NCBI RefSeq assembly: GCF_031624495.1
Contig: NZ_JAMQOP010000002.1
Coordinates: 930,001-994,000 of the forward strand
Source of the DNA: Halogeometricum sp. S1BR25-6
GTDB taxonomy: Archaea > Halobacteriota > Halobacteria > Halobacteriales > Haloferacaceae
DNA length: 64,000 bases
Direction: 5' to 3'
This document shows, piece by piece, positions 1-64,000 of the stretch. A model generated the notes under the pieces. It was not told the DNA's origin. It saw only the letters and a list, made by a program, of their open reading frames with translations, and ran no database searches. Numbering within the stretch: the first letter of the stretch is position 1; every line of letters starts with the position of its first letter. A program made the translations under genes and the position numbers.

Positions 1-396
1 GGACTCGACGACCGCTACGAGACGGCGACGACGGCCGTCGTCCGCGCCCTCCGCGGCCTCGGCGTGGCCGCGCGACGAGGGGAACCCCCCGACTCGTTCT
101 GCCCGGGCGCACACTCCGTGCAGGCGCACGGGAAGCTATGCGGCATCGCTCAGCGCGTCCGCCGCGACGCCGCCCTCGTCTCCGGCGTCGTCGTCGTCGC
201 CGACCGCGAGGAGGTGGCGGCCGTCCTCGAACCCGTCTACGAGGCGCTGGGCGTGCCGTTCGACCCCGGTTCGGTCGGCAGCGTCGCGGGCGGCGGCGGT
301 CCGGCCGACGCGGAGCGGGTCTGTCGCGCCCTCGAAGACGCCTTCGTCGGCGACGCGGGGCGACGGGTCGAGGCAGCGGACGAGGTCGGAGCGTAG
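1..396 (+). CDS. lipoate-protein ligase family protein, C-terminal part (5' end outside window)
   Basis: This is the C-terminal 131 residues of a protein whose reading frame is open from the first base of the window. The segment around residues 30-52 (SFCPGAHSVQ followed by GKLCGIAQRV) resembles the lysine-containing substrate loop of the LplA/LipB biotin/lipoate ligase fold, which transfers lipoyl or octanoyl groups onto carrier proteins. The tail is acidic, as expected for a haloarchaeal cytoplasmic enzyme. The N-terminal catalytic half is missing, so the exact specificity (lipoate ligase, octanoyltransferase or a relative) cannot be decided. The next gene, pyrC, starts 58 bp downstream and is functionally unrelated. 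Confidence 0.75.
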   Translation, partial: GLDDRYETATTAVVRALRGLGVAARRGEPPDSFCPGAHSVQAHGKLCGIAQRVRRDAALVSGVVVVADREEVAAVLEPVYEALGVPFDPGSVGSVAGGGGPADAERVCRALEDAFVGDAGRRVEAADEVGA

Positions 397-454
397 CGAC
401 CGGACTCCGACGGCAACCGCGGGGCTTACCGTCCCCCGCGCGGGACGAACGGGT

Positions 455-1753
455 ATGTCACTGCTCGTCACCGACGCGACGCTGGCCGACGGCCGCGTGC
501 GCGACGTCCGAGTCGAAGGCGAGACCGTCGCCGCCGTCGAGGAGTCGCTCGACCCGCGCGAGAGCGACCGCGTCCTGAACGCCTCGGGGAAGATGCTGTT
601 CCCGGGCGCCGTCGACCCGCACGTCCACTTCCGCGAACCCGGCTTCTCGCACAAGGAGACGTGGGCGTCCGGGTCCCGGAGCGCCGCCGCGGGCGGCGTC
701 ACCGTCGTCGCAGACCAACCGAACACGACGCCGCCGACCGTCTCGGGCGAGGCGTTCGACGGCAAGGAGGCGCTGGCGGCCGAGTCGGTCGTCGACTTCG
801 GAATCAGCGGCGGCGTCACGCCCGAGTGGGACCCCGATTCGCTGTTCGACCGCCCGCTGTTCGCGCTGGGAGAGGTCTTCTTGGCCGACTCGACCGGCGA
901 TATGGGTATCGAGGCGGACCTGTTCGCCGACGCGGCCGAACGGGCCGCCGAGGCGGGCGTGACCGTGACCGTCCACGCCGAGGACGCAGACCTGTTCGAC
1001 GAGTCGGCGCGGGACAGAGACGCCGGCGGGATGGGCCGAGCGGCCGACGCCGACGTGTGGAGCCAGTACCGCGCCGCGGAGGCGGAGGCGGCGGCCGTCG
1101 AACGCGCCGCCGAGGTGGGCGCCGAATCGGGCGCGGACGTCCACATCGCCCACACCAGCACGCCCGAGGGCGTCGACGCCGCGACGGCCGGCGGCGCGAC
1201 GTGCGAGGTGACGCCGCACCACCTCTTTCTCTCGCGGGAGGACGCGACCGAACTGGGAACGTACGGCCGGATGAACCCCCCGCTCAGGAGCGAAGAGCGG
1301 CGCGTCGCGATGTGGAAGCGCCTCGTCGACGGCGAGATAGACGCCGTCGCCACCGACCACGCGCCGCACACGCGCGCCGAGAAGGACGTCGGCCTCTGGG
1401 ACGCCCCGAGCGGCGTCCCCGGCGTGGAGACGATGCTACCGCTCCTGTTGGAACGGGCGCGGAGAGGCGAGATATCCTACGAACGCGTCCGCGACGTGAC
1501 CGCCGCGAACGCCGCCGAGATATTCGACCTGCCGTCGAAAGGTCGAATCGAGGTCGGCGCCGACGCGGACCTCGTGCTGTTCGACCCCGAGAAGAGCCGA
1601 GAGATTCGCGGCGAAAACCTGCACTCGAACTGCGGGTGGACGCCGTTCGAGGGGATGCGCGGCGTCTTCCCCGAGACGACGGTCGTCCGCGGGCGTATCG
1701 TCTACGAGAAAGGGTCGTTCGAGGACGTGAACGGCGAGAACGTCCGCGACTGA
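455..1753 (+). CDS. pyrC: dihydroorotase
   Basis: A 432-residue amidohydrolase of the type I dihydroorotase family, which cyclises N-carbamoyl-aspartate to dihydroorotate in de novo pyrimidine synthesis. The metal-binding HxH appears in DPHVHFREPG (about residues 54-63). Later ligands are seen in VHAED (about residue 172), IAHTSTPEG (about 232) and the catalytic Asp motif TDHAPH (about 300). No clear carboxylated-lysine context is evident, which is common in type I enzymes. Length fits the family. The ATG at 455 precedes the conserved N-terminal strand. It is a stand-alone cytoplasmic enzyme here, without other pyr genes nearby. Confidence 0.93.
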   Translation: MSLLVTDATLADGRVRDVRVEGETVAAVEESLDPRESDRVLNASGKMLFPGAVDPHVHFREPGFSHKETWASGSRSAAAGGVTVVADQPNTTPPTVSGEAFDGKEALAAESVVDFGISGGVTPEWDPDSLFDRPLFALGEVFLADSTGDMGIEADLFADAAERAAEAGVTVTVHAEDADLFDESARDRDAGGMGRAADADVWSQYRAAEAEAAAVERAAEVGAESGADVHIAHTSTPEGVDAATAGGATCEVTPHHLFLSREDATELGTYGRMNPPLRSEERRVAMWKRLVDGEIDAVATDHAPHTRAEKDVGLWDAPSGVPGVETMLPLLLERARRGEISYERVRDVTAANAAEIFDLPSKGRIEVGADADLVLFDPEKSREIRGENLHSNCGWTPFEGMRGVFPETTVVRGRIVYEKGSFEDVNGENVRD

Positions 1754-1839
1754 GCGCGGCGAGGCGGGTGGGCGAACTGCCGGCGACTGCGAGTCCCGAG
1801 TCGGGTGCCGGACTGCCGCGGACGACTCGGGGCCGAAGC

Positions 1840-1923
1840 TATAGTAGCGTCTGCAACTGATTACTCATCCGACCGCACGACGGCTTGCGGTCGAGTGAGT
1901 GAAGACTTGCAGCCGCTACTATA
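1840..1923. repeat. 84-nt near-perfect inverted repeat (hairpin, MITE-like or structured RNA)
   Basis: The sequence from TATAGTAGCG (1840-1849) to CGCTACTATA (1914-1923) folds in constant register (i pairs with 3763-i) into a stem of 38 positions with about five mismatches, two G-T pairs and an 8-nt loop at 1878-1885. The inner stem GACCGCA/TGCGGTC is perfect. It lies between the convergently transcribed pyrC and a small membrane-protein gene. It could be a bidirectional terminator, a structured RNA, or a non-autonomous transposable element. No target-site duplication was seen immediately outside the arms. Confidence 0.7.
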
Positions 1924-1961
1924 CGTCACGACGGGGGGTGGCCCCGTCCTCCCTTATGAAC

Positions 1962-2297
1962 TTACGCGAGAAGCACACCGAGCGTCGCCGCCGCGGCCAT
2001 CACGCCCGCGCCGAACCCGCCGACGCGGGCCATCGCCCGACGGAAGTTCGCTCCGGTCCGAGCTAATCCGGCGTCGGGACGTCGACGCCCCGACCCGACT
2101 CCCCGGGCGGCGAATACCGCCCCCGACCAGCCGAGGAATCCGACGCCGAAGAACAGGGCGCCGAACAGGATTGCCGTGTCCGCGCCGTCGGCGACGCCGG
2201 AGAACGCGGCGGCGACGACGAGGGCCGCGACGCCGGCGAGGAGGCCGACGAGGAACGCCCCGCCGGCGACGCGCGCGCTACGAGGGAACGGTACCAT
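1962..2297 (-). CDS. small haloarchaeal membrane protein
   Basis: A 111-residue hydrophobic protein with about three to four predicted membrane segments: residues 10-33 (Ala/Val/Leu-rich), 40-62 (ILFGALFFGVGFLGW) and a C-terminal segment from about residue 92. The intervening loop is Arg-rich. No catalytic motif is recognised. The start is the ATG at 2295-2297. The gene converges on pyrC with the 84-nt palindrome between them. Function unknown. Confidence 0.65.
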   Translation of the reverse strand: MVPFPRSARVAGGAFLVGLLAGVAALVVAAAFSGVADGADTAILFGALFFGVGFLGWSGAVFAARGVGSGRRRPDAGLARTGANFRRAMARVGGFGAGVMAAAATLGVLLA

Positions 2298-2386
2298 GGT
2301 TTGAACTCCCCATCCTCGCGTCCAAATACGTTCCCACTTCGTCCGGAGCGGGAACGTTTTCGTCTCCCGCGGGCCGAAACGAGAGC

Positions 2387-2914
2387 GTGGACGAACCGAA
2401 CCGGAGACCCGACCGCGGGCGAAGTTCGTCCGAGTCGCACCCGCGTTCCGACGCGCGGGCGTTCTGGGACGCCGTCGTCGACGAGATGGAGGTGACGGCG
2501 GCAGCGTACCGCGACGCCGGGTGGGCCGTCACCGAACTCCACCCCGGCGAGGTGCGGCCGGTGCCGGCGTACCTCGACACCGGCGGGACGGACCGCACCG
2601 GACTCGACGTGCTGGTCCCCGCCGAGGAGTTCGAAACGGTCCAGCGCCTGGTGGAGGCGAGAAGCTTCGACGCCCACGACGCGTCTCGCGTCGCGGACGG
2701 AGAGACGGTGTTCGCCGTGGTCGTGATGCGGGACGGGTCGGCCGCCGAGGCCGTCGCGGTTCCGGTGTACTACGCGTCGGCGGCCGCGGCACCGATGCTC
2801 GAACGGGTCGACGCGCACGGCGAACTGCATCTGTCCGTGCGGTCGCCGTCGGCCGACGGGCGGGTCGAGTTCGCGCTGGAGAACCTAGAGTCACCGCTGT
2901 TCGACGGGGAGTGA
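2387..2914 (+). CDS. conserved haloarchaeal protein of unknown function
   Basis: An acidic, soluble protein of 175 residues read from GTG at 2387. The first internal ATG (2486) would cut into what looks like a continuous helix (ARAFWDAVVDEM followed by EVTAAAYRDAGW), so the GTG is preferred. The body has a mixed alpha/beta pattern with LHPGEVRPV and GLDVLVPAEEF segments and ends in LESPLFDGE. There are no cofactor motifs, signal peptide or membrane segments. It starts divergently from the membrane-protein gene at 2297, sharing an 89-bp gap. I recall similar proteins as haloarchaeal DUFs but cannot name a function. Confidence 0.7.
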   Translation: MDEPNRRPDRGRSSSESHPRSDARAFWDAVVDEMEVTAAAYRDAGWAVTELHPGEVRPVPAYLDTGGTDRTGLDVLVPAEEFETVQRLVEARSFDAHDASRVADGETVFAVVVMRDGSAAEAVAVPVYYASAAAAPMLERVDAHGELHLSVRSPSADGRVEFALENLESPLFDGE

Positions 2915-2932
2915 CCGGAGGAGGAGTCTCGC

Positions 2933-3697
2933 TCAGTCGGCGCCGTCGGCGCCGGCGTCCGCGCCCTCGGACTCGGACTCGGACTGCGCCGTCTCCTCGC
3001 GCCGCAGGTCGGCGCTGGCGTCGCGCACCTCGCGCATGACGCTGGAGATGCGCTCTTCGGCTTCGAGTTCGTCCTCCACCGAGAGGTCGACGCCCTCGAC
3101 TTCGAGGAGGAACTTCGCCACCTCGGTCACCTCGTACATCAACTCGTCCAGTTCCTCCGCCGTGAAGAAGCCCGACATCGCGCCGTAGAGGAACGTCGCG
3201 CCCGCCTTCTGCACCTTCCCTTCGAACGACGAACGGGCCTGATTGACCGCCTGCGGCGAGTAGGTGTCCGTCATGAACGGGACGAGTTCGGGAAGGTTCT
3301 CGCCGATTTTCGTCATTTCGACGCCCGTCTCCGTCCGAAAGTCAGAGCAGAGGCGCGCGATAGCCCACTCGCGGGCGGTGATGTACGTCCGGTCGCGCAG
3401 GAACTCGTTGACCCGGTCGTACTGCGCGCCGTCCATCTTCTTGAAGCGCGCGTACTTCTGCACGTCGCGCGGAATCTCGGGGTCGGCCGCCCCCTCGGAG
3501 GCGGACCCCTCGGCGGGGTCGCCGCCGGCGTCCGCCGTCGCCTCCGCCCGCTCAGTCGCTCCGGTCGTCGATTCCGACTCCGATTTCGACTCCGACTCCG
3601 ACTCGGACGCTGCGTCGCTCCCCGTCTCCTCCGTCCCCCCCGCCTCGGCGCCGGGCCGGTCCTCGCGGTCCGCCGCCGTCGGGTCGTCCTCGGTCAT
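2933..3697 (-). CDS. conserved haloarchaeal protein with Ser-Glu repeat linker (DUF5806-like)
   Basis: A protein of 254 residues. Residues 1-75 are low complexity, with a run of alternating Ser-Glu/Lys (SESESESKSESES) and Ala/Gly/Glu-rich sequence. Residues 80-225 form a helical domain beginning DVQKYARFKKMDG and containing ITAREWAIARLCSDFRTETG, and the C-terminus is acidic. The ordered part resembles a haloarchaea-specific family I believe is DUF5806, from memory only. Function unknown; no membrane segment or catalytic signature. The ATG at 3697 follows an open upstream frame, and the Ser-Glu region gives the DNA a GACTCC microsatellite look. It converges with the gene ending at 2914 and diverges from the uspA at 3818. 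Confidence 0.7.
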   Translation of the reverse strand: MTEDDPTAADREDRPGAEAGGTEETGSDAASESESESKSESESTTGATERAEATADAGGDPAEGSASEGAADPEIPRDVQKYARFKKMDGAQYDRVNEFLRDRTYITAREWAIARLCSDFRTETGVEMTKIGENLPELVPFMTDTYSPQAVNQARSSFEGKVQKAGATFLYGAMSGFFTAEELDELMYEVTEVAKFLLEVEGVDLSVEDELEAEERISSVMREVRDASADLRREETAQSESESEGADAGADGAD

Positions 3698-3787
3698 ACC
3701 GCGGGGTATCCTTGCGCGGCGGAAAAGCGTTCCGTCGGCGACGCCGGGCGGTCGGTCGCCCCGAACGCCGCCGCGGACGGGGAACTG

Positions 3788-3794
3788 TTTTTTA
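3788..3794 (+). promoter_or_regulatory. TATA-like box, leaderless promoter for the UspA gene
   Basis: A T-rich stretch ending in TTTTTTA is centred about 27 bp upstream of the ATG at 3818, the spacing expected if transcription starts at the start codon. Confidence 0.45.
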
Positions 3795-3817
3795 CCGCGG
3801 CCGCGACACCACGTCCC

Positions 3818-4186
3818 ATGAAGGTGCTCTTGGGCGTCGGCGGGAGCGAGGACTCGATACGGGCCGTCGAGCAGACCGTCTCGCGGGCGGCCGCGGCGGG
3901 CGACGAGTTGACCGTCGCCGTCGTCGAGAACGACGACTCCGACCGGACGCGCGAAGAAATCGAGGCGCGAGTCGAGGAGATTCTCGCCGACGCGGGCGTC
4001 GAAGCCGAGATACGTCACTTGGAGGGCGACCCCGGCAGCAGACTGGTCGACACCGCAGAGGAGGAGGACTTCGAACAGATCGTCATCGGAGGCGGGCAGA
4101 CGAGTCCGATGGGGAAGATAAACCTCGGGAGCATCGCGGAGTTCGTCCTCCTGAACTCCCACGTGACGGTGTCTCTGGTCCGATGA
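3818..4186 (+). CDS. universal stress protein, UspA family (ATP-binding type)
   Basis: A 122-residue single Usp domain. It opens with the typical first strand MKVLLGVGGSEDS and ends with the ATP-binding pattern G-2x-G-9x-G-S, visible as GGGQTSPMGKINLGS (about residues 91-105), then the C-terminal strand HVTVSLV. Usp proteins are cytoplasmic nucleotide-binding stress proteins with no single enzymatic role. Its stop overlaps the start of the GNAT gene (ATGA, 4183-4186), so the two are probably translationally coupled. It is slightly shorter than usual (140-150 aa) because the central region is reduced. Confidence 0.88.
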   Translation: MKVLLGVGGSEDSIRAVEQTVSRAAAAGDELTVAVVENDDSDRTREEIEARVEEILADAGVEAEIRHLEGDPGSRLVDTAEEEDFEQIVIGGGQTSPMGKINLGSIAEFVLLNSHVTVSLVR

Positions 4187-4725
4187 GCGAGTCACGCCGC
4201 TACCCCGACGAGGTCGCCGGCCCGTTCCAGGCCCCGCCGTTCACGTTCGAGGACCGCGAGGGGCGCGACATCGAGATTCGACCCCACGACGGGAGCGACG
4301 AGGAGTTCGAGGCGTTGGTGGAGATGTACACCGCGTTCGACCCGGCCGACCGCGCGCAGGGCATCCCGCCGGGCCAGGAGCGCCGCATCCGCGATTGGCT
4401 GGACAACATCCTCGGAGAGGGCTGTCTGAACGTCGTCGCGTGGGACGGCGAGGACGCCGCCGGGCACGCGACGCTCGTCCCCGACGGCGACGCCTCCGAA
4501 CTCGCCATCTTCGTGCTGCAGGCGTACCAGGAGGCCGGAATCGGGACGTACCTCATGGAGGTGCTGTTGGGCCACGGCGCGGAGAACGGCGTGGAGAAAG
4601 TGTGGCTGACCGTCGAGCGGTGGAACCGCGCGGCCGTCAGCCTCTACAAGAAGATGGGGTTCGAGACGAGCGATTCGGAGAGCTTCGAGTTGGAGATGAC
4701 GCTCCGCCTCGCCGAGGCCGAGTAG
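4183..4725 (+). CDS. GNAT family N-acetyltransferase
   Basis: A protein of 180 residues with a GNAT fold: an N-terminal segment with DIEIRPHDGSDEEF (about 30-43), core strands with GHATLVPDG and ASELAIFVL (about 92-112), the acetyl-CoA loop YQEAGIGTYLM (a variant of Q/RxxGxG/A, about 114-124), then VEKVWLTVERWNRAAVSLYKKMGF (about 135-158), the classic motif B with Asn and Tyr. Such enzymes transfer acetyl groups to amines or protein N-termini; the substrate is unknown. The start overlaps the uspA stop by four bases, suggesting a two-gene operon. Confidence 0.88.
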   Translation: MSESRRYPDEVAGPFQAPPFTFEDREGRDIEIRPHDGSDEEFEALVEMYTAFDPADRAQGIPPGQERRIRDWLDNILGEGCLNVVAWDGEDAAGHATLVPDGDASELAIFVLQAYQEAGIGTYLMEVLLGHGAENGVEKVWLTVERWNRAAVSLYKKMGFETSDSESFELEMTLRLAEAE

Positions 4726-4742
4726 CGGAGAGAGCGCGACGC

Positions 4743-5201
4743 CTACACCGACAGCACGGGTTGGCTAGCGTACAGGAGGACGTACTCGGCGGCCTTCGCC
4801 AGCACTTCTCCGGGGTCGCCCGACATCGGTTCGCGCGGGACGACGATGAAGTCCGCACTCAGCGCCTCGGCCGTGTCGAGGATGACGCTGCCCGGGTGGC
4901 GGAGTTTCGACTGCGTGGAGAAGCCGTAGGCGACCGAGGTGGCGACGTCGACGCCGTAGCGCGCGGCGAAGTCGTCGGCGGTCCGTTCGATGGCCGCGCT
5001 GTCGGCCGCGACGTCCTCTTCGTCCACGGCGCCGTTCTCGATGGCGCGGACCACGTCCTCGCCGAGGACGTGGACGGCGTGGACCGTCGCGTCGTACTTG
5101 GCGGCGACGGCGGTGGCGTGTTCGACGGCGCTCGTGGACTCCTCGCTCCGGTCGACCGGGACGAGGACGAGATTCACGTCCAACGGACGGCGGTCAGTCA
5201 T
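4743..5201 (-). CDS. universal stress protein, UspA family (degenerate nucleotide motif)
   Basis: A Usp-domain protein of 152 residues. The first strand is NLVLVPVDRSEES (about 10-22) and the fold ends in YASQPVLSV. Where ATP-binding members have G-2x-G-9x-G-S/T, this one reads VPREPMSGDPGEVLAKAAEYVL, so the glycine pattern is lost and it may not bind ATP. The ATG at 5201 was chosen over the upstream in-frame start because the added residues are not part of the domain. It is convergent with the GNAT gene and divergent from the Usp gene at 5328. Confidence 0.85.
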   Translation of the reverse strand: MTDRRPLDVNLVLVPVDRSEESTSAVEHATAVAAKYDATVHAVHVLGEDVVRAIENGAVDEEDVAADSAAIERTADDFAARYGVDVATSVAYGFSTQSKLRHPGSVILDTAEALSADFIVVPREPMSGDPGEVLAKAAEYVLLYASQPVLSV

Positions 5202-5296
5202 ACGGGAGGATGAGACGGCCGCCGTCAAAAAGACCTACCCCGCGGGCTGGCGGTTCGGACGCGCGGTCAAGCGAGGACCCGCGGACGCGACTATGG

Positions 5297-5303
5297 TTTT
5301 AAG
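5297..5303 (+). promoter_or_regulatory. TATA-like box, leaderless promoter
   Basis: TTTTAAG is centred about 28 bp upstream of the ATG at 5328, consistent with a leaderless transcript. Confidence 0.5.
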
Positions 5304-5327
5304 CCGCCCACCGCCGTAGCGCCGCGC

Positions 5328-5789
5328 ATGTTCGACACCATCGTCATCGCGACGGACGGGTCCGAGAGCGTCCGCCGGGCCGTCGGCGTCGCACTCGACC
5401 TCGCCGACCGGTTCGACGCGTCGGTCCACGCGCTGTACGTCGTCGACGCAGGCGAGGTGGACTCCTCGCCGGACCGACTCCGCGAGGAGATGCGCGAGGC
5501 CCTGACCGAACGCGGCGAACGCGCCCTCTCGGAGGTCGAAACCGAGACCGACCGGCCGGTGACGACGGCCGTTCGGGAGGGGCGCCCGGCCACCGTCGTC
5601 GGCGACTACGCCCGCGAGGTGGACGCCGACGCGGTGGCGATGGGGACGCGCGGCCGACACGGCGAGAACCGCTTTCTCATCGGCTCCGTCGCCGAACGCG
5701 TTGTCCGCACCTGTCCGGTCCCGGTGCTGACCGTCCGGCAGTTGGCGAAGGACGAAGAGGGGCCGACCGGGACGCCCGAGTCTGTCTGA
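5328..5789 (+). CDS. universal stress protein, UspA family
   Basis: A canonical single-domain Usp of 153 residues. It begins MFDTIVIATDGSES, has VHALYVVDAGEV as the second strand and carries a clean G-2x-G-9x-G-S ATP motif as GTRGRHGENRFLIGS (about 106-120), followed by the terminal strand CPVPVLTVRQL. Together with the genes at 3818 and 4743 it makes three Usp proteins within 2 kb, two with intact nucleotide motifs and one without. It is transcribed from its own promoter, not as part of the upstream operon. Confidence 0.93.
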   Translation: MFDTIVIATDGSESVRRAVGVALDLADRFDASVHALYVVDAGEVDSSPDRLREEMREALTERGERALSEVETETDRPVTTAVREGRPATVVGDYAREVDADAVAMGTRGRHGENRFLIGSVAERVVRTCPVPVLTVRQLAKDEEGPTGTPESV

Positions 5790-5814
5790 GCAAGCGCACG
5801 CGGGGAACCGTCCG

Positions 5815-6267
5815 TCACTCCGGGGACACGTCGCCATCGGCGGCCGACTCGTTCGGGAGACACAGCGACCGCGCGACGACGTGCAGCAGTCCGCACCCGA
5901 CGCCGACGAGCGCGAGCGACCGGAGGAGACGGATTTCGCCGCCGTACCGGGCGTGCGCGTAACCGGCGAGGACCGCTACGGCCGCGAGGGCGAGGAGCGC
6001 CCGCGTCGCGCCGAGCGTGAACCGGTCGACGCTCGGTATCGACAGGGCGCGGTAGCGGGCGAGTTTCCCGACGGTGTCGAGTCCGAACGCCCCGGCGATG
6101 ATGAGGACGCCGCCCCAGACGACGGCGCCGATGTCGACGGCCGCGCCGAGGGCGAGCCAGCACGCCCCGCCGGACAGGACGAGGCGACCACGCCCCTCGA
6201 CGAAGCGCGGGTCGATTCGAGCCGCCGGGTCGTCGTCGGTCGTCCGGGCCGCGTCTGTCTCGGTCAT
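5815..6267 (-). CDS. hypothetical membrane protein
   Basis: A 150-residue protein with an acidic soluble N-terminus (residues 1-28) and four predicted hydrophobic segments: about 29-48 (LVLSGGACWLALGAAV), 50-68 (VVWGGVLIIAGAFGL), 86-106 (GATRALLALAAVAVLAGY) and 115-133 (LRSLALVGVGCGLLHVV). No family is recognised. It converges on the Usp gene with 25 bp between stops. The 228-bp gap upstream (6268-6495) contains only short G+C-rich direct repeats of a GAGCGGTACG type and no gene. Confidence 0.6.
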   Translation of the reverse strand: MTETDAARTTDDDPAARIDPRFVEGRGRLVLSGGACWLALGAAVDIGAVVWGGVLIIAGAFGLDTVGKLARYRALSIPSVDRFTLGATRALLALAAVAVLAGYAHARYGGEIRLLRSLALVGVGCGLLHVVARSLCLPNESAADGDVSPE

Positions 6268-6495
6268 GGTGTGGGACGGCGCTCGGGGACGCGGGGAGTC
6301 CGAGGCGGCGTCGGCGGTCCGTCTCGGAGCGGTCGCGTCCGTCGTCTCGACACGCGGCGGCGCGGGGGATGAACGCTGCTATGAGCGGTACGGAGCGGTA
6401 CGTACGGCTCACCAGTCGCCGCTCGTCGCTCGTCACCGGAGACACCCAGTAGCGGAGACCACCGACTCTTTCACCCCCGCTCCCCTCGCCCCGGT

Positions 6496-7737
6496 ATGGA
6501 AGACGAACTCATCGACAGTTCCCGCCTGTCGCTCTCGCGGAAGTCGCAGTTGCCCGGTGCGGGCTTTTTCTACCCGGACTCGCTGGACGAGGACCGCGCC
6601 GAAGAGCGGGTCGCGGAGGCCGTCGAGGACGCCGAGGCCGTCGTTATCGCCGACACCGACGCCGACGGACTCGGCTGCGTCGCGCTGATTCGGGAGATGT
6701 ACGGCGCCGCCCTCGACGCGGCGACGTTCGAGGACGAGGTGGCCCGCCGCGTCGAGCGCTGGGAGTCGGAGGGGCCGATGGACGACGAGGAGGAGGCCGA
6801 GGCGGAGGAGGTCGACGAGGACCCGCCGAAGTCGACCGTCGCGCTGGTCGGCGCGGGACCGTACTCGCTGGACGAGGCGCTCGAACGGGTCGCCGAGTAC
6901 GCCCCCGAGGATATCGACGCCTACGTCTGCGACCTCTGTCCGGACGAGTACGAGTGGGTCGAAGACGAGTTGGACGCCCTGCTGGACCGCGCGTCGTCGG
7001 TGTCGTGGTACGACCACCACCAGTGGGACGAAGAGGCCGCCGCGGCCGTCCGCGAAGCGGGCGTCGACCTGGTGGTCGGCGAGTCCGACGAGGAGTGCTC
7101 GACGGACGTGACGCTGCGCTCGTTGGACTACGAGTTCGGCGAGCGGTGGGCCGAACTCGCGGAAGTGACCCGCGACCACGACCTGTGGCTGAAGGAGGAC
7201 GAGCGGAGCGACGACCTCTCGGATTACGCCTACTGGGTCAGCCCCGAGGAGTACGTCACCGTCGTCGGCGCCTACGGCGTCGACCTGCCCGGGATAGTCG
7301 AGCAGTTCGTCGAACTCCGGCGCGTGGAGAAAGAGGAACTCATCGACGCCGCCCTCGACCGCGCGGAGATGAAGCGCGTCGGTCCGTGGACGGTCGGCGT
7401 CACCTACGGCCGGTGCTCGCAGAACGAGGTGGCCGAGGGCCTGCGCGAACGCGGGGCCGACGCCTCAGTCGTCGTCAAACCGGCCGGCAGCGCCAGCATC
7501 CGCGGCTCCGACGACTTCGAGCGCGCCCACGAGGTAGCCCGACAGGTGAACGGCGGCGGCCACCCGAAGGCCGCGGGCTGTAAACCGGACATCTACGACG
7601 ACATGCTCGACTACGCGCACCACTGGACGACGAACGGCGCGGCGACGAAGCGCGTCATCCTCGCGGCGTTCGAGCGGGTGGCCGAAGCGGTCGAGGAAGA
7701 GGCGGACGAGGACGAGGGCGTCGACACGGAGCGGTAA
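6496..7737 (+). CDS. DHH/DHHA1 family phosphoesterase (RecJ-like)
   Basis: A 413-residue member of the DHH phosphoesterase superfamily (exonuclease, oligoribonuclease or pAp phosphatase activities). Motif I is VIADTDADGLG (about 51-61). The family-naming motif is WYDHHQ (about 172-177), and DHHA1 glycine motif IV is NGGGHPKAAGC (about 354-364). A very acidic insert (about 97-112) sits between motifs, probably a halophilic surface loop. The C-terminus is also strongly acidic. It is cytoplasmic and monocistronic; the DNA or RNA substrate cannot be inferred from sequence. Confidence 0.88.
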   Translation: MEDELIDSSRLSLSRKSQLPGAGFFYPDSLDEDRAEERVAEAVEDAEAVVIADTDADGLGCVALIREMYGAALDAATFEDEVARRVERWESEGPMDDEEEAEAEEVDEDPPKSTVALVGAGPYSLDEALERVAEYAPEDIDAYVCDLCPDEYEWVEDELDALLDRASSVSWYDHHQWDEEAAAAVREAGVDLVVGESDEECSTDVTLRSLDYEFGERWAELAEVTRDHDLWLKEDERSDDLSDYAYWVSPEEYVTVVGAYGVDLPGIVEQFVELRRVEKEELIDAALDRAEMKRVGPWTVGVTYGRCSQNEVAEGLRERGADASVVVKPAGSASIRGSDDFERAHEVARQVNGGGHPKAAGCKPDIYDDMLDYAHHWTTNGAATKRVILAAFERVAEAVEEEADEDEGVDTER

Positions 7738-7762
7738 ACGTCGAACCGGCTCCCTCGACGCC

Positions 7763-8836
7763 TTATCGCTGCGAGTCGCGGAGGATGAACGGGCCGATGG
7801 CGAGGGTCCGCTTCGCGATGGTCGCGATACGCGCGATGTAGGAGATGAGGAGCAGGAAGGGAAGCGACGTGATGGCGAACGCCGCGGAGGTCACCCAGAT
7901 GAGGTTCGGGACGCCGAGCACCGTTCCCGAGAGCGCGCTCCCGCCGAGGTACGTCGTCACGAACCCGGCGGTGATGAGCGCGGGTACGGAGAGATAGAGG
8001 ATGTTCTGCGAGAGGCTGATGAGTTCCCACTCGAAGTACAGCGTCTTGATGTGCTCGCGGGCGGGGCCGAACATCGAGAGCACGGTCTTCAGGTCGTCGA
8101 GTACCATCTCCGTCTCCTGACTGATGGCGTCCCTGTGTTCGTTCGCGATGCGTTCGATCTGGAACACCTTCCAGCCGTAGTTGTAGTCGAGGGCCGCGGA
8201 GACGACGGTGTAGGAACCGAACTTCCGCCCTTCGAGTTTGTCTTCGGCGGCGTCGGCGTTCTCCACGAGGCTGTTCGTGAACTCGTCGACCTCGCCGCGG
8301 AGGTCCTCGCTGTCGCTGTCGGCGACCGATTCGCGGAGGTCCTTCGCGTAGTCCCTGCTCTCTAAGATGATCGCCCGGAGGAACGCCGAGGGGTCGGCGG
8401 GCGTCGGCGACCCGATCATCTCCTGGGTGTACTCCCGGAAGTCCATCGTGTTGCTCATCCGCTCGCGCTGGTCGCCGAGCGGACCGTTCTCCTGGGAGAT
8501 GATTATCTGCGAGATGGTCAGCGTGAGCGTGACGCCGGTGATGATGGCGCTGATCATCGTCGAGAACACCGTCTCGACGGTGTCGGCGGTCAGGGCGTCC
8601 GTGAGGTAGTACTGGTAGTAGAACGTCCCCCCGAAGACGAAGACGCCGAAGATGAGGAGCGCAAGCATCGTCGTGATGAGGAGTCGACTGCCGTCGAGCA
8701 CCAGCCACGTCTTGACGCGCGTCTCGCCGCTGCGTTCGCGCATCGTGTTCGCGGTTCCGATGTCGTCGACGCTCGACTGGTTGAGATTCGGGTCCTCCGC
8801 GCGAGTGTCGATGGTGTCCGAGGAGTCGTCACTCAT
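7763..8836 (-). CDS. haloarchaeal multi-pass membrane protein of unknown function
   Basis: A protein of 357 residues with an acidic, Asn/Ser-rich N-terminus (1-45). Two membrane segments follow at about 50-75 (LLITTMLALLIFGVFVFGGTFYY) and 86-112. A long soluble helical region spans 115-270 and contains an Asp/Ser/Glu-rich stretch, and two more segments lie at about 275-300 and 308-335. This two-plus-two arrangement around a central domain resembles bestrophin-like or ion-channel-like scaffolds, but no signature supports that, so no function is assigned. It diverges from the lipoprotein gene at 9023. Confidence 0.65.
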   Translation of the reverse strand: MSDDSSDTIDTRAEDPNLNQSSVDDIGTANTMRERSGETRVKTWLVLDGSRLLITTMLALLIFGVFVFGGTFYYQYYLTDALTADTVETVFSTMISAIITGVTLTLTISQIIISQENGPLGDQRERMSNTMDFREYTQEMIGSPTPADPSAFLRAIILESRDYAKDLRESVADSDSEDLRGEVDEFTNSLVENADAAEDKLEGRKFGSYTVVSAALDYNYGWKVFQIERIANEHRDAISQETEMVLDDLKTVLSMFGPAREHIKTLYFEWELISLSQNILYLSVPALITAGFVTTYLGGSALSGTVLGVPNLIWVTSAAFAITSLPFLLLISYIARIATIAKRTLAIGPFILRDSQR

Positions 8837-8992
8837 CGCGGCATCGCCTCGCAGCGCTCTCGTCTGTGTTCGTCCATGGCGATAGAAGTCAGTAGAGTTC
8901 TCACCGGTGAGCGGCTTTACCGTTGTCGCTCAGGCACCGTTCGCCGGTTCTTTTCGAATATAATCGGAGTCTCATATTACGGTCGAAGGAGT

Positions 8993-8999
8993 GATATAA
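8993..8999 (+). promoter_or_regulatory. TATA box, leaderless promoter for lipoprotein gene
   Basis: GATATAA is centred 27 bp before the ATG at 9023. It sits in an A+T-rich patch (about 8949-8999) unlike the surrounding G+C-rich DNA, and the patch may also serve the divergent gene ending at 7763. Confidence 0.55.
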
Positions 9000-9022
9000 G
9001 CGTCCCGTGAAAGGGAGAGGGA

Positions 9023-9412
9023 ATGAATTCGAATCGGCGACTGTGCGCCGTTGCTGCCGTCGCGTTGCTGGTCGTCACCGCGGGATGTCTCACGGTGAGT
9101 CCGTCGATCAGTTCGGCCGACGACTCGGCGGTGTTCGAGCGGGTCTCGACGGTCAGCGAGTGGGGGACCGCGTCGGTACAGGGGTCGGTGACGCTCACTC
9201 CCACGGCGACGACCGAGATGGGCGTCACGCGCCTCAACGTCATCACGTCGGGCGGGAAGTCCTTCTACACGACGACGGTGGACGCCGGCCAGACGTCCGT
9301 CTCCCTCCCGATACCGACCGAGACGCGGTCGCAGATCGTGGCGGTGAACACCGTCAACGGAACCGTCGTGGAGACGTACAACGTGACCGTCGACGGGACC
9401 AGATATCCGTAG
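9023..9412 (+). CDS. small secreted lipoprotein, unknown function
   Basis: A protein of 129 residues with a short basic N-terminus (MNSNRR), a hydrophobic segment and a lipobox VTAGC placing the lipidated Cys at about residue 21. No twin-arginine motif is obvious, so export may be by Sec. The mature part is Thr/Ser/Val-rich and predicted beta, with alternating polar and hydrophobic residues (TSVSLPIPTETRSQIVAVNTVNG), suggesting a small Ig-like domain on the outer face of the membrane. It is preceded by a strong TATA box in leaderless spacing. Confidence 0.7.
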   Translation: MNSNRRLCAVAAVALLVVTAGCLTVSPSISSADDSAVFERVSTVSEWGTASVQGSVTLTPTATTEMGVTRLNVITSGGKSFYTTTVDAGQTSVSLPIPTETRSQIVAVNTVNGTVVETYNVTVDGTRYP

Positions 9413-9465
9413 GCGCAGAGGCGTCCGGTCGGAGTAGCTATCCGCCTCCGGCCGCACGTTCGGAC

Positions 9466-9681
9466 GTGAACCGACGGAGAGACGACCGCTGGGAGTACGA
9501 GACGCTTCGGGTGCCGCGCGAGGCGCTAAAAAAGGAGTCCGCGAACCCGAAAGACGAAATAAACGAGTTGGCCGCCGAGGGCTGGCGACTCGTCGAGACG
9601 ATAGACTACACCGGCGGCGGAACCAAGTTTCTGATCTTCGAGCGCCCCGCCCGCGACTCGTCCGATCCCGATTCCGAGTGA
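9466..9681 (+). CDS. small DUF4177-like protein
   Basis: A 71-residue protein from GTG at 9466. WEYETLRVP followed by INELAAEGWRLVETIDYTGGGTKFLIFERP is the pattern of the DUF4177 family: a strand, a helix with the LxxxGWRL motif, then hairpin strands. Function is unknown in the family. The C-terminal residues RPARDSSDPDSE are a typical acidic haloarchaeal tail. The longer open frame to 9007 overlaps the lipoprotein gene and is not used. Confidence 0.75.
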   Translation: MNRRRDDRWEYETLRVPREALKKESANPKDEINELAAEGWRLVETIDYTGGGTKFLIFERPARDSSDPDSE

Positions 9682-9697
9682 GACGTCGGGGTCGCCG

Positions 9698-10195
9698 CTA
9701 CTCGTCCGCGTGGACGGGTTCGGTGCCGCCGGGTTGCACGCCCGTCTCCTCCTCCTCGTCGACGACCCACTTGTCCGAGTAGTTCGCGCCGCAGGCGCAG
9801 TGGGCGTAGGCGTGGATTACCTCGCCGCGGGCGTAGAGGCCGCCGACCTCCTCGTTCTCCGCCTCTGAGAAGGCGAAGATGAACTCGGTGCGGTGGTCCT
9901 CACCGTCGTCGCCTTCGCCCTCCTCCCCCGCCTCCGGGCACTCGCCGCCGCCGAGGTCGCGGTGGACGTGACCGTCCCGTTCCATCGCCGTGCGCGAGAA
10001 CTCCATGGCGTCCATCCCGGTGCCGGCGGAGAACGCGCTCCGACCGTCGTCGCCGTCGACGACGAGCACGTAGCCGTCCTCGACTTCCTCGCCCAGACGG
10101 CGAAGCTTCCCGTCGCTGTCGAGGTACTCGTCGGTCAGAAACAGCGCCACGTCCTCGTGGCGGTCGCCCGCGAGGAACTCGTCGAGTTTGCTCAT
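9698..10195 (-). CDS. conserved haloarchaeal protein (DUF5807-like)
   Basis: A soluble, very acidic protein of 165 residues. It begins MSKLDEFLAGDRHEDVALFLTDEYL, has a central acidic linker (about 108-120) and contains AYAHCACGANYSDKWVVDEEEE (about 130-151), whose two Cys (CAC) and nearby His could bind a metal. I recall this as a Halobacteria-restricted DUF, number uncertain. The ATG at 10195 is chosen over the upstream frame because upstream residues are Arg-rich and unlike the body. Confidence 0.7.
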   Translation of the reverse strand: MSKLDEFLAGDRHEDVALFLTDEYLDSDGKLRRLGEEVEDGYVLVVDGDDGRSAFSAGTGMDAMEFSRTAMERDGHVHRDLGGGECPEAGEEGEGDDGEDHRTEFIFAFSEAENEEVGGLYARGEVIHAYAHCACGANYSDKWVVDEEEETGVQPGGTEPVHADE

Positions 10196-10292
10196 AGGGG
10201 GAGAATGCCGACGGAGCGATAAAAGTCGCCTGCACTCCGTTTCGTCCCCGTCCGTTCGCGCCGCACCGCCCGACCTCTCGGGCCGCCTCACC

Positions 10293-10727
10293 TCACTCGT
10301 CGCGTCCGAGCGACTCGGCGATGTCCGCCAGCGACTCGTTCGGCCGGTCGGGGACGGTGTAGACGACGCGCTTGCCGGGTTCGCGCACGCCGTAGCAGTA
10401 GCCCGCGTCGAGTTCGTCGACTTCGACGGCCGACCCGGGGCCGCGGCCCGTCTTCTCGCACCACTCGACGAGGCGATTCTCGCCGTCGCCGGGCGTCCGC
10501 GCGAGGCGCTTGTTGTCGTAGGCGCCGCGGAGGAGACGGCCGGAACTGTCGGCGACGACGCGGGCGTGGTATAGGTCGCCGCCGAGGGAGAGGCGGATCA
10601 GGTCGCCGTCCGCGACGGCCGCCTCGTCCGGGAGGCGGAGGCAGGGACGGCGAGTGCCGCCGCTACGCGCGATTTTCGCGCGGTGCGACGACACCGAGTC
10701 GTGGTCGCTGGGGACGCGTTCCGACAC
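10293..10727 (-). CDS. conserved haloarchaeal protein (DUF7112-like)
   Basis: A 144-residue protein read from ATG at 10727. It contains KIARSGGTRRPCLRLPDEAAVADGDLIRLSLGG (about 18-50), which looks like a small beta-barrel, then LLRGAYDNKRLARTPGDGENRLVEW and a C-terminal VYTVPDRPNESLADIAESLGRDE. No catalytic residues or membrane segments. It lies 12 bp downstream of rps6e on the same strand, so it is probably co-transcribed with that ribosomal gene, which hints at a translation-linked role without proving it. Confidence 0.7.
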   Translation of the reverse strand: MSERVPSDHDSVSSHRAKIARSGGTRRPCLRLPDEAAVADGDLIRLSLGGDLYHARVVADSSGRLLRGAYDNKRLARTPGDGENRLVEWCEKTGRGPGSAVEVDELDAGYCYGVREPGKRVVYTVPDRPNESLADIAESLGRDE

Positions 10728-10739
10728 GGTGGGGGGCGG

Positions 10740-11150
10740 TTACTCTTCGTCGTCTTCGGCGTCCTCGTCCGCGTCGCCCTCGCCGAGAGCGTCGGCCACG
10801 TCGCCGCCGTCAGTGACCTTGACGTTGACCTGCGCCGTCTCGTCGGAGACCTGCCGACCGCGGACGGTGACGCGCTTTCGCTCGCCGTCGCGAGAGGGCT
10901 TGTACCCGACGCCGCCCTCGAGGAGGAGTTCCTTGAGGTCGGAACCGGCGACGTTCGCGCGCATCGGACGGCCCGCCTCGTCGGACCCGCCCGTGATTTC
11001 GAGCGTGAAGCCGTCGAGGCCGACGGCGCCGCCGTCGACTTCGTCGCCGATGTCTCGGCCGAGGAATCGGTTCGCGTCCTGTCCGTCGACCTCGAACTGG
11101 TGGGTGTCACCCGCGTCGGGGTCGGAGACGACAACCTGGAATTCTGCCAT
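10740..11150 (-). CDS. rps6e: 30S ribosomal protein S6e
   Basis: A protein of 136 residues matching archaeal/eukaryotic S6e, a small-subunit component absent from bacteria. Recognisable segments are [31 protein letters not shown] (about 31-40), [18 protein letters not shown] (about 47-64) and [20 protein letters not shown] (about 79-98). The tail after about 118 is almost entirely Glu/Asp/Ala, a haloarchaeal adaptation. The ATG at 11150 is used because MAEF is the usual N-terminus. It is followed closely by the DUF7112-like gene. Confidence 0.93.
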
Positions 11151-11284
11151 GGGTGGATTCAAACGACAGCCGGTAAAAAGTACGTCGAAAGATCCTGCGC
11201 CGTCTCAGACGCGGTTCGTGCGTCGAGTGAACGTGTAATGTGGGAATAGATAACATTGAACACGAAGAGGCGCGTATACTCCGT

Positions 11285-11419
11285 ATGGGCGAACCGTTCG
11301 ATAGGTCTCGGTGGTACGAGTGTACGAGTTGCAACTTCCGGTCCGAACCGGGCGACCCGACGACGATGTGCCCGCGGTGCGGCAGACAGATGCACAACGT
11401 GTCTCGCGCGCAGGAGTGA
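11285..11419 (+). CDS. small zinc-ribbon (CPxCG-type) protein
   Basis: A short ORF of 44 residues. It has two Cys pairs, YECTSCNF and MCPRCGR, spaced about 16 residues apart as in zinc ribbons, and ends NVSRAQE. Haloarchaea carry many such very small zinc-finger proteins, some with phenotypes but mostly without known targets. It starts at an ATG 135 bp from the divergent rps6e start and ends before the convergent M29 gene. Coding is supported by the paired CxxC motifs and GC-rich third positions. Confidence 0.8.
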   Translation: MGEPFDRSRWYECTSCNFRSEPGDPTTMCPRCGRQMHNVSRAQE

Positions 11420-11467
11420 GATACGGTCCGCCGCGCGGGGGTCCGTCGGGTGGTCACCGGCCCGAAC

Positions 11468-12601
11468 TCAGCGCTCGAACCCCTGCTCCCAGCGGAAGAC
11501 GCCGTCTCGCTGAACGACCTCTCCGTCGACTTCGATGCGCGAGTCCTCGCTCACGTCCGTAATCATGTCGACGTGGACGGCCGAGTCGTTACCCGCCTCG
11601 CCCTCGGGGAGGCAGGCGTCGTAGGCGCGGCCGACCGCGAGGTGGACGGTATCGCCCATCTTCTCGTCGAAGAGGATACTGTCGGTGAAGCGGTCGATGC
11701 CGCGGTTCATCCCGATGCCGAGTTCGCCGAGACGGCGCGCCCCCTCGTCGGTGTCGAGGACGTCGCCGAGGGCCGCCTCGCCCGACTCGGCCGCGAAGTC
11801 GGTCACCTCACCGTCCTCGAACGTCAGGCGGACGTCCCGAACGCGCGTGCCGTTGATGGTCATCGGCACGTCGAAGAACGCCTCGCCCTCGGGGTCGTAC
11901 GGCGCGGTGAACACCTCTCCGGAGGGCAGATTGTGCGAGTCGTAGGCGACGGAGGCGGCGGAGTTGACCGCGGTGCGGCCCTCGATGGACATCGTGAGGT
12001 CGGTGGTGCGAGACGGTCCAGTACTACCGTCTCGTTCGGTGGTCTCCTCTTTCACGAGTCTGACCTCGGACCCCTCGTCGAGCACTTCTTTCATCTCCGC
12101 CATCTCCTCGGCCAGCGCCTCCCAGTCGCGGAGGACGGCGTCGTAGACGAACTCGCGGTACTCCTCGTACGACATCCCGGCCTGCTGGGCGAGCGACCGG
12201 GTCGGGTGGACCGTCGACACCCAGTCGGTGTTCATGCGCGCCTCGCGGACCGATTCGGCGGCGCGAGCGGCGGCCTGCCGCGTCTCGCCGGGGACGTCGG
12301 CGGTGGCGAACGTGTTGCGGCCGCCGCCGAGGAAGAGGACCGAATCGGCGTTCTCGTAGAGGGCGAGTTCGTGTCCGGCCGTCTCGAACTCCCCGTCGTG
12401 CGCGCGGAGGTAGGCGCGAGAGACTTCGTCGGAGGCGTACGTGGTGACGACGTTCGCGCCGCGGTCGCCCAGTTTCTCGGCGACGGCGACGGCGAGTTCG
12501 TGCGCGCCCTCCGCGACGCTCACGACCACGTCGTCGCCGGCGTCGATGCGGGCGCTCCAGTCGACGAGCACCTCGGCGTGCTCTCGGATTTTCGGGTCCA
12601 T
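11468..12601 (-). CDS. M29 family aminopeptidase (thermophilic metalloprotease type)
   Basis: A protein of 377 residues with the two-domain layout of M29 aminopeptidases (AmpS/AmpT), co-catalytic metallopeptidases that remove N-terminal residues from peptides. An alpha/beta N-terminal domain contains DDVVVSVAEGAHELAVAVAEKLGDRG. The C-terminal metal site is seen in GARRLGELGIGMN (Glu), ILFDEKMGDTVHLAVG (Glu and His) and SAVHVDMITD (His and Asp). The ATG at 12601 (MDPKIREHAEVL) matches the family's N-terminus better than the upstream Arg-rich extension. Cytoplasmic and monocistronic. Confidence 0.9.
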   Translation of the reverse strand: MDPKIREHAEVLVDWSARIDAGDDVVVSVAEGAHELAVAVAEKLGDRGANVVTTYASDEVSRAYLRAHDGEFETAGHELALYENADSVLFLGGGRNTFATADVPGETRQAAARAAESVREARMNTDWVSTVHPTRSLAQQAGMSYEEYREFVYDAVLRDWEALAEEMAEMKEVLDEGSEVRLVKEETTERDGSTGPSRTTDLTMSIEGRTAVNSAASVAYDSHNLPSGEVFTAPYDPEGEAFFDVPMTINGTRVRDVRLTFEDGEVTDFAAESGEAALGDVLDTDEGARRLGELGIGMNRGIDRFTDSILFDEKMGDTVHLAVGRAYDACLPEGEAGNDSAVHVDMITDVSEDSRIEVDGEVVQRDGVFRWEQGFER

Positions 12602-12665
12602 GGCGGCGGTTCGGCGGGGAGGCAAAAAACGGTCGCGTCTGCGGGAGAGGGGTGTGACCGCGGCC

Positions 12666-13064
12666 TCACTCCAACAGGTCGAGGAGGGCGTCGAACTCGC
12701 GGGCGTAGGCGGCCAGCACGTGCTCGAAGGTGACGATGCCGACGTACTGGTCGTCGTCGTCGACGACGACGGCCTCTCGGACGCCCTCCCGACCGAAGAC
12801 GGCGACGAGGTCCGCGCGCGTCGCGGCGCGCCGAATCGTCACCGGGTCGTTTTCCAGAAGGTCGCCGACGAACTCCTCGCGTAAGTCGTCGCCGGCGACG
12901 ACGGCCCGACCGAGCGTCGCCGGGGTGACGACGCCGAGCGGACGGTCCTCGTCGAGGACGACGACGGCGTCGTCGCCACCTCGACGCATCGCCGCCGCGA
13001 CGTCCGCGACGGGCGTGTCCGGTGCAGCGGTCGGTGCGTCGGTTCTGAGGAGTTCGTCGAGCAT
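12666..13064 (-). CDS. CBS domain pair protein
   Basis: A stand-alone CBS pair of 132 residues. CBS1 is APTAAPDTPVADVAAAMRRGGDDAVVVLD with RPLGVVTPATLGRAV. CBS2 is NDPVTIRRAATRADLVAVFGREGVREAVVVDDD with YVGIVTFEHVL. Such pairs bind adenosyl ligands and regulate partner proteins. The partner is not evident; the gene is divergent from the 6PGDH at 13219 and 64 bp from the M29 gene. The ATG at 13064 gives a complete first repeat. Confidence 0.88.
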   Translation of the reverse strand: MLDELLRTDAPTAAPDTPVADVAAAMRRGGDDAVVVLDEDRPLGVVTPATLGRAVVAGDDLREEFVGDLLENDPVTIRRAATRADLVAVFGREGVREAVVVDDDDQYVGIVTFEHVLAAYAREFDALLDLLE

Positions 13065-13218
13065 CGTTCGTGAGATACAGTGGCACGGTACATAGGCGCG
13101 TCGGGGGGTGTCGGGGGCGAGACAGAAACGAACCGACGGAGACGGGCGGCGGAGGCCGGGAGGAGAGCGCGTCCGTCGAATCGGAACCACTACCTCCCCC
13201 GCGGATGGACGCCAACGC

Positions 13219-14115
13219 ATGCAGATAGGTGTCGTCGGACTCGGGCGGATGGGACAGATAGTCGTGAACCGCGTGCTCGACGCCGGACACGACGTGGTGG
13301 CGTTCGACCTCTCGGAGGAGGCGACGGCCGCCGCGGCCGGGGCGGGAGCGACGGCCGCCGACAGCCTCGAAGACCTCGCGGACCGACTCGGCGAGGAGAA
13401 GCGAATCTGGCTCATGGTGCCGGCGGGCGACGCGGTGGACGCGACGCTCGACGAACTCGGACCGCACCTCGGCGCCGACGACGTCGTCGTCGACGGCGGC
13501 AACTCTCACTTCGAGGCGTCGGTCCGCCGCGCGGAAACGGTCGAAGCGGCCTACCTCGACTGCGGCACCTCCGGCGGGCCGGCGGGCGCCGAACTCGGCT
13601 TCTCGCTCATGGTCGGCGGCCCCGAGTGGGCCTACGAGGCGATGACGCCCGTCTTCGACGCCGTGGCGACCGGGCCGGACGGGCACGACCGGATGGGGGC
13701 GGTCGGGTCGGGTCACTACGTGAAGATGGTCCACAACGGCGTCGAGTACGCCCTCATGCAGGCGTACGGCGAGGGCTTCGAGTTGCTGGCGAACGGCCGC
13801 TACGACCTCAACCTCGAATCCGTCGCGAAGACGTGGAACAACGGCGCGGTCATCCGCTCGTGGCTGCTGGAACTCTGCGAGGAGGCCTTCCGGGAGGAGG
13901 GGGCGGACCTCGGAACCGTCGCCGACCACGTCTCGGGCGGGTCGACGGGCACGTGGACGGTGCAGGAGGCGCTCGAACAGGAGGTGCCGGTGCCGCTCAT
14001 CTACCAGGCACTCGCCGAGCGCTTCGGAAGCCGCGACGACGCGCGATTCTCGCGCCGGTTGGCGAACCGCCTGCGCTACGGGTTCGGCCGGCACGAAATC
14101 GTCCGGGAGGAGTGA
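13219..14115 (+). CDS. gnd: 6-phosphogluconate dehydrogenase (short, decarboxylating, Gnd/YqeC type)
   Basis: A protein of 298 residues, the length of the short NAD-type 6-phosphogluconate dehydrogenases that haloarchaea use in the oxidative pentose phosphate pathway. It has the N-terminal Rossmann motif GVVGLGRMG (4-12), DGGNSHFEASVRRAE, the substrate loop CGTSGGPAGAELGFSLMVGG (about 115-134) and the catalytic-Lys motif HYVKMVHNGVEYALMQ (about 167-182). The start is the ATG at 13219. A second, longer paralogue lies at 50170, so one copy may be specialised. Confidence 0.9.
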   Translation: MQIGVVGLGRMGQIVVNRVLDAGHDVVAFDLSEEATAAAAGAGATAADSLEDLADRLGEEKRIWLMVPAGDAVDATLDELGPHLGADDVVVDGGNSHFEASVRRAETVEAAYLDCGTSGGPAGAELGFSLMVGGPEWAYEAMTPVFDAVATGPDGHDRMGAVGSGHYVKMVHNGVEYALMQAYGEGFELLANGRYDLNLESVAKTWNNGAVIRSWLLELCEEAFREEGADLGTVADHVSGGSTGTWTVQEALEQEVPVPLIYQALAERFGSRDDARFSRRLANRLRYGFGRHEIVREE

Positions 14116-14142
14116 GTCGGGGACCCCGGCGGCGACGCCCCG

Positions 14143-14316
14143 CTACGCCCCGCCGCGCTTTTCCACCCGAAACACGCGCGTCTCGGGGATGTAAATTGAG
14201 ACGGGCGTCTCGCCCTGCTGTCGAATCACCCACGCGCGGCGGGTTTTGTCGTACTCGACGGTCTCCGCCTCGTACTCGACCACGCCCGACCCGTCGTCGT
14301 ACACGATTTTCGCCAT
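14143..14316 (-). CDS. small conserved haloarchaeal protein
   Basis: A protein of 57 residues, MAKIVYDDGSGVVEYEAETV through IYIPETRVFRVEKRGGA, predicted all-beta with alternating charged and hydrophobic residues. It looks like a compact antiparallel sheet and has no known motif. Coding evidence is good GC3 and a coherent beta pattern; the longer frame continuing to 15258 is antisense to the TauE gene and is not used. It converges with gnd. Confidence 0.65.
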   Translation of the reverse strand: MAKIVYDDGSGVVEYEAETVEYDKTRRAWVIRQQGETPVSIYIPETRVFRVEKRGGA

Positions 14317-14418
14317 GACGGGGAGACGACGAGCGACGAGAAAACCGTTCGGTCGGGGACGCCCCGCCCGGCGCCGCGAATCAGGAAGGCTTTCCGCCGG
14401 ACGCGTCTGAAACGAGAC

Positions 14419-15189
14419 GTGCTCTTCGGTCTCGCCGCGTCCACGATGGTTCTGTTCGCCGTCGTCGGGTTCCTCGCCGGCGTCGGCATCACGGCCATCG
14501 GTCCGGGCGGCGTCTTCATCACCATCGCGCTCGCGCTGACGGCCGCGTCGCCCGCGGTCGTTGCGGGGACGGCCGGGGCGACGAACATCGCGGCGGGGCT
14601 GCTCGGCACCGCGGTGTACGTCCGCTCGGGCGAACTCCGAACCGCGGCGGGAACGCGGATGGCCGTCGCGCTCAGCGTTCCGGGCGGAATCGGCGCCCTC
14701 GTCGGCAAGCGAATCAACGCGCTCGTCTCCGCCGCGGAGTTCTCCGTCCTGCTCGGCGCGTTCGTCGTCTTCGCCGGCCTGCTGACGTGGTATCGGGAGC
14801 GCTACGGCGCCGGTCGGGCGTCCGTCGACCCCACTACCCGGTCGGGAGCGCTGGCCGTCGGCGTCGTCGGGTTCGCCGTCGGCGTCCCCGGCGGCCTGCT
14901 CGGCGTGGGCGGTCCGGTGCTGGCCGTGCCGCTGCTGATAGCGCTCGGCGTTCCCCTGCTGCCGGCGGTGGCGGCCGCGCAGGTGCAGTCGGTGTTCGTC
15001 GCCGCCCCGGCGACGGCCGCCTACCTCCTCGACGGTGCGGTGTCGGTGCCGCTGGTCGCGCTCATCGCCGTGCCCGAACTCGCGGGCATCGTCGTTGGAT
15101 GGGGCGTGGCGCGACGGATCGAACCCCGGATACTGAAAATCGCGCTCGGCGGCGTGCTCGTGGCGCTCGGAGTGTACCTGATGGTCTGA
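14419..15189 (+). CDS. TauE/SafE family sulfite exporter-like permease
   Basis: A hydrophobic protein of 256 residues from GTG at 14419 (ATG at 14446 is an alternative). It has two homologous halves, each with the family's small-residue-rich motif: GFLAGVGITAIGPGGVFITIAL (about 16-37) and GFAVGVPGGLLGVGGPVLAVPLL (about 151-173), with about eight membrane segments in total. The family (formerly DUF81) is linked to export of sulfite, sulfoacetate or other organic anions; the substrate here is unknown. A second family member, transcribed convergently, follows at 15538. Confidence 0.85.
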   Translation: MLFGLAASTMVLFAVVGFLAGVGITAIGPGGVFITIALALTAASPAVVAGTAGATNIAAGLLGTAVYVRSGELRTAAGTRMAVALSVPGGIGALVGKRINALVSAAEFSVLLGAFVVFAGLLTWYRERYGAGRASVDPTTRSGALAVGVVGFAVGVPGGLLGVGGPVLAVPLLIALGVPLLPAVAAAQVQSVFVAAPATAAYLLDGAVSVPLVALIAVPELAGIVVGWGVARRIEPRILKIALGGVLVALGVYLMV

Positions 15190-15220
15190 CGCCGCCCGCG
15201 GCGTCCCCGCGCCGCCCCTT

Positions 15221-15490
15221 TTACTCCTCGTCGGCGTCGTCCCCCATCGAAAGTCCACTCACGGTGGCGTCGGACCCGTCGTACGGCTTCGGCGGGAGGC
15301 CGGTCCGCGAGAGTCGACGGGGAGAGTCGGCGGTTCGCGCCCGCAGGCGCGTTCGCACGTGTCGGCCGAGCGCGGAACGCGCGCTCCGGACGGACTGTAT
15401 GCACGAGGCGAGTTGCATCGTTCGTCCGAACCTCGCTGCGGTCCCTACGAGAATCTGTCGGACGAACGCGCCGCGACGCCGCGTCGACAT
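15221..15490 (-). CDS. possible small Arg-rich protein with acidic C-terminus
   Basis: An open frame on the minus strand ends in SGLSMGDDADEE at 15221. From the ATG at 15490 it gives 89 residues. A GTG at 15541 that overlaps the stop of the upstream TauE gene (GTGA) would give 106, and an ATG at 15418 would give 65. The body is Arg-rich and unlike a typical acidic halophilic protein, but third positions are mostly G/C and the acidic tail looks genuine. No family recognised; it may instead be non-coding. Confidence 0.35.
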   Translation of the reverse strand: MSTRRRGAFVRQILVGTAARFGRTMQLASCIQSVRSARSALGRHVRTRLRARTADSPRRLSRTGLPPKPYDGSDATVSGLSMGDDADEE

Positions 15491-15537
15491 GGGCGACGCT
15501 CCGTCGACGGGTCCGCCGACGGCCGACGGCCCGATGC

Positions 15538-16314
15538 TCACCCGAAGAGCACGTACGCCCCGGACAGGACGAGGGCGACCGAGAGCGCCAGCGAGAGCGG
15601 GCGCTCCGGGAGGACGTGGGCGACCCGCCAGCCGAGGGCCGCGCCCGCGAGTTCCGGGAGGCCGACGGCGAGGACGAGGGCGGGTTCGACGGCGCCGCGG
15701 AGCGCGAACCCCGCGGCGCCGACAAAGGAGAGCAGCCCCGAGACGACCTGTCCGACGCCGATGGCGACGAGCAGCGGAACCCCCAACAGCACGAGGGCGG
15801 GCACGACGGCGGCGAGGCCGCCGATGCCGAGCAGGCCGCTAACGAGGCCGACGACGGCGCCGATGGCGACGAACGACGCCCGTCCGGTCGCCGTCTCCGG
15901 GTCCACCTCGACGACCGACGGGAGACCCACCAGTTCGCGGTAGGCGACGACGCCCCCGACGACCGCGACCGCCGCGCCGAACAGCGTCTCGACGGTGGCG
16001 GTGGGGAGCCAATCGTTGAGGAGGACCCCGCCGAGGACGCCGACGCCGCTGCCGACGCCGAGGAGCGCCGCGAGCCGACGGCCCCCACCCCGCAGTTCGC
16101 CCGAACGAACGTAGGAGTAGCTTCCGAGCGCGCCGGTCGCCGCGAACGTCGCGAGCGCGGTGCCGGCGACGGCCTCCGAGGGGAGGTCCGTGAACGCGTA
16201 GAGCGCGGCGGTGACGAAGACGCCGCCGACGCCGATACCGGTGTTCCCGACGCCCGCGAGGAAGGCGACGACGACGAGCGACGCGAGAACCGGGGGAGAA
16301 AGCGAGGCGACCAT
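15538..16314 (-). CDS. TauE/SafE family sulfite exporter-like permease
   Basis: An integral membrane protein of 258 residues from ATG at 16314. Duplicated family motifs are VAFLAGVGNTGIGVGGVFVTAAL (about 14-36) and GLVSGLLGIGGLAAVVPALVLLG (about 151-173). About eight membrane helices are predicted. It is about as long as the paralogue at 14419 and converges on it, but the two are clearly different in sequence, so this is not a recent duplication. Probable role: export of a small sulfur-containing or carboxylate anion across the cytoplasmic membrane. Confidence 0.85.
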   Translation of the reverse strand: MVASLSPPVLASLVVVAFLAGVGNTGIGVGGVFVTAALYAFTDLPSEAVAGTALATFAATGALGSYSYVRSGELRGGGRRLAALLGVGSGVGVLGGVLLNDWLPTATVETLFGAAVAVVGGVVAYRELVGLPSVVEVDPETATGRASFVAIGAVVGLVSGLLGIGGLAAVVPALVLLGVPLLVAIGVGQVVSGLLSFVGAAGFALRGAVEPALVLAVGLPELAGAALGWRVAHVLPERPLSLALSVALVLSGAYVLFG

Positions 16315-16592
16315 CGGGAGGAGTTGCGGCGTGCGCCGGGAAAATCCGACGGCGGGTGGCCGTCGAATCGACTGAGAGCGGCTGAGAGTCACTCGCACGT
16401 CCGTCAGCCCACGGATTTAACCGTATCAAGCGAGATTATATTTTGTAGTGATTTCGCGGGAATATATGCGATTCGTGAGTCGTAGCGCCGAGCGTCTGCG
16501 CCGTCGACCCTCGCTCCACCGATGGTCGCCGCGTGGCGGACGCCAAATCAAACGCCGTCGGGGGACGGCGCGGAAACAGCGGGGGAGCTGAG

Positions 16593-17867
16593 ATGGGGGC
16601 GACTTCGCAGGGCAGACTGCGAGACACCGTGAGCGGCTTCTTCCAAGAGTACGGGCTCGCGTTCGTCATGGTGGCGAGCTACTTCGGCTCCGGGTCCGTC
16701 TTCATCGCCTCCTCGGCCGGCGTCCGGTACGGCTACACCCTCGCGTGGGCCGTCGTCGGCGCCGCGCTGCTGGGCTTCATGGGACAGGACATGAGCGCCC
16801 GACTGGGTATCTTCGGCGAGTCGCTGATGTCGTTCATCCGGTCGAAACTCGGACAGACCGGCGCGCTCGTCGTCGCGGTGCTGCTCTCCGTCGGCTGTGT
16901 GGCGTGGGCGCTCGAACTCACAGCCGCCGTCGGCAAGGGCATCTCCATCCTCATGGGCGGCGCCGTCGGCTGGATGCCGCTGGCCGTCCTCACCGGTCTG
17001 GCCGCCATCGTCACGGGCGTTCTCAACTACGAGGGCATCGAGCGCGTCATGACGGCGATGATGCTCGGTCTCCTCGTCATCTACCTCGTCGTCGCCGGCG
17101 CGAGCCAACCCGACGTCGGCGCGCTGGCGTCCGGGTTCGTCCCCGCGCTCGGTACGTTCGGAGAGGCGGCCGTGCTCACGTCCGCCGCCGGCATCGTCGG
17201 CACGACGGCGCTGTGGCCGAACTTCTTCCTCGAATCCAACCTCGTCTCCGAGAAGGGATGGACGGAGAAGGCCGACGTCTCGACGATGCGACGCGACCTC
17301 GGAATCGGCTACACGGTCGGCGGCGTCACGACCATCGCCATCCTCGTCGCCGCCGCGGCGGTGCTCCGGCCGGCCGGCTACACGTCCTTGGAGACGTTCA
17401 TCACCCCCGGTCGCGCGCTCGCCGACGTGCTCGGCCAGTGGGCGATGACGCTGTTCCTGCTCGGCGCCGTCGCGGCCGCGTTCAACAGCATCATCCCCAT
17501 CATGTGGGCGCCCGCGTACATGATCCAGAACGCCCGCGGGAAGGACGTCGACAGCGCGAGCCGGGACTTCAAGATCATCTACGCCATCGGAACGGGAATC
17601 GGCTGTCTGTCGCCGCTGGTCACGATATTCTTCGGGCTGAGCGTCGTCGACATGATCCTCCTGTTCCCGGCGTACAACGGTATCGTCGGGCTTCCGGTGA
17701 CGGTCATCTTCCTCTTCTGGGCGCTCAACGACTCGGAGACGATGGGCGAAGAGACGAACAGTCTCGCGCTGACGGCCGCGAACCTGGTCCTCGTGGTGTT
17801 GGCCATCTTCCTCTCGGCCACCTCCGCGCCCGGGTTCTTCGAGACGCTCACCACCGGCGGGTTCTGA
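16593..17867 (+). CDS. Nramp-family-like metal transporter with non-canonical metal motifs
   Basis: A protein of 424 residues (from ATG 16593, preceded by GGGAG; an in-frame GTG at 16533 would add 20) with about 11 membrane helices in the order of Nramp/MntH carriers. The helix-1 position usually carrying DPGN reads YFGSGSVFIASSAG (about 31-44), and the helix-6 MPH site reads TALWPNFFLESNLVSEKGW (about 207-225). Both residues that coordinate Mn/Fe in canonical Nramp (Asp of DPGN, Met of MPH) are therefore replaced. It may move a different ion or be a proton-coupled transporter of another solute. Confidence 0.75.
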   Translation: MGATSQGRLRDTVSGFFQEYGLAFVMVASYFGSGSVFIASSAGVRYGYTLAWAVVGAALLGFMGQDMSARLGIFGESLMSFIRSKLGQTGALVVAVLLSVGCVAWALELTAAVGKGISILMGGAVGWMPLAVLTGLAAIVTGVLNYEGIERVMTAMMLGLLVIYLVVAGASQPDVGALASGFVPALGTFGEAAVLTSAAGIVGTTALWPNFFLESNLVSEKGWTEKADVSTMRRDLGIGYTVGGVTTIAILVAAAAVLRPAGYTSLETFITPGRALADVLGQWAMTLFLLGAVAAAFNSIIPIMWAPAYMIQNARGKDVDSASRDFKIIYAIGTGIGCLSPLVTIFFGLSVVDMILLFPAYNGIVGLPVTVIFLFWALNDSETMGEETNSLALTAANLVLVVLAIFLSATSAPGFFETLTTGGF

Positions 17868-17963
17868 CCCGTCGGCGCGAACCGCGGTCCGTCGTCCCCG
17901 CCCGTTCGGGACGACAGCGAACGGCCACAGACCGCCCGTCCGGGTGAGGACAATCAAAATTCC

Positions 17964-17969
17964 CTTAAC
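17964..17969 (+). promoter_or_regulatory. TATA-like box, leaderless promoter for ferredoxin gene
   Basis: CTTAAC, inside an A+T-rich patch containing CAATCAAAATTCCC, is centred about 27 bp before the ATG at 17992. Confidence 0.45.
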
Positions 17970-17991
17970 CCATGACTCCGTAGCCGCCGAC

Positions 17992-18579
17992 ATGGTCGAA
18001 ATCAGTCTCTTGGGGCTGGGGCTCGGCGTGACCCTGACGCTCCTCGCCGCCGCTCTGCACTTCTCGCGCGGGACGGCGTGGACGCCCACCGCGGACATCT
18101 CACAGGACGTCCTCGAACGCCGGGCGAGCACCGTCCCCGAGACGGACTTCCCCGAACCGATGAACCGCTCTATCGGCGGCGGCGGCGTCGCCGCGGGCGC
18201 CGTCGGCGACGGCGAAGAGGGCGGGGAACTCGAAGGCGAGGCCGAAGAGGAGTCGACGAGTCCCGCCGACATCCCCGAGGACGAAGTGGAGTACTTCGAG
18301 GTGGAGTTCGCAAAGCAGGGCAGCACCATCGAAGTCGCCAACAACCAGACGCTCTTGGAGGCCGGCGAGGACGAGGGCTGGGACATGCCGTACGCCTGCC
18401 GACAGGGTCAGTGCGTCTCCTGCGCCGGGCAGGTCACCTCCGGCGGCAACTCCGAGGACTACGTCACCCACGACGGCCAGCAGATGCTCGACGACGGCGA
18501 ACTCGACGAGGGGTACACGCTCACCTGCGTCGCCTACCCGAAGGCGGACCTCACGCTCGAAACCGGCGAAGCGCCCTGA
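17992..18579 (+). CDS. membrane-anchored 2Fe-2S plant-type ferredoxin
   Basis: A protein of 195 residues. One N-terminal membrane helix (about 3-22, ISLLGLGLGVTLTLLAAALHF) is followed by an acidic, Gly/Glu-rich linker (about 60-95) and a C-terminal 2Fe-2S domain. Cluster ligands are seen in MPYACRQGQCVSCAGQV (C-x4-C-x2-C) with the fourth Cys in YTLTCVAYPKADLTLETG. The soluble domain matches halophilic plant-type ferredoxins, but the helix would tether it to the cytoplasmic membrane. Its redox partner is unknown; neighbours are an Nramp-like transporter and a broken small gene. Confidence 0.9.
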   Translation: MVEISLLGLGLGVTLTLLAAALHFSRGTAWTPTADISQDVLERRASTVPETDFPEPMNRSIGGGGVAAGAVGDGEEGGELEGEAEEESTSPADIPEDEVEYFEVEFAKQGSTIEVANNQTLLEAGEDEGWDMPYACRQGQCVSCAGQVTSGGNSEDYVTHDGQQMLDDGELDEGYTLTCVAYPKADLTLETGEAP

Positions 18580-18743
18580 AACCGTTTCCGACCGCTCTCG
18601 CCCCGATACGACGCGTTCTCCGGTCGAACTCCGACGCTGCGTCTTCGCGTTCTGGCCACGTTCGTACCGGCCCATCCACCATACAGTCTCTTTTCGAATA
18701 ATATCATAAAAAGTCAAAGTCCAGTAGAAGAGTTATTTTCGTC

Positions 18744-18961
18744 GTGGAGACAAACCCTTCTCGTCTCGACGACGAGGTGTACGAGTACATCGAGGCGCAG
18801 AGTCGGCCCACGGAGACGTTCGCGGACACCGTCTCCGACTCGCCCGTCTCTGCTCGGACGCCGAACTCGCCGAACTGCTCGATTCGGCGGACGTGGAGGC
18901 GATTCGCGAAGTCGTCGGCGGAGCGAACGCCCCCGACGACGGAAGCACGAAGAGCGCCTGA
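18744..18961 (+). pseudogene. small antitoxin-like gene with a one-base frameshift
   Basis: From GTG 18744 the frame reads VETNPSRLDDEVYEYIEAQ and on to TETFADTV (about residue 30), resembling VapB/RHH-type antitoxin N-termini. In frame it then runs into Arg/Pro-rich nonsense. In the next frame, from about 18835, it continues as LARLCSDAELAELLDSADVE, then an acidic tail ending at TGA 18959-18961. Restoring one C in the CC of GTCTCCGACTC (18831-18841) would join the halves into a protein of about 72 residues. It is a broken gene or a sequencing error; no toxin gene is adjacent. Confidence 0.65.
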
Positions 18962-19078
18962 GACGCCGCGGGAGGCGGAAGTTCCGTTCGGGAACGGAGC
19001 GGTCACGGAGCGAAGCGTCGAAGTGAACCGGTCGTGTTTCGATTCGAAACATCCGGCCGTCCGTTCCCGTTTCGACGG

Positions 19079-19084
19079 GTTAAC
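19079..19084 (+). promoter_or_regulatory. possible TATA-like element for MATE gene
   Basis: GTTAAC centred about 30 bp upstream of the GTG at 19112 would allow an almost leaderless transcript and supports that start. The motif match is weak. Confidence 0.3.
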
Positions 19085-19111
19085 AAGAAGTTACGTTGTC
19101 CTACACGTTCA

Positions 19112-20587
19112 GTGCCTCCAACATCGCCCGACGGTGCGTCGCTCACCGAGGGCGACCTGAAGCGACCGATGTTCGCGCTCGCGTGGCCCATCATCGTCAC
19201 CGAGTTACTGCAGGTCGCCTACAACCTCGCCGACACCATCTGGCTCGGTCGCCTCTCGACGGACGCGGTCGCCGCCATCAGCCTCGCGTTTCCCCTCATC
19301 TTCCTGCTCATCTCTATCGGCGGCGGCTTCACCGTCGCGGGCACCATCCTCGTCGCGCAGTACACCGGCGCAAAGCGGGAGGGTTCCGCCGGCACCGTCG
19401 CCGGACAGACGTTCTCGTTCATCATCGCCATCGCCGTCGCCGTCGGCCTCCTCGGGTTCTTCGCGACGGACCTGATGCTCGGCGTCCTCCCGAGTTCCGC
19501 CGCGACTGCCGGGCAGGTCATCCCGCTGGCCGGCGACTACATGCGGGTGTTCTTCCTCGGCCTCCCCTTCCTGTTCGGCTTCTTCGTGTTCTCCTCGCTC
19601 ATGCGCGGATACGGCAACACGCGCGCGCCGATGGTCGTGATGTTCATCAGCGTCGCCATCAACGTCCTCGTCGACCCCATCTTCATCTTCGGCTTCCAGA
19701 GCAATCCCCTGTTCGGGATGCTCGGCGTCCCCGGTCTCGAAGCCTCGCTGTTCGCCGCCACCGGCTTCGAGGGCTACGGGGTGACGGGCGCCGCCGTGGC
19801 GACGGTGCTCTCGCGTCTGGTGGCGACCGCCATCGGTCTCTACATCATCTTCTGGACCGACGCCGGTCCGGACATCTCGATGGGCGATTTCGTCCCCCAG
19901 CGCGAGTACATCGAGAAAATCGTCCGCCTCGGCGTCCCCAGCGCCCTCGAACAGTCCGCCAGCGCCCTCGGGTTCATCACCCTGACCGCGATGGTCGTCA
20001 CGTTCGCTCCCGAGGTGGTCGCCGCCTACGGCCTCGGCAACCGCCTCACCACGCTCGTCTTCCTCCCCGCTCTCGGGTTGGGCCGCGCGACGGACACCAT
20101 CGTGGGGCAGAACCTCGGCGCGGCCAAACCCGACCGGGCCGAACGGGCCGTCTGGTTGGCCGCGAAGGTCGGGGCCGCCGTCATGCTCGTCATCGGCGTC
20201 GTCGCCTACATTTTCGCCGAACCCATCGTCGGCGTCTTCATCGGCACCGGCACCGAATCGGCGGCGAGAACCATCGAACTCGGCGCGGAGTACGTCCGCA
20301 TCCGCGCCTTCGAGTTCGGCTTCATCGGCGTCCTCCAGACCGTCCTCGGCGCCTACCGCGGCGCGGGCAACACGAAGACCGCGCTGGCGTTCTCGCTGTT
20401 CGCCCTCTGGGTCGGCCGCGTCCCCATCGTCTACTACCTCGCCTTCGTCCGGGACTTCGGCGAGACGGGCATCTGGATCGGGATGGCCGTCGGGCAGATG
20501 CTCGGCGCCGTCGCGGCCACCGCGTGGTTCACCCGCGGGACGTGGAAGCAGTCCGTCATCGACCGCGGCGACGCCGCCTCGGAGTGA
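19112..20587 (+). CDS. MATE family efflux transporter
   Basis: A protein of 491 residues with 12 predicted membrane helices in two homologous bundles, typical of the multidrug and toxic-compound extrusion family, which exports cationic compounds using H+ or Na+ gradients. Features include LTEGDLKRPMFALAWPIIVTE at the N-terminus, YNLADTIWLGRLSTDAVAAIS (about 48-68), GAKREGSAGTVAGQ, SSLMRGYGNTRAP in helix 5, and in the second half PSALEQSASALGF and AYRGAGNTKTALAFS. The GTG at 19112 is preferred; the extension to 19034 is basic and not family-like. Confidence 0.9.
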   Translation: MPPTSPDGASLTEGDLKRPMFALAWPIIVTELLQVAYNLADTIWLGRLSTDAVAAISLAFPLIFLLISIGGGFTVAGTILVAQYTGAKREGSAGTVAGQTFSFIIAIAVAVGLLGFFATDLMLGVLPSSAATAGQVIPLAGDYMRVFFLGLPFLFGFFVFSSLMRGYGNTRAPMVVMFISVAINVLVDPIFIFGFQSNPLFGMLGVPGLEASLFAATGFEGYGVTGAAVATVLSRLVATAIGLYIIFWTDAGPDISMGDFVPQREYIEKIVRLGVPSALEQSASALGFITLTAMVVTFAPEVVAAYGLGNRLTTLVFLPALGLGRATDTIVGQNLGAAKPDRAERAVWLAAKVGAAVMLVIGVVAYIFAEPIVGVFIGTGTESAARTIELGAEYVRIRAFEFGFIGVLQTVLGAYRGAGNTKTALAFSLFALWVGRVPIVYYLAFVRDFGETGIWIGMAVGQMLGAVAATAWFTRGTWKQSVIDRGDAASE

Positions 20588-20611
20588 GCGTTCTTCTCCC
20601 GTTTCGGCCGG

Positions 20612-22246
20612 TCACGGACGCTGGTACGCGACGGTCAGTTTCGGCGGCGTCGACCCCTCCGAGGAGTAGAAGTCCCACCCGTTGCTGCCCGAAGGGGCGA
20701 GCACCCACCCGAGGTTCGCCGCCCCGGCGACCCACGCGGCGACGCTCTTGGTCACGTCGACGGTTGTCGTGCCGGCGGTCGTCGTCCCCGTCTTCGCGTC
20801 GGCGGTCGAGGCGGCCTCCACGTCGTTGGTCTGCACGCCGCTTCCGAGCGACGACCACGTGTCCGACTCGGTCCACTTCGTCCGCATGCGGTGGAGCGAC
20901 GCCCCGTTACCCGGGTCGACGGTCTGGAGCGACAGTTTCGCGGAGGTGACCGCCGACCCGGCCGGAATCTGTCCCGACCCGGTGCCGACGATGCCGTCGA
21001 AGCGGAGCAGGCCGTGCGTCTTGCGCCCCGACTTCGACGGTTCGTCGGTGTCGACCACGAGCGTCGTCGCGGAGCCGTACCCGGTGGTCGGCGAGTACTC
21101 CCGGAGGTAGGTGTCCTGCGTCCCCGCGTAGCCGCCGGACCCCTGCTGGAACGTCGCGGTGCCGGTGGTCCCGCCCGAGGACCCCGAATCGCCGCCCGTC
21201 CCGGAAGAGGGCTGGCCGAACCGGCTGGCGAAGTCGAAATCGAAGGAGAACTGGCTCCGCCCGTCGGTCCTGTACTGTTTCCGACTCGGCGAGTACGTCC
21301 GCACCGAGACGCGGTCGAGCGACCCCGACCCGCCGTCCGGGACGAATTTGATCAGCCGCATCCAGCCGTCGCCGCCGCTGGCGTAGTGCTGGTAGTCGGC
21401 CAGCATCTCATATACCGCCGTCCCGGCGGCGTTCGTCGAGGTTTGTTTCCACTGCCCGTCGGTGTAGTGGAAGTGCCCGCCGAGCACCATGAACACCTGC
21501 GGGTGCCGCCGAACGAGGTTTCGATAGATGTCCAAGCCGGAGTTGGCTCCGCTCCGCTGTCCGCCGTGCCCCTCGACGCCCGACTTGTCCCAGAGATACG
21601 AGTGCGTGGTGACGATGGTCGGCGTGTTCGCGTACTTCGAGAGCAGGTCGTCGGCCCACCCCATCAGCGTTCCCGAGTCCGAGACGGTGCCGGGGACGCC
21701 CCACTCCAAGTTCACGTGCAGGAAGGTGTACCCGCCCGCGGAGAACCGCTGATAGTGCGCTCGGTCGCCCGGTCCGGCGCCGAGATACCAGCTTTTCCCC
21801 GAGTAGCGCGCCTTCCCGAAGTACTTGCTGTAGTTCGCGAGACTCGACGAGCGGTTGCTGGTGGTCGCGTAGTCGTGGTTTCCGATGGTCGTCCCGTACG
21901 GCACCACCCCGTCAAGTTTGTCCATCACGGCGTCCATCCGCTGCCACTCGGTGGTGCTGCTGCCGTGTTCGACCAAGTCGCCCTCGTGGCTGACGAAGGC
22001 GATGTTCTCGGCGCTCCTGTTGGCCCGAATCCAGTCGGTCTGGGCGTGCGCCCGGGAGATGAGCGACGAACTCTCCGCGTACTTCTGCGTGTCCGGGATG
22101 GCGACGACCGTCCACGGACTCGCCGCGGCCGCCCCGGCGCTGCCGGCGCGGAGTCCGAGTCCCGCGGCGCCGACGGCTCCCACCGCACGGAGGTAGTTCC
22201 GTCTAGAGACCGGATGCGAATCGTCCCCGCGAGAATGTTGTCCCAT
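20612..22246 (-). CDS. Tat-exported metallophosphoesterase with C-terminal carbohydrate-binding-like (DNRLRE/CBM96-type) domain
   Basis: A protein of 544 residues. The N-terminus carries a twin-arginine signal (SRRNYLRAVGAVGAAGLGLRAG, about 15-36). Calcineurin-like phosphoesterase motifs follow: VVAIPDTQKY, SHEGDLVEHG, TTIGNHDY (GNHD/E), THSYLWD and GGHFHYTDG (GHxH), spanning about 47-330. A Gly/Ser-rich linker (about 348-365) precedes a beta-rich module with ATFQQGSGGYAGTQDTYL and WESD-like TKWTESDTWSSLG, typical of the DNRLRE domain. It probably acts on phosphoesters outside the cell, tethered to a polysaccharide. Likely start ATG at 22246. Confidence 0.88.
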   Translation of the reverse strand: MGQHSRGDDSHPVSRRNYLRAVGAVGAAGLGLRAGSAGAAAASPWTVVAIPDTQKYAESSSLISRAHAQTDWIRANRSAENIAFVSHEGDLVEHGSSTTEWQRMDAVMDKLDGVVPYGTTIGNHDYATTSNRSSSLANYSKYFGKARYSGKSWYLGAGPGDRAHYQRFSAGGYTFLHVNLEWGVPGTVSDSGTLMGWADDLLSKYANTPTIVTTHSYLWDKSGVEGHGGQRSGANSGLDIYRNLVRRHPQVFMVLGGHFHYTDGQWKQTSTNAAGTAVYEMLADYQHYASGGDGWMRLIKFVPDGGSGSLDRVSVRTYSPSRKQYRTDGRSQFSFDFDFASRFGQPSSGTGGDSGSSGGTTGTATFQQGSGGYAGTQDTYLREYSPTTGYGSATTLVVDTDEPSKSGRKTHGLLRFDGIVGTGSGQIPAGSAVTSAKLSLQTVDPGNGASLHRMRTKWTESDTWSSLGSGVQTNDVEAASTADAKTGTTTAGTTTVDVTKSVAAWVAGAANLGWVLAPSGSNGWDFYSSEGSTPPKLTVAYQRP

Positions 22247-22335
22247 ATGCGTACTCCATCCAGACGACTCCGCTCCGGGGAAAAACTCTTTTTCAGAGGT
22301 ATGGGACGGTCAGATATGTCAGGGATTCTCAACCA

Positions 22336-22342
22336 TTATATG
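22336..22342 (+). promoter_or_regulatory. TATA box ahead of HAF-repeat gene
   Basis: TTATATG-like sequence (22336-22342) is centred about 27 bp before ATG 22366. That ATG is out of frame with the downstream HAF-repeat frame. Confidence 0.5.
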
Positions 22343-22454
22343 CGCGCACGGAGTCCACTACCGGGATGAGCGGAGACCCACGCCGACGAGTCGGACGCCA
22401 GCCGGGTCGGTCGGAACGGCCGAACGGCACCCCGAACGCGGCACAGGAGCCACA

Positions 22455-23459
22455 GTGGACCTCGTAGACCTCGGAACGCTCGAGGGCGGGGAGATCAGCG
22501 ACGCGGCCGACCTGAACGAACGCGGAACCGTCGTCGGGTCGAGCGAGGGTCGGGTCGAGGGGGCGGTCTTCACGCGGGCGGTCCGCTGGGCGGCCGAAGC
22601 GGACCGGGACCCGGACGAGACGCCCGCGCCCGCGCCCACGCCCCTGCCGACGCTCCGTTCCGACGGGCGGGGCAACAGCGAGGCGACCGCCGTCGACGCT
22701 CGCGGCACCGCCGTCGGGAGCGCGCAGGACGACGACTGGGAGTGGCGGGCGGTGCGCTGGGTCGACGACGAGACGGTCGAACCCCTCGGGTCGCTCGGGG
22801 ACGGACCGACGAGCAGCCGCGCGCACGGGGTCGACAACCGCGGGACTGTCGTCGGACACGCCGCCGCCGACGGCGGTGATATCGTCCGCGCGTTCCGCTG
22901 GACGGAGGCCGAGGGAATGCACGGACTCGGGACGCTCCGCTCGGACGACGAGGGTCGGAGCGCCGCTACGGCGGCGGCCGACGACGGGAGCGTCGTCGGG
23001 TACAGCGAGACGGACGACGGCCCCGTCCACGCCTTCCGGTGGACAGAGCGAGGAGGGATGACCGACCTCGGAGCGCTCGACGGCGACGACGCGAGCGCAG
23101 CGTTCGGCGCCACCCCGACAGCGGTCGTGGGGCGAAGCCTGCGGTCGGCGGAGTTCGCCTCGCGGACGGCGACGATGTGGACCGACGGCGAACCCGTCGA
23201 GCTCGGGACGTTCCGCGCCGACAACTCGGGCTACAGCGACGCGTACGACGTCGCCTGCGACGTGGTCGTCGGCGAGAGCCAGGTCGACGCGGGCGTCGGG
23301 CACGCGTTCTACTGGGACGGTCGATTGAGCGACCTCGGGACGCTCCGGGCGAACGGAATCGGTCGGAGTCGGGCCTCGGCCGTGAACGCCAGCGGCGTCG
23401 TCGTCGGACAGAGCGGGACCGACGACGACGAACGGCACGCCGTGCAGTGGACGCTCTAA
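22455..23459 (+). CDS. HAF-repeat protein (start uncertain, possible upstream frameshift)
   Basis: A protein of 334 residues from GTG 22455, made of about seven copies of a 40-50 residue HAF-type repeat: LGTL or LGSL, then an RxxAxAVDxRGxVVG stretch, then RAFRWT (for example LGTLRSDDEGRSAATAAADDGS and HAFRWTERGGMTDLG). HAF repeats form beta-propeller-like folds in extracellular proteins. No signal peptide precedes it in this frame. An upstream ATG (22366), placed correctly behind a TATA box, reads MSGDPRRRVGRQPGRSERPN and stops at 22465-22467 in another frame, so one base may be missing or the gene may really start at GTG 22455. Confidence 0.7.
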   Translation: MDLVDLGTLEGGEISDAADLNERGTVVGSSEGRVEGAVFTRAVRWAAEADRDPDETPAPAPTPLPTLRSDGRGNSEATAVDARGTAVGSAQDDDWEWRAVRWVDDETVEPLGSLGDGPTSSRAHGVDNRGTVVGHAAADGGDIVRAFRWTEAEGMHGLGTLRSDDEGRSAATAAADDGSVVGYSETDDGPVHAFRWTERGGMTDLGALDGDDASAAFGATPTAVVGRSLRSAEFASRTATMWTDGEPVELGTFRADNSGYSDAYDVACDVVVGESQVDAGVGHAFYWDGRLSDLGTLRANGIGRSRASAVNASGVVVGQSGTDDDERHAVQWTL

Positions 23460-23538
23460 GGGGAGACTGCCACGACGCGTCGAGAACGTCCGAACGGTTC
23501 ACAATCGTTATACGCCGGCGGCCGGTACCTCACTTCGA

Positions 23539-23611
23539 GGGCCCGTAGCTCAGTGGACAGAGTGCTTGGTTCCGGACCAAGATGTCGCGGGTTCAAATCC
23601 CGTCGGGTCCG
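23539..23611 (+). tRNA. tRNA-Arg (anticodon CCG)
   Basis: A complete cloverleaf can be drawn. Acceptor GGGCCCG (23539-23545) pairs with CGGGTCC (23604-23610), with discriminator G at 23611. The D arm is GCTC/GAGT. The anticodon stem CTTGG/CCAAG encloses loop TTCCGGA, giving anticodon CCG for codon CGG. The T arm GCGGG/CCCGT encloses TTCAAAT. No CCA is encoded and no intron is seen. Fragments of its 3' half recur just downstream (see 23612-23784). Confidence 0.93.
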
Positions 23612-23646
23612 CTATTCTATCGCGAACGAAGTGAGCGTAGAATAGC
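23611..23646. repeat. inverted repeat directly after tRNA-Arg
   Basis: GCTATTCTA (23611-23619) and TAGAATAGC (23638-23646) form a perfect 9-bp inverted repeat around an 18-nt loop, overlapping the tRNA discriminator base. It could be a processing or termination hairpin, or a recombination-site arm. Confidence 0.55.
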
Positions 23647-23784
23647 GACAGCCGCGGGATTTGAATCAGGGAGCGAGCGAAGCGAGCGACCGGGGTTCAA
23701 ATCCCGTCGAGTCCGTTCGGCCTTCGGCCTCACTCCCCCGACGTAGTCACGCTCACTTCGCTCGCGTGACTCCCGTCGGGTCCG
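23612..23784. repeat. tRNA-Arg 3'-end fragments (att-like scars)
   Basis: Downstream of the tRNA are a direct partial copy of its T arm and acceptor end (23691-23715; GGTTCAAATCCCGTCGAGTCCG against GGTTCAAATCCCGTCGGGTCCG in the gene), a shorter copy CCCGTCGGGTCCG (23772-23784), and an inverted T-arm fragment GCGGGATTTGAAT (about 23653-23665). A further inverted repeat GTCACGC/GCGTGAC spans 23746-23770. Tandem partial tRNA 3' ends are the usual mark left by elements that integrate into tRNA genes. No integrase is present in the window. The rest of the interval to 23938 holds no gene I can support. Confidence 0.6.
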
Positions 23785-23938
23785 TTTTGTGGAGGTTCAC
23801 GTTGAACCGGGTTCGTCTCACTTCGCACCGACTCTCCGCCGGGTCCGTGCTCCCGTCCCCGTTCGTATCCCCGAGAGCGGAGACGCCACCCGACGAGGCC
23901 CAAACGCACTTCCTCGGGCGAACACAACTGGGAGTGTC

Positions 23939-24448
23939 ATGAGTCTGAAAGCGTTCTTCCGCGGCGAGGAGACCGGAGCGGGGACCGACGAACAGTCGGC
24001 CCCGACGACGAACGCGCAGTCCGTCGGGTCGGACGAATCGTCCAAGTGCGGTCTCGCGCGCACGGCCCTCCTCGTCGGAGGGGGCGTCGCGCTGGCGTAC
24101 TTCGCCACTCGCTCCGCGGGGTCCGGGGCGTCGATTCCGGCCGTCGACGGGGCGGACGACCGAGAAGAGGAGACGGAGGTCGAAACCGAGGTAGAGGTCG
24201 AAACGGGCGAGGGCGTAGAAGTGGAAGTCGAAGCGGAGACCGAACTGGAGCGAACCGGAGAGAACGAACTCGAAGTCGAATCCGAGGTCGAAGTGGAGGC
24301 CAGACGAACGGACGAGAACGAGGACGACGAGGAAGGCGAAGAAGCGGCCGACGAGGAGAACGACCAAGTCGTACCCGAGTCGTCGGAGGCGGACGAGCGA
24401 AGCGACGAGGACGACGACGAAGACGAAGAGGACGAGGACGAGGAATAG
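23939..24448 (+). CDS. acidic Glu/Val-repeat protein with one membrane segment
   Basis: A protein of 169 residues: a polar N-terminus (1-37), one hydrophobic segment (about 38-58, CGLARTALLVGGGVALAYFA), then more than 100 residues of strongly acidic sequence, first with alternating Val-Glu (ETEVETEVEVETGEGVEVEV, about 76-95) and later nearly all Asp/Glu. The alternation suggests extended strands or a disordered polyanionic tail. No family recognised. It is the first gene after the tRNA scar region and its composition is extreme even for a halophile, so it may be accessory. Confidence 0.6.
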   Translation: MSLKAFFRGEETGAGTDEQSAPTTNAQSVGSDESSKCGLARTALLVGGGVALAYFATRSAGSGASIPAVDGADDREEETEVETEVEVETGEGVEVEVEAETELERTGENELEVESEVEVEARRTDENEDDEEGEEAADEENDQVVPESSEADERSDEDDDEDEEDEDEE

Positions 24449-24620
24449 TCGGCGGACCCGCGCGTCTCCGGGCAGGCGTTGGTCGCGAGGACGGCGGATA
24501 TTCGGCCCCGCGTCCGCGGTCGGTCCCCGCCGTTCGAGCGCGGGAGAACCCGAGACCGGCCTGTTCGCCGTCGGTCGCAGTGGTCACACCTTTTGAGAAC
24601 CGGCGCACAACGGTCAGAGG

Positions 24621-25208
24621 ATGTCGCTCAATCGACTCGTTCGTGGCCGACAGACCAACGCCGCAATCGGATGGGTAGCGACGGGAGCCGTCGCGTTGGG
24701 TGGCGTCGAGAACCTCGTCGCCGGCGCGACACTCTGGGGTGTCTTCTTGCTGGTCGTCGCGGCCGCTCTCGCCGTTCCGGCGCTCGCGACCCGCGAGTGG
24801 ACGGCGATGGTCTCGTGGCCGCTTCCGGTGGTCGCCGCCGCCGCGGTGGTCGCCAGAGAGACGGGATTTCAGAGCGAAATCGCAGGCCACCTCGCCCTCG
24901 CGACGCTCGCACTGGTCCTCGTCGTCGAACTCGACGTGTTCACCTCGGTCGAACTGAGTCGCCGGTTCGCCGTCGTCTTCGGCGTCCTGACCACGATGGC
25001 GCTGCAGGCGGTGTGGGTCGTCGCCCAGTTCTACTCCGACCGGTGGCTCGGGAGCGAGTTCCTGAGCACGCAGACCGAACTCCAGCGAGATATCGTCGCC
25101 GTCACGGCCGTCGGGGCCGTTCTGGGCGCTCTCTGCGAGGTGTACTTCGCGCGGTACGAACCGGTCGGTGCCGTCGGCGAGTCGACGGACCGGAGGGAGA
25201 CGTCGTGA
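24621..25208 (+). CDS. hypothetical multi-pass membrane protein
   Basis: A protein of 195 residues with about six predicted membrane segments: 15-33, 35-55, 62-80, 88-110, 117-137 and 157-178. A short loop SDRWLGSEFLSTQTELQRD joins the last two. No catalytic motif. The TGA stop (25206-25208) is overlapped by the GTG start of the next gene, so the two are almost certainly translationally coupled and may form a complex. Function unknown. The 172-bp region upstream (24449-24620) holds no recognisable gene. Confidence 0.7.
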   Translation: MSLNRLVRGRQTNAAIGWVATGAVALGGVENLVAGATLWGVFLLVVAAALAVPALATREWTAMVSWPLPVVAAAAVVARETGFQSEIAGHLALATLALVLVVELDVFTSVELSRRFAVVFGVLTTMALQAVWVVAQFYSDRWLGSEFLSTQTELQRDIVAVTAVGAVLGALCEVYFARYEPVGAVGESTDRRETS

Positions 25209-25819
25209 CTCTCGGCGGCGCGCTGGGACTGTCCGAATCCCACGAGCGCGCCCTCGTGCGAGTCCTTCAGGCAGTCCTCGTGGGACTGTTCGGCTACGGT
25301 CTCGCGACCGTGCGAGCGCCACTCGTCGCGTCGGGGGCCGTCGGACTCGCGGTGACGTTCCTGCCGGCGTTGCTCCGTCGCGAGTACGGCTACCGGATGG
25401 ACGCCGGTCTCGTCGTCTGGATCACGCTCTCGATGCTCCTCCACGTCGTCGGCTTCCTCGGATTCTACGACAGGTACCAGTGGTACGACGAGATAACGCA
25501 CACGCTCTCGGCGACGGTCGTCGCCGGACTCGGCTACGCGGCGTTCCGGGCGTTGGAACTCCACTCCGACGACATCGAGGTCCCCTCCGAGTTCAGAGCG
25601 GTGTTCATCGTCGTGTTCGTCCTCGCGGCGGGGGTCTTCTGGGAAGTACTGGAGTTCGCTCTCGGCGGTCTCGTCACCGTCTACGGCATCGACGACATCG
25701 TCACCGACATGGTGTTCAACGGCGTCGGCGCGATACTCGTCGCGCTCTGGGGAACCGGCCACGTCGACGGACTGGTCGGCTTCTTCGGCAACCGTCTCCG
25801 GGACGGCGACGACGGGTGA
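25205..25819 (+). CDS. YjdF/DUF2238-like membrane protein
   Basis: A protein of 204 residues from GTG 25205, which overlaps the preceding stop (GTGA). About six membrane segments are predicted. The pattern RYQWYDEITHTLSATVVAGL (about 94-113), then GVFWEVLEFALG (about 151-162) and IDDIVTDMVFNGVGAILVALW (about 169-189), matches the WYD...H...S / WE..EF / D...D...N.GA signature of the DUF2238 (YjdF) family, whose role is unknown. The conserved His, Asp and Glu facing the membrane suggest metal or proton handling. Confidence 0.75.
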   Translation: MTLGGALGLSESHERALVRVLQAVLVGLFGYGLATVRAPLVASGAVGLAVTFLPALLRREYGYRMDAGLVVWITLSMLLHVVGFLGFYDRYQWYDEITHTLSATVVAGLGYAAFRALELHSDDIEVPSEFRAVFIVVFVLAAGVFWEVLEFALGGLVTVYGIDDIVTDMVFNGVGAILVALWGTGHVDGLVGFFGNRLRDGDDG

Positions 25820-25838
25820 GACGACGCGAACGACGGGG

Positions 25839-26894
25839 TCACTCCTCGCTTTCGTAGTGTTCGCCGACGGACGACGGCATTCGCGTCGACCCCCAGACGG
25901 TGAGGACGACGACGACGGCCACGTACGGGAACAGATTGACGAGTCGGTTCGGAAGCTCGATTCCCGCCGTCTGGAACTGAATCTGAAGCATGTCGAGGCC
26001 GCCGAACAGGAGCGCCGCGAGCGCCGCGCCGATGGGGTTGTAGTTCCCGAACAGGTAGGCCACGATGGCGATCCACCCGCGACCGTTGACCATCGTGTCG
26101 CCGGTTCCGGTGAACGACCCGGCGTGCGCCATCAGCACGGCTCCGCCGAGTCCGGCCATCAGACCTGAGAAGATGACGGCCGCGTAGCGGATACGGGTGA
26201 CGTCGATGCCGGCCGTATCGAGGGCCTCCGGGTTCTCGCCCGCGGCTTGGACCCAGTAGCCGTACTTCGTGCGGAAGAGGACGACCCACGCGGCGACGGC
26301 GAGGACGCCGGCGAGCCACACCAGCGGCGACGTGTCGAACAGGACGCTGCCGAGAACCGGGATTTCGGACAGCCCCGGGACGGTCACGCTGTTCATGCTC
26401 GCCAGCCCGGGACTGTTGCGGTTGCCCCACAGCAAGACGGCGGTGAACGGCCCGAAGCCGAGACCGATGAACCAGACGGCGAGGCCCGCGACGATTTGGT
26501 TCGCCTGATAGCGAACGAGCAACACGGCGAACGCGACCGAGAGCAGGCCACAGACGAGCGTCGCTCCGAGGATGCCGAGCCAGAGGGTGGTCTGACTCGG
26601 TGCGTCCCCGCCGAGGAGGAAGGTGAACGTCGCGGCGGCGACCGCGCCGAATATCATGAACCCCTCCAGTCCGATGTTGAACACGCCGCTTTTCTCGGCG
26701 TAGAGTCCGCCGATGGCCGCGAGAGCGATCGGCGAGGCCGCTTGCAGCGCTCGCTCGACGAACCCGACCGTGAGGATAGCCGCGACGGGCAGGTCGAATA
26801 TCGTCGTGGAGACGACCGCCAGTGCCACGACGACGAGGACGGTTCCGAGGAGGAGTCGGGACCGGTCGTCGGTGCCGAGCGTCGCACCGCTCAT
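25839..26894 (-). CDS. ABC transporter permease, BMP (nucleoside-like) family, second permease
   Basis: An integral membrane protein of 351 residues from the BPD_transp_2 family (RbsC/YufQ-like). ALAAIGGLYAEKSGVFNIGLEGFMIFGA (about 57-84) is the family's most conserved stretch. AVWFIGLGFGPF follows, and then the cytoplasmic EAA-like loop GYWVQAAGENPEALDTAGIDVTRIRYAAV (about 212-240) that contacts the ATPase. It is the last gene of the minus-strand set 30861-25839, overlapping the upstream permease by four bases. Probable substrate: nucleosides or purines, as for BmpA-type systems. Confidence 0.9.
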   Translation of the reverse strand: MSGATLGTDDRSRLLLGTVLVVVALAVVSTTIFDLPVAAILTVGFVERALQAASPIALAAIGGLYAEKSGVFNIGLEGFMIFGAVAAATFTFLLGGDAPSQTTLWLGILGATLVCGLLSVAFAVLLVRYQANQIVAGLAVWFIGLGFGPFTAVLLWGNRNSPGLASMNSVTVPGLSEIPVLGSVLFDTSPLVWLAGVLAVAAWVVLFRTKYGYWVQAAGENPEALDTAGIDVTRIRYAAVIFSGLMAGLGGAVLMAHAGSFTGTGDTMVNGRGWIAIVAYLFGNYNPIGAALAALLFGGLDMLQIQFQTAGIELPNRLVNLFPYVAVVVVLTVWGSTRMPSSVGEHYESEE

Positions 26895-28024
26895 CGGTCC
26901 GCACCCCCGAGACCGGTTCGTTTGGCGGCCATCCGGAACAGTTCCGGTGCGGCGACGAACAGCACGACGAGACCGACGATACCGTCGATCAACTGGACGG
27001 GAACGTCGCTGTTGATGCTGATGTACGACGCCGCGGAGTCGAGACCGCCGAACAGCAGACTCGCGGGAACGACCCCCAGGGGGTTGTTCGCGGCGAGCAG
27101 ACTCACCGCGATTGCGTCGAAGCCGTACGTCCCGACGCCGGCGGGGTCGCTGTAGTAGCCCTGAATCATGATGGCGAACACCGCGCCCGCGACGCCCGCG
27201 ACCATTCCCGAGAACGTCATCGTCGTGACGATGGTTCGCTCGGCGTCGACCCCGGAGAACGTCGCGGCGGCCTGTTGGTAGCCGCTCGTCACCATGTCGT
27301 AGCCGACGGTGGTCCGAGCCATGACGACGGCCACGAGGGCGACGACGAGAAGCGCCACCGCGAACCCGAGAATCGAGAAGTCGGGGTTGTCGTAGACGAT
27401 TCGCGGGAGCGAGACGTACTCGGGCAGTCGTTCGGTGTTGGGGGCTCGGTTGCCTTCGCCGCGAAAGGCCCCCTCGACGAGGTAGCCGACGACGCCGACG
27501 GCGACGAAGTTCAGCATGATGGTCGTGATGATCTCGTTGGCGTCGGCGTACGCTTTCAGTATCCCCGGAAGCGCGCCGTAGGCGCCGGCCGCGACGACGG
27601 CCGCGAGCGTCCCGAAAACCATCAGGAGAACGCCGCCGACCGTCCCCGTCGGGAACACCGGTGCGAGCCACAGGATGGTGACGACGGTGGTGAATCCGCC
27701 GACGACGAACTGACCCTGTACCCCGATGTTGAACACGCCGGCGCGGAAGGCGATGGCGACGGCGACCCCCGTCAGCGTGAGAATCGTCGTGAACTTGAGC
27801 GTCCGCGCCGTCGCGCCGGCGTCGCCGAACGACCCCACGAACACGAATCGGAGGAACTGCGCCGGGTCGTAGCCCGCCGCCGCGACGACGACGAGACCGA
27901 TGAGAAGTGCCAGCACCGTCGACGCCGCGGCTATTGCGAGTCGTTCGAGGACCGTCAGGTCGAGCACGCGGTCGGCCGCCCGGTCGAGCAGGTCGCGCGC
28001 GGGACTCGAATCGGCGTCGCTCAC
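26891..28024 (-). CDS. ABC transporter permease, BMP (nucleoside-like) family, first permease
   Basis: A protein of 377 residues of the BPD_transp_2 family. Membrane helices begin at about 32. Conserved segments are GVAVAIAFRAGVFNIGVQGQFVVGG (about 106-130), ANEIITTIMLNFVAVGVVGYLVEGAF (about 180-205) and the ATPase-contact loop TTVGYDMVTSGYQQAAATFSGVDAERTIV. The paired permease at 25839 would form a heterodimeric channel with it. Start ATG 28024 overlaps the stop of the ATPase gene by four bases, so transcription and translation are coupled. Confidence 0.9.
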   Translation of the reverse strand: MSDADSSPARDLLDRAADRVLDLTVLERLAIAAASTVLALLIGLVVVAAAGYDPAQFLRFVFVGSFGDAGATARTLKFTTILTLTGVAVAIAFRAGVFNIGVQGQFVVGGFTTVVTILWLAPVFPTGTVGGVLLMVFGTLAAVVAAGAYGALPGILKAYADANEIITTIMLNFVAVGVVGYLVEGAFRGEGNRAPNTERLPEYVSLPRIVYDNPDFSILGFAVALLVVALVAVVMARTTVGYDMVTSGYQQAAATFSGVDAERTIVTTMTFSGMVAGVAGAVFAIMIQGYYSDPAGVGTYGFDAIAVSLLAANNPLGVVPASLLFGGLDSAASYISINSDVPVQLIDGIVGLVVLFVAAPELFRMAAKRTGLGGADR

Positions 28025-29643
28025 GACGCGACGCCTCCGCTCTCGACCGCGTCGTCGTCCGACTGGTCCGACCGCTCGGAGTCGGGCGCGTCCCCCTCGG
28101 CGGCACGTCCACCGCCGAGGCGACGACCCGCCATCAGCAGGCCGAGGTCCTCGTCGGTCACGTCGTCGGGGTCGACCACGTCGATGAACTCGCCTTCGTA
28201 CATGACGGCGATTCGGTCCGACAGCGCCCGAATCTCTTCGAGTTTCGAGGAGACGAGCAGGACGGCCAAGCCCGTCTCGCGGAGGGCGACCAGTCGGTCG
28301 TGGATGAACTCGATGGAGCCGATGTCGACCCCGCGAGTCGGGTGGGCGGCCACCATGACGGCTGGGTCGTGTTCGATTTCGCGACCGACGATGAACTTCT
28401 GCTGGTTGCCCCCCGAGAGTGACCCCGCGCGCGCCTCCGCGTTCGGCGGTTGAACGTCGTACTCGGCGACGATGTCCGCGGCGTGTTCGCGGACCGCCGC
28501 CCAGTCGACGAATTTCCGAGAGACGAACCGGCCGACGGTCTGATTTCCCAGCAGCGCGTTCCGGACGAGGTCGTACGCTTGGACCAGTCCCTCCGTTTGG
28601 CGGTCTTCGGGGATGTAGGCGATACCGCCCCGGATGCGCTGGCGACGGCTCGTGTCGGTGACGTCGTCGCCGTCGAACGTGACGCGTCCCGACGACACCG
28701 ACCGCAGACCGGTGACGGCCTCGACGAGTTCGGTCTGGCCGTTGCCCTGGACTCCGGCGATGCCGAGGATTTCACCCTCGTGGACCGTGAGGTCGACGTC
28801 GGATACCCGCTCTCGGCCGCGGTCGCCCTCCACGGACAGTCCTTCGACTTCGAGTTTCGGCGGGCCGGTCTCGCGTTCGCGAGGGCGTCTCTCGGTGAGG
28901 ACGTCGCGGCCGACCATCATCCGCGCGAGTTCCTGCTCGGTCGTGTCGGCGGCGGCGACGGTGCCGACCGCCTCGCCGTCTCGGAGCACGGTCACCTCGT
29001 CGGCGACCGTCAACGCCTCGTCGAGTTTGTGCGTGATGAAGACGAGCGAGCGACCCGAATCCGTGAGTTCGACCATCACGTCCGCGAGGCGGTCGACCTC
29101 TTGGGGCGTGAGAACGGCCGTCGGTTCGTCGAACACGAGGATGTCCGCACCTCGATAGAGGCTCTTGACGATTTCGACGCGTTGGCGGGCGCCGAGGTCG
29201 AGGTCGCGGACCGGCGTGTCGAGGTGCCGGTCGACGTCGAACTCGTAGCGGCGGCAGATGTCCGTCACTCGCTCGCGGGCGACCGACTCGTCGACGAGGC
29301 CGTTCTCGGTCGGTTCGTGACCCAAGATGATGTTCTGGAGGACGGTCATCGGCTCGACGAGTTGGAAGTGCTGGTGAATCATCCCGACGCCGGCGTCCAT
29401 CGCATCCCGGGGCGAGTCGAACTCGCGGTGTTCGCCGTCGATGACGATGTCCCCCGCGTCCTTCTCGTAGAGTCCGTAGAGGATGCTCATCAACGTCGTC
29501 TTACCCGAGCCGTTCTCGCCGAGCAGGGCGTGAACCGTCCCGCGTTCCAGCGTGAAATCGACGCTGTCGTTGGCGACCACGTCGCCGAAGCGCTTGGTAA
29601 TACCTTCGAGTCGGACGGCCGGATGCTGTGCGTTATCTGGCAT
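28021..29643 (-). CDS. ABC transporter ATP-binding protein, double-NBD (nucleoside-like, RbsA/YufO type)
   Basis: A protein of 540 residues with two tandem nucleotide-binding domains. NBD1 has Walker A GENGSGKT (42-49), Q-loop IHQHFQL, the unusual signature LDLGARQRVEI in place of LSGGQ, Walker B ILVFDEPTAVL and switch His ITHK. NBD2 has a degenerate Walker A (GVQGNGQTE), signature LSGGNQQK and Walker B VMVAAHPTRGVD. This asymmetry, with the catalytic Lys absent from NBD2, is normal for RbsA/YufO-like proteins. The tail after 510 is acidic. It energises import with the two permeases downstream. Confidence 0.92.
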   Translation of the reverse strand: MPDNAQHPAVRLEGITKRFGDVVANDSVDFTLERGTVHALLGENGSGKTTLMSILYGLYEKDAGDIVIDGEHREFDSPRDAMDAGVGMIHQHFQLVEPMTVLQNIILGHEPTENGLVDESVARERVTDICRRYEFDVDRHLDTPVRDLDLGARQRVEIVKSLYRGADILVFDEPTAVLTPQEVDRLADVMVELTDSGRSLVFITHKLDEALTVADEVTVLRDGEAVGTVAAADTTEQELARMMVGRDVLTERRPRERETGPPKLEVEGLSVEGDRGRERVSDVDLTVHEGEILGIAGVQGNGQTELVEAVTGLRSVSSGRVTFDGDDVTDTSRRQRIRGGIAYIPEDRQTEGLVQAYDLVRNALLGNQTVGRFVSRKFVDWAAVREHAADIVAEYDVQPPNAEARAGSLSGGNQQKFIVGREIEHDPAVMVAAHPTRGVDIGSIEFIHDRLVALRETGLAVLLVSSKLEEIRALSDRIAVMYEGEFIDVVDPDDVTDEDLGLLMAGRRLGGGRAAEGDAPDSERSDQSDDDAVESGGVAS

Positions 29644-29685
29644 GGGGAGTGGTGCGGGTATCCATCGAAACGAGGAGACGGATGG

Positions 29686-30861
29686 TCAGTTACAGCCAGC
29701 GGCGGTGCAGGGAACGGTGATGTCGCCGTTCAGGATGCCCTGCTTGGCCTCGTCGAGGTTCTGCTGGACGGCGTCGGGAAGTTGACCCTCGTAGGCCTGC
29801 CCGATGACGCAGTCGACCGCCTCGTCCGCCAACCCGAGCGTGTTCGACCCGGCGACGCTCTGGAAATCGTCCTCCGCGACGGCGACGGCGACTTCGCGGG
29901 TTCCCTCGTTGATGTATTTCACCGCCGAGCCGATGATGACGTCCTGGAAGTCGGGGAGCGTCGCCGACTGGTCGGCGTCGACGCCGATTGCGAGGCGTTC
30001 GTTCTCCTGTGCGGCCTCGAAGACGCCGCGACCCGCCGCGGCGGCGGCGTGGTAGACGATGTCCGCACCGTCGTCGTACTGCGAACTCGCGATGTCCGCG
30101 GCCGTGCTCGTGTCGGTGTAGTTGCCGATGTAGCCGACGTTGACCTGCACGTCCGAGTTGACCCACTCCGCCCCGGCGACGTACGAGCGCTCGAACGCGT
30201 TGATGAGCGAACCGTCCACGCCCCCGACGAACCCGATTTGAGCGGTGTCGGGGTTCGTGGAACCGCCGCCGCCGGTCAGTTCTTCGGTCGTCATCGTCCC
30301 GCCGAGGACGCCCGCGAGGTACGACATCTGGTGGTTCGCCCACGTGTAGCCGGCGACGTTCGGCTGGTCGACGTAGTCGTTGATGAGCATCCAGTTCTGG
30401 TCGGGGTAGTCGGCGGCGTTCTGGGTCAACGCCTCGGTGTGATTGTACGAGACCAGCACGATGAGGCCGTAGTCGCCGCTTTGAGCGAGGTTGGCCTGCG
30501 TCGATTGGTACTGTGCCTGTTCGGTCTCTTCGACCTGATTGATCTCGATGTCGTACTCCTCGCTCGCGGTCTGCAGGCCTTCCAACGCGAGGTCGTTGAA
30601 CGCGTTGTCGTCGAAACCGGCGGGGCTGGAGACGATTGCGACGTTCGTCGTCTCGGTACCGCCGCCGTCCCCGCCCCCACCGTCCGTCTCGCCGGTGCCG
30701 CCGCCGGTGGTGGTCGCGTCGCCGCCACCGCCGCCGAGACACCCGGCGAGTGCCGCCGTGCCAGCGAGCGCCGTGCCGGACGCGAGAAACCGTCGTCGAC
30801 AGATCGTCCGCTCGGTAGCGCCGTCCTTCGATTCGTCGTACATGTTCGAGGGTACTGACAT
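29686..30861 (-). CDS. BMP family substrate-binding lipoprotein
   Basis: A protein of 391 residues. A Tat motif (CRRRFLASGTALAGTAALAGC) places the lipobox Cys at about residue 41, followed by a Gly/Thr linker (about 42-70). The BMP (Med/BmpA) solute-binding domain begins NVAIVSSPAGFDDNAFNDLALEGL and includes DYGLIVLVSYNHTEAL, GFVGGVDGSLINAFERSYVAGAEWVN and DIVYHAAAAAGRGVFEAA. It is the first gene of the importer operon (then ATPase and two permeases) and would present nucleoside-like ligands at the membrane. The start may be ATG 30861 or the seventh codon. Confidence 0.92.
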   Translation of the reverse strand: MSVPSNMYDESKDGATERTICRRRFLASGTALAGTAALAGCLGGGGGDATTTGGGTGETDGGGGDGGGTETTNVAIVSSPAGFDDNAFNDLALEGLQTASEEYDIEINQVEETEQAQYQSTQANLAQSGDYGLIVLVSYNHTEALTQNAADYPDQNWMLINDYVDQPNVAGYTWANHQMSYLAGVLGGTMTTEELTGGGGSTNPDTAQIGFVGGVDGSLINAFERSYVAGAEWVNSDVQVNVGYIGNYTDTSTAADIASSQYDDGADIVYHAAAAAGRGVFEAAQENERLAIGVDADQSATLPDFQDVIIGSAVKYINEGTREVAVAVAEDDFQSVAGSNTLGLADEAVDCVIGQAYEGQLPDAVQQNLDEAKQGILNGDITVPCTAAGCN

Positions 30862-31310
30862 CTTCCTGTCTTATGTTGACATGCACACAGGAAAATCATT
30901 CCGTTTGAGTTACAATTATGCGTCTCGGTCGCGTGGCGCGCGGGAATCGGGCGTAGCCGGACAGCTGTGCTCGGTGGAAACGAGACGGACGGACGAGCGG
31001 TTCGTCGGGCGAAACAGCCCCCGAATCACGGATGGAACGCCGGCGAGACGGTCGCGGTTCGGCACCCGAAGGAGAGACGCGAGAAGTAGCTCCGCGGTCT
31101 GAAGCCGCCCACCGGTTCGCTCGCGGCGCTCGAAGAATCCCGGCGGAAGCGTCGTCCCCTCCGCCGATACCGATAATTCGGTGGTGCGCGGTTCCCGTGG
31201 AGAACGTCGCCACGAAACCCGACCGACGGCGACCGACGCGACGTCGGGGCGTACGGCCGGGTCGGAATCCGCGCGTTCGCCGGGTCGCCGGGGGAGCGCT
31301 TAGTCGGCGC
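30862..31310. other. 449-bp intergenic region without a supported gene
   Basis: This stretch lies upstream of the BMP operon and downstream of katG (both minus strand). An A+T-rich patch near 30868-30926 probably contains the BMP-operon promoter. The remainder is G+C-rich with frames open only by composition; a 105-codon minus-strand frame (31213-30896) is Arg-rich without family features and was not called. Confidence 0.5.
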
Positions 31311-33491
<2,181 letters not shown>

Positions 33492-33728
33492 CTAATTCGG
33501 AATTGAAGTTCCAGTTTGGGAATGAAGTCTCTGCTCCACGCAAAGGAATTATCCTCTCGCGAAATGTCTATCGGTAATACGACGTGCGCCGCGGTCGCCG
33601 GTCCCGCGTAGAGAGACGCGGCGTCGGGCGGAAAAGCGTTCGTCCGGAACGACCGCCGTGAACGCTCCGAGACCGGCCGTCCCGAACCGTCCGGCGCTCG
33701 TCTCCGGCGGGACCCTCGGGACACCGCT

Positions 33729-33734
33729 CTTAAC
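33729..33734 (+). promoter_or_regulatory. TATA-like box supporting the GTG start at 33759
   Basis: CTTAAC is centred about 27 bp before the GTG at 33759, fitting a leaderless transcript that begins with GTG. Confidence 0.45.
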
Positions 33735-33758
33735 ACCGAACGAACCCTTATCGAACCC

Positions 33759-34643
33759 GTGTTCGGAGGTTCGACTCGGAAACTCGCGCTCGGTCTCGGC
33801 GGCGTCGGACTGGCGGTCTGCGGTGTGCTCGCCGGCGCCCGCCGCGCCGCCCGCGACGTTCCGCTCTCCCCGCTTCACGGCGACGGCTACGTCGGCGCGA
33901 CGTGGCCGGCGCGCAGGGGCCTCCGCGGCGGCCGCGTCTCCGGGGAGATGGACTCGCTCGCCGACTACGCCCGCCCCGGGTTCGACCCCGACGCGGTCCA
34001 TCCGGACGTTCGGGCGCTCTACGAGCGGACCGACTCGTTCGGGATGACGGTCGACGCGGCGTGGCACCGACCGTACGCGCTCGGCGCGCGGGCCGCGAGT
34101 CGGTGGACGAGCCGAATCGAACAGCTGAATCTTCCCGGCCCCGGGGACGACCCGAAGCGCGTCTCCAGCGACCTGTTCGCGCTGTCCGACGCGGCGGCCG
34201 CTGAGGACCCCCGAGACGACCCGCGGCTGTGGGTCCGGACCGACGACGAGACGGGCGAGGCGGTGTTCGTCGCCGTCTACGCGAGCTACGTTGACGGCGG
34301 CGAGCGGTTCGTCGACATCGCGGTGCCGCTCCCCGGCGCGAACCTCTCGACGGTCCTCCGAATAGAACACGACGGGGCAGCGGGGGGCGTCGCCCTCACG
34401 ACCAACTGCCCGAACGGCGGACTGTATCTGCACACCCGCGCGGGGGCGGTTCGCCTCCCGGCCGCTCAGCGGTTCCGCGTTCGGCCGGCGAGCGACCCCG
34501 ACGCGCCGTTCTCCGACTCCGGAGACTTCGAAGGCCTCGGCGACGGCGCCGACGTGCTGGCCGAACAGCGTATCGCGCTGTGCGGACTGCCGCTGGTGAC
34601 GGTGCGCTACGCCGCCGCGCGGGCGTCCGAGTCCGGGAAGTGA
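33759..34643 (+). CDS. hypothetical protein with N-terminal signal/anchor
   Basis: A protein of 294 residues from GTG 33759. The N-terminus has a basic patch and a hydrophobic segment (about 8-25, LALGLGGVGLAVCGVLAG), either a signal peptide or an anchor. The body is acidic and beta-rich, with ASRWTSRIEQLNLPGPGDDP (about 111-130) and YVDGGERFVDIAVPLPGANLSTVLRIEHDG (about 178-207). There are no catalytic motifs I recognise. It stands alone between katG (divergent) and uvsE (convergent). Confidence 0.65.
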   Translation: MFGGSTRKLALGLGGVGLAVCGVLAGARRAARDVPLSPLHGDGYVGATWPARRGLRGGRVSGEMDSLADYARPGFDPDAVHPDVRALYERTDSFGMTVDAAWHRPYALGARAASRWTSRIEQLNLPGPGDDPKRVSSDLFALSDAAAAEDPRDDPRLWVRTDDETGEAVFVAVYASYVDGGERFVDIAVPLPGANLSTVLRIEHDGAAGGVALTTNCPNGGLYLHTRAGAVRLPAAQRFRVRPASDPDAPFSDSGDFEGLGDGADVLAEQRIALCGLPLVTVRYAAARASESGK

Positions 34644-34681
34644 GTGAAAGTGGGCATCGTGCGCCGAAGTCGGGTCGACCG

Positions 34682-35596
34682 TTACGACTCCGCAATCGAC
34701 GCCGTTTCGTCCCGGTACCGGAGCAGCGCGCGCTCCTTCTCCTTGGCTTCGAGCATCACGTCAGCGCCGTCGAGAAGCCAGTCGGGGACCGACGCGACGT
34801 AGTCGGCGTGCGCCTGCGGCCGCGCGTCTCCCCCGTACAGCCGCGCGGGTTCGGAGTAGTGCGCGACCGGCCGCACGTCGCCCCACGTCCGCGCGGCCGT
34901 CTCGAACGCCTCCCGGTACGTGAGCCCTCGGCTCGCGAACTGGTGGTGGTGGTAGTCGAAGACCACGGGTACGCCGAGCGGTTCGGCGACGGCGTCGACC
35001 AGTTCGGGGACGCTCCAGAGTCCCTCCTTGTCGTCGTTCTCGACGGTCAGGCGCTCGCGGGCGGCGGGCGACAGGCGGTTCACGGCGTCTCGGAAGCGTT
35101 CGGCGGTCGCCGCCTTGTCGTCGTAGTGGGCGCCGATGTGGACGTTGATACCGTAGTACGGCGTCCGAGGGAGGCCGAACAGGTCGAGCCACGAGCCGTG
35201 GATTTCGAGGTCCCGGATGGAGTTCTCGACGGTGTCCGTCGACTCGCTGGCGAGTTTGCACCAGTGGCTCGGATGGAAGGTGAACCGCATCTCGTTCTCT
35301 AGGATGAACCGGCCGCAGTCGGCGGCGATTCGGGCGATTTCCTCGTAGTCCGGGAGTTCGGTCAACTCGAACTGGGAGTTCCACGGAACCAGATCCGACG
35401 TGCAGCGGTAGAAGTAGATGCCGCGGTCGACGTTCCAGCGCAGAATCTCCGACAGGTCGGAGACGTTCTGGAGGGCGAGTTCGGAGGCGTACTCCACGCC
35501 GCGCGACTCCCACGTCTTCCGCTGCATTCCTCGGTTGCACCGCAGCGGCGGGTCGCGCTCTCGCAGCGTGCGGTTCATACAGGCGTAACCCAGCAT
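34682..35596 (-). CDS. uvsE: UV-damage endonuclease (UvdE/UvsE)
   Basis: A protein of 304 residues of the UVDE TIM-barrel family, which nicks DNA 5' to UV photoproducts and some other lesions. The N-terminus MLGYACMNRTL is the family's opening motif. Metal-site and core segments include YFYRCTSDLVPWNS, FTFHPSHWCKLAS, GINVHIGAHYDDKAATAERF, LTVENDDKEGLWSV (metal Glu) and VPVVFDYHHHQF (His cluster). Residues PVAHYSEPA complete the site. The ATG at 35596 is chosen because MLGYACMN is conserved. It adds a light-independent repair route for a sun-exposed halophile. Confidence 0.93.
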   Translation of the reverse strand: MLGYACMNRTLRERDPPLRCNRGMQRKTWESRGVEYASELALQNVSDLSEILRWNVDRGIYFYRCTSDLVPWNSQFELTELPDYEEIARIAADCGRFILENEMRFTFHPSHWCKLASESTDTVENSIRDLEIHGSWLDLFGLPRTPYYGINVHIGAHYDDKAATAERFRDAVNRLSPAARERLTVENDDKEGLWSVPELVDAVAEPLGVPVVFDYHHHQFASRGLTYREAFETAARTWGDVRPVAHYSEPARLYGGDARPQAHADYVASVPDWLLDGADVMLEAKEKERALLRYRDETASIAES

Positions 35597-35712
35597 CGAC
35601 GTGTGACGCTGAGTACCCGACGCGGATAACCACACGGATGGCGGACCCTCTTCCCCTCGGATGCGACTCGACCGCCCGAGAGACCTTACCCTCACCCGAC
35701 GTACCGACCGGC

Positions 35713-36219
35713 ATGGCTCCGAGACGGGTACCGGAGGACGGGCGAATTACGGAACCGGGCGAGTACGCGCTGACGGGGAACAGAACCGTCCGCGGCGCCT
35801 CGCCGCCGTCAGAAGCGATGATTCGAATCGCCGCCGACGGCGTCACGCTCGACGGCCGAGGGCACGCCCTCGTCGGCGGCGGCGTCTCGGACACGACGGC
35901 GATAGCGGCGGACGGCGAGTCGGGAGTCTCCGAGGTGGTCGTCGAGAACGTCGCCGTCGAGGCGTGGGAAGTCGGTCTCTCCTTCCGGAATCTGGGTCGC
36001 GCGACGGTGCGCGGCGTCGAGGCGACGGGAAACAGCTACGGACTCCTCCTCGAAGGGGTGGCGGCCCTGCGCCTCGCGGACTGCGAGGTTCGGGAGAACC
36101 TCGTCGGTGTCTCCGCCGACGCGGCGTCGGCCCCGGTGGCGCCGGCGCTCGACTTCGGGAGCGGAACCGACGTTTCGGCGAACCGACTCGCGGACGTCCG
36201 CCGCGGGGACGACTGCTGA
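35713..36219 (+). CDS. right-handed beta-helix (NosD-like) repeat protein, short
   Basis: A protein of 168 residues from ATG 35713 (an upstream ATG at 35638 would give 193). ITEPGEYALTGNRTVRG followed by IRIAADGVTLDGRGHALVGGG is the usual entry of parallel beta-helix proteins of the NosD/CASH type. Three or four coils follow, such as VVVENVAVEAWEVGLSF, ATVRGVEATGNSYGLLLEGV and LADCEVRENLVGVS. No signal peptide is visible, and it is short for the class, so it may be a fragment. It converges with the glycosidase gene, one base separating the stops. Confidence 0.7.
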   Translation: MAPRRVPEDGRITEPGEYALTGNRTVRGASPPSEAMIRIAADGVTLDGRGHALVGGGVSDTTAIAADGESGVSEVVVENVAVEAWEVGLSFRNLGRATVRGVEATGNSYGLLLEGVAALRLADCEVRENLVGVSADAASAPVAPALDFGSGTDVSANRLADVRRGDDC

Positions 36220-36220
36220 A

Positions 36221-37432
36221 TCAGCGGCAGGCGAACTCTTTGACGCCTGCCGCCCACTCCGGCCACTCCGGTCGCTCTTCGAGGCCGTCGACGGAGGGGT
36301 CGCCGGACATCGCCTTGATGGCGCGGGCGTCCTCCAGACTCCAGACGGCGCCGTCCTCGTGAAACAGACCGTTCAGGACGCCGTTGCCGCGCATCGGCGG
36401 GAGGTAAGCGGGTTTCACCATCAGCGACCAGAAGAAGTTCCCGAACCCCGAGTCGTGAATCGCCGGCGCGAGCGAGGCGTAGTTCGGGTAGGTGTGGTCG
36501 TCGCGCGGCGGGCAGGGACCGAACGGCGGCGACCGGACGCGTTGCCACTCGCTCAGCCATGTCGGGCCGTCGAACTCGTCGGCGAGGACGCGCATCCGGT
36601 CGAGAAAGCGCCGGTAGCGCTCCTCGGAGCGCGGAAAGTTGTAGTGGAACTGGAGGGCGTCGACGCCCCAATCGAGGTACGTCGCGTTGTTCACCATGCT
36701 CGTCGACCCGACGGTGAGCGGGACGGAGCCGCGGTTCCGAGCGAGCGCCTCGAACATCGACCGCGCGAACGGCTTGGCCCGCGCGTCCCAGTGCGGTTCG
36801 TTCATCACCTCAAGTGCGAGCAGTCGGTCGTCGTCGCCGTACCGTCTGGCGAACCACTCGACGAACCGTTCGGCCTCGCTCCACCGCGACCGGTCGGCGA
36901 GGAGGGCGTTCCCCGGCGACCGGACGCCGACGCCGGTGAACGGGTTGTCGTTGGTGAGGTTCTCATCGGTCGGCCAGACGCCGTTCCCCTCGAAGAGGCT
37001 GAACAGCACCGAAATGCCTCGCTCGGACGCCGCCCGGAGGAAGTGGTCGATTCGGCGTTCGTGCGCCTTCGGGTTCCGCTTCCAGAACTCGTAGCTCGTC
37101 CACGTCCGGACGGCGTTGAGGTTCACCGACGCGGCGTAGCCGAGGTCGCGTTCGACGACCGCCTCGTCGTAGCCCGCCCACATCTGATAGAACGTGAGCG
37201 CGCGGGCGGGCAGGTACATCGCCCCGCGGACGTCGATGGGTTCGGCGCTTTCGGTCGGCGCGTCGTCCTCGCAGTCGGACGCGTCCGACCCGTTCGGCGG
37301 GGGAGCCGCCCCTCCGGTACCGCCGGGTCGGCCGGGGATTCGGTCGCCGGCCGCGCGTCCGCCGACCGACGCGAGACCGGCCGCTGCCACCGAGGTCCTG
37401 AGAAACTCTCGTCGTCCACGCTCCGAGCCCAT
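36221..37432 (-). CDS. Tat-exported GH5-type glycoside hydrolase (endo-mannanase-like)
   Basis: A protein of 403 residues with a twin-arginine signal (GRREFLRTSVAAAGLASVGG, about 6-25) and a linker to about 65. A TIM-barrel glycosidase of clan GH-A follows, seen in VNLNAVRTWTSYEFW (about 103-117), the acid/base motif LEVMNEPHWD (Glu212) and the nucleophile motif TWLSEWQRV (Glu295). The NEP and SEW motifs and overall layout resemble GH5 mannan endo-beta-1,4-mannosidases and related enzymes, though substrate specificity is not proven. Likely secreted. Start ATG 37432. Confidence 0.82.
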   Translation of the reverse strand: MGSERGRREFLRTSVAAAGLASVGGRAAGDRIPGRPGGTGGAAPPPNGSDASDCEDDAPTESAEPIDVRGAMYLPARALTFYQMWAGYDEAVVERDLGYAASVNLNAVRTWTSYEFWKRNPKAHERRIDHFLRAASERGISVLFSLFEGNGVWPTDENLTNDNPFTGVGVRSPGNALLADRSRWSEAERFVEWFARRYGDDDRLLALEVMNEPHWDARAKPFARSMFEALARNRGSVPLTVGSTSMVNNATYLDWGVDALQFHYNFPRSEERYRRFLDRMRVLADEFDGPTWLSEWQRVRSPPFGPCPPRDDHTYPNYASLAPAIHDSGFGNFFWSLMVKPAYLPPMRGNGVLNGLFHEDGAVWSLEDARAIKAMSGDPSVDGLEERPEWPEWAAGVKEFACR

Positions 37433-37677
37433 GCCGTTTCCTACCGCGGACCAGCCAATAAGCGCCGGGGCCGCCGCGGTTCCTCGTCGGATTCGTCGTC
37501 CTCCTCGCCGACCGCACCGAGACCGAGGCGGAGTAGCACCGACGCACTCCGGCAAGCACGCGCGCCACCGAGTCACACCGGCGTTATCGCCGGCCGTCGA
37601 GCGGCGGAAGCGCCCGCGTGTCGGGCCGAGGTCGGACCCGAGCGGGTAAGACGCTCGGCGTCGAACCGTCGGGCGAC

Positions 37678-38322
37678 GTGATACTGGTAGTGGACAACGC
37701 GGTGGCGGGCGGACACATGGCCGGCGAAGTCGCTCGCCTGCTTCCGACCGAGGACGCGGAACTGCACGGCTACCCGAACGCTCCGACCGACCCGTCGCTC
37801 GACGGCGTCGACGGCGTCGTCCTCGGCGGGAGCGGGTGCGGCGTCTACGACGAACCCGACCAGCCGTGGATCGGGAGACAACAGCGGTTTGTGGAGACGG
37901 TGATGGAGGAGGAAATCCCGCTCCTCGGCGTCTGCTTCGGACACCAACTCGTAAACGCGGCCCTCGGCGGGACCGTCGTGGACAGCAAGGTGTCGCGGAA
38001 TCGACTCGTGAAGGCGTCGCTCGCCGAGGTTCCGCTGTTCGAGGGGGTCGAACCCGTGGTTCCGGTCCTCCACTCGGACCTCGTGACCGACCCCGGCGAG
38101 GGGATGGACGTCGTCGGCACGACGGACTACAACGAGTACTTCGCCACGCGCCACCGCGAACGCCCGGTCTGGACCGTCCAGTACCACCCCGAGTTCACGC
38201 CCACCATCCGGCCCGAATACGACGCCGTCTGGGAGGGAGGCGAGCGCACCTTCGCCGAGTCGACGGCGACGCGGACGCTGGAGAACTTCGCTCGGTTCTG
38301 TCGAGAAGAAAAGACGGCGTGA
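37678..38322 (+). CDS. class I glutamine amidotransferase (GuaA-N-like)
   Basis: A protein of 214 residues from GTG 37678 (another GTG at 37618 would add 20 non-family residues). The GATase triad is visible: Cys in LLGVCFGHQLVNAALGG (about 101-117), then His and Glu in TVQYHPEFTP (about 178-187). The oxyanion strand is DGVVLGGSGCGVYDEP. Haloarchaea encode separate GMP synthase glutaminase subunits and several look-alikes; no synthetase partner is adjacent, so it could be a stand-alone amidotransferase or a gamma-glutamyl hydrolase-like enzyme. Confidence 0.85.
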   Translation: MILVVDNAVAGGHMAGEVARLLPTEDAELHGYPNAPTDPSLDGVDGVVLGGSGCGVYDEPDQPWIGRQQRFVETVMEEEIPLLGVCFGHQLVNAALGGTVVDSKVSRNRLVKASLAEVPLFEGVEPVVPVLHSDLVTDPGEGMDVVGTTDYNEYFATRHRERPVWTVQYHPEFTPTIRPEYDAVWEGGERTFAESTATRTLENFARFCREEKTA

Positions 38323-38427
38323 GCGAACCTTCGACCATCGCGGGCATCGCCTCCTCGTCTCGGTGAATCGCCCGGCCGTCGGCGCGTGTGACGTCGGGGT
38401 TACCTGGTGAACCCGGCGTTCGCTGAG

Positions 38428-38435
38428 GTATATAC
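38428..38435 (+). promoter_or_regulatory. TATA box upstream of the VOC-family gene
   Basis: GTATATAC centred near 38431 would place transcription start near 38459, about 11 bp ahead of the chosen ATG at 38470 and inside the longer alternative frame, which supports the shorter protein. Confidence 0.5.
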
Positions 38436-38469
38436 CCGAGAGCGACGAACGGACGACCGAGAACCGCGA

Positions 38470-39309
38470 ATGACACGAAGTCCCCTCGTTCCCGACGCCG
38501 CGCGAATCGGCCGAACAGCGCTGACCGTGGCCGACCTCGACGCGACGACGGCGTTCTACCGCGACGTGGTCGGCCTGTCGGTGCTGTCAGAGACGGAGAC
38601 GATGGCAACCCTCGGCGTCGACGGAACGCCGCTGCTCGTCCTGCGGCGGGACGAGGACGCTCCGCCTCGAACCGACGACCGAGCGGGACTGTTCCACAAT
38701 GCGTTCAGGGTCCCCTCCCGCGCCGCGTTGGGTGCTGCGCTCGAACGGATTCGCGACCGGTCGGAACTGACCGGAGCCTCCGACCACGACGTGAGCGAGG
38801 CACTCTACCTCGTCGACCCGGAGGGAAACGGCGTCGAAATCTACGCTGACCGACCGCAGGAAGAGTGGCCCCGGGCCGTGGACGGGACGATAAGCATGGG
38901 GACGGCCCCGTTGGACCTCGACGACCTCCTCTCGGCGTCGGACGGCGCCGCGGCCGCCCCGCCCGGAACGACCGTCGGACACGTCCACCTGGAAGCGACG
39001 TCGCTGCCGGCGTCGCGGGCGTTCTACGCGGATACGCTCGGTCTGCGGGTGCAGTCGGAGTCGTCCTCGGCGCTGTTCCTCGCGGCGGGCGACTACCACC
39101 ACCACCTCGGCGTGAACGTCTGGAACGGGCGGGCGCGGCCGGCGGGCGGTCGCGGGGTGGCGTGGGTCGAGTTCCTCCTGCCCGACGCGGAGTCGCTGGC
39201 GGCGGTTCGACGGGGACTCGCGGCGGCGGACGTCTCGGTCACTGACCGCGACGAGGGATTCGAGGTGTCCGACCCGAGCGGAGTCGCCGTTCGGTTCCGC
39301 CTCGCGTAA
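38470..39309 (+). CDS. two-domain VOC superfamily protein (CatE-type glyoxalase/dioxygenase)
   Basis: A protein of 279 residues with two VOC modules: about 12-125 (IGRTALTVADLDATTAFYRDVVGLSV to LYLVDPEGNGVEIYADRP) and about 173-278 (VGHVHLEATSLPASRAFYADTLGLRV to DPSGVAVRFRLA). The metal residues expected are His in HNAF and the Glu of GVEIY in the first half, and HVHLE and HHHLGVN in the second. This is the layout of catechol 2,3-dioxygenase-like CatE proteins, which open ring diols or act on unknown substrates in archaea. The partner pathway is not evident. Confidence 0.85.
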   Translation: MTRSPLVPDAARIGRTALTVADLDATTAFYRDVVGLSVLSETETMATLGVDGTPLLVLRRDEDAPPRTDDRAGLFHNAFRVPSRAALGAALERIRDRSELTGASDHDVSEALYLVDPEGNGVEIYADRPQEEWPRAVDGTISMGTAPLDLDDLLSASDGAAAAPPGTTVGHVHLEATSLPASRAFYADTLGLRVQSESSSALFLAAGDYHHHLGVNVWNGRARPAGGRGVAWVEFLLPDAESLAAVRRGLAAADVSVTDRDEGFEVSDPSGVAVRFRLA

Positions 39310-39366
39310 TCGAACCGACATCGGAGACGACCGTTCGTTATCAGAGCCGATTTTTAGCGGCTAACG

Positions 39367-39374
39367 CATATATA
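39367..39374 (+). promoter_or_regulatory. TATA box ahead of the broken sensor-like gene
   Basis: CATATATA is centred about 24-27 bp before the ATG at 39394, so the promoter of this degenerate gene appears intact. Confidence 0.5.
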
Positions 39375-39393
39375 CTGAAACGATTACTCCGAT

Positions 39394-39952
39394 ATGTCCA
39401 GTTCAACAGCGGGAGCGCGGCTTCCGTCGCTGGGGAAGGTAGGGAGGAGGGGGAGAGACGTCGTCAGGTATATTCCGAACGGAGACTCCATTCCGGAGAA
39501 ATCCTGGCGCGCGCGCCATCGAGCTATCGTGCTGTTGCTGGCGGCGCACGCGCCGTTGCTCTTCGCGCTGGGGAGTTTCACCGGGACGGAACCGTACGTC
39601 ACGGGCGCGACGTTCACGGCCGTCCCGGAGACGCACCTCTTCGCGGGCGTCGGCGCCATCGTCGCGCTGACACTCCTGTCGGCGGTGCGCCATCGAACGG
39701 GTGGCCGAGCGCTCCCGAATCATCGCCGAGCGGAGCGAGTCGCTCGCGGACCGCGCCGAGAGCGGCGTGGCGACCATCTCGCAGGTTCGGTCGCGGCTCG
39801 ACGGTCTCACCGAACAGACGGCGGACCTGAAGTGTCGGCTCGACGCGTTCACCTGCGAGGCCGAGACGGAGATGGAGACCGGGACCGAGTCGGGGGCCGA
39901 GTCCGGGGCGGCCGGGACGGGACGAACGGCGACTCCGAGCGGGTCGCCCTGA
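39394..39952 (+). pseudogene. degenerate membrane sensor/transducer-like gene (truncated, frameshifted)
   Basis: The first frame from ATG 39394 gives about 97 residues: DVVRYIPNGDSIPEKSWRAR then two hydrophobic segments (HRAIVLLLAAHAPLLFALGS and HLFAGVGAIVALTLLSAV). This resembles the start of multi-TM haloarchaeal sensor or transducer proteins, which I recall beginning with a W..RHR motif. Coherent sequence then jumps near 39680-39690 into another frame, AIERVAERSRIIAERSESLADRAESG, a coiled coil ending at 39952. The central membrane and signalling domains are missing, so an internal deletion with frame loss is likely. The start frame itself runs on as Arg-rich sequence to 40107. Confidence 0.55.
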
Positions 39953-39985
39953 TTCTCCGGGCGCCGCGCGATTCCTTTCGGTCGT

Positions 39986-40603
39986 TCAGAGCACGCGGAA
40001 CACGCGAACCGTGTCGCGCTTGCCCGGTTCCGAGAGGAGTTGGGCGAGGCCGAGGTCGGAGAACACCCGCTTCCAGTTTCTGTGATAGAGCGGGAAGTCG
40101 TCGTTGACGTAGCTCACTTCGGCGCCGTCGCGACCGCGTTGCGGGCTATTCCCCTCGTTCTCCGCGGTTATCAGGAGGTCCGACGTGACTCGAATCAGCT
40201 CCTCGAACACCCACGTCTCGTCGGGGTGGACGTGTTGGAGCGTCTCGACGGAGTACACTACGTCGAAGGCGTCGTCGTCGAACTCGGCGACCACGTCCTC
40301 GATGGCGCCGACGTGAAACGTCCCCGTCTGCGCGAGTTCGGGGAAGTGCTTGTCCATCACGTCGAAGGCGTCCTCGTTGATGTCGACGCCGGTGAGGTTC
40401 TCGTACCCCGCCTCAAGCAGGTGCGCGAGGTGGCGGCCGGAGCTACAGCCGACCTCCAGTATCGCGGCGTCCTCGTCGACGTAGTGTTCGAAGACGGTGG
40501 CGAGCGTCTCGCTCACCTCGTTCGGCCCGATTTCGGCGTAGTAGCCCGGCGAGAAGTCCCCCGAGCGCTCGGCCCAACCGCGGCGGTTGTCGTCCGGTTG
40601 CAC
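39986..40603 (-). CDS. class I SAM-dependent methyltransferase
   Basis: A protein of 205 residues with a complete Rossmann-like methyltransferase core. AAILEVGCSSGRHLAHLLEAGYENLTGVDINEDAFDVM (about 45-82) contains motif I ExGCxxG and the acidic post-I residue. DAFDVVYSVETLQHVHPDE (about 109-127) is motif IV and ELIRVTSDLLITAENEG follows. The acceptor is unknown; small-molecule or protein methyltransfer is possible. The start is the ATG at 40603, and the gene precedes the htrA-like gene with a 69-bp gap on the same strand. Confidence 0.85.
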   Translation of the reverse strand: MQPDDNRRGWAERSGDFSPGYYAEIGPNEVSETLATVFEHYVDEDAAILEVGCSSGRHLAHLLEAGYENLTGVDINEDAFDVMDKHFPELAQTGTFHVGAIEDVVAEFDDDAFDVVYSVETLQHVHPDETWVFEELIRVTSDLLITAENEGNSPQRGRDGAEVSYVNDDFPLYHRNWKRVFSDLGLAQLLSEPGKRDTVRVFRVL

Positions 40604-40672
40604 GGGCGGGGGGACGGCGCCGAGGAGTAAAGCCTCCCCGGAATCCGCCGCGTCGGCCGCGCGGCGCGAGCG

Positions 40673-41770
40673 CTACCGTGAGGTCGTGTCCGGTCGTCGC
40701 GGACGCGTGCCCAGCGTGAACTCCACGCGCTGTCGCCGACCGTCGCGGAGCACCGCGACGCGAATCGAGTCGCCGGGCGACGCCCGCAGGGCGAGGTAGG
40801 AGGCGAGTTGCTGTCGGCTGTCGACCCGTTCGCCGCCGACGCTGACGACGACGTCGCCCGCCTGCAGGGCGTCGTCGGACGGTCCGTCGTCGAGCACGTC
40901 GGTGACGAGGACCCCCCGAGGGTTCGAGAGCCCGAGCTGTTCTGCGACGTTCGGCGTCACCGTCCGGAGCGCGGCCCCCATGTACGCGTGGCGGTACTCG
41001 CCGTCTTCGATGAGTGCGGGCACGACCCGCTTCACCAGCGCCGCCGAGATGGCGAACGCGAGGTTCTCCCCGCCGCCGGAGTTGATGACGCCGACCACCT
41101 CGCCGTCGAGGGTGACGAGCGGTCCCCCCGAGTTCCCGGGATTGACCGGCGCGCCGGTCTGGATGGCGTCGGGGATGCGGTAGCCGTTCGGCGCGGGGAT
41201 GAGACGGTTGACGCCGCTGACGAGGCCGGAGGTGACCGACCCTTCGAGACCGTACGGGTTGCCGATGGCGACCACCTCCGTCCCGATGGCCGGTTGCTCG
41301 TCGACCATCGGGAGCGGTTCCGCGTCGTCGGGGCGGTTCTCCACTCGCACCACCGCGAGGTCGGCGGAGGGGTCGACGCCGACGACGGACGCCGAGCGCC
41401 ACTCGCCGTCGGTGAAGCGCACCTGCACCTCGGAGGCGTCACCGACGACGTGGGCGTTGGTGACGACGAAGTTATCCCGGTAGACGAACCCCGACCCCTG
41501 CCCGCCGGAGGACACCTGTATCAGGACGACCGAGTCGATGACGTTCCGGTAGACCTCGGTGTACTCGCCCGCGGCCTCGGTTCCAGTCCCGGCTTCGGCG
41601 GCCGTCTCCGCCGCGGTCGATTCGGCCGTCGATGCGGACGACGTCGACGCCGAAGTCGACGAAGCGGTCGGCGAAGACGAAGATTCGTTCCCGTTACAGC
41701 CGGCGAGAGCGGCCGCGAAAGCGACGCCCGCACCTCGGAGAACGCGCCGACGACTCGGTGAGTCAGGCAT
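40673..41770 (-). CDS. HtrA/DegP-like S1C serine protease, Tat lipoprotein
   Basis: A protein of 365 residues. SRRRVLRGAGVAFAAALAGC is a twin-arginine plus lipobox signal (Cys25). A Ser/Thr/Ala-rich linker (about 27-65) follows. The trypsin-like domain has the catalytic triad His107 (VTNAHVVG), Asp137 (PSADLAVV) and Ser214 (PGNSGGPLVT). A C-terminal PDZ domain (about 275-355) contains GVLVTDVLDDGPSDDALQAGDVVVSVGGERV. It should sit on the outer face of the membrane and degrade or refold damaged exported proteins. The ATG at 41770 gives the complete Tat signal. Confidence 0.93.
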   Translation of the reverse strand: MPDSPSRRRVLRGAGVAFAAALAGCNGNESSSSPTASSTSASTSSASTAESTAAETAAEAGTGTEAAGEYTEVYRNVIDSVVLIQVSSGGQGSGFVYRDNFVVTNAHVVGDASEVQVRFTDGEWRSASVVGVDPSADLAVVRVENRPDDAEPLPMVDEQPAIGTEVVAIGNPYGLEGSVTSGLVSGVNRLIPAPNGYRIPDAIQTGAPVNPGNSGGPLVTLDGEVVGVINSGGGENLAFAISAALVKRVVPALIEDGEYRHAYMGAALRTVTPNVAEQLGLSNPRGVLVTDVLDDGPSDDALQAGDVVVSVGGERVDSRQQLASYLALRASPGDSIRVAVLRDGRRQRVEFTLGTRPRRPDTTSR

Positions 41771-42014
41771 GACGACGTCACGTACCTGGCAGTGACACAT
41801 AGTGACAACGGCCGCCCGAATTCGCGAGCCACCGCGTCGGCACGTCCCCGGCTACCCCGCCGCGGCCGGCGCCGCCTTCGGCGACTCCGACTCCGGGCGA
41901 ACCGCCAGCGAAGGGGATCGAAAAGCGGAGAAAGTCGCCGGACGACGGCGGGGCTTGTGCATGAAGGCAGAGCCCCTAACTACGTCTCGCCGCTCGGTTA
42001 GGACGGATTATCTC

Positions 42015-43184
42015 ATGCCTATCAACGCTACAATTTACCGCGGTCCACACGAGATGTCGGTCGAAGAGATAGACGACCCCGAACTGGAGGGGCCGAACGA
42101 CGCCGTCGTCGACATCACGACGACGGCCATCTGCGGGTCGGACCTCCACATGTACGAGGGTCGGACGACCATCGACGAGGGCCGCGCGTTCGGCCACGAA
42201 ATCATGGGCGTCATCGACGAAGTCGGCGAGGGCGTCGAGAGCTTCGAACCCGGCGACCGGGTCGTCCTGCCGTTCAACGTCGCCTGCGGCCACTGTCGCA
42301 ACTGCGTCGACGACTACACCGCCTTCTGCGAGAACGTCGACTCCGACACGCCCGGCGGCGTCTACGGCTACGCGATGATGGGCTCGTATCAAGGCGGGCA
42401 GGCCGAGAAGGTGCGCGTCCCGCACGCCGACTTCAACGCCCTGCCCCTCCCCGACGGCGACGAACACGAGGAGGACTTCATCATGCTCGCCGACGTGTTC
42501 CCGACGGGGTGGCACGGTTGCGAACTCGCCGACCTGCGCTCCGGGGAGTCCGTCGTCGTCTTCGGCGGCGGTCCGGTCGGTCTGATGGCCGCCTACAGCG
42601 CGAAACTGAAGGGCGCCTCCGAGATATACCTCGTCGACCGGGTGGAGAGCCGCCTCGAACTCGCCGAGGAGCACTGCGACGCGACGACGGTGAACTTCGA
42701 GGAGGAGGACCCCACCGAGGTCATCCCCGAGATGCACGGCGGGAAAGTCGACAAGGGCGTCGACGCCGTCGGCTACCAAGCCATCGACGGCGGCCGGCAC
42801 AGTCACGGCGAGAGCGCCTACGAGAAATCCCGCGAGAACCCCTCGCAGGTCATCAACGACCTCATCGGCACCGTCCGCCCGACGGGGAAAGTCGGCGTCG
42901 TCGGCGTCTACTTCTCCGCGGACCCGAACCCGCCCGAACACGTGCAGGAACCGGGCGAACTCAGCATCGACTTCGGGAAACTGTTCGAGAGCGGACTCCG
43001 CGTCGGCACCGGCCAGTGCGACGTGAAGCGCTACGACCGCCGCCTGCGAAACATGATAGAGCAGGGCCGCGCGGAACCCGGCTTCATCGTCTCGCACGTG
43101 GAACCGCTGGAGAAGGCGCCGGAGATGTACGAGCGGTTCGACGAGCGCGAAGAGGGCGTCACCAAGGTCCTGCTGAAACCGTAG
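42015..43184 (+). CDS. zinc-dependent alcohol/formaldehyde dehydrogenase (MDR superfamily)
   Basis: A protein of 389 residues of the medium-chain dehydrogenase family. Catalytic zinc ligands are Cys40 (TAICGSDLH) and His61-Glu62 (GHE). The structural zinc is bound by Cys91, Cys94, Cys97 and Cys105 (CGHCRNC and FCENV). The cofactor motif is VVFGGGPVGLMAAYSAKLKGAS. The insertion around 255-285 (YQAIDGGRHSHGESAYEKSREN) and overall length match glutathione-independent formaldehyde dehydrogenase-like proteins. It oxidises an alcohol or aldehyde with NAD(P). ATG 42015 is the start; the upstream extension lacks family similarity. Confidence 0.9.
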   Translation: MPINATIYRGPHEMSVEEIDDPELEGPNDAVVDITTTAICGSDLHMYEGRTTIDEGRAFGHEIMGVIDEVGEGVESFEPGDRVVLPFNVACGHCRNCVDDYTAFCENVDSDTPGGVYGYAMMGSYQGGQAEKVRVPHADFNALPLPDGDEHEEDFIMLADVFPTGWHGCELADLRSGESVVVFGGGPVGLMAAYSAKLKGASEIYLVDRVESRLELAEEHCDATTVNFEEEDPTEVIPEMHGGKVDKGVDAVGYQAIDGGRHSHGESAYEKSRENPSQVINDLIGTVRPTGKVGVVGVYFSADPNPPEHVQEPGELSIDFGKLFESGLRVGTGQCDVKRYDRRLRNMIEQGRAEPGFIVSHVEPLEKAPEMYERFDEREEGVTKVLLKP

Positions 43185-43218
43185 CGGGACGCAGCGAGTC
43201 CGAGTTTCGAGTTTCGAG

Positions 43219-43554
43219 TTACCGCCGTCCGGGGTCCGGTCGCTCCGCCTTCGGGCCGGGCTTCCACGTGTTACCTTCGAGCGTGACGAGGTCGTAGCGT
43301 TTGAGCACCTGCAGCAGGTCGACGACGGCCTCGGCGTCGTAGTCGACGGTCATCTCCTCGGGCAGTCTGTCGGCGATGGCCGACCGCGTTCCCTCCTCCA
43401 TCCGGTCGAGCGTGTCGAGGAGGATGTCGACGTCCTCCATCAGCGGTTCGAGGCCCGGCCGACCCTCTTCTTCGGCGTGAAGCTTCGACAGCACCTCGTC
43501 GTACGACCCCGTAATCTCCATCGTCACCGAGACGTCGTCCTCATCTGAATCCAT
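43219..43554 (-). CDS. conserved haloarchaeal protein of unknown function
   Basis: A soluble acidic protein of 111 residues: a short strand VSVTMEITGSYDEVL, a helical middle (LEPLMEDVDILLDTLDRMEEGTR) and a C-terminal winged-helix-like part (DYDAEAVVDLLQVLKRYDLVTLEGNTWKPG). The C-terminus could be a small DNA-binding domain, but this is inference only. The start is the ATG at 43554, about 30 bp from a possible TATA element (CTTATGG near 43588 on the minus strand). It converges with the dehydrogenase gene. Confidence 0.65.
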   Translation of the reverse strand: MDSDEDDVSVTMEITGSYDEVLSKLHAEEEGRPGLEPLMEDVDILLDTLDRMEEGTRSAIADRLPEEMTVDYDAEAVVDLLQVLKRYDLVTLEGNTWKPGPKAERPDPGRR

Positions 43555-43773
43555 GCTACCGGTATATGCGAGCAAAACACCATAAGCGTTCCCAACTGTC
43601 GGAGATGCGGAACGGTATCCCCGGATTCGCGTCCAGGCGAGCGCCGGCCGCGGTCGCGGTCGGCGGGTGTCGGCGCTCCGCGGTCCGGGCGGTCGGAGAC
43701 GCCGCTGCTCGGCGGAATCGCTCTCCGCGGTCGACCCCGGTCGAAGGGAGAAAAAGTGGCCCGTGCGGCGCCG

Positions 43774-44754
43774 CTACGCTTGTTCGGCGGGCGGCGCCTC
43801 GCCGTCGACGGCGCGCAGTCCCGGATTCGGTCCCGGCGTCGCAGTGCCGTTTTCGGACCCGTTCGTGACGGAGTCGAGCGGGTTCGCGTCGTCGCTCGTC
43901 TCGGTGGTGGCGTTTCCGAGCAGGTTGGTGTCGTCGCCCGACGCCGCCCCGTCCTTCGCGTCGGCCACCGCCGACGCGGTGGCGTTGCCGCTTCGCTGCT
44001 CCCGTATCCACGTTCGGTACTCCTCGTTTGAGACGACCACGACGTCGCCGCCCATCCGGGCGTGACCGGACCCGCAGAACTCGGCGCAGTAGAAGGGGTA
44101 GACCCCCTCCTCCGTCGCTTTCGTCCGGATGGTGGCGTACGTGCCCGGCATGGCGTCCTGTTTCAGTCCGAGTTTCGGTGAGTAGAAGGCGTGTATCACG
44201 TCTTTAGAACTGACGTGGAGGTAGACGTCTCGGTCTTTCGGAATGACCAGTTTCTTCTTCGTCGTCACGTTCTCCTCGCCCACGTACCGGAACTCCCAGC
44301 CCCATTGGTAGGCGAGCGCTTCGATTTCGACGGCGTTCGGGTCGTCGGGTTGAACCGCGCCTTGGAGGTACTGGTTCGTCCCGCCATCCTGCGGCCCGTT
44401 GTCGGCGGCGACGACCGGGGAGATGTAGGGGTTCGCCAACACGACCATCGAGGCGATGCCGACGAACGCGAGGATGAGAGCGGTGACGACGGTCCAGGTG
44501 ATTTCGAGTCGGCGGTTCTCCTCGGTCGGCGCCGGGTCGTCGTTGTCGCGGTAGCGGTAGATGGTGTAGAAGATGATGAACTCGACGGACATCATCAGCG
44601 GCAACGCGACGTACAGCAGTTTCCGGTTGAGGTTGTTGATGAGCGCCTTGTTGACCGATTGGGCCGCCGCGGGCGCCGTCGCGAGGGCGAGAAAGGCGAC
44701 GGCGACGGCGAGGAACCCGCCGAGGCGCGCAGGCGTCCGGTCCATTGTGCGCAT
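43774..44754 (-). CDS. coxB: haem-copper oxidase subunit II (CuA-containing)
   Basis: A protein of 326 residues. An N-terminal hydrophobic segment resembles a signal (about 13-32, ending APAAAQ). Two membrane helices follow at about 46-66 and 86-106, then a cupredoxin domain with the CuA ligands His188, Cys223, Glu225, Cys227, His231 and Met234 (YCAEFCGSGHARM). The segment EALAYQWGWEFRYVGEEN is the conserved aromatic electron-entry loop. A tail of about 70 residues, Asn/Thr/Gly-rich, lies outside. It accepts electrons from a copper protein or cytochrome and passes them to subunit I. Divergent from coxA. Confidence 0.95.
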   Translation of the reverse strand: MRTMDRTPARLGGFLAVAVAFLALATAPAAAQSVNKALINNLNRKLLYVALPLMMSVEFIIFYTIYRYRDNDDPAPTEENRRLEITWTVVTALILAFVGIASMVVLANPYISPVVAADNGPQDGGTNQYLQGAVQPDDPNAVEIEALAYQWGWEFRYVGEENVTTKKKLVIPKDRDVYLHVSSKDVIHAFYSPKLGLKQDAMPGTYATIRTKATEEGVYPFYCAEFCGSGHARMGGDVVVVSNEEYRTWIREQRSGNATASAVADAKDGAASGDDTNLLGNATTETSDDANPLDSVTNGSENGTATPGPNPGLRAVDGEAPPAEQA

Positions 44755-44870
44755 CTCCGAACGAAACGAACTAAACTCTGACGGGCCATCCGGCGCGACG
44801 GCGGACTGTCGCGCTCGGAAGCGCGTCTGAGCGGTCCGAGGATTGAATTTTCCAGCTTCTTGGGGAATAG

Positions 44871-44876
44871 ATTTAA
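44871..44876 (+). promoter_or_regulatory. TATA-like box of the coxA transcript
   Basis: ATTTAA lies about 30 bp before a small ATG at 44905 and about 70 bp before the coxA ATG at 44946, so transcription may begin at the mini-ORF. Confidence 0.4.
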
Positions 44877-44904
44877 TCGAGGGAGGTTCTTTCTCGAAGA
44901 CGAG

Positions 44905-44949
44905 ATGAACTACGCAGTCGAACCGGTCGCGCTCCGGAGTTCCCCATGA
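44905..44949 (+). other. 14-codon mini-ORF overlapping the coxA start (possible leader peptide)
   Basis: ATG 44905 opens MNYAVEPVALRSSP and ends at a TGA (44947-44949) that overlaps the coxA ATG as ATGA. The position fits a TATA-driven, leaderless start followed by translational coupling. Too short to judge coding by composition; it may be chance. Confidence 0.35.
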
Positions 44950-47237
44950 GCGTCGTCCCGTACGTGCTGGTGGCGTGTCTCGTCGCCGGGGTCGTCCTCC
45001 GCGCGCGGTACGGGTCGTTCCGGAACCTCTCGCGGACCATCCTTGCCGACGGCGGACACGTCCGAGGCGACGAGGCGGAGGAACGCGAGAAGAAGGCGAA
45101 CCTCCTCCGGTGGGTGACGACGGTCGACCACAAGGACATCGGCCTCCTCTATCTCGTTTTCGGCACCGTGGCGGCCCTGTGGGGCGGCGTCGACTCGATG
45201 ATGATTCGGACCGAACTGCTGACGCCGGCCGTCGACGTGTGGTCCGAGGAGACGTACAACGCCCTGTTCACGACGCACGGGCTGACGATGCTGTTCTTCT
45301 TCGTCACCCCGGTGTTCTTCGGCATGGCGAACTACTTCCTTCCCCTGTTCGTCGGCGCCGACGACTTAGCGTTCCCGCGCATCAACGCCATCGCCTTCTG
45401 GCTCCTGCCGCCGTCGCTGCTGCTCGTCCGCGGCGGCCTCATCACGGAGGTCATCGCGCGCGTTCTCGGTCTCGGACTCCCGCGGTCGATGCTGGAGATA
45501 CTCTACATCTTGGCTCCGCCGGCGACGGGGTGGACGCTGTACACCCCGCTGTCGACGCAGTTGGCGAATCCCCAGATAGATTTCATGTTGCTGGGTTTGC
45601 ACTTGAGCGGAATCTCGACGACGATGGGGGCGATTAACTTCATCGTCACCATATTCATGAAGCGCGGACCGGACGTCGACATCGGCGACTTCGACATCTT
45701 CACGTGGTCGATGCTGACGACGAGCGGTATCATCCTCTTCGCGTTCCCGCTTCTCGGCAGCGCCATCCTCATGCTGCTTCTCGACCGCAACTTCGGCACC
45801 TCTTTCTACGCCGTCGAGGCGGGCGGCTCCATCCTCTATCAGAACCTCTTCTGGTTCTTCGGCCACCCGGAGGTGTACATCATCTTCCTCCCCGCGACGG
45901 GGTTGATGAGCACCATCCTCCCGAAGTTCTCGGGGCGGAAGCTGTTCGGGTTCAAGTTCGTCGTCTACTCGACGCTCGCCATCGGCGTGATGTCGTTCGG
46001 CGTCTGGGCGCACCACATGTTCACGACGGGGATGGACCCGCGGCTTCTCACCTCCTTCATGATCGTCTCCATCGCCATCGCCGTCCCGAGCGCAATCAAG
46101 GTGTTCAACTGGCTGACGACGATGTGGAAGGGGAACATCAGGCTGACCGCGCCGATGCTGTTCTCGGCCGGCGGCCTCGGTCTGTTCGTCATCGGGGGCA
46201 TCACGGGCGTCTTCCTCGCCTCCATCCCCATCGACGTGATGTACCAGGACACCTACTACGTCGTGGGTCACTTCCACATGATCCTGATGGCGATCATCCC
46301 GTTCCAGATGTTCGCCGCCTCCTACTACTGGTTCCCCATCATCACCGAGCGGATGTACAACCAACGTCTGGCGCGCTTGCAGGCGGTGCTCACCTCGTTC
46401 GGCGTGTTCGTCACCTTCATGGCGTTTCTAATCATGGGCGCCCTCGGGATGCCGCGCCGGTTCGCCTCCTACCCCCCGAAGTTCCAGTTGTTCCACGACG
46501 TCGCCTCCGTGGGCGCATACGTCATCGGCTTCAGCGTCCTCCTGTGGCTGTACAACATGCTGCACTCGCTATGGTTCGGCGACCTCGTCCGCGACGCCGA
46601 CGTCTGGGATCTGAAGAAGACCCAGCAGTTCACCCGCGAGTGGCAGGCGTTCGAGGCGCGCCTCGCGGAGAAGTACGGCGTCACCAGCCCCCCGCCCGAG
46701 GAGACGCGGGCCGCCGCGGAGAGCCAACTCGTCGGCGACCAGGAGGACGAGACGGACGCGGGCAGTCCGAAGGCGTTCGAGGACCTCTCGGGCATCGGCA
46801 CCGACGTGGTCGTCGGCGCCGCCGCCGGCTTCGTCGGCATGATGCTCATGTCGGCCGTCCTCTACGTCGGCTCCCTCCTCGGCGTGTTCCAACCGGGGGC
46901 GTTCGCCGAACTCGCCGAACTCGTCGGGGTCGAGGGCAGTCCGCTCGTCGGCTACCTCATCTTCCTCGGCGGCGGCATGACGACGTGGGCGCTCCTGTTC
47001 GTCACGTTCGCGGACTTCCTGCCGGGGGAACCCCTCGTCAGGACGGGCCTCGTGTTCGCCGTGGTGATGCTGCCGGGCTTCTTCGTGGCGTTCTACAGCG
47101 GGCAGTCCGGCTGGGAACTCGTCGGCTACGTGCTGGTGGCGTTCGTCGCCCACCTCGCCTACGGGACGGGGTTGGCGACCGTGTTCAAGATGCTGAGCGG
47201 CCGTCTGCAAACGTCGCTCGTCCACGTCTCGGAATGA
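44946..47237 (+). CDS. coxA: haem-copper oxidase subunit I with C-terminal membrane extension
   Basis: A protein of 763 residues. The core (to about 540) is a 12-helix subunit I with haem and CuB ligands: His111 (TTHGLTMLF), His307-Glu309-Tyr311 (GHPEVY, including the His-Tyr crosslink), His356-His357 (WAHHMFTTG) and His442/His444 (GHFHMIL). HPEVY marks an A-type enzyme. After a charged linker (about 560-610), about four extra helices follow (for example GAAAGFVGMMLMSAVLYVG and GYVLVAFVAHLAYGTG). This extension does not look like subunit III, which is encoded separately at 48131. It pumps protons while reducing oxygen at the cytoplasmic membrane. Confidence 0.95.
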   Translation: MSVVPYVLVACLVAGVVLRARYGSFRNLSRTILADGGHVRGDEAEEREKKANLLRWVTTVDHKDIGLLYLVFGTVAALWGGVDSMMIRTELLTPAVDVWSEETYNALFTTHGLTMLFFFVTPVFFGMANYFLPLFVGADDLAFPRINAIAFWLLPPSLLLVRGGLITEVIARVLGLGLPRSMLEILYILAPPATGWTLYTPLSTQLANPQIDFMLLGLHLSGISTTMGAINFIVTIFMKRGPDVDIGDFDIFTWSMLTTSGIILFAFPLLGSAILMLLLDRNFGTSFYAVEAGGSILYQNLFWFFGHPEVYIIFLPATGLMSTILPKFSGRKLFGFKFVVYSTLAIGVMSFGVWAHHMFTTGMDPRLLTSFMIVSIAIAVPSAIKVFNWLTTMWKGNIRLTAPMLFSAGGLGLFVIGGITGVFLASIPIDVMYQDTYYVVGHFHMILMAIIPFQMFAASYYWFPIITERMYNQRLARLQAVLTSFGVFVTFMAFLIMGALGMPRRFASYPPKFQLFHDVASVGAYVIGFSVLLWLYNMLHSLWFGDLVRDADVWDLKKTQQFTREWQAFEARLAEKYGVTSPPPEETRAAAESQLVGDQEDETDAGSPKAFEDLSGIGTDVVVGAAAGFVGMMLMSAVLYVGSLLGVFQPGAFAELAELVGVEGSPLVGYLIFLGGGMTTWALLFVTFADFLPGEPLVRTGLVFAVVMLPGFFVAFYSGQSGWELVGYVLVAFVAHLAYGTGLATVFKMLSGRLQTSLVHVSE

Positions 47238-47301
47238 CGGCGACGACTCACACCCGGACGGGGGCGAGAACGAGAATCCGGGCGCGCGGAGGTGACGCGC
47301 G

Positions 47302-47802
47302 GTGAACTGGAGCGACGCCGCGACGTACGTCCTCCCGTTCCTCGGCGCCCTCGTGTTCTCCGCCGGCGTCGGCGGCGCCGTCCTCGGCGGGTACGCGGCC
47401 GTACAGGAGGACCTCGGCCTCTGCGGCGCGCCTGCCATCTCGGTGACGCCGCCGGAGGATATCGACCACAACGCGCCGGAGGGGATGGCCGACCCCTCGT
47501 GGGCGCGACTCGATTACGAGGAACTGAGCGAGGCCGAGAAGGAGGCGTTCGAGTCGGCCGTCGGGACGGTGAGCGGGACCGGCGAAGTCGACGGCGAACT
47601 CGAACACGAGGCGGCGTTCAGCGGCGGCGCCCTCGTCGCCTACGAGGGCGAGGAGTACTACGTCGCCGTCGAGACGATGAACGAGTGCGTCGCCGTGAGC
47701 GGGTACGTCCTGCCGGCCGGCGTCGTCGGCGTCGTCGTCGGACTCGGACTGTTCTACTCCCCGCGACTCGCCCGGACGCTGGCCCGCCGGTCCGACCGCT
47801 GA
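47302..47802 (+). CDS. membrane-anchored protein with extracytoplasmic domain, oxidase cluster
   Basis: A protein of 166 residues from GTG 47302. There is one membrane segment at each end (about 9-31, YVLPFLGALVFSAGVGGAVLGG, and about 134-154, VLPAGVVGVVVGLGLFY), with an acidic soluble domain between. The domain contains two Cys (LGLCGAPAI and MNECVAVSG) that may form a disulfide outside the cell. It follows coxA by 64 bp in the same direction, so it may assist oxidase assembly or stability, though no family is known to me. Confidence 0.65.
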   Translation: MNWSDAATYVLPFLGALVFSAGVGGAVLGGYAAVQEDLGLCGAPAISVTPPEDIDHNAPEGMADPSWARLDYEELSEAEKEAFESAVGTVSGTGEVDGELEHEAAFSGGALVAYEGEEYYVAVETMNECVAVSGYVLPAGVVGVVVGLGLFYSPRLARTLARRSDR

Positions 47803-47872
47803 GCGGATTGAGGTCGAGTCGGAACCGGAGAATCGAAGGATTCGACGGCCTCGCGTCCGCCGCGGCGTCCTC

Positions 47873-48058
47873 TCATCCCAGCGCCGGGACGACCGGCAAC
47901 AGGAGCGCACCGCCCCCGTCCAACCGGTCGATGGGGGGGATGAAGCCGAGGAACGACGCGAGGAGGAGGGCTCCGAGGAACGCCGCGAACAGCACCGTCA
48001 GCGCGAGGAGCCAGTCGTACACGCCCTGCGTCGTCGTGAGTTCGGGGAGCGTCGCCAT
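47873..48058 (-). CDS. small membrane protein of the oxidase cluster
   Basis: A protein of 61 residues, MATLPELTTTQGVYDWLLAL and on, with one long hydrophobic segment (about 15-40) and a second weak one. It sits 72 bp downstream of coxC on the same strand, and tiny helical subunits are usual in haem-copper oxidase loci, so it may be an accessory subunit. Function not shown. The start is the ATG at 48058; three more codons to 48067 are possible. Confidence 0.6.
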   Translation of the reverse strand: MATLPELTTTQGVYDWLLALTVLFAAFLGALLLASFLGFIPPIDRLDGGGALLLPVVPALG

Positions 48059-48130
48059 GGATGACACAGGGGCGGAATCGAGGGTAAATCTACTGGCGCT
48101 GAGTGCCGCCTACCGAACGTTCGACCGGCC

Positions 48131-48991
48131 TCAAGCGCCGTACACCGCCCCGAGATACAGCGATACGACGATGACGAGCCAGACGGCGTCGACGAAGTGC
48201 CAGTACATCGAGACGGTCCTGACGGCGGTGTCGCGGCCGGCGCCGAACTGCCCCATCAGCCCCCGGACGAGCAGGATACCCATGAGGACGACGCCGGTGA
48301 CGACGTGGAGGCCGTGCAGCCCCGTCAGCCCGAAGAACGCGGGACCGAACAGCCCCGAGGAGAGGGTGAACCCCTCTTTGATTATCAGTTCGTAGTACTC
48401 GTACACCTGTCCGCCGACGAACGCCAGCCCGAACGCCAGCGTCACTCCGAGCCACGCGAGGAACCGTCTGTGGTCCCCCCCGGAGAGCTTCTTGTGCGCG
48501 TACTCGAACGTGAAACTGGATCCGACGAGCAGAACGGTGTTTATCGCCAGCACCGGCGTGAGCAGGTGCGGAAGCTCCTCGGGCGGCCACGCGCTGAGGC
48601 GGAGGAAGTAGTAGTAGGTGAACCCGGCGGCGAACGTCGCGACGTCCGTCAGGACGAACAGCAGCATCCCGAGTCGGTGGACGCCGGAGTCGAGGACGCT
48701 CTCGTCTCTCTCCCAGTACGGTTCAACGAACGCCTGGTGGAGCCACCCGAAGATGCCGACGAGAAGCAAGAACGCGCCGCCGCCGAAGACCAACGGTCCG
48801 AGGAACTTCGGGACGAGCGAGTAGTCCGTCCACCCGATGATGAACAGACCCGCGCCGAGATAGAGGGTCGCCGCGCCGACGGCGCCGACGAACGGCCACC
48901 ACGACGACTCGTCGAGTCCGCGAGGAAAGTCCCACCCCGTCGGGGGGCCGAGTTCGCCCTCCTCGTCCTCGGAATCGGTTGCCGTACCCAT
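48131..48991 (-). CDS. coxC: haem-copper oxidase subunit III
   Basis: A protein of 286 residues with an acidic N-terminus, then about seven membrane helices. Family landmarks are QAFVEPYWERDESVLDSGVHRLGMLLFVLTDVATFAAGF (about 86-124), GGQVYEYYELIIKEGF (about 202-217), the helix FGPAFFGLTGLHGLHVVTGVVL (about 225-246) and the C-terminal YWHFVDAVWLVIVVSLYL. Subunit III stabilises the proton-pumping core. It is encoded with a small membrane protein downstream and is convergent with the coxA transcript, completing a II-I-III set at this locus. Confidence 0.95.
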   Translation of the reverse strand: MGTATDSEDEEGELGPPTGWDFPRGLDESSWWPFVGAVGAATLYLGAGLFIIGWTDYSLVPKFLGPLVFGGGAFLLLVGIFGWLHQAFVEPYWERDESVLDSGVHRLGMLLFVLTDVATFAAGFTYYYFLRLSAWPPEELPHLLTPVLAINTVLLVGSSFTFEYAHKKLSGGDHRRFLAWLGVTLAFGLAFVGGQVYEYYELIIKEGFTLSSGLFGPAFFGLTGLHGLHVVTGVVLMGILLVRGLMGQFGAGRDTAVRTVSMYWHFVDAVWLVIVVSLYLGAVYGA

Positions 48992-49143
48992 ACGTTCAGC
49001 GTCGAACGGGAGCGTAAAATAGGCGGCGGGCGATTCCGAGTGCGGCGTTCGGAGCGGTGCATTCCGCCGGAGACGGCCGCTCCGCCCGCCGCGTCGGTGC
49101 GGCCGCCGAGCCTTTACTCCTCGCCGCCGCAGGTATCACCGAC

Positions 49144-49944
49144 ATGGCACACATCGCTATCACCGGCGCCGACGGCAACGTCGGGAGCGTCGCCGTCGAG
49201 GCGTTCGACCACGAGAGACACAAGGTCACGCCGATAACCCACTCGGAGACCGAAGAGATGGAGAGCGTCGTCGCGGACGTCGCCGACCGCGAGGAGTTCG
49301 TCGAGAAACTACCCGCGGACGCGGACGTCTTGGTCCACCTCGCGGCGAACCCCTCGCCGTACGCCGAGTGGGACGAGGTGAAGGAGGTCAACGTCGACGG
49401 CGCGTTCAACGCCTACTACGCGGCCGACGAGAACGACGTGGGCCGAGTGGTGTACGCCTCCTCGAACCACGCGACGAACGGGCACATCGTGGCCGACCCG
49501 GACGAACCCGAGACGATGCGGGCGGACGCCGACGTCATCGACCCGGACGACGAGACGGCGCCGGACTCCTTCTACGGCGTCACGAAGGTGGCCGGCGAGG
49601 CGATGGGGAACTACTTCGCGCACCGCGAGGGCGTCGAGACGGTGAACCTCCGAATCGGGTGGTTGCTCTCCGAGGAGGACCTCAAAGACGAGGTGACCGA
49701 CCCCGTCTCCGAGGAGTACGCGGAGGAGGCCGCCCGGTTCGCCCGCGCGATGTGGCTGAGCCCCCGCGACTGCAAGGACGCCGTGCGAGCGGCGAGTCTC
49801 GCGGACCTGCCCGAGGGCGAAAACTCGGTCACGGTCAACGGTATCTCGGCGAACGACGAGCGCTGTCTGTCGCTGACGCACGGCCTCCGAACCATCGGCT
49901 ACCGGCCGCGGGACAACGCCGCCGAGGTCGTCGAATCGAACTGA
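49144..49944 (+). CDS. extended SDR dehydrogenase, Azf-like (glucose-6-phosphate dehydrogenase / uronate dehydrogenase type)
   Basis: A protein of 266 residues. The Rossmann motif TGADGNVG (7-14) is NAD-type; the catalytic pair is YGVTK (Tyr144, Lys148) with SSNHA (about 107-111) upstream. ARAMWLSPRDCKDAV and GISANDERCLSLTHGLRTIGYRPRDNAAEV match the pattern I recall for the haloarchaeal zwischenferment Azf, which oxidises glucose 6-phosphate, and for uronate dehydrogenases. Because 6PGDH and RpiA follow on the same strand, a glucose-6-phosphate role is attractive but unproven. ATG 49144 is the start; the Arg-rich upstream frame is not used. Confidence 0.8.
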   Translation: MAHIAITGADGNVGSVAVEAFDHERHKVTPITHSETEEMESVVADVADREEFVEKLPADADVLVHLAANPSPYAEWDEVKEVNVDGAFNAYYAADENDVGRVVYASSNHATNGHIVADPDEPETMRADADVIDPDDETAPDSFYGVTKVAGEAMGNYFAHREGVETVNLRIGWLLSEEDLKDEVTDPVSEEYAEEAARFARAMWLSPRDCKDAVRAASLADLPEGENSVTVNGISANDERCLSLTHGLRTIGYRPRDNAAEVVESN

Positions 49945-50169
49945 GTCGGCGCCTCTGACCGGCCGGTCGTTCGGCGTCCGCTTCGCGACCGGAAGGAGCC
50001 GAACCCCTCGGCCGTCACGATTTTACTCGTCGCGGGCACTCGTTGACACGTATTGCGGACGAGGAGGCGCCTCGAGCCCCCTCGCCTCGTGTTCGCAGTG
50101 AATCACGGAGACGCGCGTGCGGTTCCGCCGCACGCGCGGACGGCGATGCACGACGACAGAGACACATAC

Positions 50170-51237
50170 ATGTCTGAGCAAGAACTCACGCTCGGTATCG
50201 TCGGATTGGGAAAGATCGGCGGCAACCTCGCGCGGCAGGCCGTCGGAAAAGACATCCGCGTCGTCGGCCTCGACGCCGAGGACAGGCCCGAACTGGAGGA
50301 GATGGGCATCGAAGTACACGACGCCGGCGAGTACGAGACGCTGGCGGAGAAACTCGACCCGCCGCGGGTCGTCTACCTGTCGCTCCCGTCGGGCGAACTG
50401 ATAGACGACCAACTCGACCAACTCGTCGACGAGCTCAACGAGGGCGACGTCGTGATGGACGGCGGCAACTCCTTCTGGCGGGACTCCATCCGCCGCGAGG
50501 AGCGCTGCTGGGACGAGGGCGTCTACTTCCTCGACACCGGCACCAGCGGCGGGCCGCCGCGCGCGAAGGAGGGCGCCTGCTTCATGGTCGGCGGCAAGGA
50601 GGAGGGCTTCGAGATAGCCGAACCCTACCTCGACACCCTCTCCGTCGAGGGCGGTCTCATCCACGTCGGCGAACCCGGCAGCGGCCACTTCGTCAAACTC
50701 GTCCACAACGGCATCGAGTTCGGGATGCTGCAGTCCATCGCGGAGGGCGTCGAACTCTTAGAGGCCGGGCAGTTCGACCTCGACGGCGAGATGGGCGACC
50801 TCTTCGAGACGTGGAACAACGGCGCGGTCATCGAAAGCTGGCTCGTCGAGTTGATGTCGAAAGGGCTGAAGAACGAAGACCAGTTCTCCGACGCCCCCGA
50901 GAACTTCGAGGACGTGCCGAACTTCGTCGAGGACACCGGCGAGGTGAACTGGCTGGTGCAGGAGGCGTTCAAGGGCGAAACGCCGGTGCCCGTCATCACC
51001 CAGTCGGTCATCGAACTGTTCAAATCGCGCGGGAACCAGAAGCACGCCCCCCGCGCCGTCGCCCTGATGCGTCACGGCTTCGGCCTCCACCCGTTCGGCG
51101 AGGAGGAGAGCCTCATGGACGAACGCGTCACCGGCCGCGTCGACAACGACGCGCGCAGCGACATCCGGCAGGAGGAGGGCGACGAGGACACCCTGCGACC
51201 CGAGAAGCGCGAATCGTACGACGGCGACCCCAATTAG
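50170..51237 (+). CDS. gnd: 6-phosphogluconate dehydrogenase, decarboxylating (second, longer paralogue)
   Basis: A protein of 355 residues. The coenzyme motif is GIVGLGKIGGNLARQ (9-23). MDGGNSFWRDSIRREE, TGTSGGPPRAKEGACFMVGG and the catalytic-Lys motif HFVKLVHNGIEFGMLQS follow the 6PGDH order. It is 57 residues longer than the paralogue at 13219, mainly through a loop after NGAVIESWLVELMSKG and an acidic tail ending SYDGDPN. It would convert 6-phosphogluconate to ribulose 5-phosphate. It lies 225 bp after the Azf-like gene and 12 bp before rpiA. Confidence 0.88.
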   Translation: MSEQELTLGIVGLGKIGGNLARQAVGKDIRVVGLDAEDRPELEEMGIEVHDAGEYETLAEKLDPPRVVYLSLPSGELIDDQLDQLVDELNEGDVVMDGGNSFWRDSIRREERCWDEGVYFLDTGTSGGPPRAKEGACFMVGGKEEGFEIAEPYLDTLSVEGGLIHVGEPGSGHFVKLVHNGIEFGMLQSIAEGVELLEAGQFDLDGEMGDLFETWNNGAVIESWLVELMSKGLKNEDQFSDAPENFEDVPNFVEDTGEVNWLVQEAFKGETPVPVITQSVIELFKSRGNQKHAPRAVALMRHGFGLHPFGEEESLMDERVTGRVDNDARSDIRQEEGDEDTLRPEKRESYDGDPN

Positions 51238-51249
51238 GAGGAGACACCA

Positions 51250-52122
51250 ATGGCAAAACAGTTCGTCTACGACGAGAACGGCGAAGAGATCAGCGCGTGG
51301 GCCGAGTCGACCGATGAGGTGGTCGAGGAGGCTCGCAGCGAGCTAAGCGAAAAGGGAATCGACCTCGAGGAAGAGGAGATACGCGAGCGAGTCCGCGTCA
51401 TCCCCTCGCCGACGCGCATCAAGAGCAGCCCCGAGGACGTGCTGATGGACAAGCGCCGCCGCGGCGGCATCGAGGCGGCCGAAGTCGTCGAGTCCGGGAT
51501 GGACGTCGGCCTCGGCACCGGCAGCACGACGGCGTGGGCCATCGCGGCCATCGGGTGGAAACTGGAATCGGGCGAACTCGAAGACATCCGCGGCGTCGCC
51601 ACCTCCCTGCAGAGCCACGACTTAGCGCGCGAACTCGACATCCCCCTCACCGACGTGGACGAGTTCGAGTCGCTGGACGTGGCCATCGACGGCGCCGACC
51701 AGTGGGACCCCGAGAACCCCCACGTCGTGAAGGGCGGCGGCGCCTCGCACGCCCGCGAGAAACTCATCGACGAGATGGCCGACCGCCTCGTCGTCGCCAC
51801 CGACGACGAGAAGCAGTCGACGCCGCTGTCGCACCCGGTACCGCTGTCGGTACTCCCCGAGTCGCGCAACGTGGCGCAGTCGTGGGTGAAAGAGCAGGGC
51901 GGCGACCCGCAACTGCGCTACGCCGAGAAGAAGGACGGACCGCTGTTCACGGCGAACGGGAACCTCATCGTCGACTGCGACTTCGGCGAGATAGACGACA
52001 TCGAGGGCCGCGCGACCGACCTCGCTCGGATTCCCGGCGCCCAAGAGCACGGCCTGTTCGTGGACGTGGTCGACGACGTGATATACGGCGCCGACGACGG
52101 CGTCGAACACGTCGAGTTCTGA
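51250..52122 (+). CDS. rpiA: ribose-5-phosphate isomerase A with N-terminal extension
   Basis: A protein of 290 residues. The RpiA domain begins near 66 (MDKRRRGGIEAAEVVESGMDVGLGTGSTTAWAI), with the phosphate loop GLGTGSTT, the active-site acid IDGADQWD (about 149-156) and KGGGASHAREKLI (about 163-175). The first 65 residues (AKQFVYDENGEEISAWAEST and so on) are extra compared with ordinary RpiA of about 225. The ATG at 51250 has a good Shine-Dalgarno (GGAGG, 7-8 nt away) and follows gnd by 12 bp, so the extension is probably translated. It interconverts ribulose 5-phosphate and ribose 5-phosphate. Confidence 0.9.
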   Translation: MAKQFVYDENGEEISAWAESTDEVVEEARSELSEKGIDLEEEEIRERVRVIPSPTRIKSSPEDVLMDKRRRGGIEAAEVVESGMDVGLGTGSTTAWAIAAIGWKLESGELEDIRGVATSLQSHDLARELDIPLTDVDEFESLDVAIDGADQWDPENPHVVKGGGASHAREKLIDEMADRLVVATDDEKQSTPLSHPVPLSVLPESRNVAQSWVKEQGGDPQLRYAEKKDGPLFTANGNLIVDCDFGEIDDIEGRATDLARIPGAQEHGLFVDVVDDVIYGADDGVEHVEF

Positions 52123-52174
52123 GCGGCGCGAAGCGACGGGACTCGAAAGCCGAAGAAAACGCGACGACGCTCTT

Positions 52175-53701
52175 CTACTGCCTGTCCGCGTCCGACCGTC
52201 GCTCGCCGGCCTCCTCGGCGGCGGCGAACACGTCCGCCATCCACGCGTCGAGGTTCTCCTCGTGGACGTTCTCGCGGAGCGCCGACATCCGCTCGCGGCG
52301 TTCCGCCTCGTCCATCGTCATCGCATCCTCGATGGCGCGGGCGAACCCCTCGGTGTCGTGGGGGTTGACGACCAGCGAGTGCTCGCCGAGTTGCTCGTAG
52401 GCGCCCGTCTGGTCCGAGAGGACGAGGACGCCGTCGTCGTCCACCTGCGAGGCGACGTACTCCTTGGCGACGAGGTTCATCCCGTCGCGCAGGGCGCTGA
52501 CGAGCATCACGTCGCTGTAGCGGTACAGGGCGTTGAGTTCGTCGCTGTCGAGCCAATCGTCGATGTAGATGACGGGCGTCCACTCGTCGGTGCCGAAGCG
52601 CTCGTTGATGCGCTCGACCGCCTCCTGAACGTTCGTCTGGAGGTTCTGGTACTCGGGGATGAGCGACCGCGACTCGTCGGCCTTCTGGACGTACGTGAGT
52701 TCGCCCTGTCGCTCGGGGCGCCCCTTCCAGAACTCTTCGAGCGCCTTCAGTCGCTCGACGATGCCCTTCGTGTAGTCGAGGCGGTCGACGCCGAGGGCCA
52801 CTTTCGAGTCCTCGGGGATGCCGCGGTCCTGTTTGAACGCCCGCCAGGACTCCTCGTCGGCCGAGGCGGCCGACTCCGCGATGCCGTCGGCGTCGACGCC
52901 GAGGGGGAACGCCTGAACGTAGGTGGTGTGGCCGTCGTACTGGACGCGGTTGTCCTCGTAGTCGACGAAGGCGTCCTCGAACGCCTGGTCGACGCAGTCG
53001 AGGAAGTTCTGACAGTAGCGCTCGACGTGGAAGCCGAGCACGTCGTTCGCCAGCAGGCCGTCGAGAAGGTCGTCAGCCTGCGGGCAGGCGCGGAAGGTGT
53101 CCCATCCGGGCCAGGTGATGTGCCAGAAATGCGTCAGGAGGGCGTCGGGGGCCTCCTCGCGGACCATCCGGGGCGCCAAGGCGAAGTGGTAGTCCTGGAA
53201 CCAGACCACCGAGTCCTCGTCGATGGCGTCAACGACGGCGTCGGCGAAGCGGCCGTTCACCTGCTGGTAGCGCCGCCAGTGGCGGTTGGCGTACTCCGTC
53301 TTCCAGATGCCGCCGTGGCTCAGCGGCCACAGCACGCGGTTGCTGTAGCCGTAGTAGTACGCCTCCACTTCGTCGTCGGAGAGCCAGATTCGCTTGAGGT
53401 CGTAGGCCTCCTCGTCGGGCGGCATCCGGACGACGTCGTCGTCGCCGGTCGCCTCGCGGTCGGCCTCGCCGTCGCCCCATGCGATCCACGTCCCGTGGAC
53501 ACGTTGCATGACGGGGTCGAGACCGGCCGTGAGACCGCCCGCGGGTTCGTCGACGACGACGTTCCCCTCGTCGTCGTACTCGTGGGAGTAGGGCTGGCGG
53601 TTCGAGACCACGACGAGGTCGCCGGGAACCGAGGGGGCGTCGGCGTCGTTGCTGTCGCCGTCGTCGGTCCGGCCGTCGGTCGACTCCTCGGCGCCTGTCA
53701 T
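52175..53701 (-). CDS. otsA: alpha,alpha-trehalose-phosphate synthase (GT20)
   Basis: A protein of 508 residues of glycosyltransferase family 20, joining UDP- or GDP-glucose with glucose 6-phosphate to make trehalose 6-phosphate. DLVVVSNRQPYSHEY (about 28-42), the N-terminal loop GGLTAGLDPVM, IWLSDDEVEAYYYGYSNRVLWP (about 105-126), WFQDYHFALAP, GVDRLDYTKGI (about 300-310) and SALRDGMNLVAKEYVASQ (about 425-442) are diagnostic. No phosphatase gene (otsB) is nearby. It lies 28 bp downstream of the pentonate dehydratase gene on the same strand, so the two probably share a transcript. The acidic N-terminus (1-25) is disordered. Confidence 0.93.
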   Translation of the reverse strand: MTGAEESTDGRTDDGDSNDADAPSVPGDLVVVSNRQPYSHEYDDEGNVVVDEPAGGLTAGLDPVMQRVHGTWIAWGDGEADREATGDDDVVRMPPDEEAYDLKRIWLSDDEVEAYYYGYSNRVLWPLSHGGIWKTEYANRHWRRYQQVNGRFADAVVDAIDEDSVVWFQDYHFALAPRMVREEAPDALLTHFWHITWPGWDTFRACPQADDLLDGLLANDVLGFHVERYCQNFLDCVDQAFEDAFVDYEDNRVQYDGHTTYVQAFPLGVDADGIAESAASADEESWRAFKQDRGIPEDSKVALGVDRLDYTKGIVERLKALEEFWKGRPERQGELTYVQKADESRSLIPEYQNLQTNVQEAVERINERFGTDEWTPVIYIDDWLDSDELNALYRYSDVMLVSALRDGMNLVAKEYVASQVDDDGVLVLSDQTGAYEQLGEHSLVVNPHDTEGFARAIEDAMTMDEAERRERMSALRENVHEENLDAWMADVFAAAEEAGERRSDADRQ

Positions 53702-53729
53702 CGGGTCACCCCGCGAGCGTCGTCCGCCG

Positions 53730-54602
53730 TCATACGGTCGTCACCGTGTTCGTCAGCGTACCGACGTTCTCGATGGTTATCTCGACGCGGTCGCCCTCCC
53801 GGAGGGTGAACTCCGCGGGCGGGACGATGGAGGTTCCCGTGAGAAGCACCGAGAGTTCGGGCGTCTCGTCGTGGCGGGTGCGGTAAGAGACGAGTTCCTC
53901 GCAGGTTCGCGCCATCAGGGAGGTGTCTGTCTCCCCCTCGAACGCCGTTTCGCCGTCGCGTTCGATCGTCATCGACATCTCCAGGTCGTGCGGGTCCGCG
54001 ACCGTCTCGGGCGAGGCGACGCAGGGGCCGACCGCGCAGCACCGCTCGAACACCTTCGCCTGCGGAAGGTACAGCGGGTTCTGTCCTTCGAGGTCCCGAC
54101 TGCTCACGTCGTCGCCGACGGTGTAGCCGACGACGTCGCCCTCGTAGAGGACGATGCCGAGTTCGGGTTCGGGGACGTCCCACTCGGAGTCCTCGCGGAC
54201 GCCGATTTCGTCGTCGGGGCCGACGGTTCGGGAGGGCGTCGCCTTGAAGAACAGTTCGGGCCGGTCGTTCTCGAACACCTGCTGGTACATCTCCGGGCGG
54301 CCGCTCTCATCTTCGCGGGCGTCGCCGCTGGCCTCGTAGGTGACGCCGGCGGCCCACACCTCGTCCGGGACGACCGGACGGACCGCCCCCGACTCGACGT
54401 CGTCTTCGCCGACGACGGGCGCGTCGTCGAGGAGGGCCTCGGCCACGTCGTCGACGCCGCGGTCCGTCGTCGAGGCGACCATCGCGAGGTCGCGGAACGA
54501 CGAGAGGGCCGGGCGCGCCGACGAGAGATCGTAGGCTGTCCGGCCGTCGCGGGCGACGAGGCGCGGATCCTCGGAGTCGATCCGAACGCGGAAATATCGC
54601 AT
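53730..54602 (-). CDS. 2-keto-3-deoxypentonate dehydratase, FAH superfamily (KdaD/XacE-like)
   Basis: A protein of 290 residues. PEIFFKATPSR-like RPELFFKATPSRTVG (about 114-128), DSEWDVPEPELGIVLYEGDVVGYTVGDDVS (about 138-167, metal-binding Glu145, Glu147 and Asp164 region) and SSRDLEGQNPLYLPQAKVFERCCA (about 167-190) follow the Sulfolobus 2-keto-3-deoxyarabinonate dehydratase closely, as I remember that sequence. The product is alpha-ketoglutarate semialdehyde, the substrate of the divergently encoded dehydrogenase at 54716. Start MRYFRVRID at 54602; an upstream in-frame ATG at 54617 is possible. Confidence 0.88.
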   Translation of the reverse strand: MRYFRVRIDSEDPRLVARDGRTAYDLSSARPALSSFRDLAMVASTTDRGVDDVAEALLDDAPVVGEDDVESGAVRPVVPDEVWAAGVTYEASGDAREDESGRPEMYQQVFENDRPELFFKATPSRTVGPDDEIGVREDSEWDVPEPELGIVLYEGDVVGYTVGDDVSSRDLEGQNPLYLPQAKVFERCCAVGPCVASPETVADPHDLEMSMTIERDGETAFEGETDTSLMARTCEELVSYRTRHDETPELSVLLTGTSIVPPAEFTLREGDRVEITIENVGTLTNTVTTV

Positions 54603-54715
54603 CAACTCCCGATACACGACGACGCCACTAATTTCTCGTGGCGGTCGGGGTGGAATTTCCGGGACGTGCCGCCGCGGCCGTAAGAGGCGTAAGTCGAGGC
54701 TTCGAACGTCGACGC

Positions 54716-56179
54716 GTGACGGAGACGTACCAGAACTACATCGACGGCGAGTGGCGAGACTCAGAGACCGGCGAGACGTTCGACGTCAAGAATCCGGCCG
54801 ACACCTCGGAGGTCGTCGGGTCGTTCCAGCGGTCCAGCGAGGCGGACACGAACGGCGCCATCGACGCCGCCGCGTCCGCCGAGGACGAGTGGGCCGACAC
54901 GCCCGCCGCGACGCGGGGAGAGTTCCTCCGCGAGACGGCAAAGCGCATGGACGACCGTGAGGAGGAACTCACCGAGACGCTCGTCCGCGAGGAGGGGAAA
55001 CTCCGCGGCGAGGCCAACGGCGAGGTCAACCGCGCGATAGATATCTTCTACTACTACGCCGAACGCGCCCTCGACTACGCCGGCGAGCGAAAGAAGGGAG
55101 CGGCGGACCAGAACCTGTACTACGTGCGCGAACCGATGGGCGTCGCGGGCCTCATCGTCCCGTGGAACTACCCCATCGCCATCCCCTGCTGGAAGATGGC
55201 CCCCGCGCTGGCGACCGGTAACACGCTCGTCATCAAGCCCTCGAAAGAGGCGCCGAACGTCCTGCGCGCGGTGTTCGAGTGCATGGACGAGGCCGCCGAC
55301 GAAGTCGGCGTCCCCGACGGGGTCTTCAACTTCGTCAGCGGCGGCGGCGAGGAGGTCGGACAGGCCATCCTGGACCACGAGGAGGTCGACACCGTCTCGT
55401 TCACCGGTAGCCGCCAGGTCGGCGAGATGATCTACGATCAGGCGACGGACGACCACAAGCGCGTCCAGACCGAACTCGGCAGCAAGAACCCCACCGTCGT
55501 CTCTCCGAGCGCCGACGTGCAGGAGGCCGCCGAGACGGTCGCGTCCGGCGCGTTCGGCGTCACCGGGCAGGCCTGCACCGCGACGGAACGCGCCATCGTC
55601 CACGACTCCCAGTACGAGGAGTTCGTCGAGGCCCTCGTCGAAGAGGCCGAGAGCGTCGAACCCGGCTTCGGTCTCGACGAGGACTCGACGATGGGTCCGC
55701 ACGTCAGCGAGAGCGAACTGGAGAGCACGCTGGAGTACGTCGAGAAAGGCAAAGAGGAGGGCGCGACGCTCGAATACGGCGGCGAACGCCTCGAAGGCGA
55801 CGAGTACGACGACGGCTACTTCGTCCAGCCGACCGTCTTCACCGACGTCGACAACGACATGGACATCATGCAGGAGGAGGTGTTCGGCCCGTTCGTCGGC
55901 GTCACCACCTACAGCGACTTCGAGGAGGCCGTCGAACTCGTCAACGACGTCGAGTTCGGCCTCTCGGCCGGCATCGTCACCGACGACCACACCGAGGCCA
56001 ACCGCTTCGTCGACGAGGTGGACTTCGGCGTCGTCAAGGTGAACGAGGCGACCACCGGCCTCGAACTGCACGTCCCGTTCGGCGGGATGAACGCCTCCTC
56101 CTCGGAGACCTACCGCGAACAGGGCGAGGAGGGGATGGACTTCTTCACCATCATCAAGACCGTCTACGAGGACTACTGA
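54716..56179 (+). CDS. alpha-ketoglutarate semialdehyde dehydrogenase-like aldehyde dehydrogenase
   Basis: A protein of 487 residues of the ALDH superfamily from GTG 54716 (ATG-like frame at 54638 is longer but basic). Catalytic residues are Asn151 (VPWNYP), Glu253 (TELGSKNP) and Cys287 in GVTGQACTATERAIV, close to the GQRCTASSR motif of KGSA dehydrogenases. NADP/NAD contacts include KPSKEAPN. The gene is divergent from the keto-deoxypentonate dehydratase; the shared 113-bp region (54603-54715) should carry both promoters. The product would be 2-oxoglutarate, feeding the TCA cycle. A T-rich terminator follows at 56203. Confidence 0.9.
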   Translation: MTETYQNYIDGEWRDSETGETFDVKNPADTSEVVGSFQRSSEADTNGAIDAAASAEDEWADTPAATRGEFLRETAKRMDDREEELTETLVREEGKLRGEANGEVNRAIDIFYYYAERALDYAGERKKGAADQNLYYVREPMGVAGLIVPWNYPIAIPCWKMAPALATGNTLVIKPSKEAPNVLRAVFECMDEAADEVGVPDGVFNFVSGGGEEVGQAILDHEEVDTVSFTGSRQVGEMIYDQATDDHKRVQTELGSKNPTVVSPSADVQEAAETVASGAFGVTGQACTATERAIVHDSQYEEFVEALVEEAESVEPGFGLDEDSTMGPHVSESELESTLEYVEKGKEEGATLEYGGERLEGDEYDDGYFVQPTVFTDVDNDMDIMQEEVFGPFVGVTTYSDFEEAVELVNDVEFGLSAGIVTDDHTEANRFVDEVDFGVVKVNEATTGLELHVPFGGMNASSSETYREQGEEGMDFFTIIKTVYEDY

Positions 56180-56200
56180 ACGCGTAACTCCCTTGATTCG

Positions 56201-56212
56201 CTCTTTTTTTCA
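56201..56212 (+). terminator. T-rich terminator after the aldehyde dehydrogenase gene
   Basis: A run of T residues (CTCTTTTTTTC, about 56201-56211) occurs 22 bp past the stop codon in otherwise G+C-rich DNA; haloarchaeal termination is commonly at T-rich stretches. Confidence 0.5.
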
Positions 56213-56366
56213 CCCGGCTCAGAGGGCCGAGACTCGGATACACGACGACCAGAGCAACCGTCACGGGCGGGACTGAAAGGGGCCGGTCGCGTTCGAGGTG
56301 GTGTTAGTATCGAACGCAGCGCACTCAGTCAACAAGCGAAAAGGGCTCGTATCGGTGTGCCGTCCG

Positions 56367-57161
56367 CTAAATCGCCGTCCAGCCGCCGTCGACATATACT
56401 AAGTCGCCCGTAATGTAAGAGGCGTCCTCGCTGGCGAGAAACAGCGTCGCGCCCGCGCAGTCCTCCGGGTGGCCGGCGCGTTGGAGGGGGATGGGCTTGA
56501 TGAACTCGCCTTCCTCGTCGCCCGCGGCGTCCTGTGCCTGCTGGCTCCAGCCCTCGGTGAACTCGGTGGCTATCTGTCCCGGCGCGATGGCGTTGACGCG
56601 GATGTCGTAATCCGACAGTTCCAGCGCCGTCCCGCGGGTTATCATCTTTATCGCGCCCTTCGTCGCGTCGTACTGCACCTGGCCGTACTGTGCGACTTCC
56701 GAACTGATGGAGGCCGTGTTGACGATGCAACCGGGGTCGTCGCGGTCTATCATGTCCTTGGCGGCCGCCTGCGTGCCGAAGTAGTAGCCCCGAACGTTCG
56801 TGTCCTGCAGTTTGTCGAAGTCCTCCTGTTCGACGTCGAGGAAGGGTTCGCTGTGCTGGCGGGCGGCGTTGTTCACCATCACGTCGACGCCGCCGTACTC
56901 GCGGGCCGCCTCGACGACCGATTCGAGTTGGGCGGGGTCCGAAACGTCGGTTTCGGCGTACTCGGCGGTGCCGCCCGACTCCTCGATTTTGTCGTGGGTC
57001 GGCGCGTCCTCGCCTTCCTGTTTCGGGTCCTCTTGGATGTCGGCGTTGATGACCGTCGCGCCCGCCTCGCCGAACCGGAGCGCGATGGCCCGGCCGATGC
57101 CGGCGGAGGCGCCGGTGACGATGACCGTCTCGTCGCTAAAGTCGAAACTGGCGCGTCCCAT
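56367..57161 (-). CDS. classical SDR dehydrogenase (sugar-type, FabG-like)
   Basis: A protein of 264 residues from ATG 57161. The cofactor motif TGASAGIG (16-23) is followed by a distinctive insert with DIQEDPKQEGEDAPTHDKIEESGG (about 44-67), then NNAARQHSEPF (NNAA/G), the catalytic Ser in NTASISSEVAQYGQVQYDATKGAIKM with Tyr and Lys of YxxxK, and the C-terminal PLQRAGHPEDCAGATLFLASEDASYITGDLVYVDGG typical of glucose 1-dehydrogenase-like SDRs. In this cluster it is a candidate pentose or hexose 1-dehydrogenase, but the substrate is inferred only from context. Confidence 0.85.
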   Translation of the reverse strand: MGRASFDFSDETVIVTGASAGIGRAIALRFGEAGATVINADIQEDPKQEGEDAPTHDKIEESGGTAEYAETDVSDPAQLESVVEAAREYGGVDVMVNNAARQHSEPFLDVEQEDFDKLQDTNVRGYYFGTQAAAKDMIDRDDPGCIVNTASISSEVAQYGQVQYDATKGAIKMITRGTALELSDYDIRVNAIAPGQIATEFTEGWSQQAQDAAGDEEGEFIKPIPLQRAGHPEDCAGATLFLASEDASYITGDLVYVDGGWTAI

Positions 57162-57376
57162 GGATTCGTGTGCGCTCGTTTTCGTGTTAAGTCTACTCGC
57201 CGATCGTTCGAATCGAGAGATTTCACCGAGAAGTGTGCTGTTGTCAGCGATAACCCGAAAGCCCCCGTGGCCCCTTTCAAACCCGCCCAGGGGTGGTTTC
57301 TCGGTGGTCGCCACGCGTCCGAGCGCGGTTGTCGTCGCCCGACCGGGCGAGGCCGTCGTCCGCATGCGGTTCCGCG

Positions 57377-58249
57377 CTATTCCCCCTCGCGGATGTCCTT
57401 CGGGCGAATCACGCCGGATTCGCCGACTTCGATGCGGTCGCCGACGCGGATTATCTCCAAGGTGCGCGGGTACTCGTAGGAGGCGAGATGTTCGTGCAGC
57501 GACTTCGGGTCGTGGCCGACGCCGCGCCAGAGGTCCCAGTGGGTGGGGAGGAGTCTATCGAGTTCGAGTTGGTTCGCCGCCTCGGCCATCTGCTCGCCGT
57601 CGTTGTACCACTCCGTCGGATAGGTCGCCGCGGGGTCGTCCTCGGTGTGGTGGATGTTGCCGACGGTACCGTAGGCGAACACGCCCGCGTCGATGTCGAA
57701 CTCCTGGGAAATATCCTCAAAGACGTCCGCGGGCCGGGAGTCGCCGGCGGCGAAGAACGTCTCGTCCCCCGACTCGACCACCATCGTCACCGGTTCCTCG
57801 GCGTCGGGGTCGTTCGCGCCTCGAACGTGAACGTCAATGTCGCCGAACGCGAGGTCGTCGCCGGGTTCGATGACGTTCTTTCGCTCCTCGGGGACGCGCA
57901 GGTCTCCCTCGTAGGCGGGGTTCTCGTAGGACGCCTCGGGGGCGTACACGTCCGCAGCGAGGTTCTCCACGAGGGGCGCGTACGACGGCGGATGCATGTG
58001 GTCGATGTGCTCGTGGGTGACGAGGACGGCGTCGCACATCTCGGCCGCCTCGGGGTCCACCGGCACCGGCACCATCCGAATCGTCCGCGGCGGCGACCCG
58101 TCGCCGAAGTACGGGTCGAGATAGAGCGTCGTCTCCTGTGTTCGAAAGACGAAGCCGTTGCCGCCGAGGTACCACGCCGAGAGGCCCTCGGGGTCGACCG
58201 CCTCAATCTCGTCGTTCACGAACCAATCGCCCCACATCGAGTGCACCAT
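57377..58249 (-). CDS. UlaG-like metallo-beta-lactamase-fold hydrolase (possible sugar lactonase)
   Basis: A protein of 290 residues. The metal motif HEHIDH (79-84) sits in CDAVLVTHEHIDHMHPPSYAPL; further ligands are in FFAAGDSRPADVFEDI (Asp) and LLPTHWDLWRGVGHDP (His). AWYLGGNGFVFRTQETTLYLDPYFGD is typical of UlaG, the L-ascorbate-6-phosphate lactonase. In this cluster it would be well placed to open pentono- or aldonolactones, a step expected between the dehydrogenase and the dehydratase. It lies 57 bp from the enolase-superfamily gene on the same strand. Confidence 0.82.
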   Translation of the reverse strand: MVHSMWGDWFVNDEIEAVDPEGLSAWYLGGNGFVFRTQETTLYLDPYFGDGSPPRTIRMVPVPVDPEAAEMCDAVLVTHEHIDHMHPPSYAPLVENLAADVYAPEASYENPAYEGDLRVPEERKNVIEPGDDLAFGDIDVHVRGANDPDAEEPVTMVVESGDETFFAAGDSRPADVFEDISQEFDIDAGVFAYGTVGNIHHTEDDPAATYPTEWYNDGEQMAEAANQLELDRLLPTHWDLWRGVGHDPKSLHEHLASYEYPRTLEIIRVGDRIEVGESGVIRPKDIREGE

Positions 58250-58306
58250 GCGCGGTCGTTCGTGAGGGTTCGGGAAAAAAGAACTCGCCGAACGGAACTG
58301 CGGGAG

Positions 58307-59482
58307 CTACAGTCCCGTGTACGTCCGTCCGCCGTTGGCGTTCGCCTCGATGTAGTCCCAGTCGTACTCGACGCCGAGACCCGGACCGTCCGGGACGCCG
58401 ACGGTTCCATCCTCGTCGATTGAGTCGAGTTCGTCCTCGTAGTCGCCGCCGTAGACGGGCGCGCCGGTGTTGTCGCAGTCGGGGTGGACAAGCGCCATCT
58501 CGTAGTAGTTCGCGTTACGCATCGCGGCGATGCAGTGGCGCTGGGCGGGGCCGGGCGAGTGAACTTCCACGTCGAGACCGTGTCCCTCGGCGATGTGCGC
58601 TATCTTCATCGCGCCGGTGATGCCCGCGTCGTACTCGGGGTCCGCGCGAACGAAGTCGGTGGCGTCGTTGTCGATGAAGTCGGTGTGCGCCTCGATGCCC
58701 CGGACGTGTTCGGTCTGAAGCAGGGGCGTCTGCAGTTTCTCGCGGAGTTTCCGGTGGGCGTGCTGGGAGACGCCGCCGTCGCGGTAGGGGTCCTCGTACC
58801 AGTAGAAGTTCTGCTCGTCGCAGGCGCGGCCGACGCGGACGGCGTCGGCGAACGTTTCGTACTCGCAGGCGGGGTCGATCATCAGGTCCATCTCCTCGCC
58901 GACGCGTTCGCCGACGGCGTGGACGGTGTCCACCTCGCGCTTGATGTCCCGTTGGTCGTCGCTACCGCCCCAGCCGTGAATCTTGAACCCCTCGTAGCCC
59001 ATCTCCAGACACTCCTCGGCGAAGTCCGCGTACGCCTCCGGGGAGTCGAGGCCGCCGTTGTCGTCGGCGTGGTACGTCGAGGCGTAGGTCGGCAGACGGG
59101 TCCGGTAGGTGCCCAGCAGTTCGTGAATCGGAGCGTCGTAGTGCTTACCGGCGAGGTCCCACAGGGCGATGTCGAGGGGGCCGATGCCCATGCGGTCGTA
59201 CTTCCGGAGGGCGCGTTTCATCTCGCTCCAGTGTCGCTCCCGGCGGAGGGCGTTCTCGCCGACGAGGTGGTCGGCCACCTCGTGGACCTGCGCGAACGCG
59301 GGGGAGTTGCCGCCGACGAACTCGCCGGTGACGCCCTCGTCGGTCAGAATCTTGATGGCGAACAGCCGTCGTTCGGTCGTCGTTCCGGGTTCGTAGGCGA
59401 GGTTGTACCCCTCGTCCATCCCCACGTCCTCCAGCGGATAGCTGAACTCCGTCGTCTCGATTCGCGTTATCTCCGGTGCCAT
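58307..59482 (-). CDS. enolase-superfamily sugar acid dehydratase (mandelate racemase/muconate lactonising family)
   Basis: A protein of 391 residues. The capping domain is N-terminal (1-125). The barrel carries Lys167 (FKIHGWG), metal ligands Asp203 (MIDPACEY), Glu230 (YWYEDPYRD) and Glu258 (QTEHVRG), and His308 (VEVHSPGPAQ) as the general acid/base pairing with an upstream Asp. This arrangement fits acid-sugar dehydratases such as xylonate, arabinonate or gluconate dehydratase, which yield 2-keto-3-deoxy sugar acids. Together with the KdaD-like gene and KGSA dehydrogenase this supplies the central step of pentose oxidation. Confidence 0.88.
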   Translation of the reverse strand: MAPEITRIETTEFSYPLEDVGMDEGYNLAYEPGTTTERRLFAIKILTDEGVTGEFVGGNSPAFAQVHEVADHLVGENALRRERHWSEMKRALRKYDRMGIGPLDIALWDLAGKHYDAPIHELLGTYRTRLPTYASTYHADDNGGLDSPEAYADFAEECLEMGYEGFKIHGWGGSDDQRDIKREVDTVHAVGERVGEEMDLMIDPACEYETFADAVRVGRACDEQNFYWYEDPYRDGGVSQHAHRKLREKLQTPLLQTEHVRGIEAHTDFIDNDATDFVRADPEYDAGITGAMKIAHIAEGHGLDVEVHSPGPAQRHCIAAMRNANYYEMALVHPDCDNTGAPVYGGDYEDELDSIDEDGTVGVPDGPGLGVEYDWDYIEANANGGRTYTGL

Positions 59483-59629
59483 GCGTCGGTGTTCAGCGCC
59501 GTCCGTGAAAACACGGACGGTCGGCGAAGACGCCGCGGTGCGACGGTCGCCGCGCGACGAGCGAAACCGAAAGACCCCCCGCCATGGCGCTTAAGCCCGT
59601 GACGCGAGAGCACCCGGACGAGCGAAGCC

Positions 59630-60841
59630 ATGACACGAGTTGTTGTGCTCGGGTCTGGGTACGCCGGGAGCGCGGCGGTGCGGAGTCTGCAGGAGGAACT
59701 GGACGAGGACGCCGACCTCGTCTGGGTGTCGGAGAATCCGTACCACCTGGTACTCCACGAAGTCCACCGCTGCATCCGGAAGCCCTCGGTCCGAGACCAC
59801 GTGACCGTTCCCGTCGAGGAGATAGCCGACGAGGACACCGAGTTCGTGCAGGGCCGCGTCGTCGACGTCGACGTCGAGGACCGGACGGTCGCACTCGACG
59901 ACGAGACGACCCTCGACTACGACTACTGCGTGGTCTGTCTGGGAAGTCAGACCGCCTTCTACGGTATCGACGGCCTCGAAGAACACGCCCTGACGCTCAA
60001 GAGCCTCGGCGACGCCATGAGCATCCACGAGCGGATAAAACAGGCCGCCGTCGCCGCCGACCGCACCGACCCGGCCACAGTCGTCGTCGGCGGCGGGGGT
60101 CTGACGGGCATCCAGACGGCCGGCGAGGTGGCCGCACTCCGCGACTGGACCGACTCCCACATCGACGTCCACCTCGTCGAACGCAGCGGCGAGATATTCC
60201 CCGGCCACGACCACGAGTTCCAAGGGGCCATCCAGAACAAACTCGAACGTCACGACGTCGAGGTGGACACCGGGAAGGCGATGACGTCGGTGAGCGAGGA
60301 CGAAATCGAGTTCGACGACGGCGACTCGATGGCGTACGACGTCCTCGTGTGGGCCGGCGGCGTCACCGGGCAGGACTCGATGGGGAACGTCGACGTCGAC
60401 AAGGACCACAACCGGGCGTACGCTGACTCGACGTTCAAGACGAGCGACGACCGCGTGTTCGCCATCGGCGACGCCGCCCTCGTGAACCAGGACGTCGAGG
60501 GCGGCCCGCACACCGAACACGACCTGTGGGAGCAGGTGGTTCACCCCGATGCCGACGCGTCGCCGCCGCCGACGGCCGAGGCGGCCATGGAGGAGGGAAA
60601 GCACCTCGGACAGAACGTCGCCCGCGAGATGGACGGCCGCGAACTCGTCCACTGGTCGTACATCAACAAGGGAACGCTCGTCTCCGTCGGCGACGACGCC
60701 GTCGCGCACGGCGTTCTCGGGTCGCCGGTGAACACGTTCAGTGGGCGGCCCGCCGAGGTGCTCAAGAAGTTCATCTCCGCGCGGTGGCTGACGAAGGTCG
60801 GCGGCGTGCGGCGCGCCGTCGACGCCTGGGACGACATGTAG
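59630..60841 (+). CDS. type II NADH dehydrogenase-like FAD/NAD(P) oxidoreductase
   Basis: A protein of 403 residues with two dinucleotide-binding folds: FAD motif VVVLGSGYAGSAAV (4-17) and NAD motif TVVVGGGGLTGIQTAGEVA (about 149-167), plus the FAD-contacting VFAIGDAALV (about 277-286). The C-terminal part (PAEVLKKFISARWLTKVGG) is amphipathic and could hold the protein at the membrane, as in NDH-2, which passes electrons from NADH to quinone without pumping protons. NADH from the sugar pathways nearby could be a source. Start ATG 59630. Confidence 0.85.
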   Translation: MTRVVVLGSGYAGSAAVRSLQEELDEDADLVWVSENPYHLVLHEVHRCIRKPSVRDHVTVPVEEIADEDTEFVQGRVVDVDVEDRTVALDDETTLDYDYCVVCLGSQTAFYGIDGLEEHALTLKSLGDAMSIHERIKQAAVAADRTDPATVVVGGGGLTGIQTAGEVAALRDWTDSHIDVHLVERSGEIFPGHDHEFQGAIQNKLERHDVEVDTGKAMTSVSEDEIEFDDGDSMAYDVLVWAGGVTGQDSMGNVDVDKDHNRAYADSTFKTSDDRVFAIGDAALVNQDVEGGPHTEHDLWEQVVHPDADASPPPTAEAAMEEGKHLGQNVAREMDGRELVHWSYINKGTLVSVGDDAVAHGVLGSPVNTFSGRPAEVLKKFISARWLTKVGGVRRAVDAWDDM

Positions 60842-60947
60842 CGCGGGAGCGCGCCGGCGTCGACGCCAAAACCGACGTCGGTACCGGCGCCACCGCCCGC
60901 CGGCCGAAAGGAACGTAGTCGGGGCGGACAATTACTTCGGCGTACTC

Positions 60948-63029
60948 ATGGACGGGCTTCATCCCCCGAGTGACAAAGACGGGTTGCTCAGTTCGCCCCG
61001 CGAGGACGGCGGGTACGTGCTGACGACCGTGAATCAGTACCCATCGAACGCCGTCGACGAGGACTGGCGCGGCGCGCTCATCGAGGACACGTCCGCGTTC
61101 CGCGCCGACGTCGAGCAGTTCGGCGACTTCCACACGCTCCTGTGGGACGCCGACAGAGAGCAGACCCTCGACGTGCGCGAGGACGCCGTCGACAGCGACG
61201 TCGCCTACGAGTCGCCGCGCGTCCCCGAGGCGCACCTGACCAACGAGTTCGCCTTCGAGGACGGGGCGGAGGCGTCGCTCTCGCAGGACGTTCTCGTCTC
61301 GGTCGACCGGCCCGCGCTCCTCGTCCGAAACAGCGTCTCCTTCTCCGAGGCCGGCGAGCGAACCATATTCTCCGTACTGAACTCCTCGATTCAGGACGGC
61401 GGCGAGGAGTCGGAGGGCGACGAGGCGTACGCGACGACGGCCGAGGGCGAGGCCGGCGAGTACGAGTGCGTCGTCTCCCACGACGGCGAGCGCTACTTCG
61501 CCGTCGCCCTCCGCCGGGCGGAGACGGGACAGCGCTCCTTCGACGGCCGTCGCATGGGACTGCTCGGCGAGACCGAGAGCGAGACCAAGAGCGCGTGGCA
61601 CGACATCTACCGGGAGAACGACGGCTACATCGACTCGAACGACGAGATGGGAGGGTCTCTCGATATCGGGTTCGGCCTCTACGTCGACGACGACGAGGCG
61701 GCGACGTGGACGACGGCCGTCGGCTTCGGTCACAGCGAGGACGACGCTCTCGACGCCGTCACGTCGGCGCTGGACCGCGGCTACGAGGCCGAACGGGAGG
61801 CGTTCGCCGACGCGTGGGAGACGTGGCACGAGGGCGTCTCCGACGGCCCGACGGACGACGACGGCGCGAACGCGATGTACGAGCGGTCGCTCACGAGCCT
61901 CAAGTGCGCCCAAGACCCGAGCGGCGGCACCATCGCCGGCGCGTTCGAACCCGAGGACCAGGGGTATCGCTTCGTCTGGCCGCGCGACCAGGTGTTCATC
62001 GTCGCCGCGATGCTCGCCGGCGACGCCGTCGATGAGGCGCGGCGGGCGCTCTCGTGGCTCGACGACAAGCAGATTACCGAGGGCGTCGTCGACGACAGGG
62101 ACATCCCCCGCGAGGGGACGTGGTGGCAGAACTACCGCTCGGACGGCGAACCGAACTGGACGGCGCTCCAACTCGACCAGGTCGGCGGACCCATCTACGC
62201 CCACTGGTTGGTCTGGGAGGAGGCGGACGAAGACGAGGACGTCCTCGACGAGCACTACGAGATGAGCAGGGCGGCCGCGGAGTTCCTCCTCGACTACGAC
62301 AACGGCGATGGCTTCCCCGGCAAGTCCCAAGACCCCTGGGAGGAGGTGTGGGGTCACTCGACGGAAGGGAGCGCCGCGTCCATCGCCGGTCTGCGCGCCA
62401 TGGCCGAACTGGCCGAGGCGCGCGGCGACGACGAGTTCGCCGACGACTGCCGCGAGACGGCGGCGACGTGGGCCGGGAACTTCGACGGCTACTGCTTCCG
62501 CGAGGACGCCTACCTCGGCGACCACTACGTCACCGCCGACAGCCCCGAACGCGACGACGACGATGTGGCGCCGGACGAACGGCCGGACGCGGCGGCGTTC
62601 ATGGCGACGTGGCCGTGGAACGTCGTCGACGCCGACAGCGAGACGATGCGCTCGACGGTCGAACTGGCGACGGACCCGGCGTGGTGCGCCGACGACGCCG
62701 CCTGCGTCGGCCGCTACCCCGAGGACGACTTCACCCCGTCGGGGAGCGTCGAGGACGGCGGGTGGCCCCTCTGCGAGGCGTTCGCCGACGTGGTTCGGTG
62801 GCTCGACGGTGACGGCGACGGCGACGAAGCGGCCCTCCGCGAGTACGTCTTCGAGGACGCGCCGACGTGGACGTCCGCGACCGGTCTCCTGCCCGAACAG
62901 GTCCGCGGCGACGGCGCCGTGCGCTGGAACTGTAACCTCCAGTGGAGCCAAGCGATGTACGTCCTCCTCGCGGAGAGCCACGTCCGGGGCGGACCGTACG
63001 GGATGGCGCCGGGCGGAGACGCCGCGTGA
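60948..63029 (+). CDS. glucoamylase-type GH15 glycoside hydrolase
   Basis: A protein of 693 residues. An N-terminal beta-sandwich (to about 300) includes TNEFAFEDGAEASLSQDVLVSVDRPALLVRN. An (alpha/alpha)6 barrel follows, with the GH15 motifs YRFVWPRDQVFIVAAML (about 341-357), WWQNYRSDGEPNWTALQLDQVGGPIYA, and the catalytic Glu in DPWEEVWGHSTEGSAASIAGL. The second Glu appears near GLLPEQVRG. No signal peptide is visible, so it may act on intracellular alpha-glucans or trehalose-type sugars rather than external starch. Start ATG 60948. Confidence 0.9.
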   Translation: MDGLHPPSDKDGLLSSPREDGGYVLTTVNQYPSNAVDEDWRGALIEDTSAFRADVEQFGDFHTLLWDADREQTLDVREDAVDSDVAYESPRVPEAHLTNEFAFEDGAEASLSQDVLVSVDRPALLVRNSVSFSEAGERTIFSVLNSSIQDGGEESEGDEAYATTAEGEAGEYECVVSHDGERYFAVALRRAETGQRSFDGRRMGLLGETESETKSAWHDIYRENDGYIDSNDEMGGSLDIGFGLYVDDDEAATWTTAVGFGHSEDDALDAVTSALDRGYEAEREAFADAWETWHEGVSDGPTDDDGANAMYERSLTSLKCAQDPSGGTIAGAFEPEDQGYRFVWPRDQVFIVAAMLAGDAVDEARRALSWLDDKQITEGVVDDRDIPREGTWWQNYRSDGEPNWTALQLDQVGGPIYAHWLVWEEADEDEDVLDEHYEMSRAAAEFLLDYDNGDGFPGKSQDPWEEVWGHSTEGSAASIAGLRAMAELAEARGDDEFADDCRETAATWAGNFDGYCFREDAYLGDHYVTADSPERDDDDVAPDERPDAAAFMATWPWNVVDADSETMRSTVELATDPAWCADDAACVGRYPEDDFTPSGSVEDGGWPLCEAFADVVRWLDGDGDGDEAALREYVFEDAPTWTSATGLLPEQVRGDGAVRWNCNLQWSQAMYVLLAESHVRGGPYGMAPGGDAA

Positions 63030-63154
63030 GTCCGGCGACCGGACGCCCGTGACCGTCTCGGCGGCCGGCGCCGTCGCGCGGAGTCGCGAACGCGGTGCGG
63101 GCGGAGACCCGCCGACCGCAGAAGCTTCCTATCGGGGCGGTCGATAGAGTCACT

Positions 63155-63409
63155 ATGCCGGATTCCCGCTCTCGGGACCGACGACGCGGGTGGACCACGC
63201 TCGGACTCGGTCTCTCCGTCGCCTTCGCCGTCGCCGCGTTCGCCTACTTCGCGCTTGCGGGGACGCCCCTGCGAGGCGCCGTCCTCGCCGTCCTCGTCCT
63301 CGCGGCCGGCGTCTGGGAGTACCGACGGAAGATGCACGACACCGTCGTCGCAGAATCCTACGAGGCGGAGGCGGAGGAGCAACGGGAGCGACGCGAGCGA
63401 CGGCGGTAG
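63155..63409 (+). CDS. small two-helix membrane protein
   Basis: A protein of 84 residues: a basic N-terminus (SRDRRRG), two hydrophobic segments (about 13-33, LGLGLSVAFAVAAFAYFALAG, and about 38-55, GAVLAVLVLAAGVW) and a charged Glu/Arg-rich tail. No family recognised. Chosen start is the ATG at 63155, 125 bp after the glucoamylase stop; an upstream in-frame start at 63095 would add 20 residues of no clear pattern. Confidence 0.55.
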   Translation: MPDSRSRDRRRGWTTLGLGLSVAFAVAAFAYFALAGTPLRGAVLAVLVLAAGVWEYRRKMHDTVVAESYEAEAEEQRERRERRR

Positions 63410-63550
63410 CGCCCACGACGACCCGCGCGAATCGGACGCCCGACCCGACGTCTCCGCGGGGCCGCCCGTCTCCGGGAGTTTCATACCGCGCGGTTCGGTA
63501 GCTTTCCGCATGCACGAGAGCGGAGACCGCGTCGCGGCGTCGAGAGTCGC

Positions 63551-64000
63551 ATGAAGGTCGGAACGGCGGAGTCCGAACCCGGAGAAATATCGAGAGGACA
63601 CCTGTCCGTCGCCGAGTTACCGACGGGCGGGGACGAACGGCTTCCCGTCGTCGTCGTCGAGGGGGAGGAACCGGGGCCGACCGCGTGGGCGACCGGGGCC
63701 ATCCACGGCGACGAACCGACGGGGACGGCCGCGATACACGAGTTTCTGGACCGCGTCCGCGACCGAGCGAAACCGCTCCGCGGAACCCTCGTCTGCGTCC
63801 CCGTCACGAACCCCGCCGGCGTCCGGACGAACAGTCGAACATCCTACTACCACGGCGACGACCCGAACCGCCTGTTCGGAGTCGGCCGCGAAGGAGAGAG
63901 CGAAGGTGGGAGCGGCGGAGGCGACGGTGGGACGCCGCCGCGCGTCCAGCAGGTCATCTGCGAGCGTCTGTACGAGGAGATACGGGCCGACGCCGACGTC
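63551..64000 (+). CDS. succinylglutamate desuccinylase/aspartoacylase family protein, N-terminal part
   Basis: The first 150 residues of a protein that runs past the window. PTAWATGAIHGDEPTGTAAIHEFLDRV contains the zinc-binding His and Glu of the AstE/AspA family (GxxHGDEP). VCVPVTNPAGVRTNSRTSYYHGDDPNRLF follows, with the Asn-Arg substrate motif. These enzymes hydrolyse N-acyl amino acids. A Gly/Ser-rich stretch (about 120-135) may be a lineage-specific loop. The remaining domain is not visible, so specificity is unknown. ATG 63551 is preferred. Confidence 0.85.
   Translation, partial: MKVGTAESEPGEISRGHLSVAELPTGGDERLPVVVVEGEEPGPTAWATGAIHGDEPTGTAAIHEFLDRVRDRAKPLRGTLVCVPVTNPAGVRTNSRTSYYHGDDPNRLFGVGREGESEGGSGGGDGGTPPRVQQVICERLYEEIRADADV

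Follow-up and report, generated by a model that had tools for sequence, protein, structure and literature searches.

In IntSNJ2 and the pleolipoviral proviruses, the 3' end of a tRNA gene forms the core of the attachment site (att), which is 14 bp long for SNJ2, and the integrase gene lies beside it (PMC8371274, PMC7911831). The provirus Humcor2 likewise has a 13-bp att at a tRNA end (PMC7911831). Partial tRNAs, some of them adjoining a full tRNA gene, are described as integration remnants in the covered sections of the reports on Haloferax gibbonsii LR2-5 (PMC7921747) and Haloquadratum (PMC3119063), and neither a unit architecture with hairpins nor a count over whole genomes or any turnover is mentioned there. 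Haloquadratum also carries PATEs and SMRs, which are short, non-coding, palindrome-bearing elements; SMR-A is about 110 bp long, with an unexplained mobilisation (PMC3119063). Serial units with folded recombination sites are known from the cassette arrays of integrons, including archaeal integrons (PMC9668308).

The locus described here lies behind tRNA-Arg(CCG) in a window of 64,000 nucleotides (G000:C2:930001-994000), the whole stretch analysed, from the 4.5-Mb genome of Halogeometricum sp. S1BR25-6 (G000); the relatives used for comparison are haloarchaea. It resembles the tRNA-targeting tyrosine recombinase elements of archaea in its tRNA-3'-end core and, in the relatives G002 and G049, in an adjoining integrase. 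Unlike IntSNJ2 and the pleolipoviral elements, however, the units found here are gene-free, about 100 nt long, arranged in serial arrays and built of two conserved hairpins. They belong to a widespread family anchored to tRNA genes and, with a probability of roughly 60%, are non-autonomous mini-cassettes for which the 3' end of the tRNA would be the site of attachment. The published partial tRNAs beside full tRNAs are probably the same objects, seen singly. No earlier description of the units was found in the part of the literature covered.

The array behind tRNA-Arg(CCG)

The mature 3' end of the tRNA is placed at 23611 by both ARAGORN and Rfam. The tail copies, inverted T-arm and inverted repeats that the sequence-only reading had reported behind it were all found again, with copies matching at 22/23 and 13/13 positions, and nested inverted repeats (I1-I3) were detected. 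The features are:

23539-23611, + strand: tRNA-Arg(CCG), the array anchor, with the attachment site (attB) at its 3' end; ARAGORN and Rfam RF00005, 65.6 bits
23589-23611, + strand: T-arm and 3' strand of the acceptor (T), the segment that is copied; att core of integrated elements in relatives
23612-23645, + strand: H1, the first hairpin of unit 1, with the tip motif CGAACGAAGTGAG at 23623; motif scan and DNA fold
23655-23706, + strand: hairpin H2 of unit 1, made of inverted T-arm, core and direct T-arm; DNA fold
23656-23665: inverted T-arm within H2 of unit 1, GGGATTTGAA
23674-23686: tip motif of the H2 core, CGAGCGAAGCGAG, with loop GAA at 23679-23681
23693-23715, + strand: first tRNA-tail copy, closing unit 1, 22/23 match to 23589-23611
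23716-23784, + strand: unit 2, of a shorter class, in which a 13-nt tail copy (23772-23784, 13/13) comes after a hairpin (23745-23771)
23836-23848, + strand: weak third 13-nt tail copy (12/13), of uncertain significance
23939-25819, + strand: genes of a Glu/Val-rich protein and two membrane proteins, whose membership of the array is unsupported

A unit begins directly behind the tRNA tail T with H1, followed by H2, which has a fresh copy of T as its 3' arm, and the array reads tRNA(T)-H1-H2/T-H1'-H2'/T. In DNA folding, H1 of unit 1 reaches -6.6 kcal/mol (z -1.84). On the tRNA strand, H2 adopts a single long hairpin (-13.7 kcal/mol, z -3.40), and its complement strand gives -10.6 kcal/mol (z -2.36). 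The H2 stem is formed by the inverted T-arm and the T-arm, and its tip often reads GA-NN-GNA-NN-GA. Over 23400-23950, the tRNA alone reaches an Rfam gathering score, and no structured-RNA family covers the units.

With up to three mismatches, the 23-mer tail matches only twice across the window, once at the tRNA itself and once at the copy, compared to none in 100 shuffles. By itself, the 13-mer is no rarity: it occurs four times in the window at up to one mismatch, with 2.0 expected, and the meaning of its copy depends on its position and its conservation in relatives. Unit 2 is also present in G001, G002, G003 and G049, and positions 23599-23782 are 88.7% identical to the matching array of G049, which belongs to another genus. 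A 93-aa ORF, MNQGASEASDRGSNP..., at 23661-23942 (+) crosses hairpin H2 and the tail copies. Unit hairpins generate spurious ORFs of this kind, and such frames may enter haloarchaeal annotations as hypothetical proteins.

The genes at 23939-25819 had been suggested to be accessory cargo. This could not be upheld: there is no bounding copy on the far side, G+C (0.671, compared to 0.679 for the window) and codon usage are ordinary, and the window holds no integrase. No close tail copy bounds these genes, a single 13-mer with one mismatch lying at 52404, which is within chance expectation, and none of the encoded proteins has a Pfam match. G004 carries these genes in the corresponding position, the fetched loci of G001, G002 and G003 have no match to them, and the region is variable among relatives. 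The upstream side of the tRNA is variable as well, without tail copies. Here, metallophosphoesterase-like and HAF-repeat-like genes (20612-23459, named by eye) between a MATE transporter gene and the tRNA are present in G000 and G004 and absent from G002 and G003.

Integrase elements at the same tRNA in relatives

The proposal of an integration hotspot was borne out by the relatives, in two of which, G002 and G049, integrase elements occupy the 3' junction of this tRNA. In the congener G002, a 4.2-kb element encoding a tyrosine integrase (PF00589, E=3.5e-11) lies between the tRNA and unit 1. It ends in GGTTCCAAATCCCGTCGGGTCCG, a copy of the tRNA tail, and is followed by the same H1-H2 unit as in the window; direct repeats identical to the tRNA 3' end thus bracket the inserted DNA. 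The element itself has no H1- or H2-like ends. In G049, about 110 bp separate the start of an integrase gene at the same junction from a 13-nt attR, behind which both units follow, and in G010 an integrase gene lies just 3' of tRNA-Arg(CCG). An integrase gene therefore stands beside one att site in all three genomes. The window has unit 1 directly behind the tRNA, where G002 has its 4.2-kb element, and so represents the empty site, of which the lack of an integrase gene within the window is to be expected. Taken together, the sequence comparison identifies tRNA-Arg(CCG) as a true attachment site for tyrosine-integrase elements.

The DNA between the copies differs among relatives as well. G004 has 1.7 kb between units 1 and 2, G001 has 3.5 kb behind unit 2 that reach a further 13-nt copy, and G002 has a further 2.7 kb between units 1 and 2. 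G003 lacks unit 1, the missing 104 bp corresponding precisely to one period. An identical array in all relatives, with nothing variable between the copies, would have spoken against a hotspot, and the contents in G001, G002 and G004 are variable. The 2.7 kb of G002 include the gene of a protein with a nucleotidyltransferase domain, accompanied by a small partner ORF; the two are possibly a pair of the toxin-antitoxin type. They stand between tail copies, and a shorter, apparently decayed version is found in G001; the loci are L087 (7910-9077) and L089 (6223-6899), in reverse-complement coordinates.

Hairpin units behind other tRNA genes

The same structure is widespread behind other tRNA genes. 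A downstream copy of the own 23-nt tail with at most four mismatches was found for 16 of the 48 tRNA genes of this genome, a count that omits the tandem Gly-GCC and Asp-GTC pairs and for which tRNA flanks were examined individually; in shuffled flanks, the best copy never fell below seven mismatches. Close upstream copies came only from tandem tRNA pairs. Three more tRNAs, Gly-TCC, Gly-CCC and Arg-TCT, have a 13-nt tail copy each, and about 60% of the tRNA genes have no tail copy behind them. Between copies, most units measure 79-128 nt (about 80-130 nt), which is too short for an ordinary gene, and the units hold no evident gene.

A T-arm hairpin was detected in 136 of 145 haloarchaeal genomes with a pattern that specifies the T-arm stem only and leaves the interior free; the reversed-pattern control gave no hit. 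Of 80 strand matches among the loci read, 56 follow a tRNA of the same strand that has a matching tail, and many of the others are the same palindrome on the opposite strand. The distance to the upstream tRNA has a median of 45 bp (n=56, 26 isoacceptors), and the 10-12 nt after the pattern match the adjacent tRNA by 90% on average, compared to 41% for other tRNAs. Several families of cores are each found behind more than one tRNA, and in Natrarchaeobius (L186) three different cores lie behind one tRNA-Asp. Integrases adjoin such units behind other tRNAs too (L100, L126). A chance origin of the array is ruled out by the 23-mer shuffles, the genome-wide tail copies and this census. The suggestion that the copies are scars of integration into tRNA 3' ends holds for the attachment site itself but not for copies as simple scars peculiar to this locus, since two-hairpin units lie behind many tRNAs, both in this genome and across nearly all haloarchaea; a purely locus-specific scar is thereby ruled out.

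The hairpins are conserved in structure. The tip GA-NN-GNA-NN-GA, scanned with complementary NN and a one- or two-base N permitted in the loop, occurs in 43 of 115 distinct hairpins, with 0.4 in shuffled sequences and none on the complement. GNA triloops are present in 75 of the 115 (19 in shuffles), while GNRA loops of the RNA type are not enriched (8 vs 12.6). Across 55 hairpins, complementarity of the two inner pairs amounts to 78%, compared to 43% in shuffles with a maximum of 56%; these hairpins are mutually related, and the shuffle does not amount to a formal probability. Offsets 1, 2, 3, 6 and 7 from the tip lie above every shuffle, each with several pair types. Covariation was counted from the tip outward, the MAFFT alignment of the 54/55-nt family being out of structural register. 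This comparison shows compensatory changes that would maintain the unit hairpins. GNA loops framed by GA pairs, as in d(GCGNAGC) mini-hairpins, are especially stable in DNA. The tips therefore favour single-stranded DNA over RNA, without proving it.

Orthologous tRNAs of G000, G003 and G004 differ by whole units, with boundaries exactly at the tail copies. For Leu-CAA, the second unit of G000 is the first in G004 (83%), and for Ser-CGA the first unit of G000 is the second in G004 (87%). G004 carries the first units of G000 and G003 in succession behind Ser-TGA (91% and 78%), and behind Arg-TCG it has a different first unit, followed by sequence resembling the unit start of G000 and G003. By unit starts, the first Leu-TAG unit of G000 is missing from G003, which has a single unit behind Arg-TCT; Met is also among the tRNAs with whole-unit gain, loss or reordering. 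The tRNA-proximal place of the extra units fits insertion at the tRNA, although losses from longer arrays could partly imitate it.

Some matches lie outside this setting. Class-2-like units with 13-nt tail copies of the Arg-CCG type, and no tRNA found nearby, occur at L003 (G000:C4:440356-440439), L006 (G000:C1:984450-984531) and G000:C1:1496740-1496818, as if units or adjoining elements had moved off the tRNA. T-arm hairpins with GA-rich cores were also seen outside the placed haloarchaea, at L181 and L164 (Woesearchaeota) and at L204 (Euryarchaeota archaeon Ods02). L204 matches its adjacent tRNA-Glu at 11/11 positions, L181 its tRNA-Ser at only 7/11, and the unit system may extend beyond Halobacteria. 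Bacterial matches to the T-arm pattern were rejected as this element, as those read were mostly tRNA-Ser anticodon regions. In viral contigs, the strict hairpin core had no match; the T-arm matches listed there were internal to tRNA-Ser or unrelated hairpins, except for one of haloarchaeal type (L280, 13864-13909 of IMGVR_UViG_3300000875_000004), which may be the host flank of a provirus.

Origin of the units and relation to known systems

If the units are mini-cassettes, integrases that target tRNAs would act in trans at T to insert and excise them. A folded single strand might be the substrate, which is proposed more tentatively because GNA-type tips are confined to one strand and a double-stranded circle of some 100 bp would be stiff. 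Against mobility, ordinary recombination between the 21-23-bp direct repeats can explain the loss of units, and differential loss from longer arrays can explain their reordering. The unit used as BLAST query had no match in plasmid and phage records, and neither these searches nor the scans of viral contigs demonstrated an excised unit, a plasmid- or phage-borne unit or a cognate integrase. The absence of H1- or H2-like ends from the G002 element also counts against this reading. Furthermore, simple integrase exchange at the tail accounts neither for the inverted arm that matches each tRNA nor for one core family behind different tRNAs. Cores that move between tRNAs are puzzling because such an exchange should confine a unit to its own tRNA type.

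Local slippage, in which template switching during replication at the T-arm produced both the direct and the inverted copies and arm correction keeps them alike without any mobility, would account for arms matching each tRNA, and the T-arm itself is quasi-palindromic. However, it offers no source for H1 or for core families recurring behind different tRNAs and no account of integrase elements sharing the junction, and is considered very improbable. The units could also be layered scars, each composed of the two ends and the attR copy of a full-size integrated element that lost its middle. Full elements do occupy these junctions, and partial tRNAs beside full copies are called remnants in the covered sections of the report on Haloferax gibbonsii LR2-5 (PMC7921747). 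This origin is nevertheless unlikely, since the intact G002 element lacks the two hairpins at its ends, and the narrow sizes, single architecture and covarying hairpins would not arise through decay.

A host function is somewhat less probable than such scars. The hairpins would then act in the RNA as trailers or terminators, helping in the termination or processing of tRNA transcripts, and would be maintained by selection, with the tail copy as part of the structure. The location directly behind the tRNA on the same strand, the compensatory changes and the conservation of the Arg-CCG array between genera are consistent with this. On the other hand, most tRNA genes of this genome (about 60%) have no units, close relatives differ by whole units at orthologous tRNAs, the tips are of the GNA and not the RNA-type GNRA kind, and no Rfam family was matched.

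Among the described systems, the mini-cassettes proposed here share with integrons the serial units, folded sites with a variable tip, a fixed anchor and tyrosine recombinases as likely agents. Unlike integrons, they have no IntI and no attC core, are gene-free and are anchored by a tRNA gene. The attC core has the consensus GTTRRRY. The T-arm sequence, GTTCRAATC, deviates from this core by having C as its fourth base. IntI (TIGR02249 above cut-off) was found in 0 of 97 haloarchaeal genomes. For these two reasons, the unit system is not an integron, though it may work in an integron-like manner. The short ORFs of integron cassettes are not found in units of mostly 79-128 nt, and, as regards hairpin sites, the hairpins carry their tip motif on the tRNA strand only and show compensatory changes. 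That tRNA 3' ends serve as attI-like anchors of an integron-like system without IntI, whose gene-free cassettes of about 100 nt form single-stranded DNA hairpins with GA/GNA tips and are inserted beside the tRNA and shuffled by tRNA-targeting tyrosine integrases, is a speculative and rather doubtful extension. The units are also similar to PATEs and SMRs in being short, non-coding and palindrome-bearing, but those are scattered on the chromosome or inside other elements, whereas the units lie behind tRNA genes with copies of that tRNA's tail. MITEs, PATEs and SMRs occupy many chromosomal sites without a link to a single gene class; here, 56 of the 80 matches are linked to tRNAs, and a few class-2-like units (L003, L006) stand apart from them.

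A regular structure thus follows roughly one third of the tRNA genes of this genome, is present in nearly all haloarchaeal genomes sampled, and has apparently been noticed only bit by bit, as 'partial tRNAs' or remnants. As host RNAs, the units would constitute a new class of tRNA trailer. If they are mobile, haloarchaea would possess a system of non-coding cassettes with essential genes as anchors. Such a system would account for the integration hotspots with serial copies at tRNA tails and would be a second natural case in which recombination of single strands by tyrosine recombinases could be tested.
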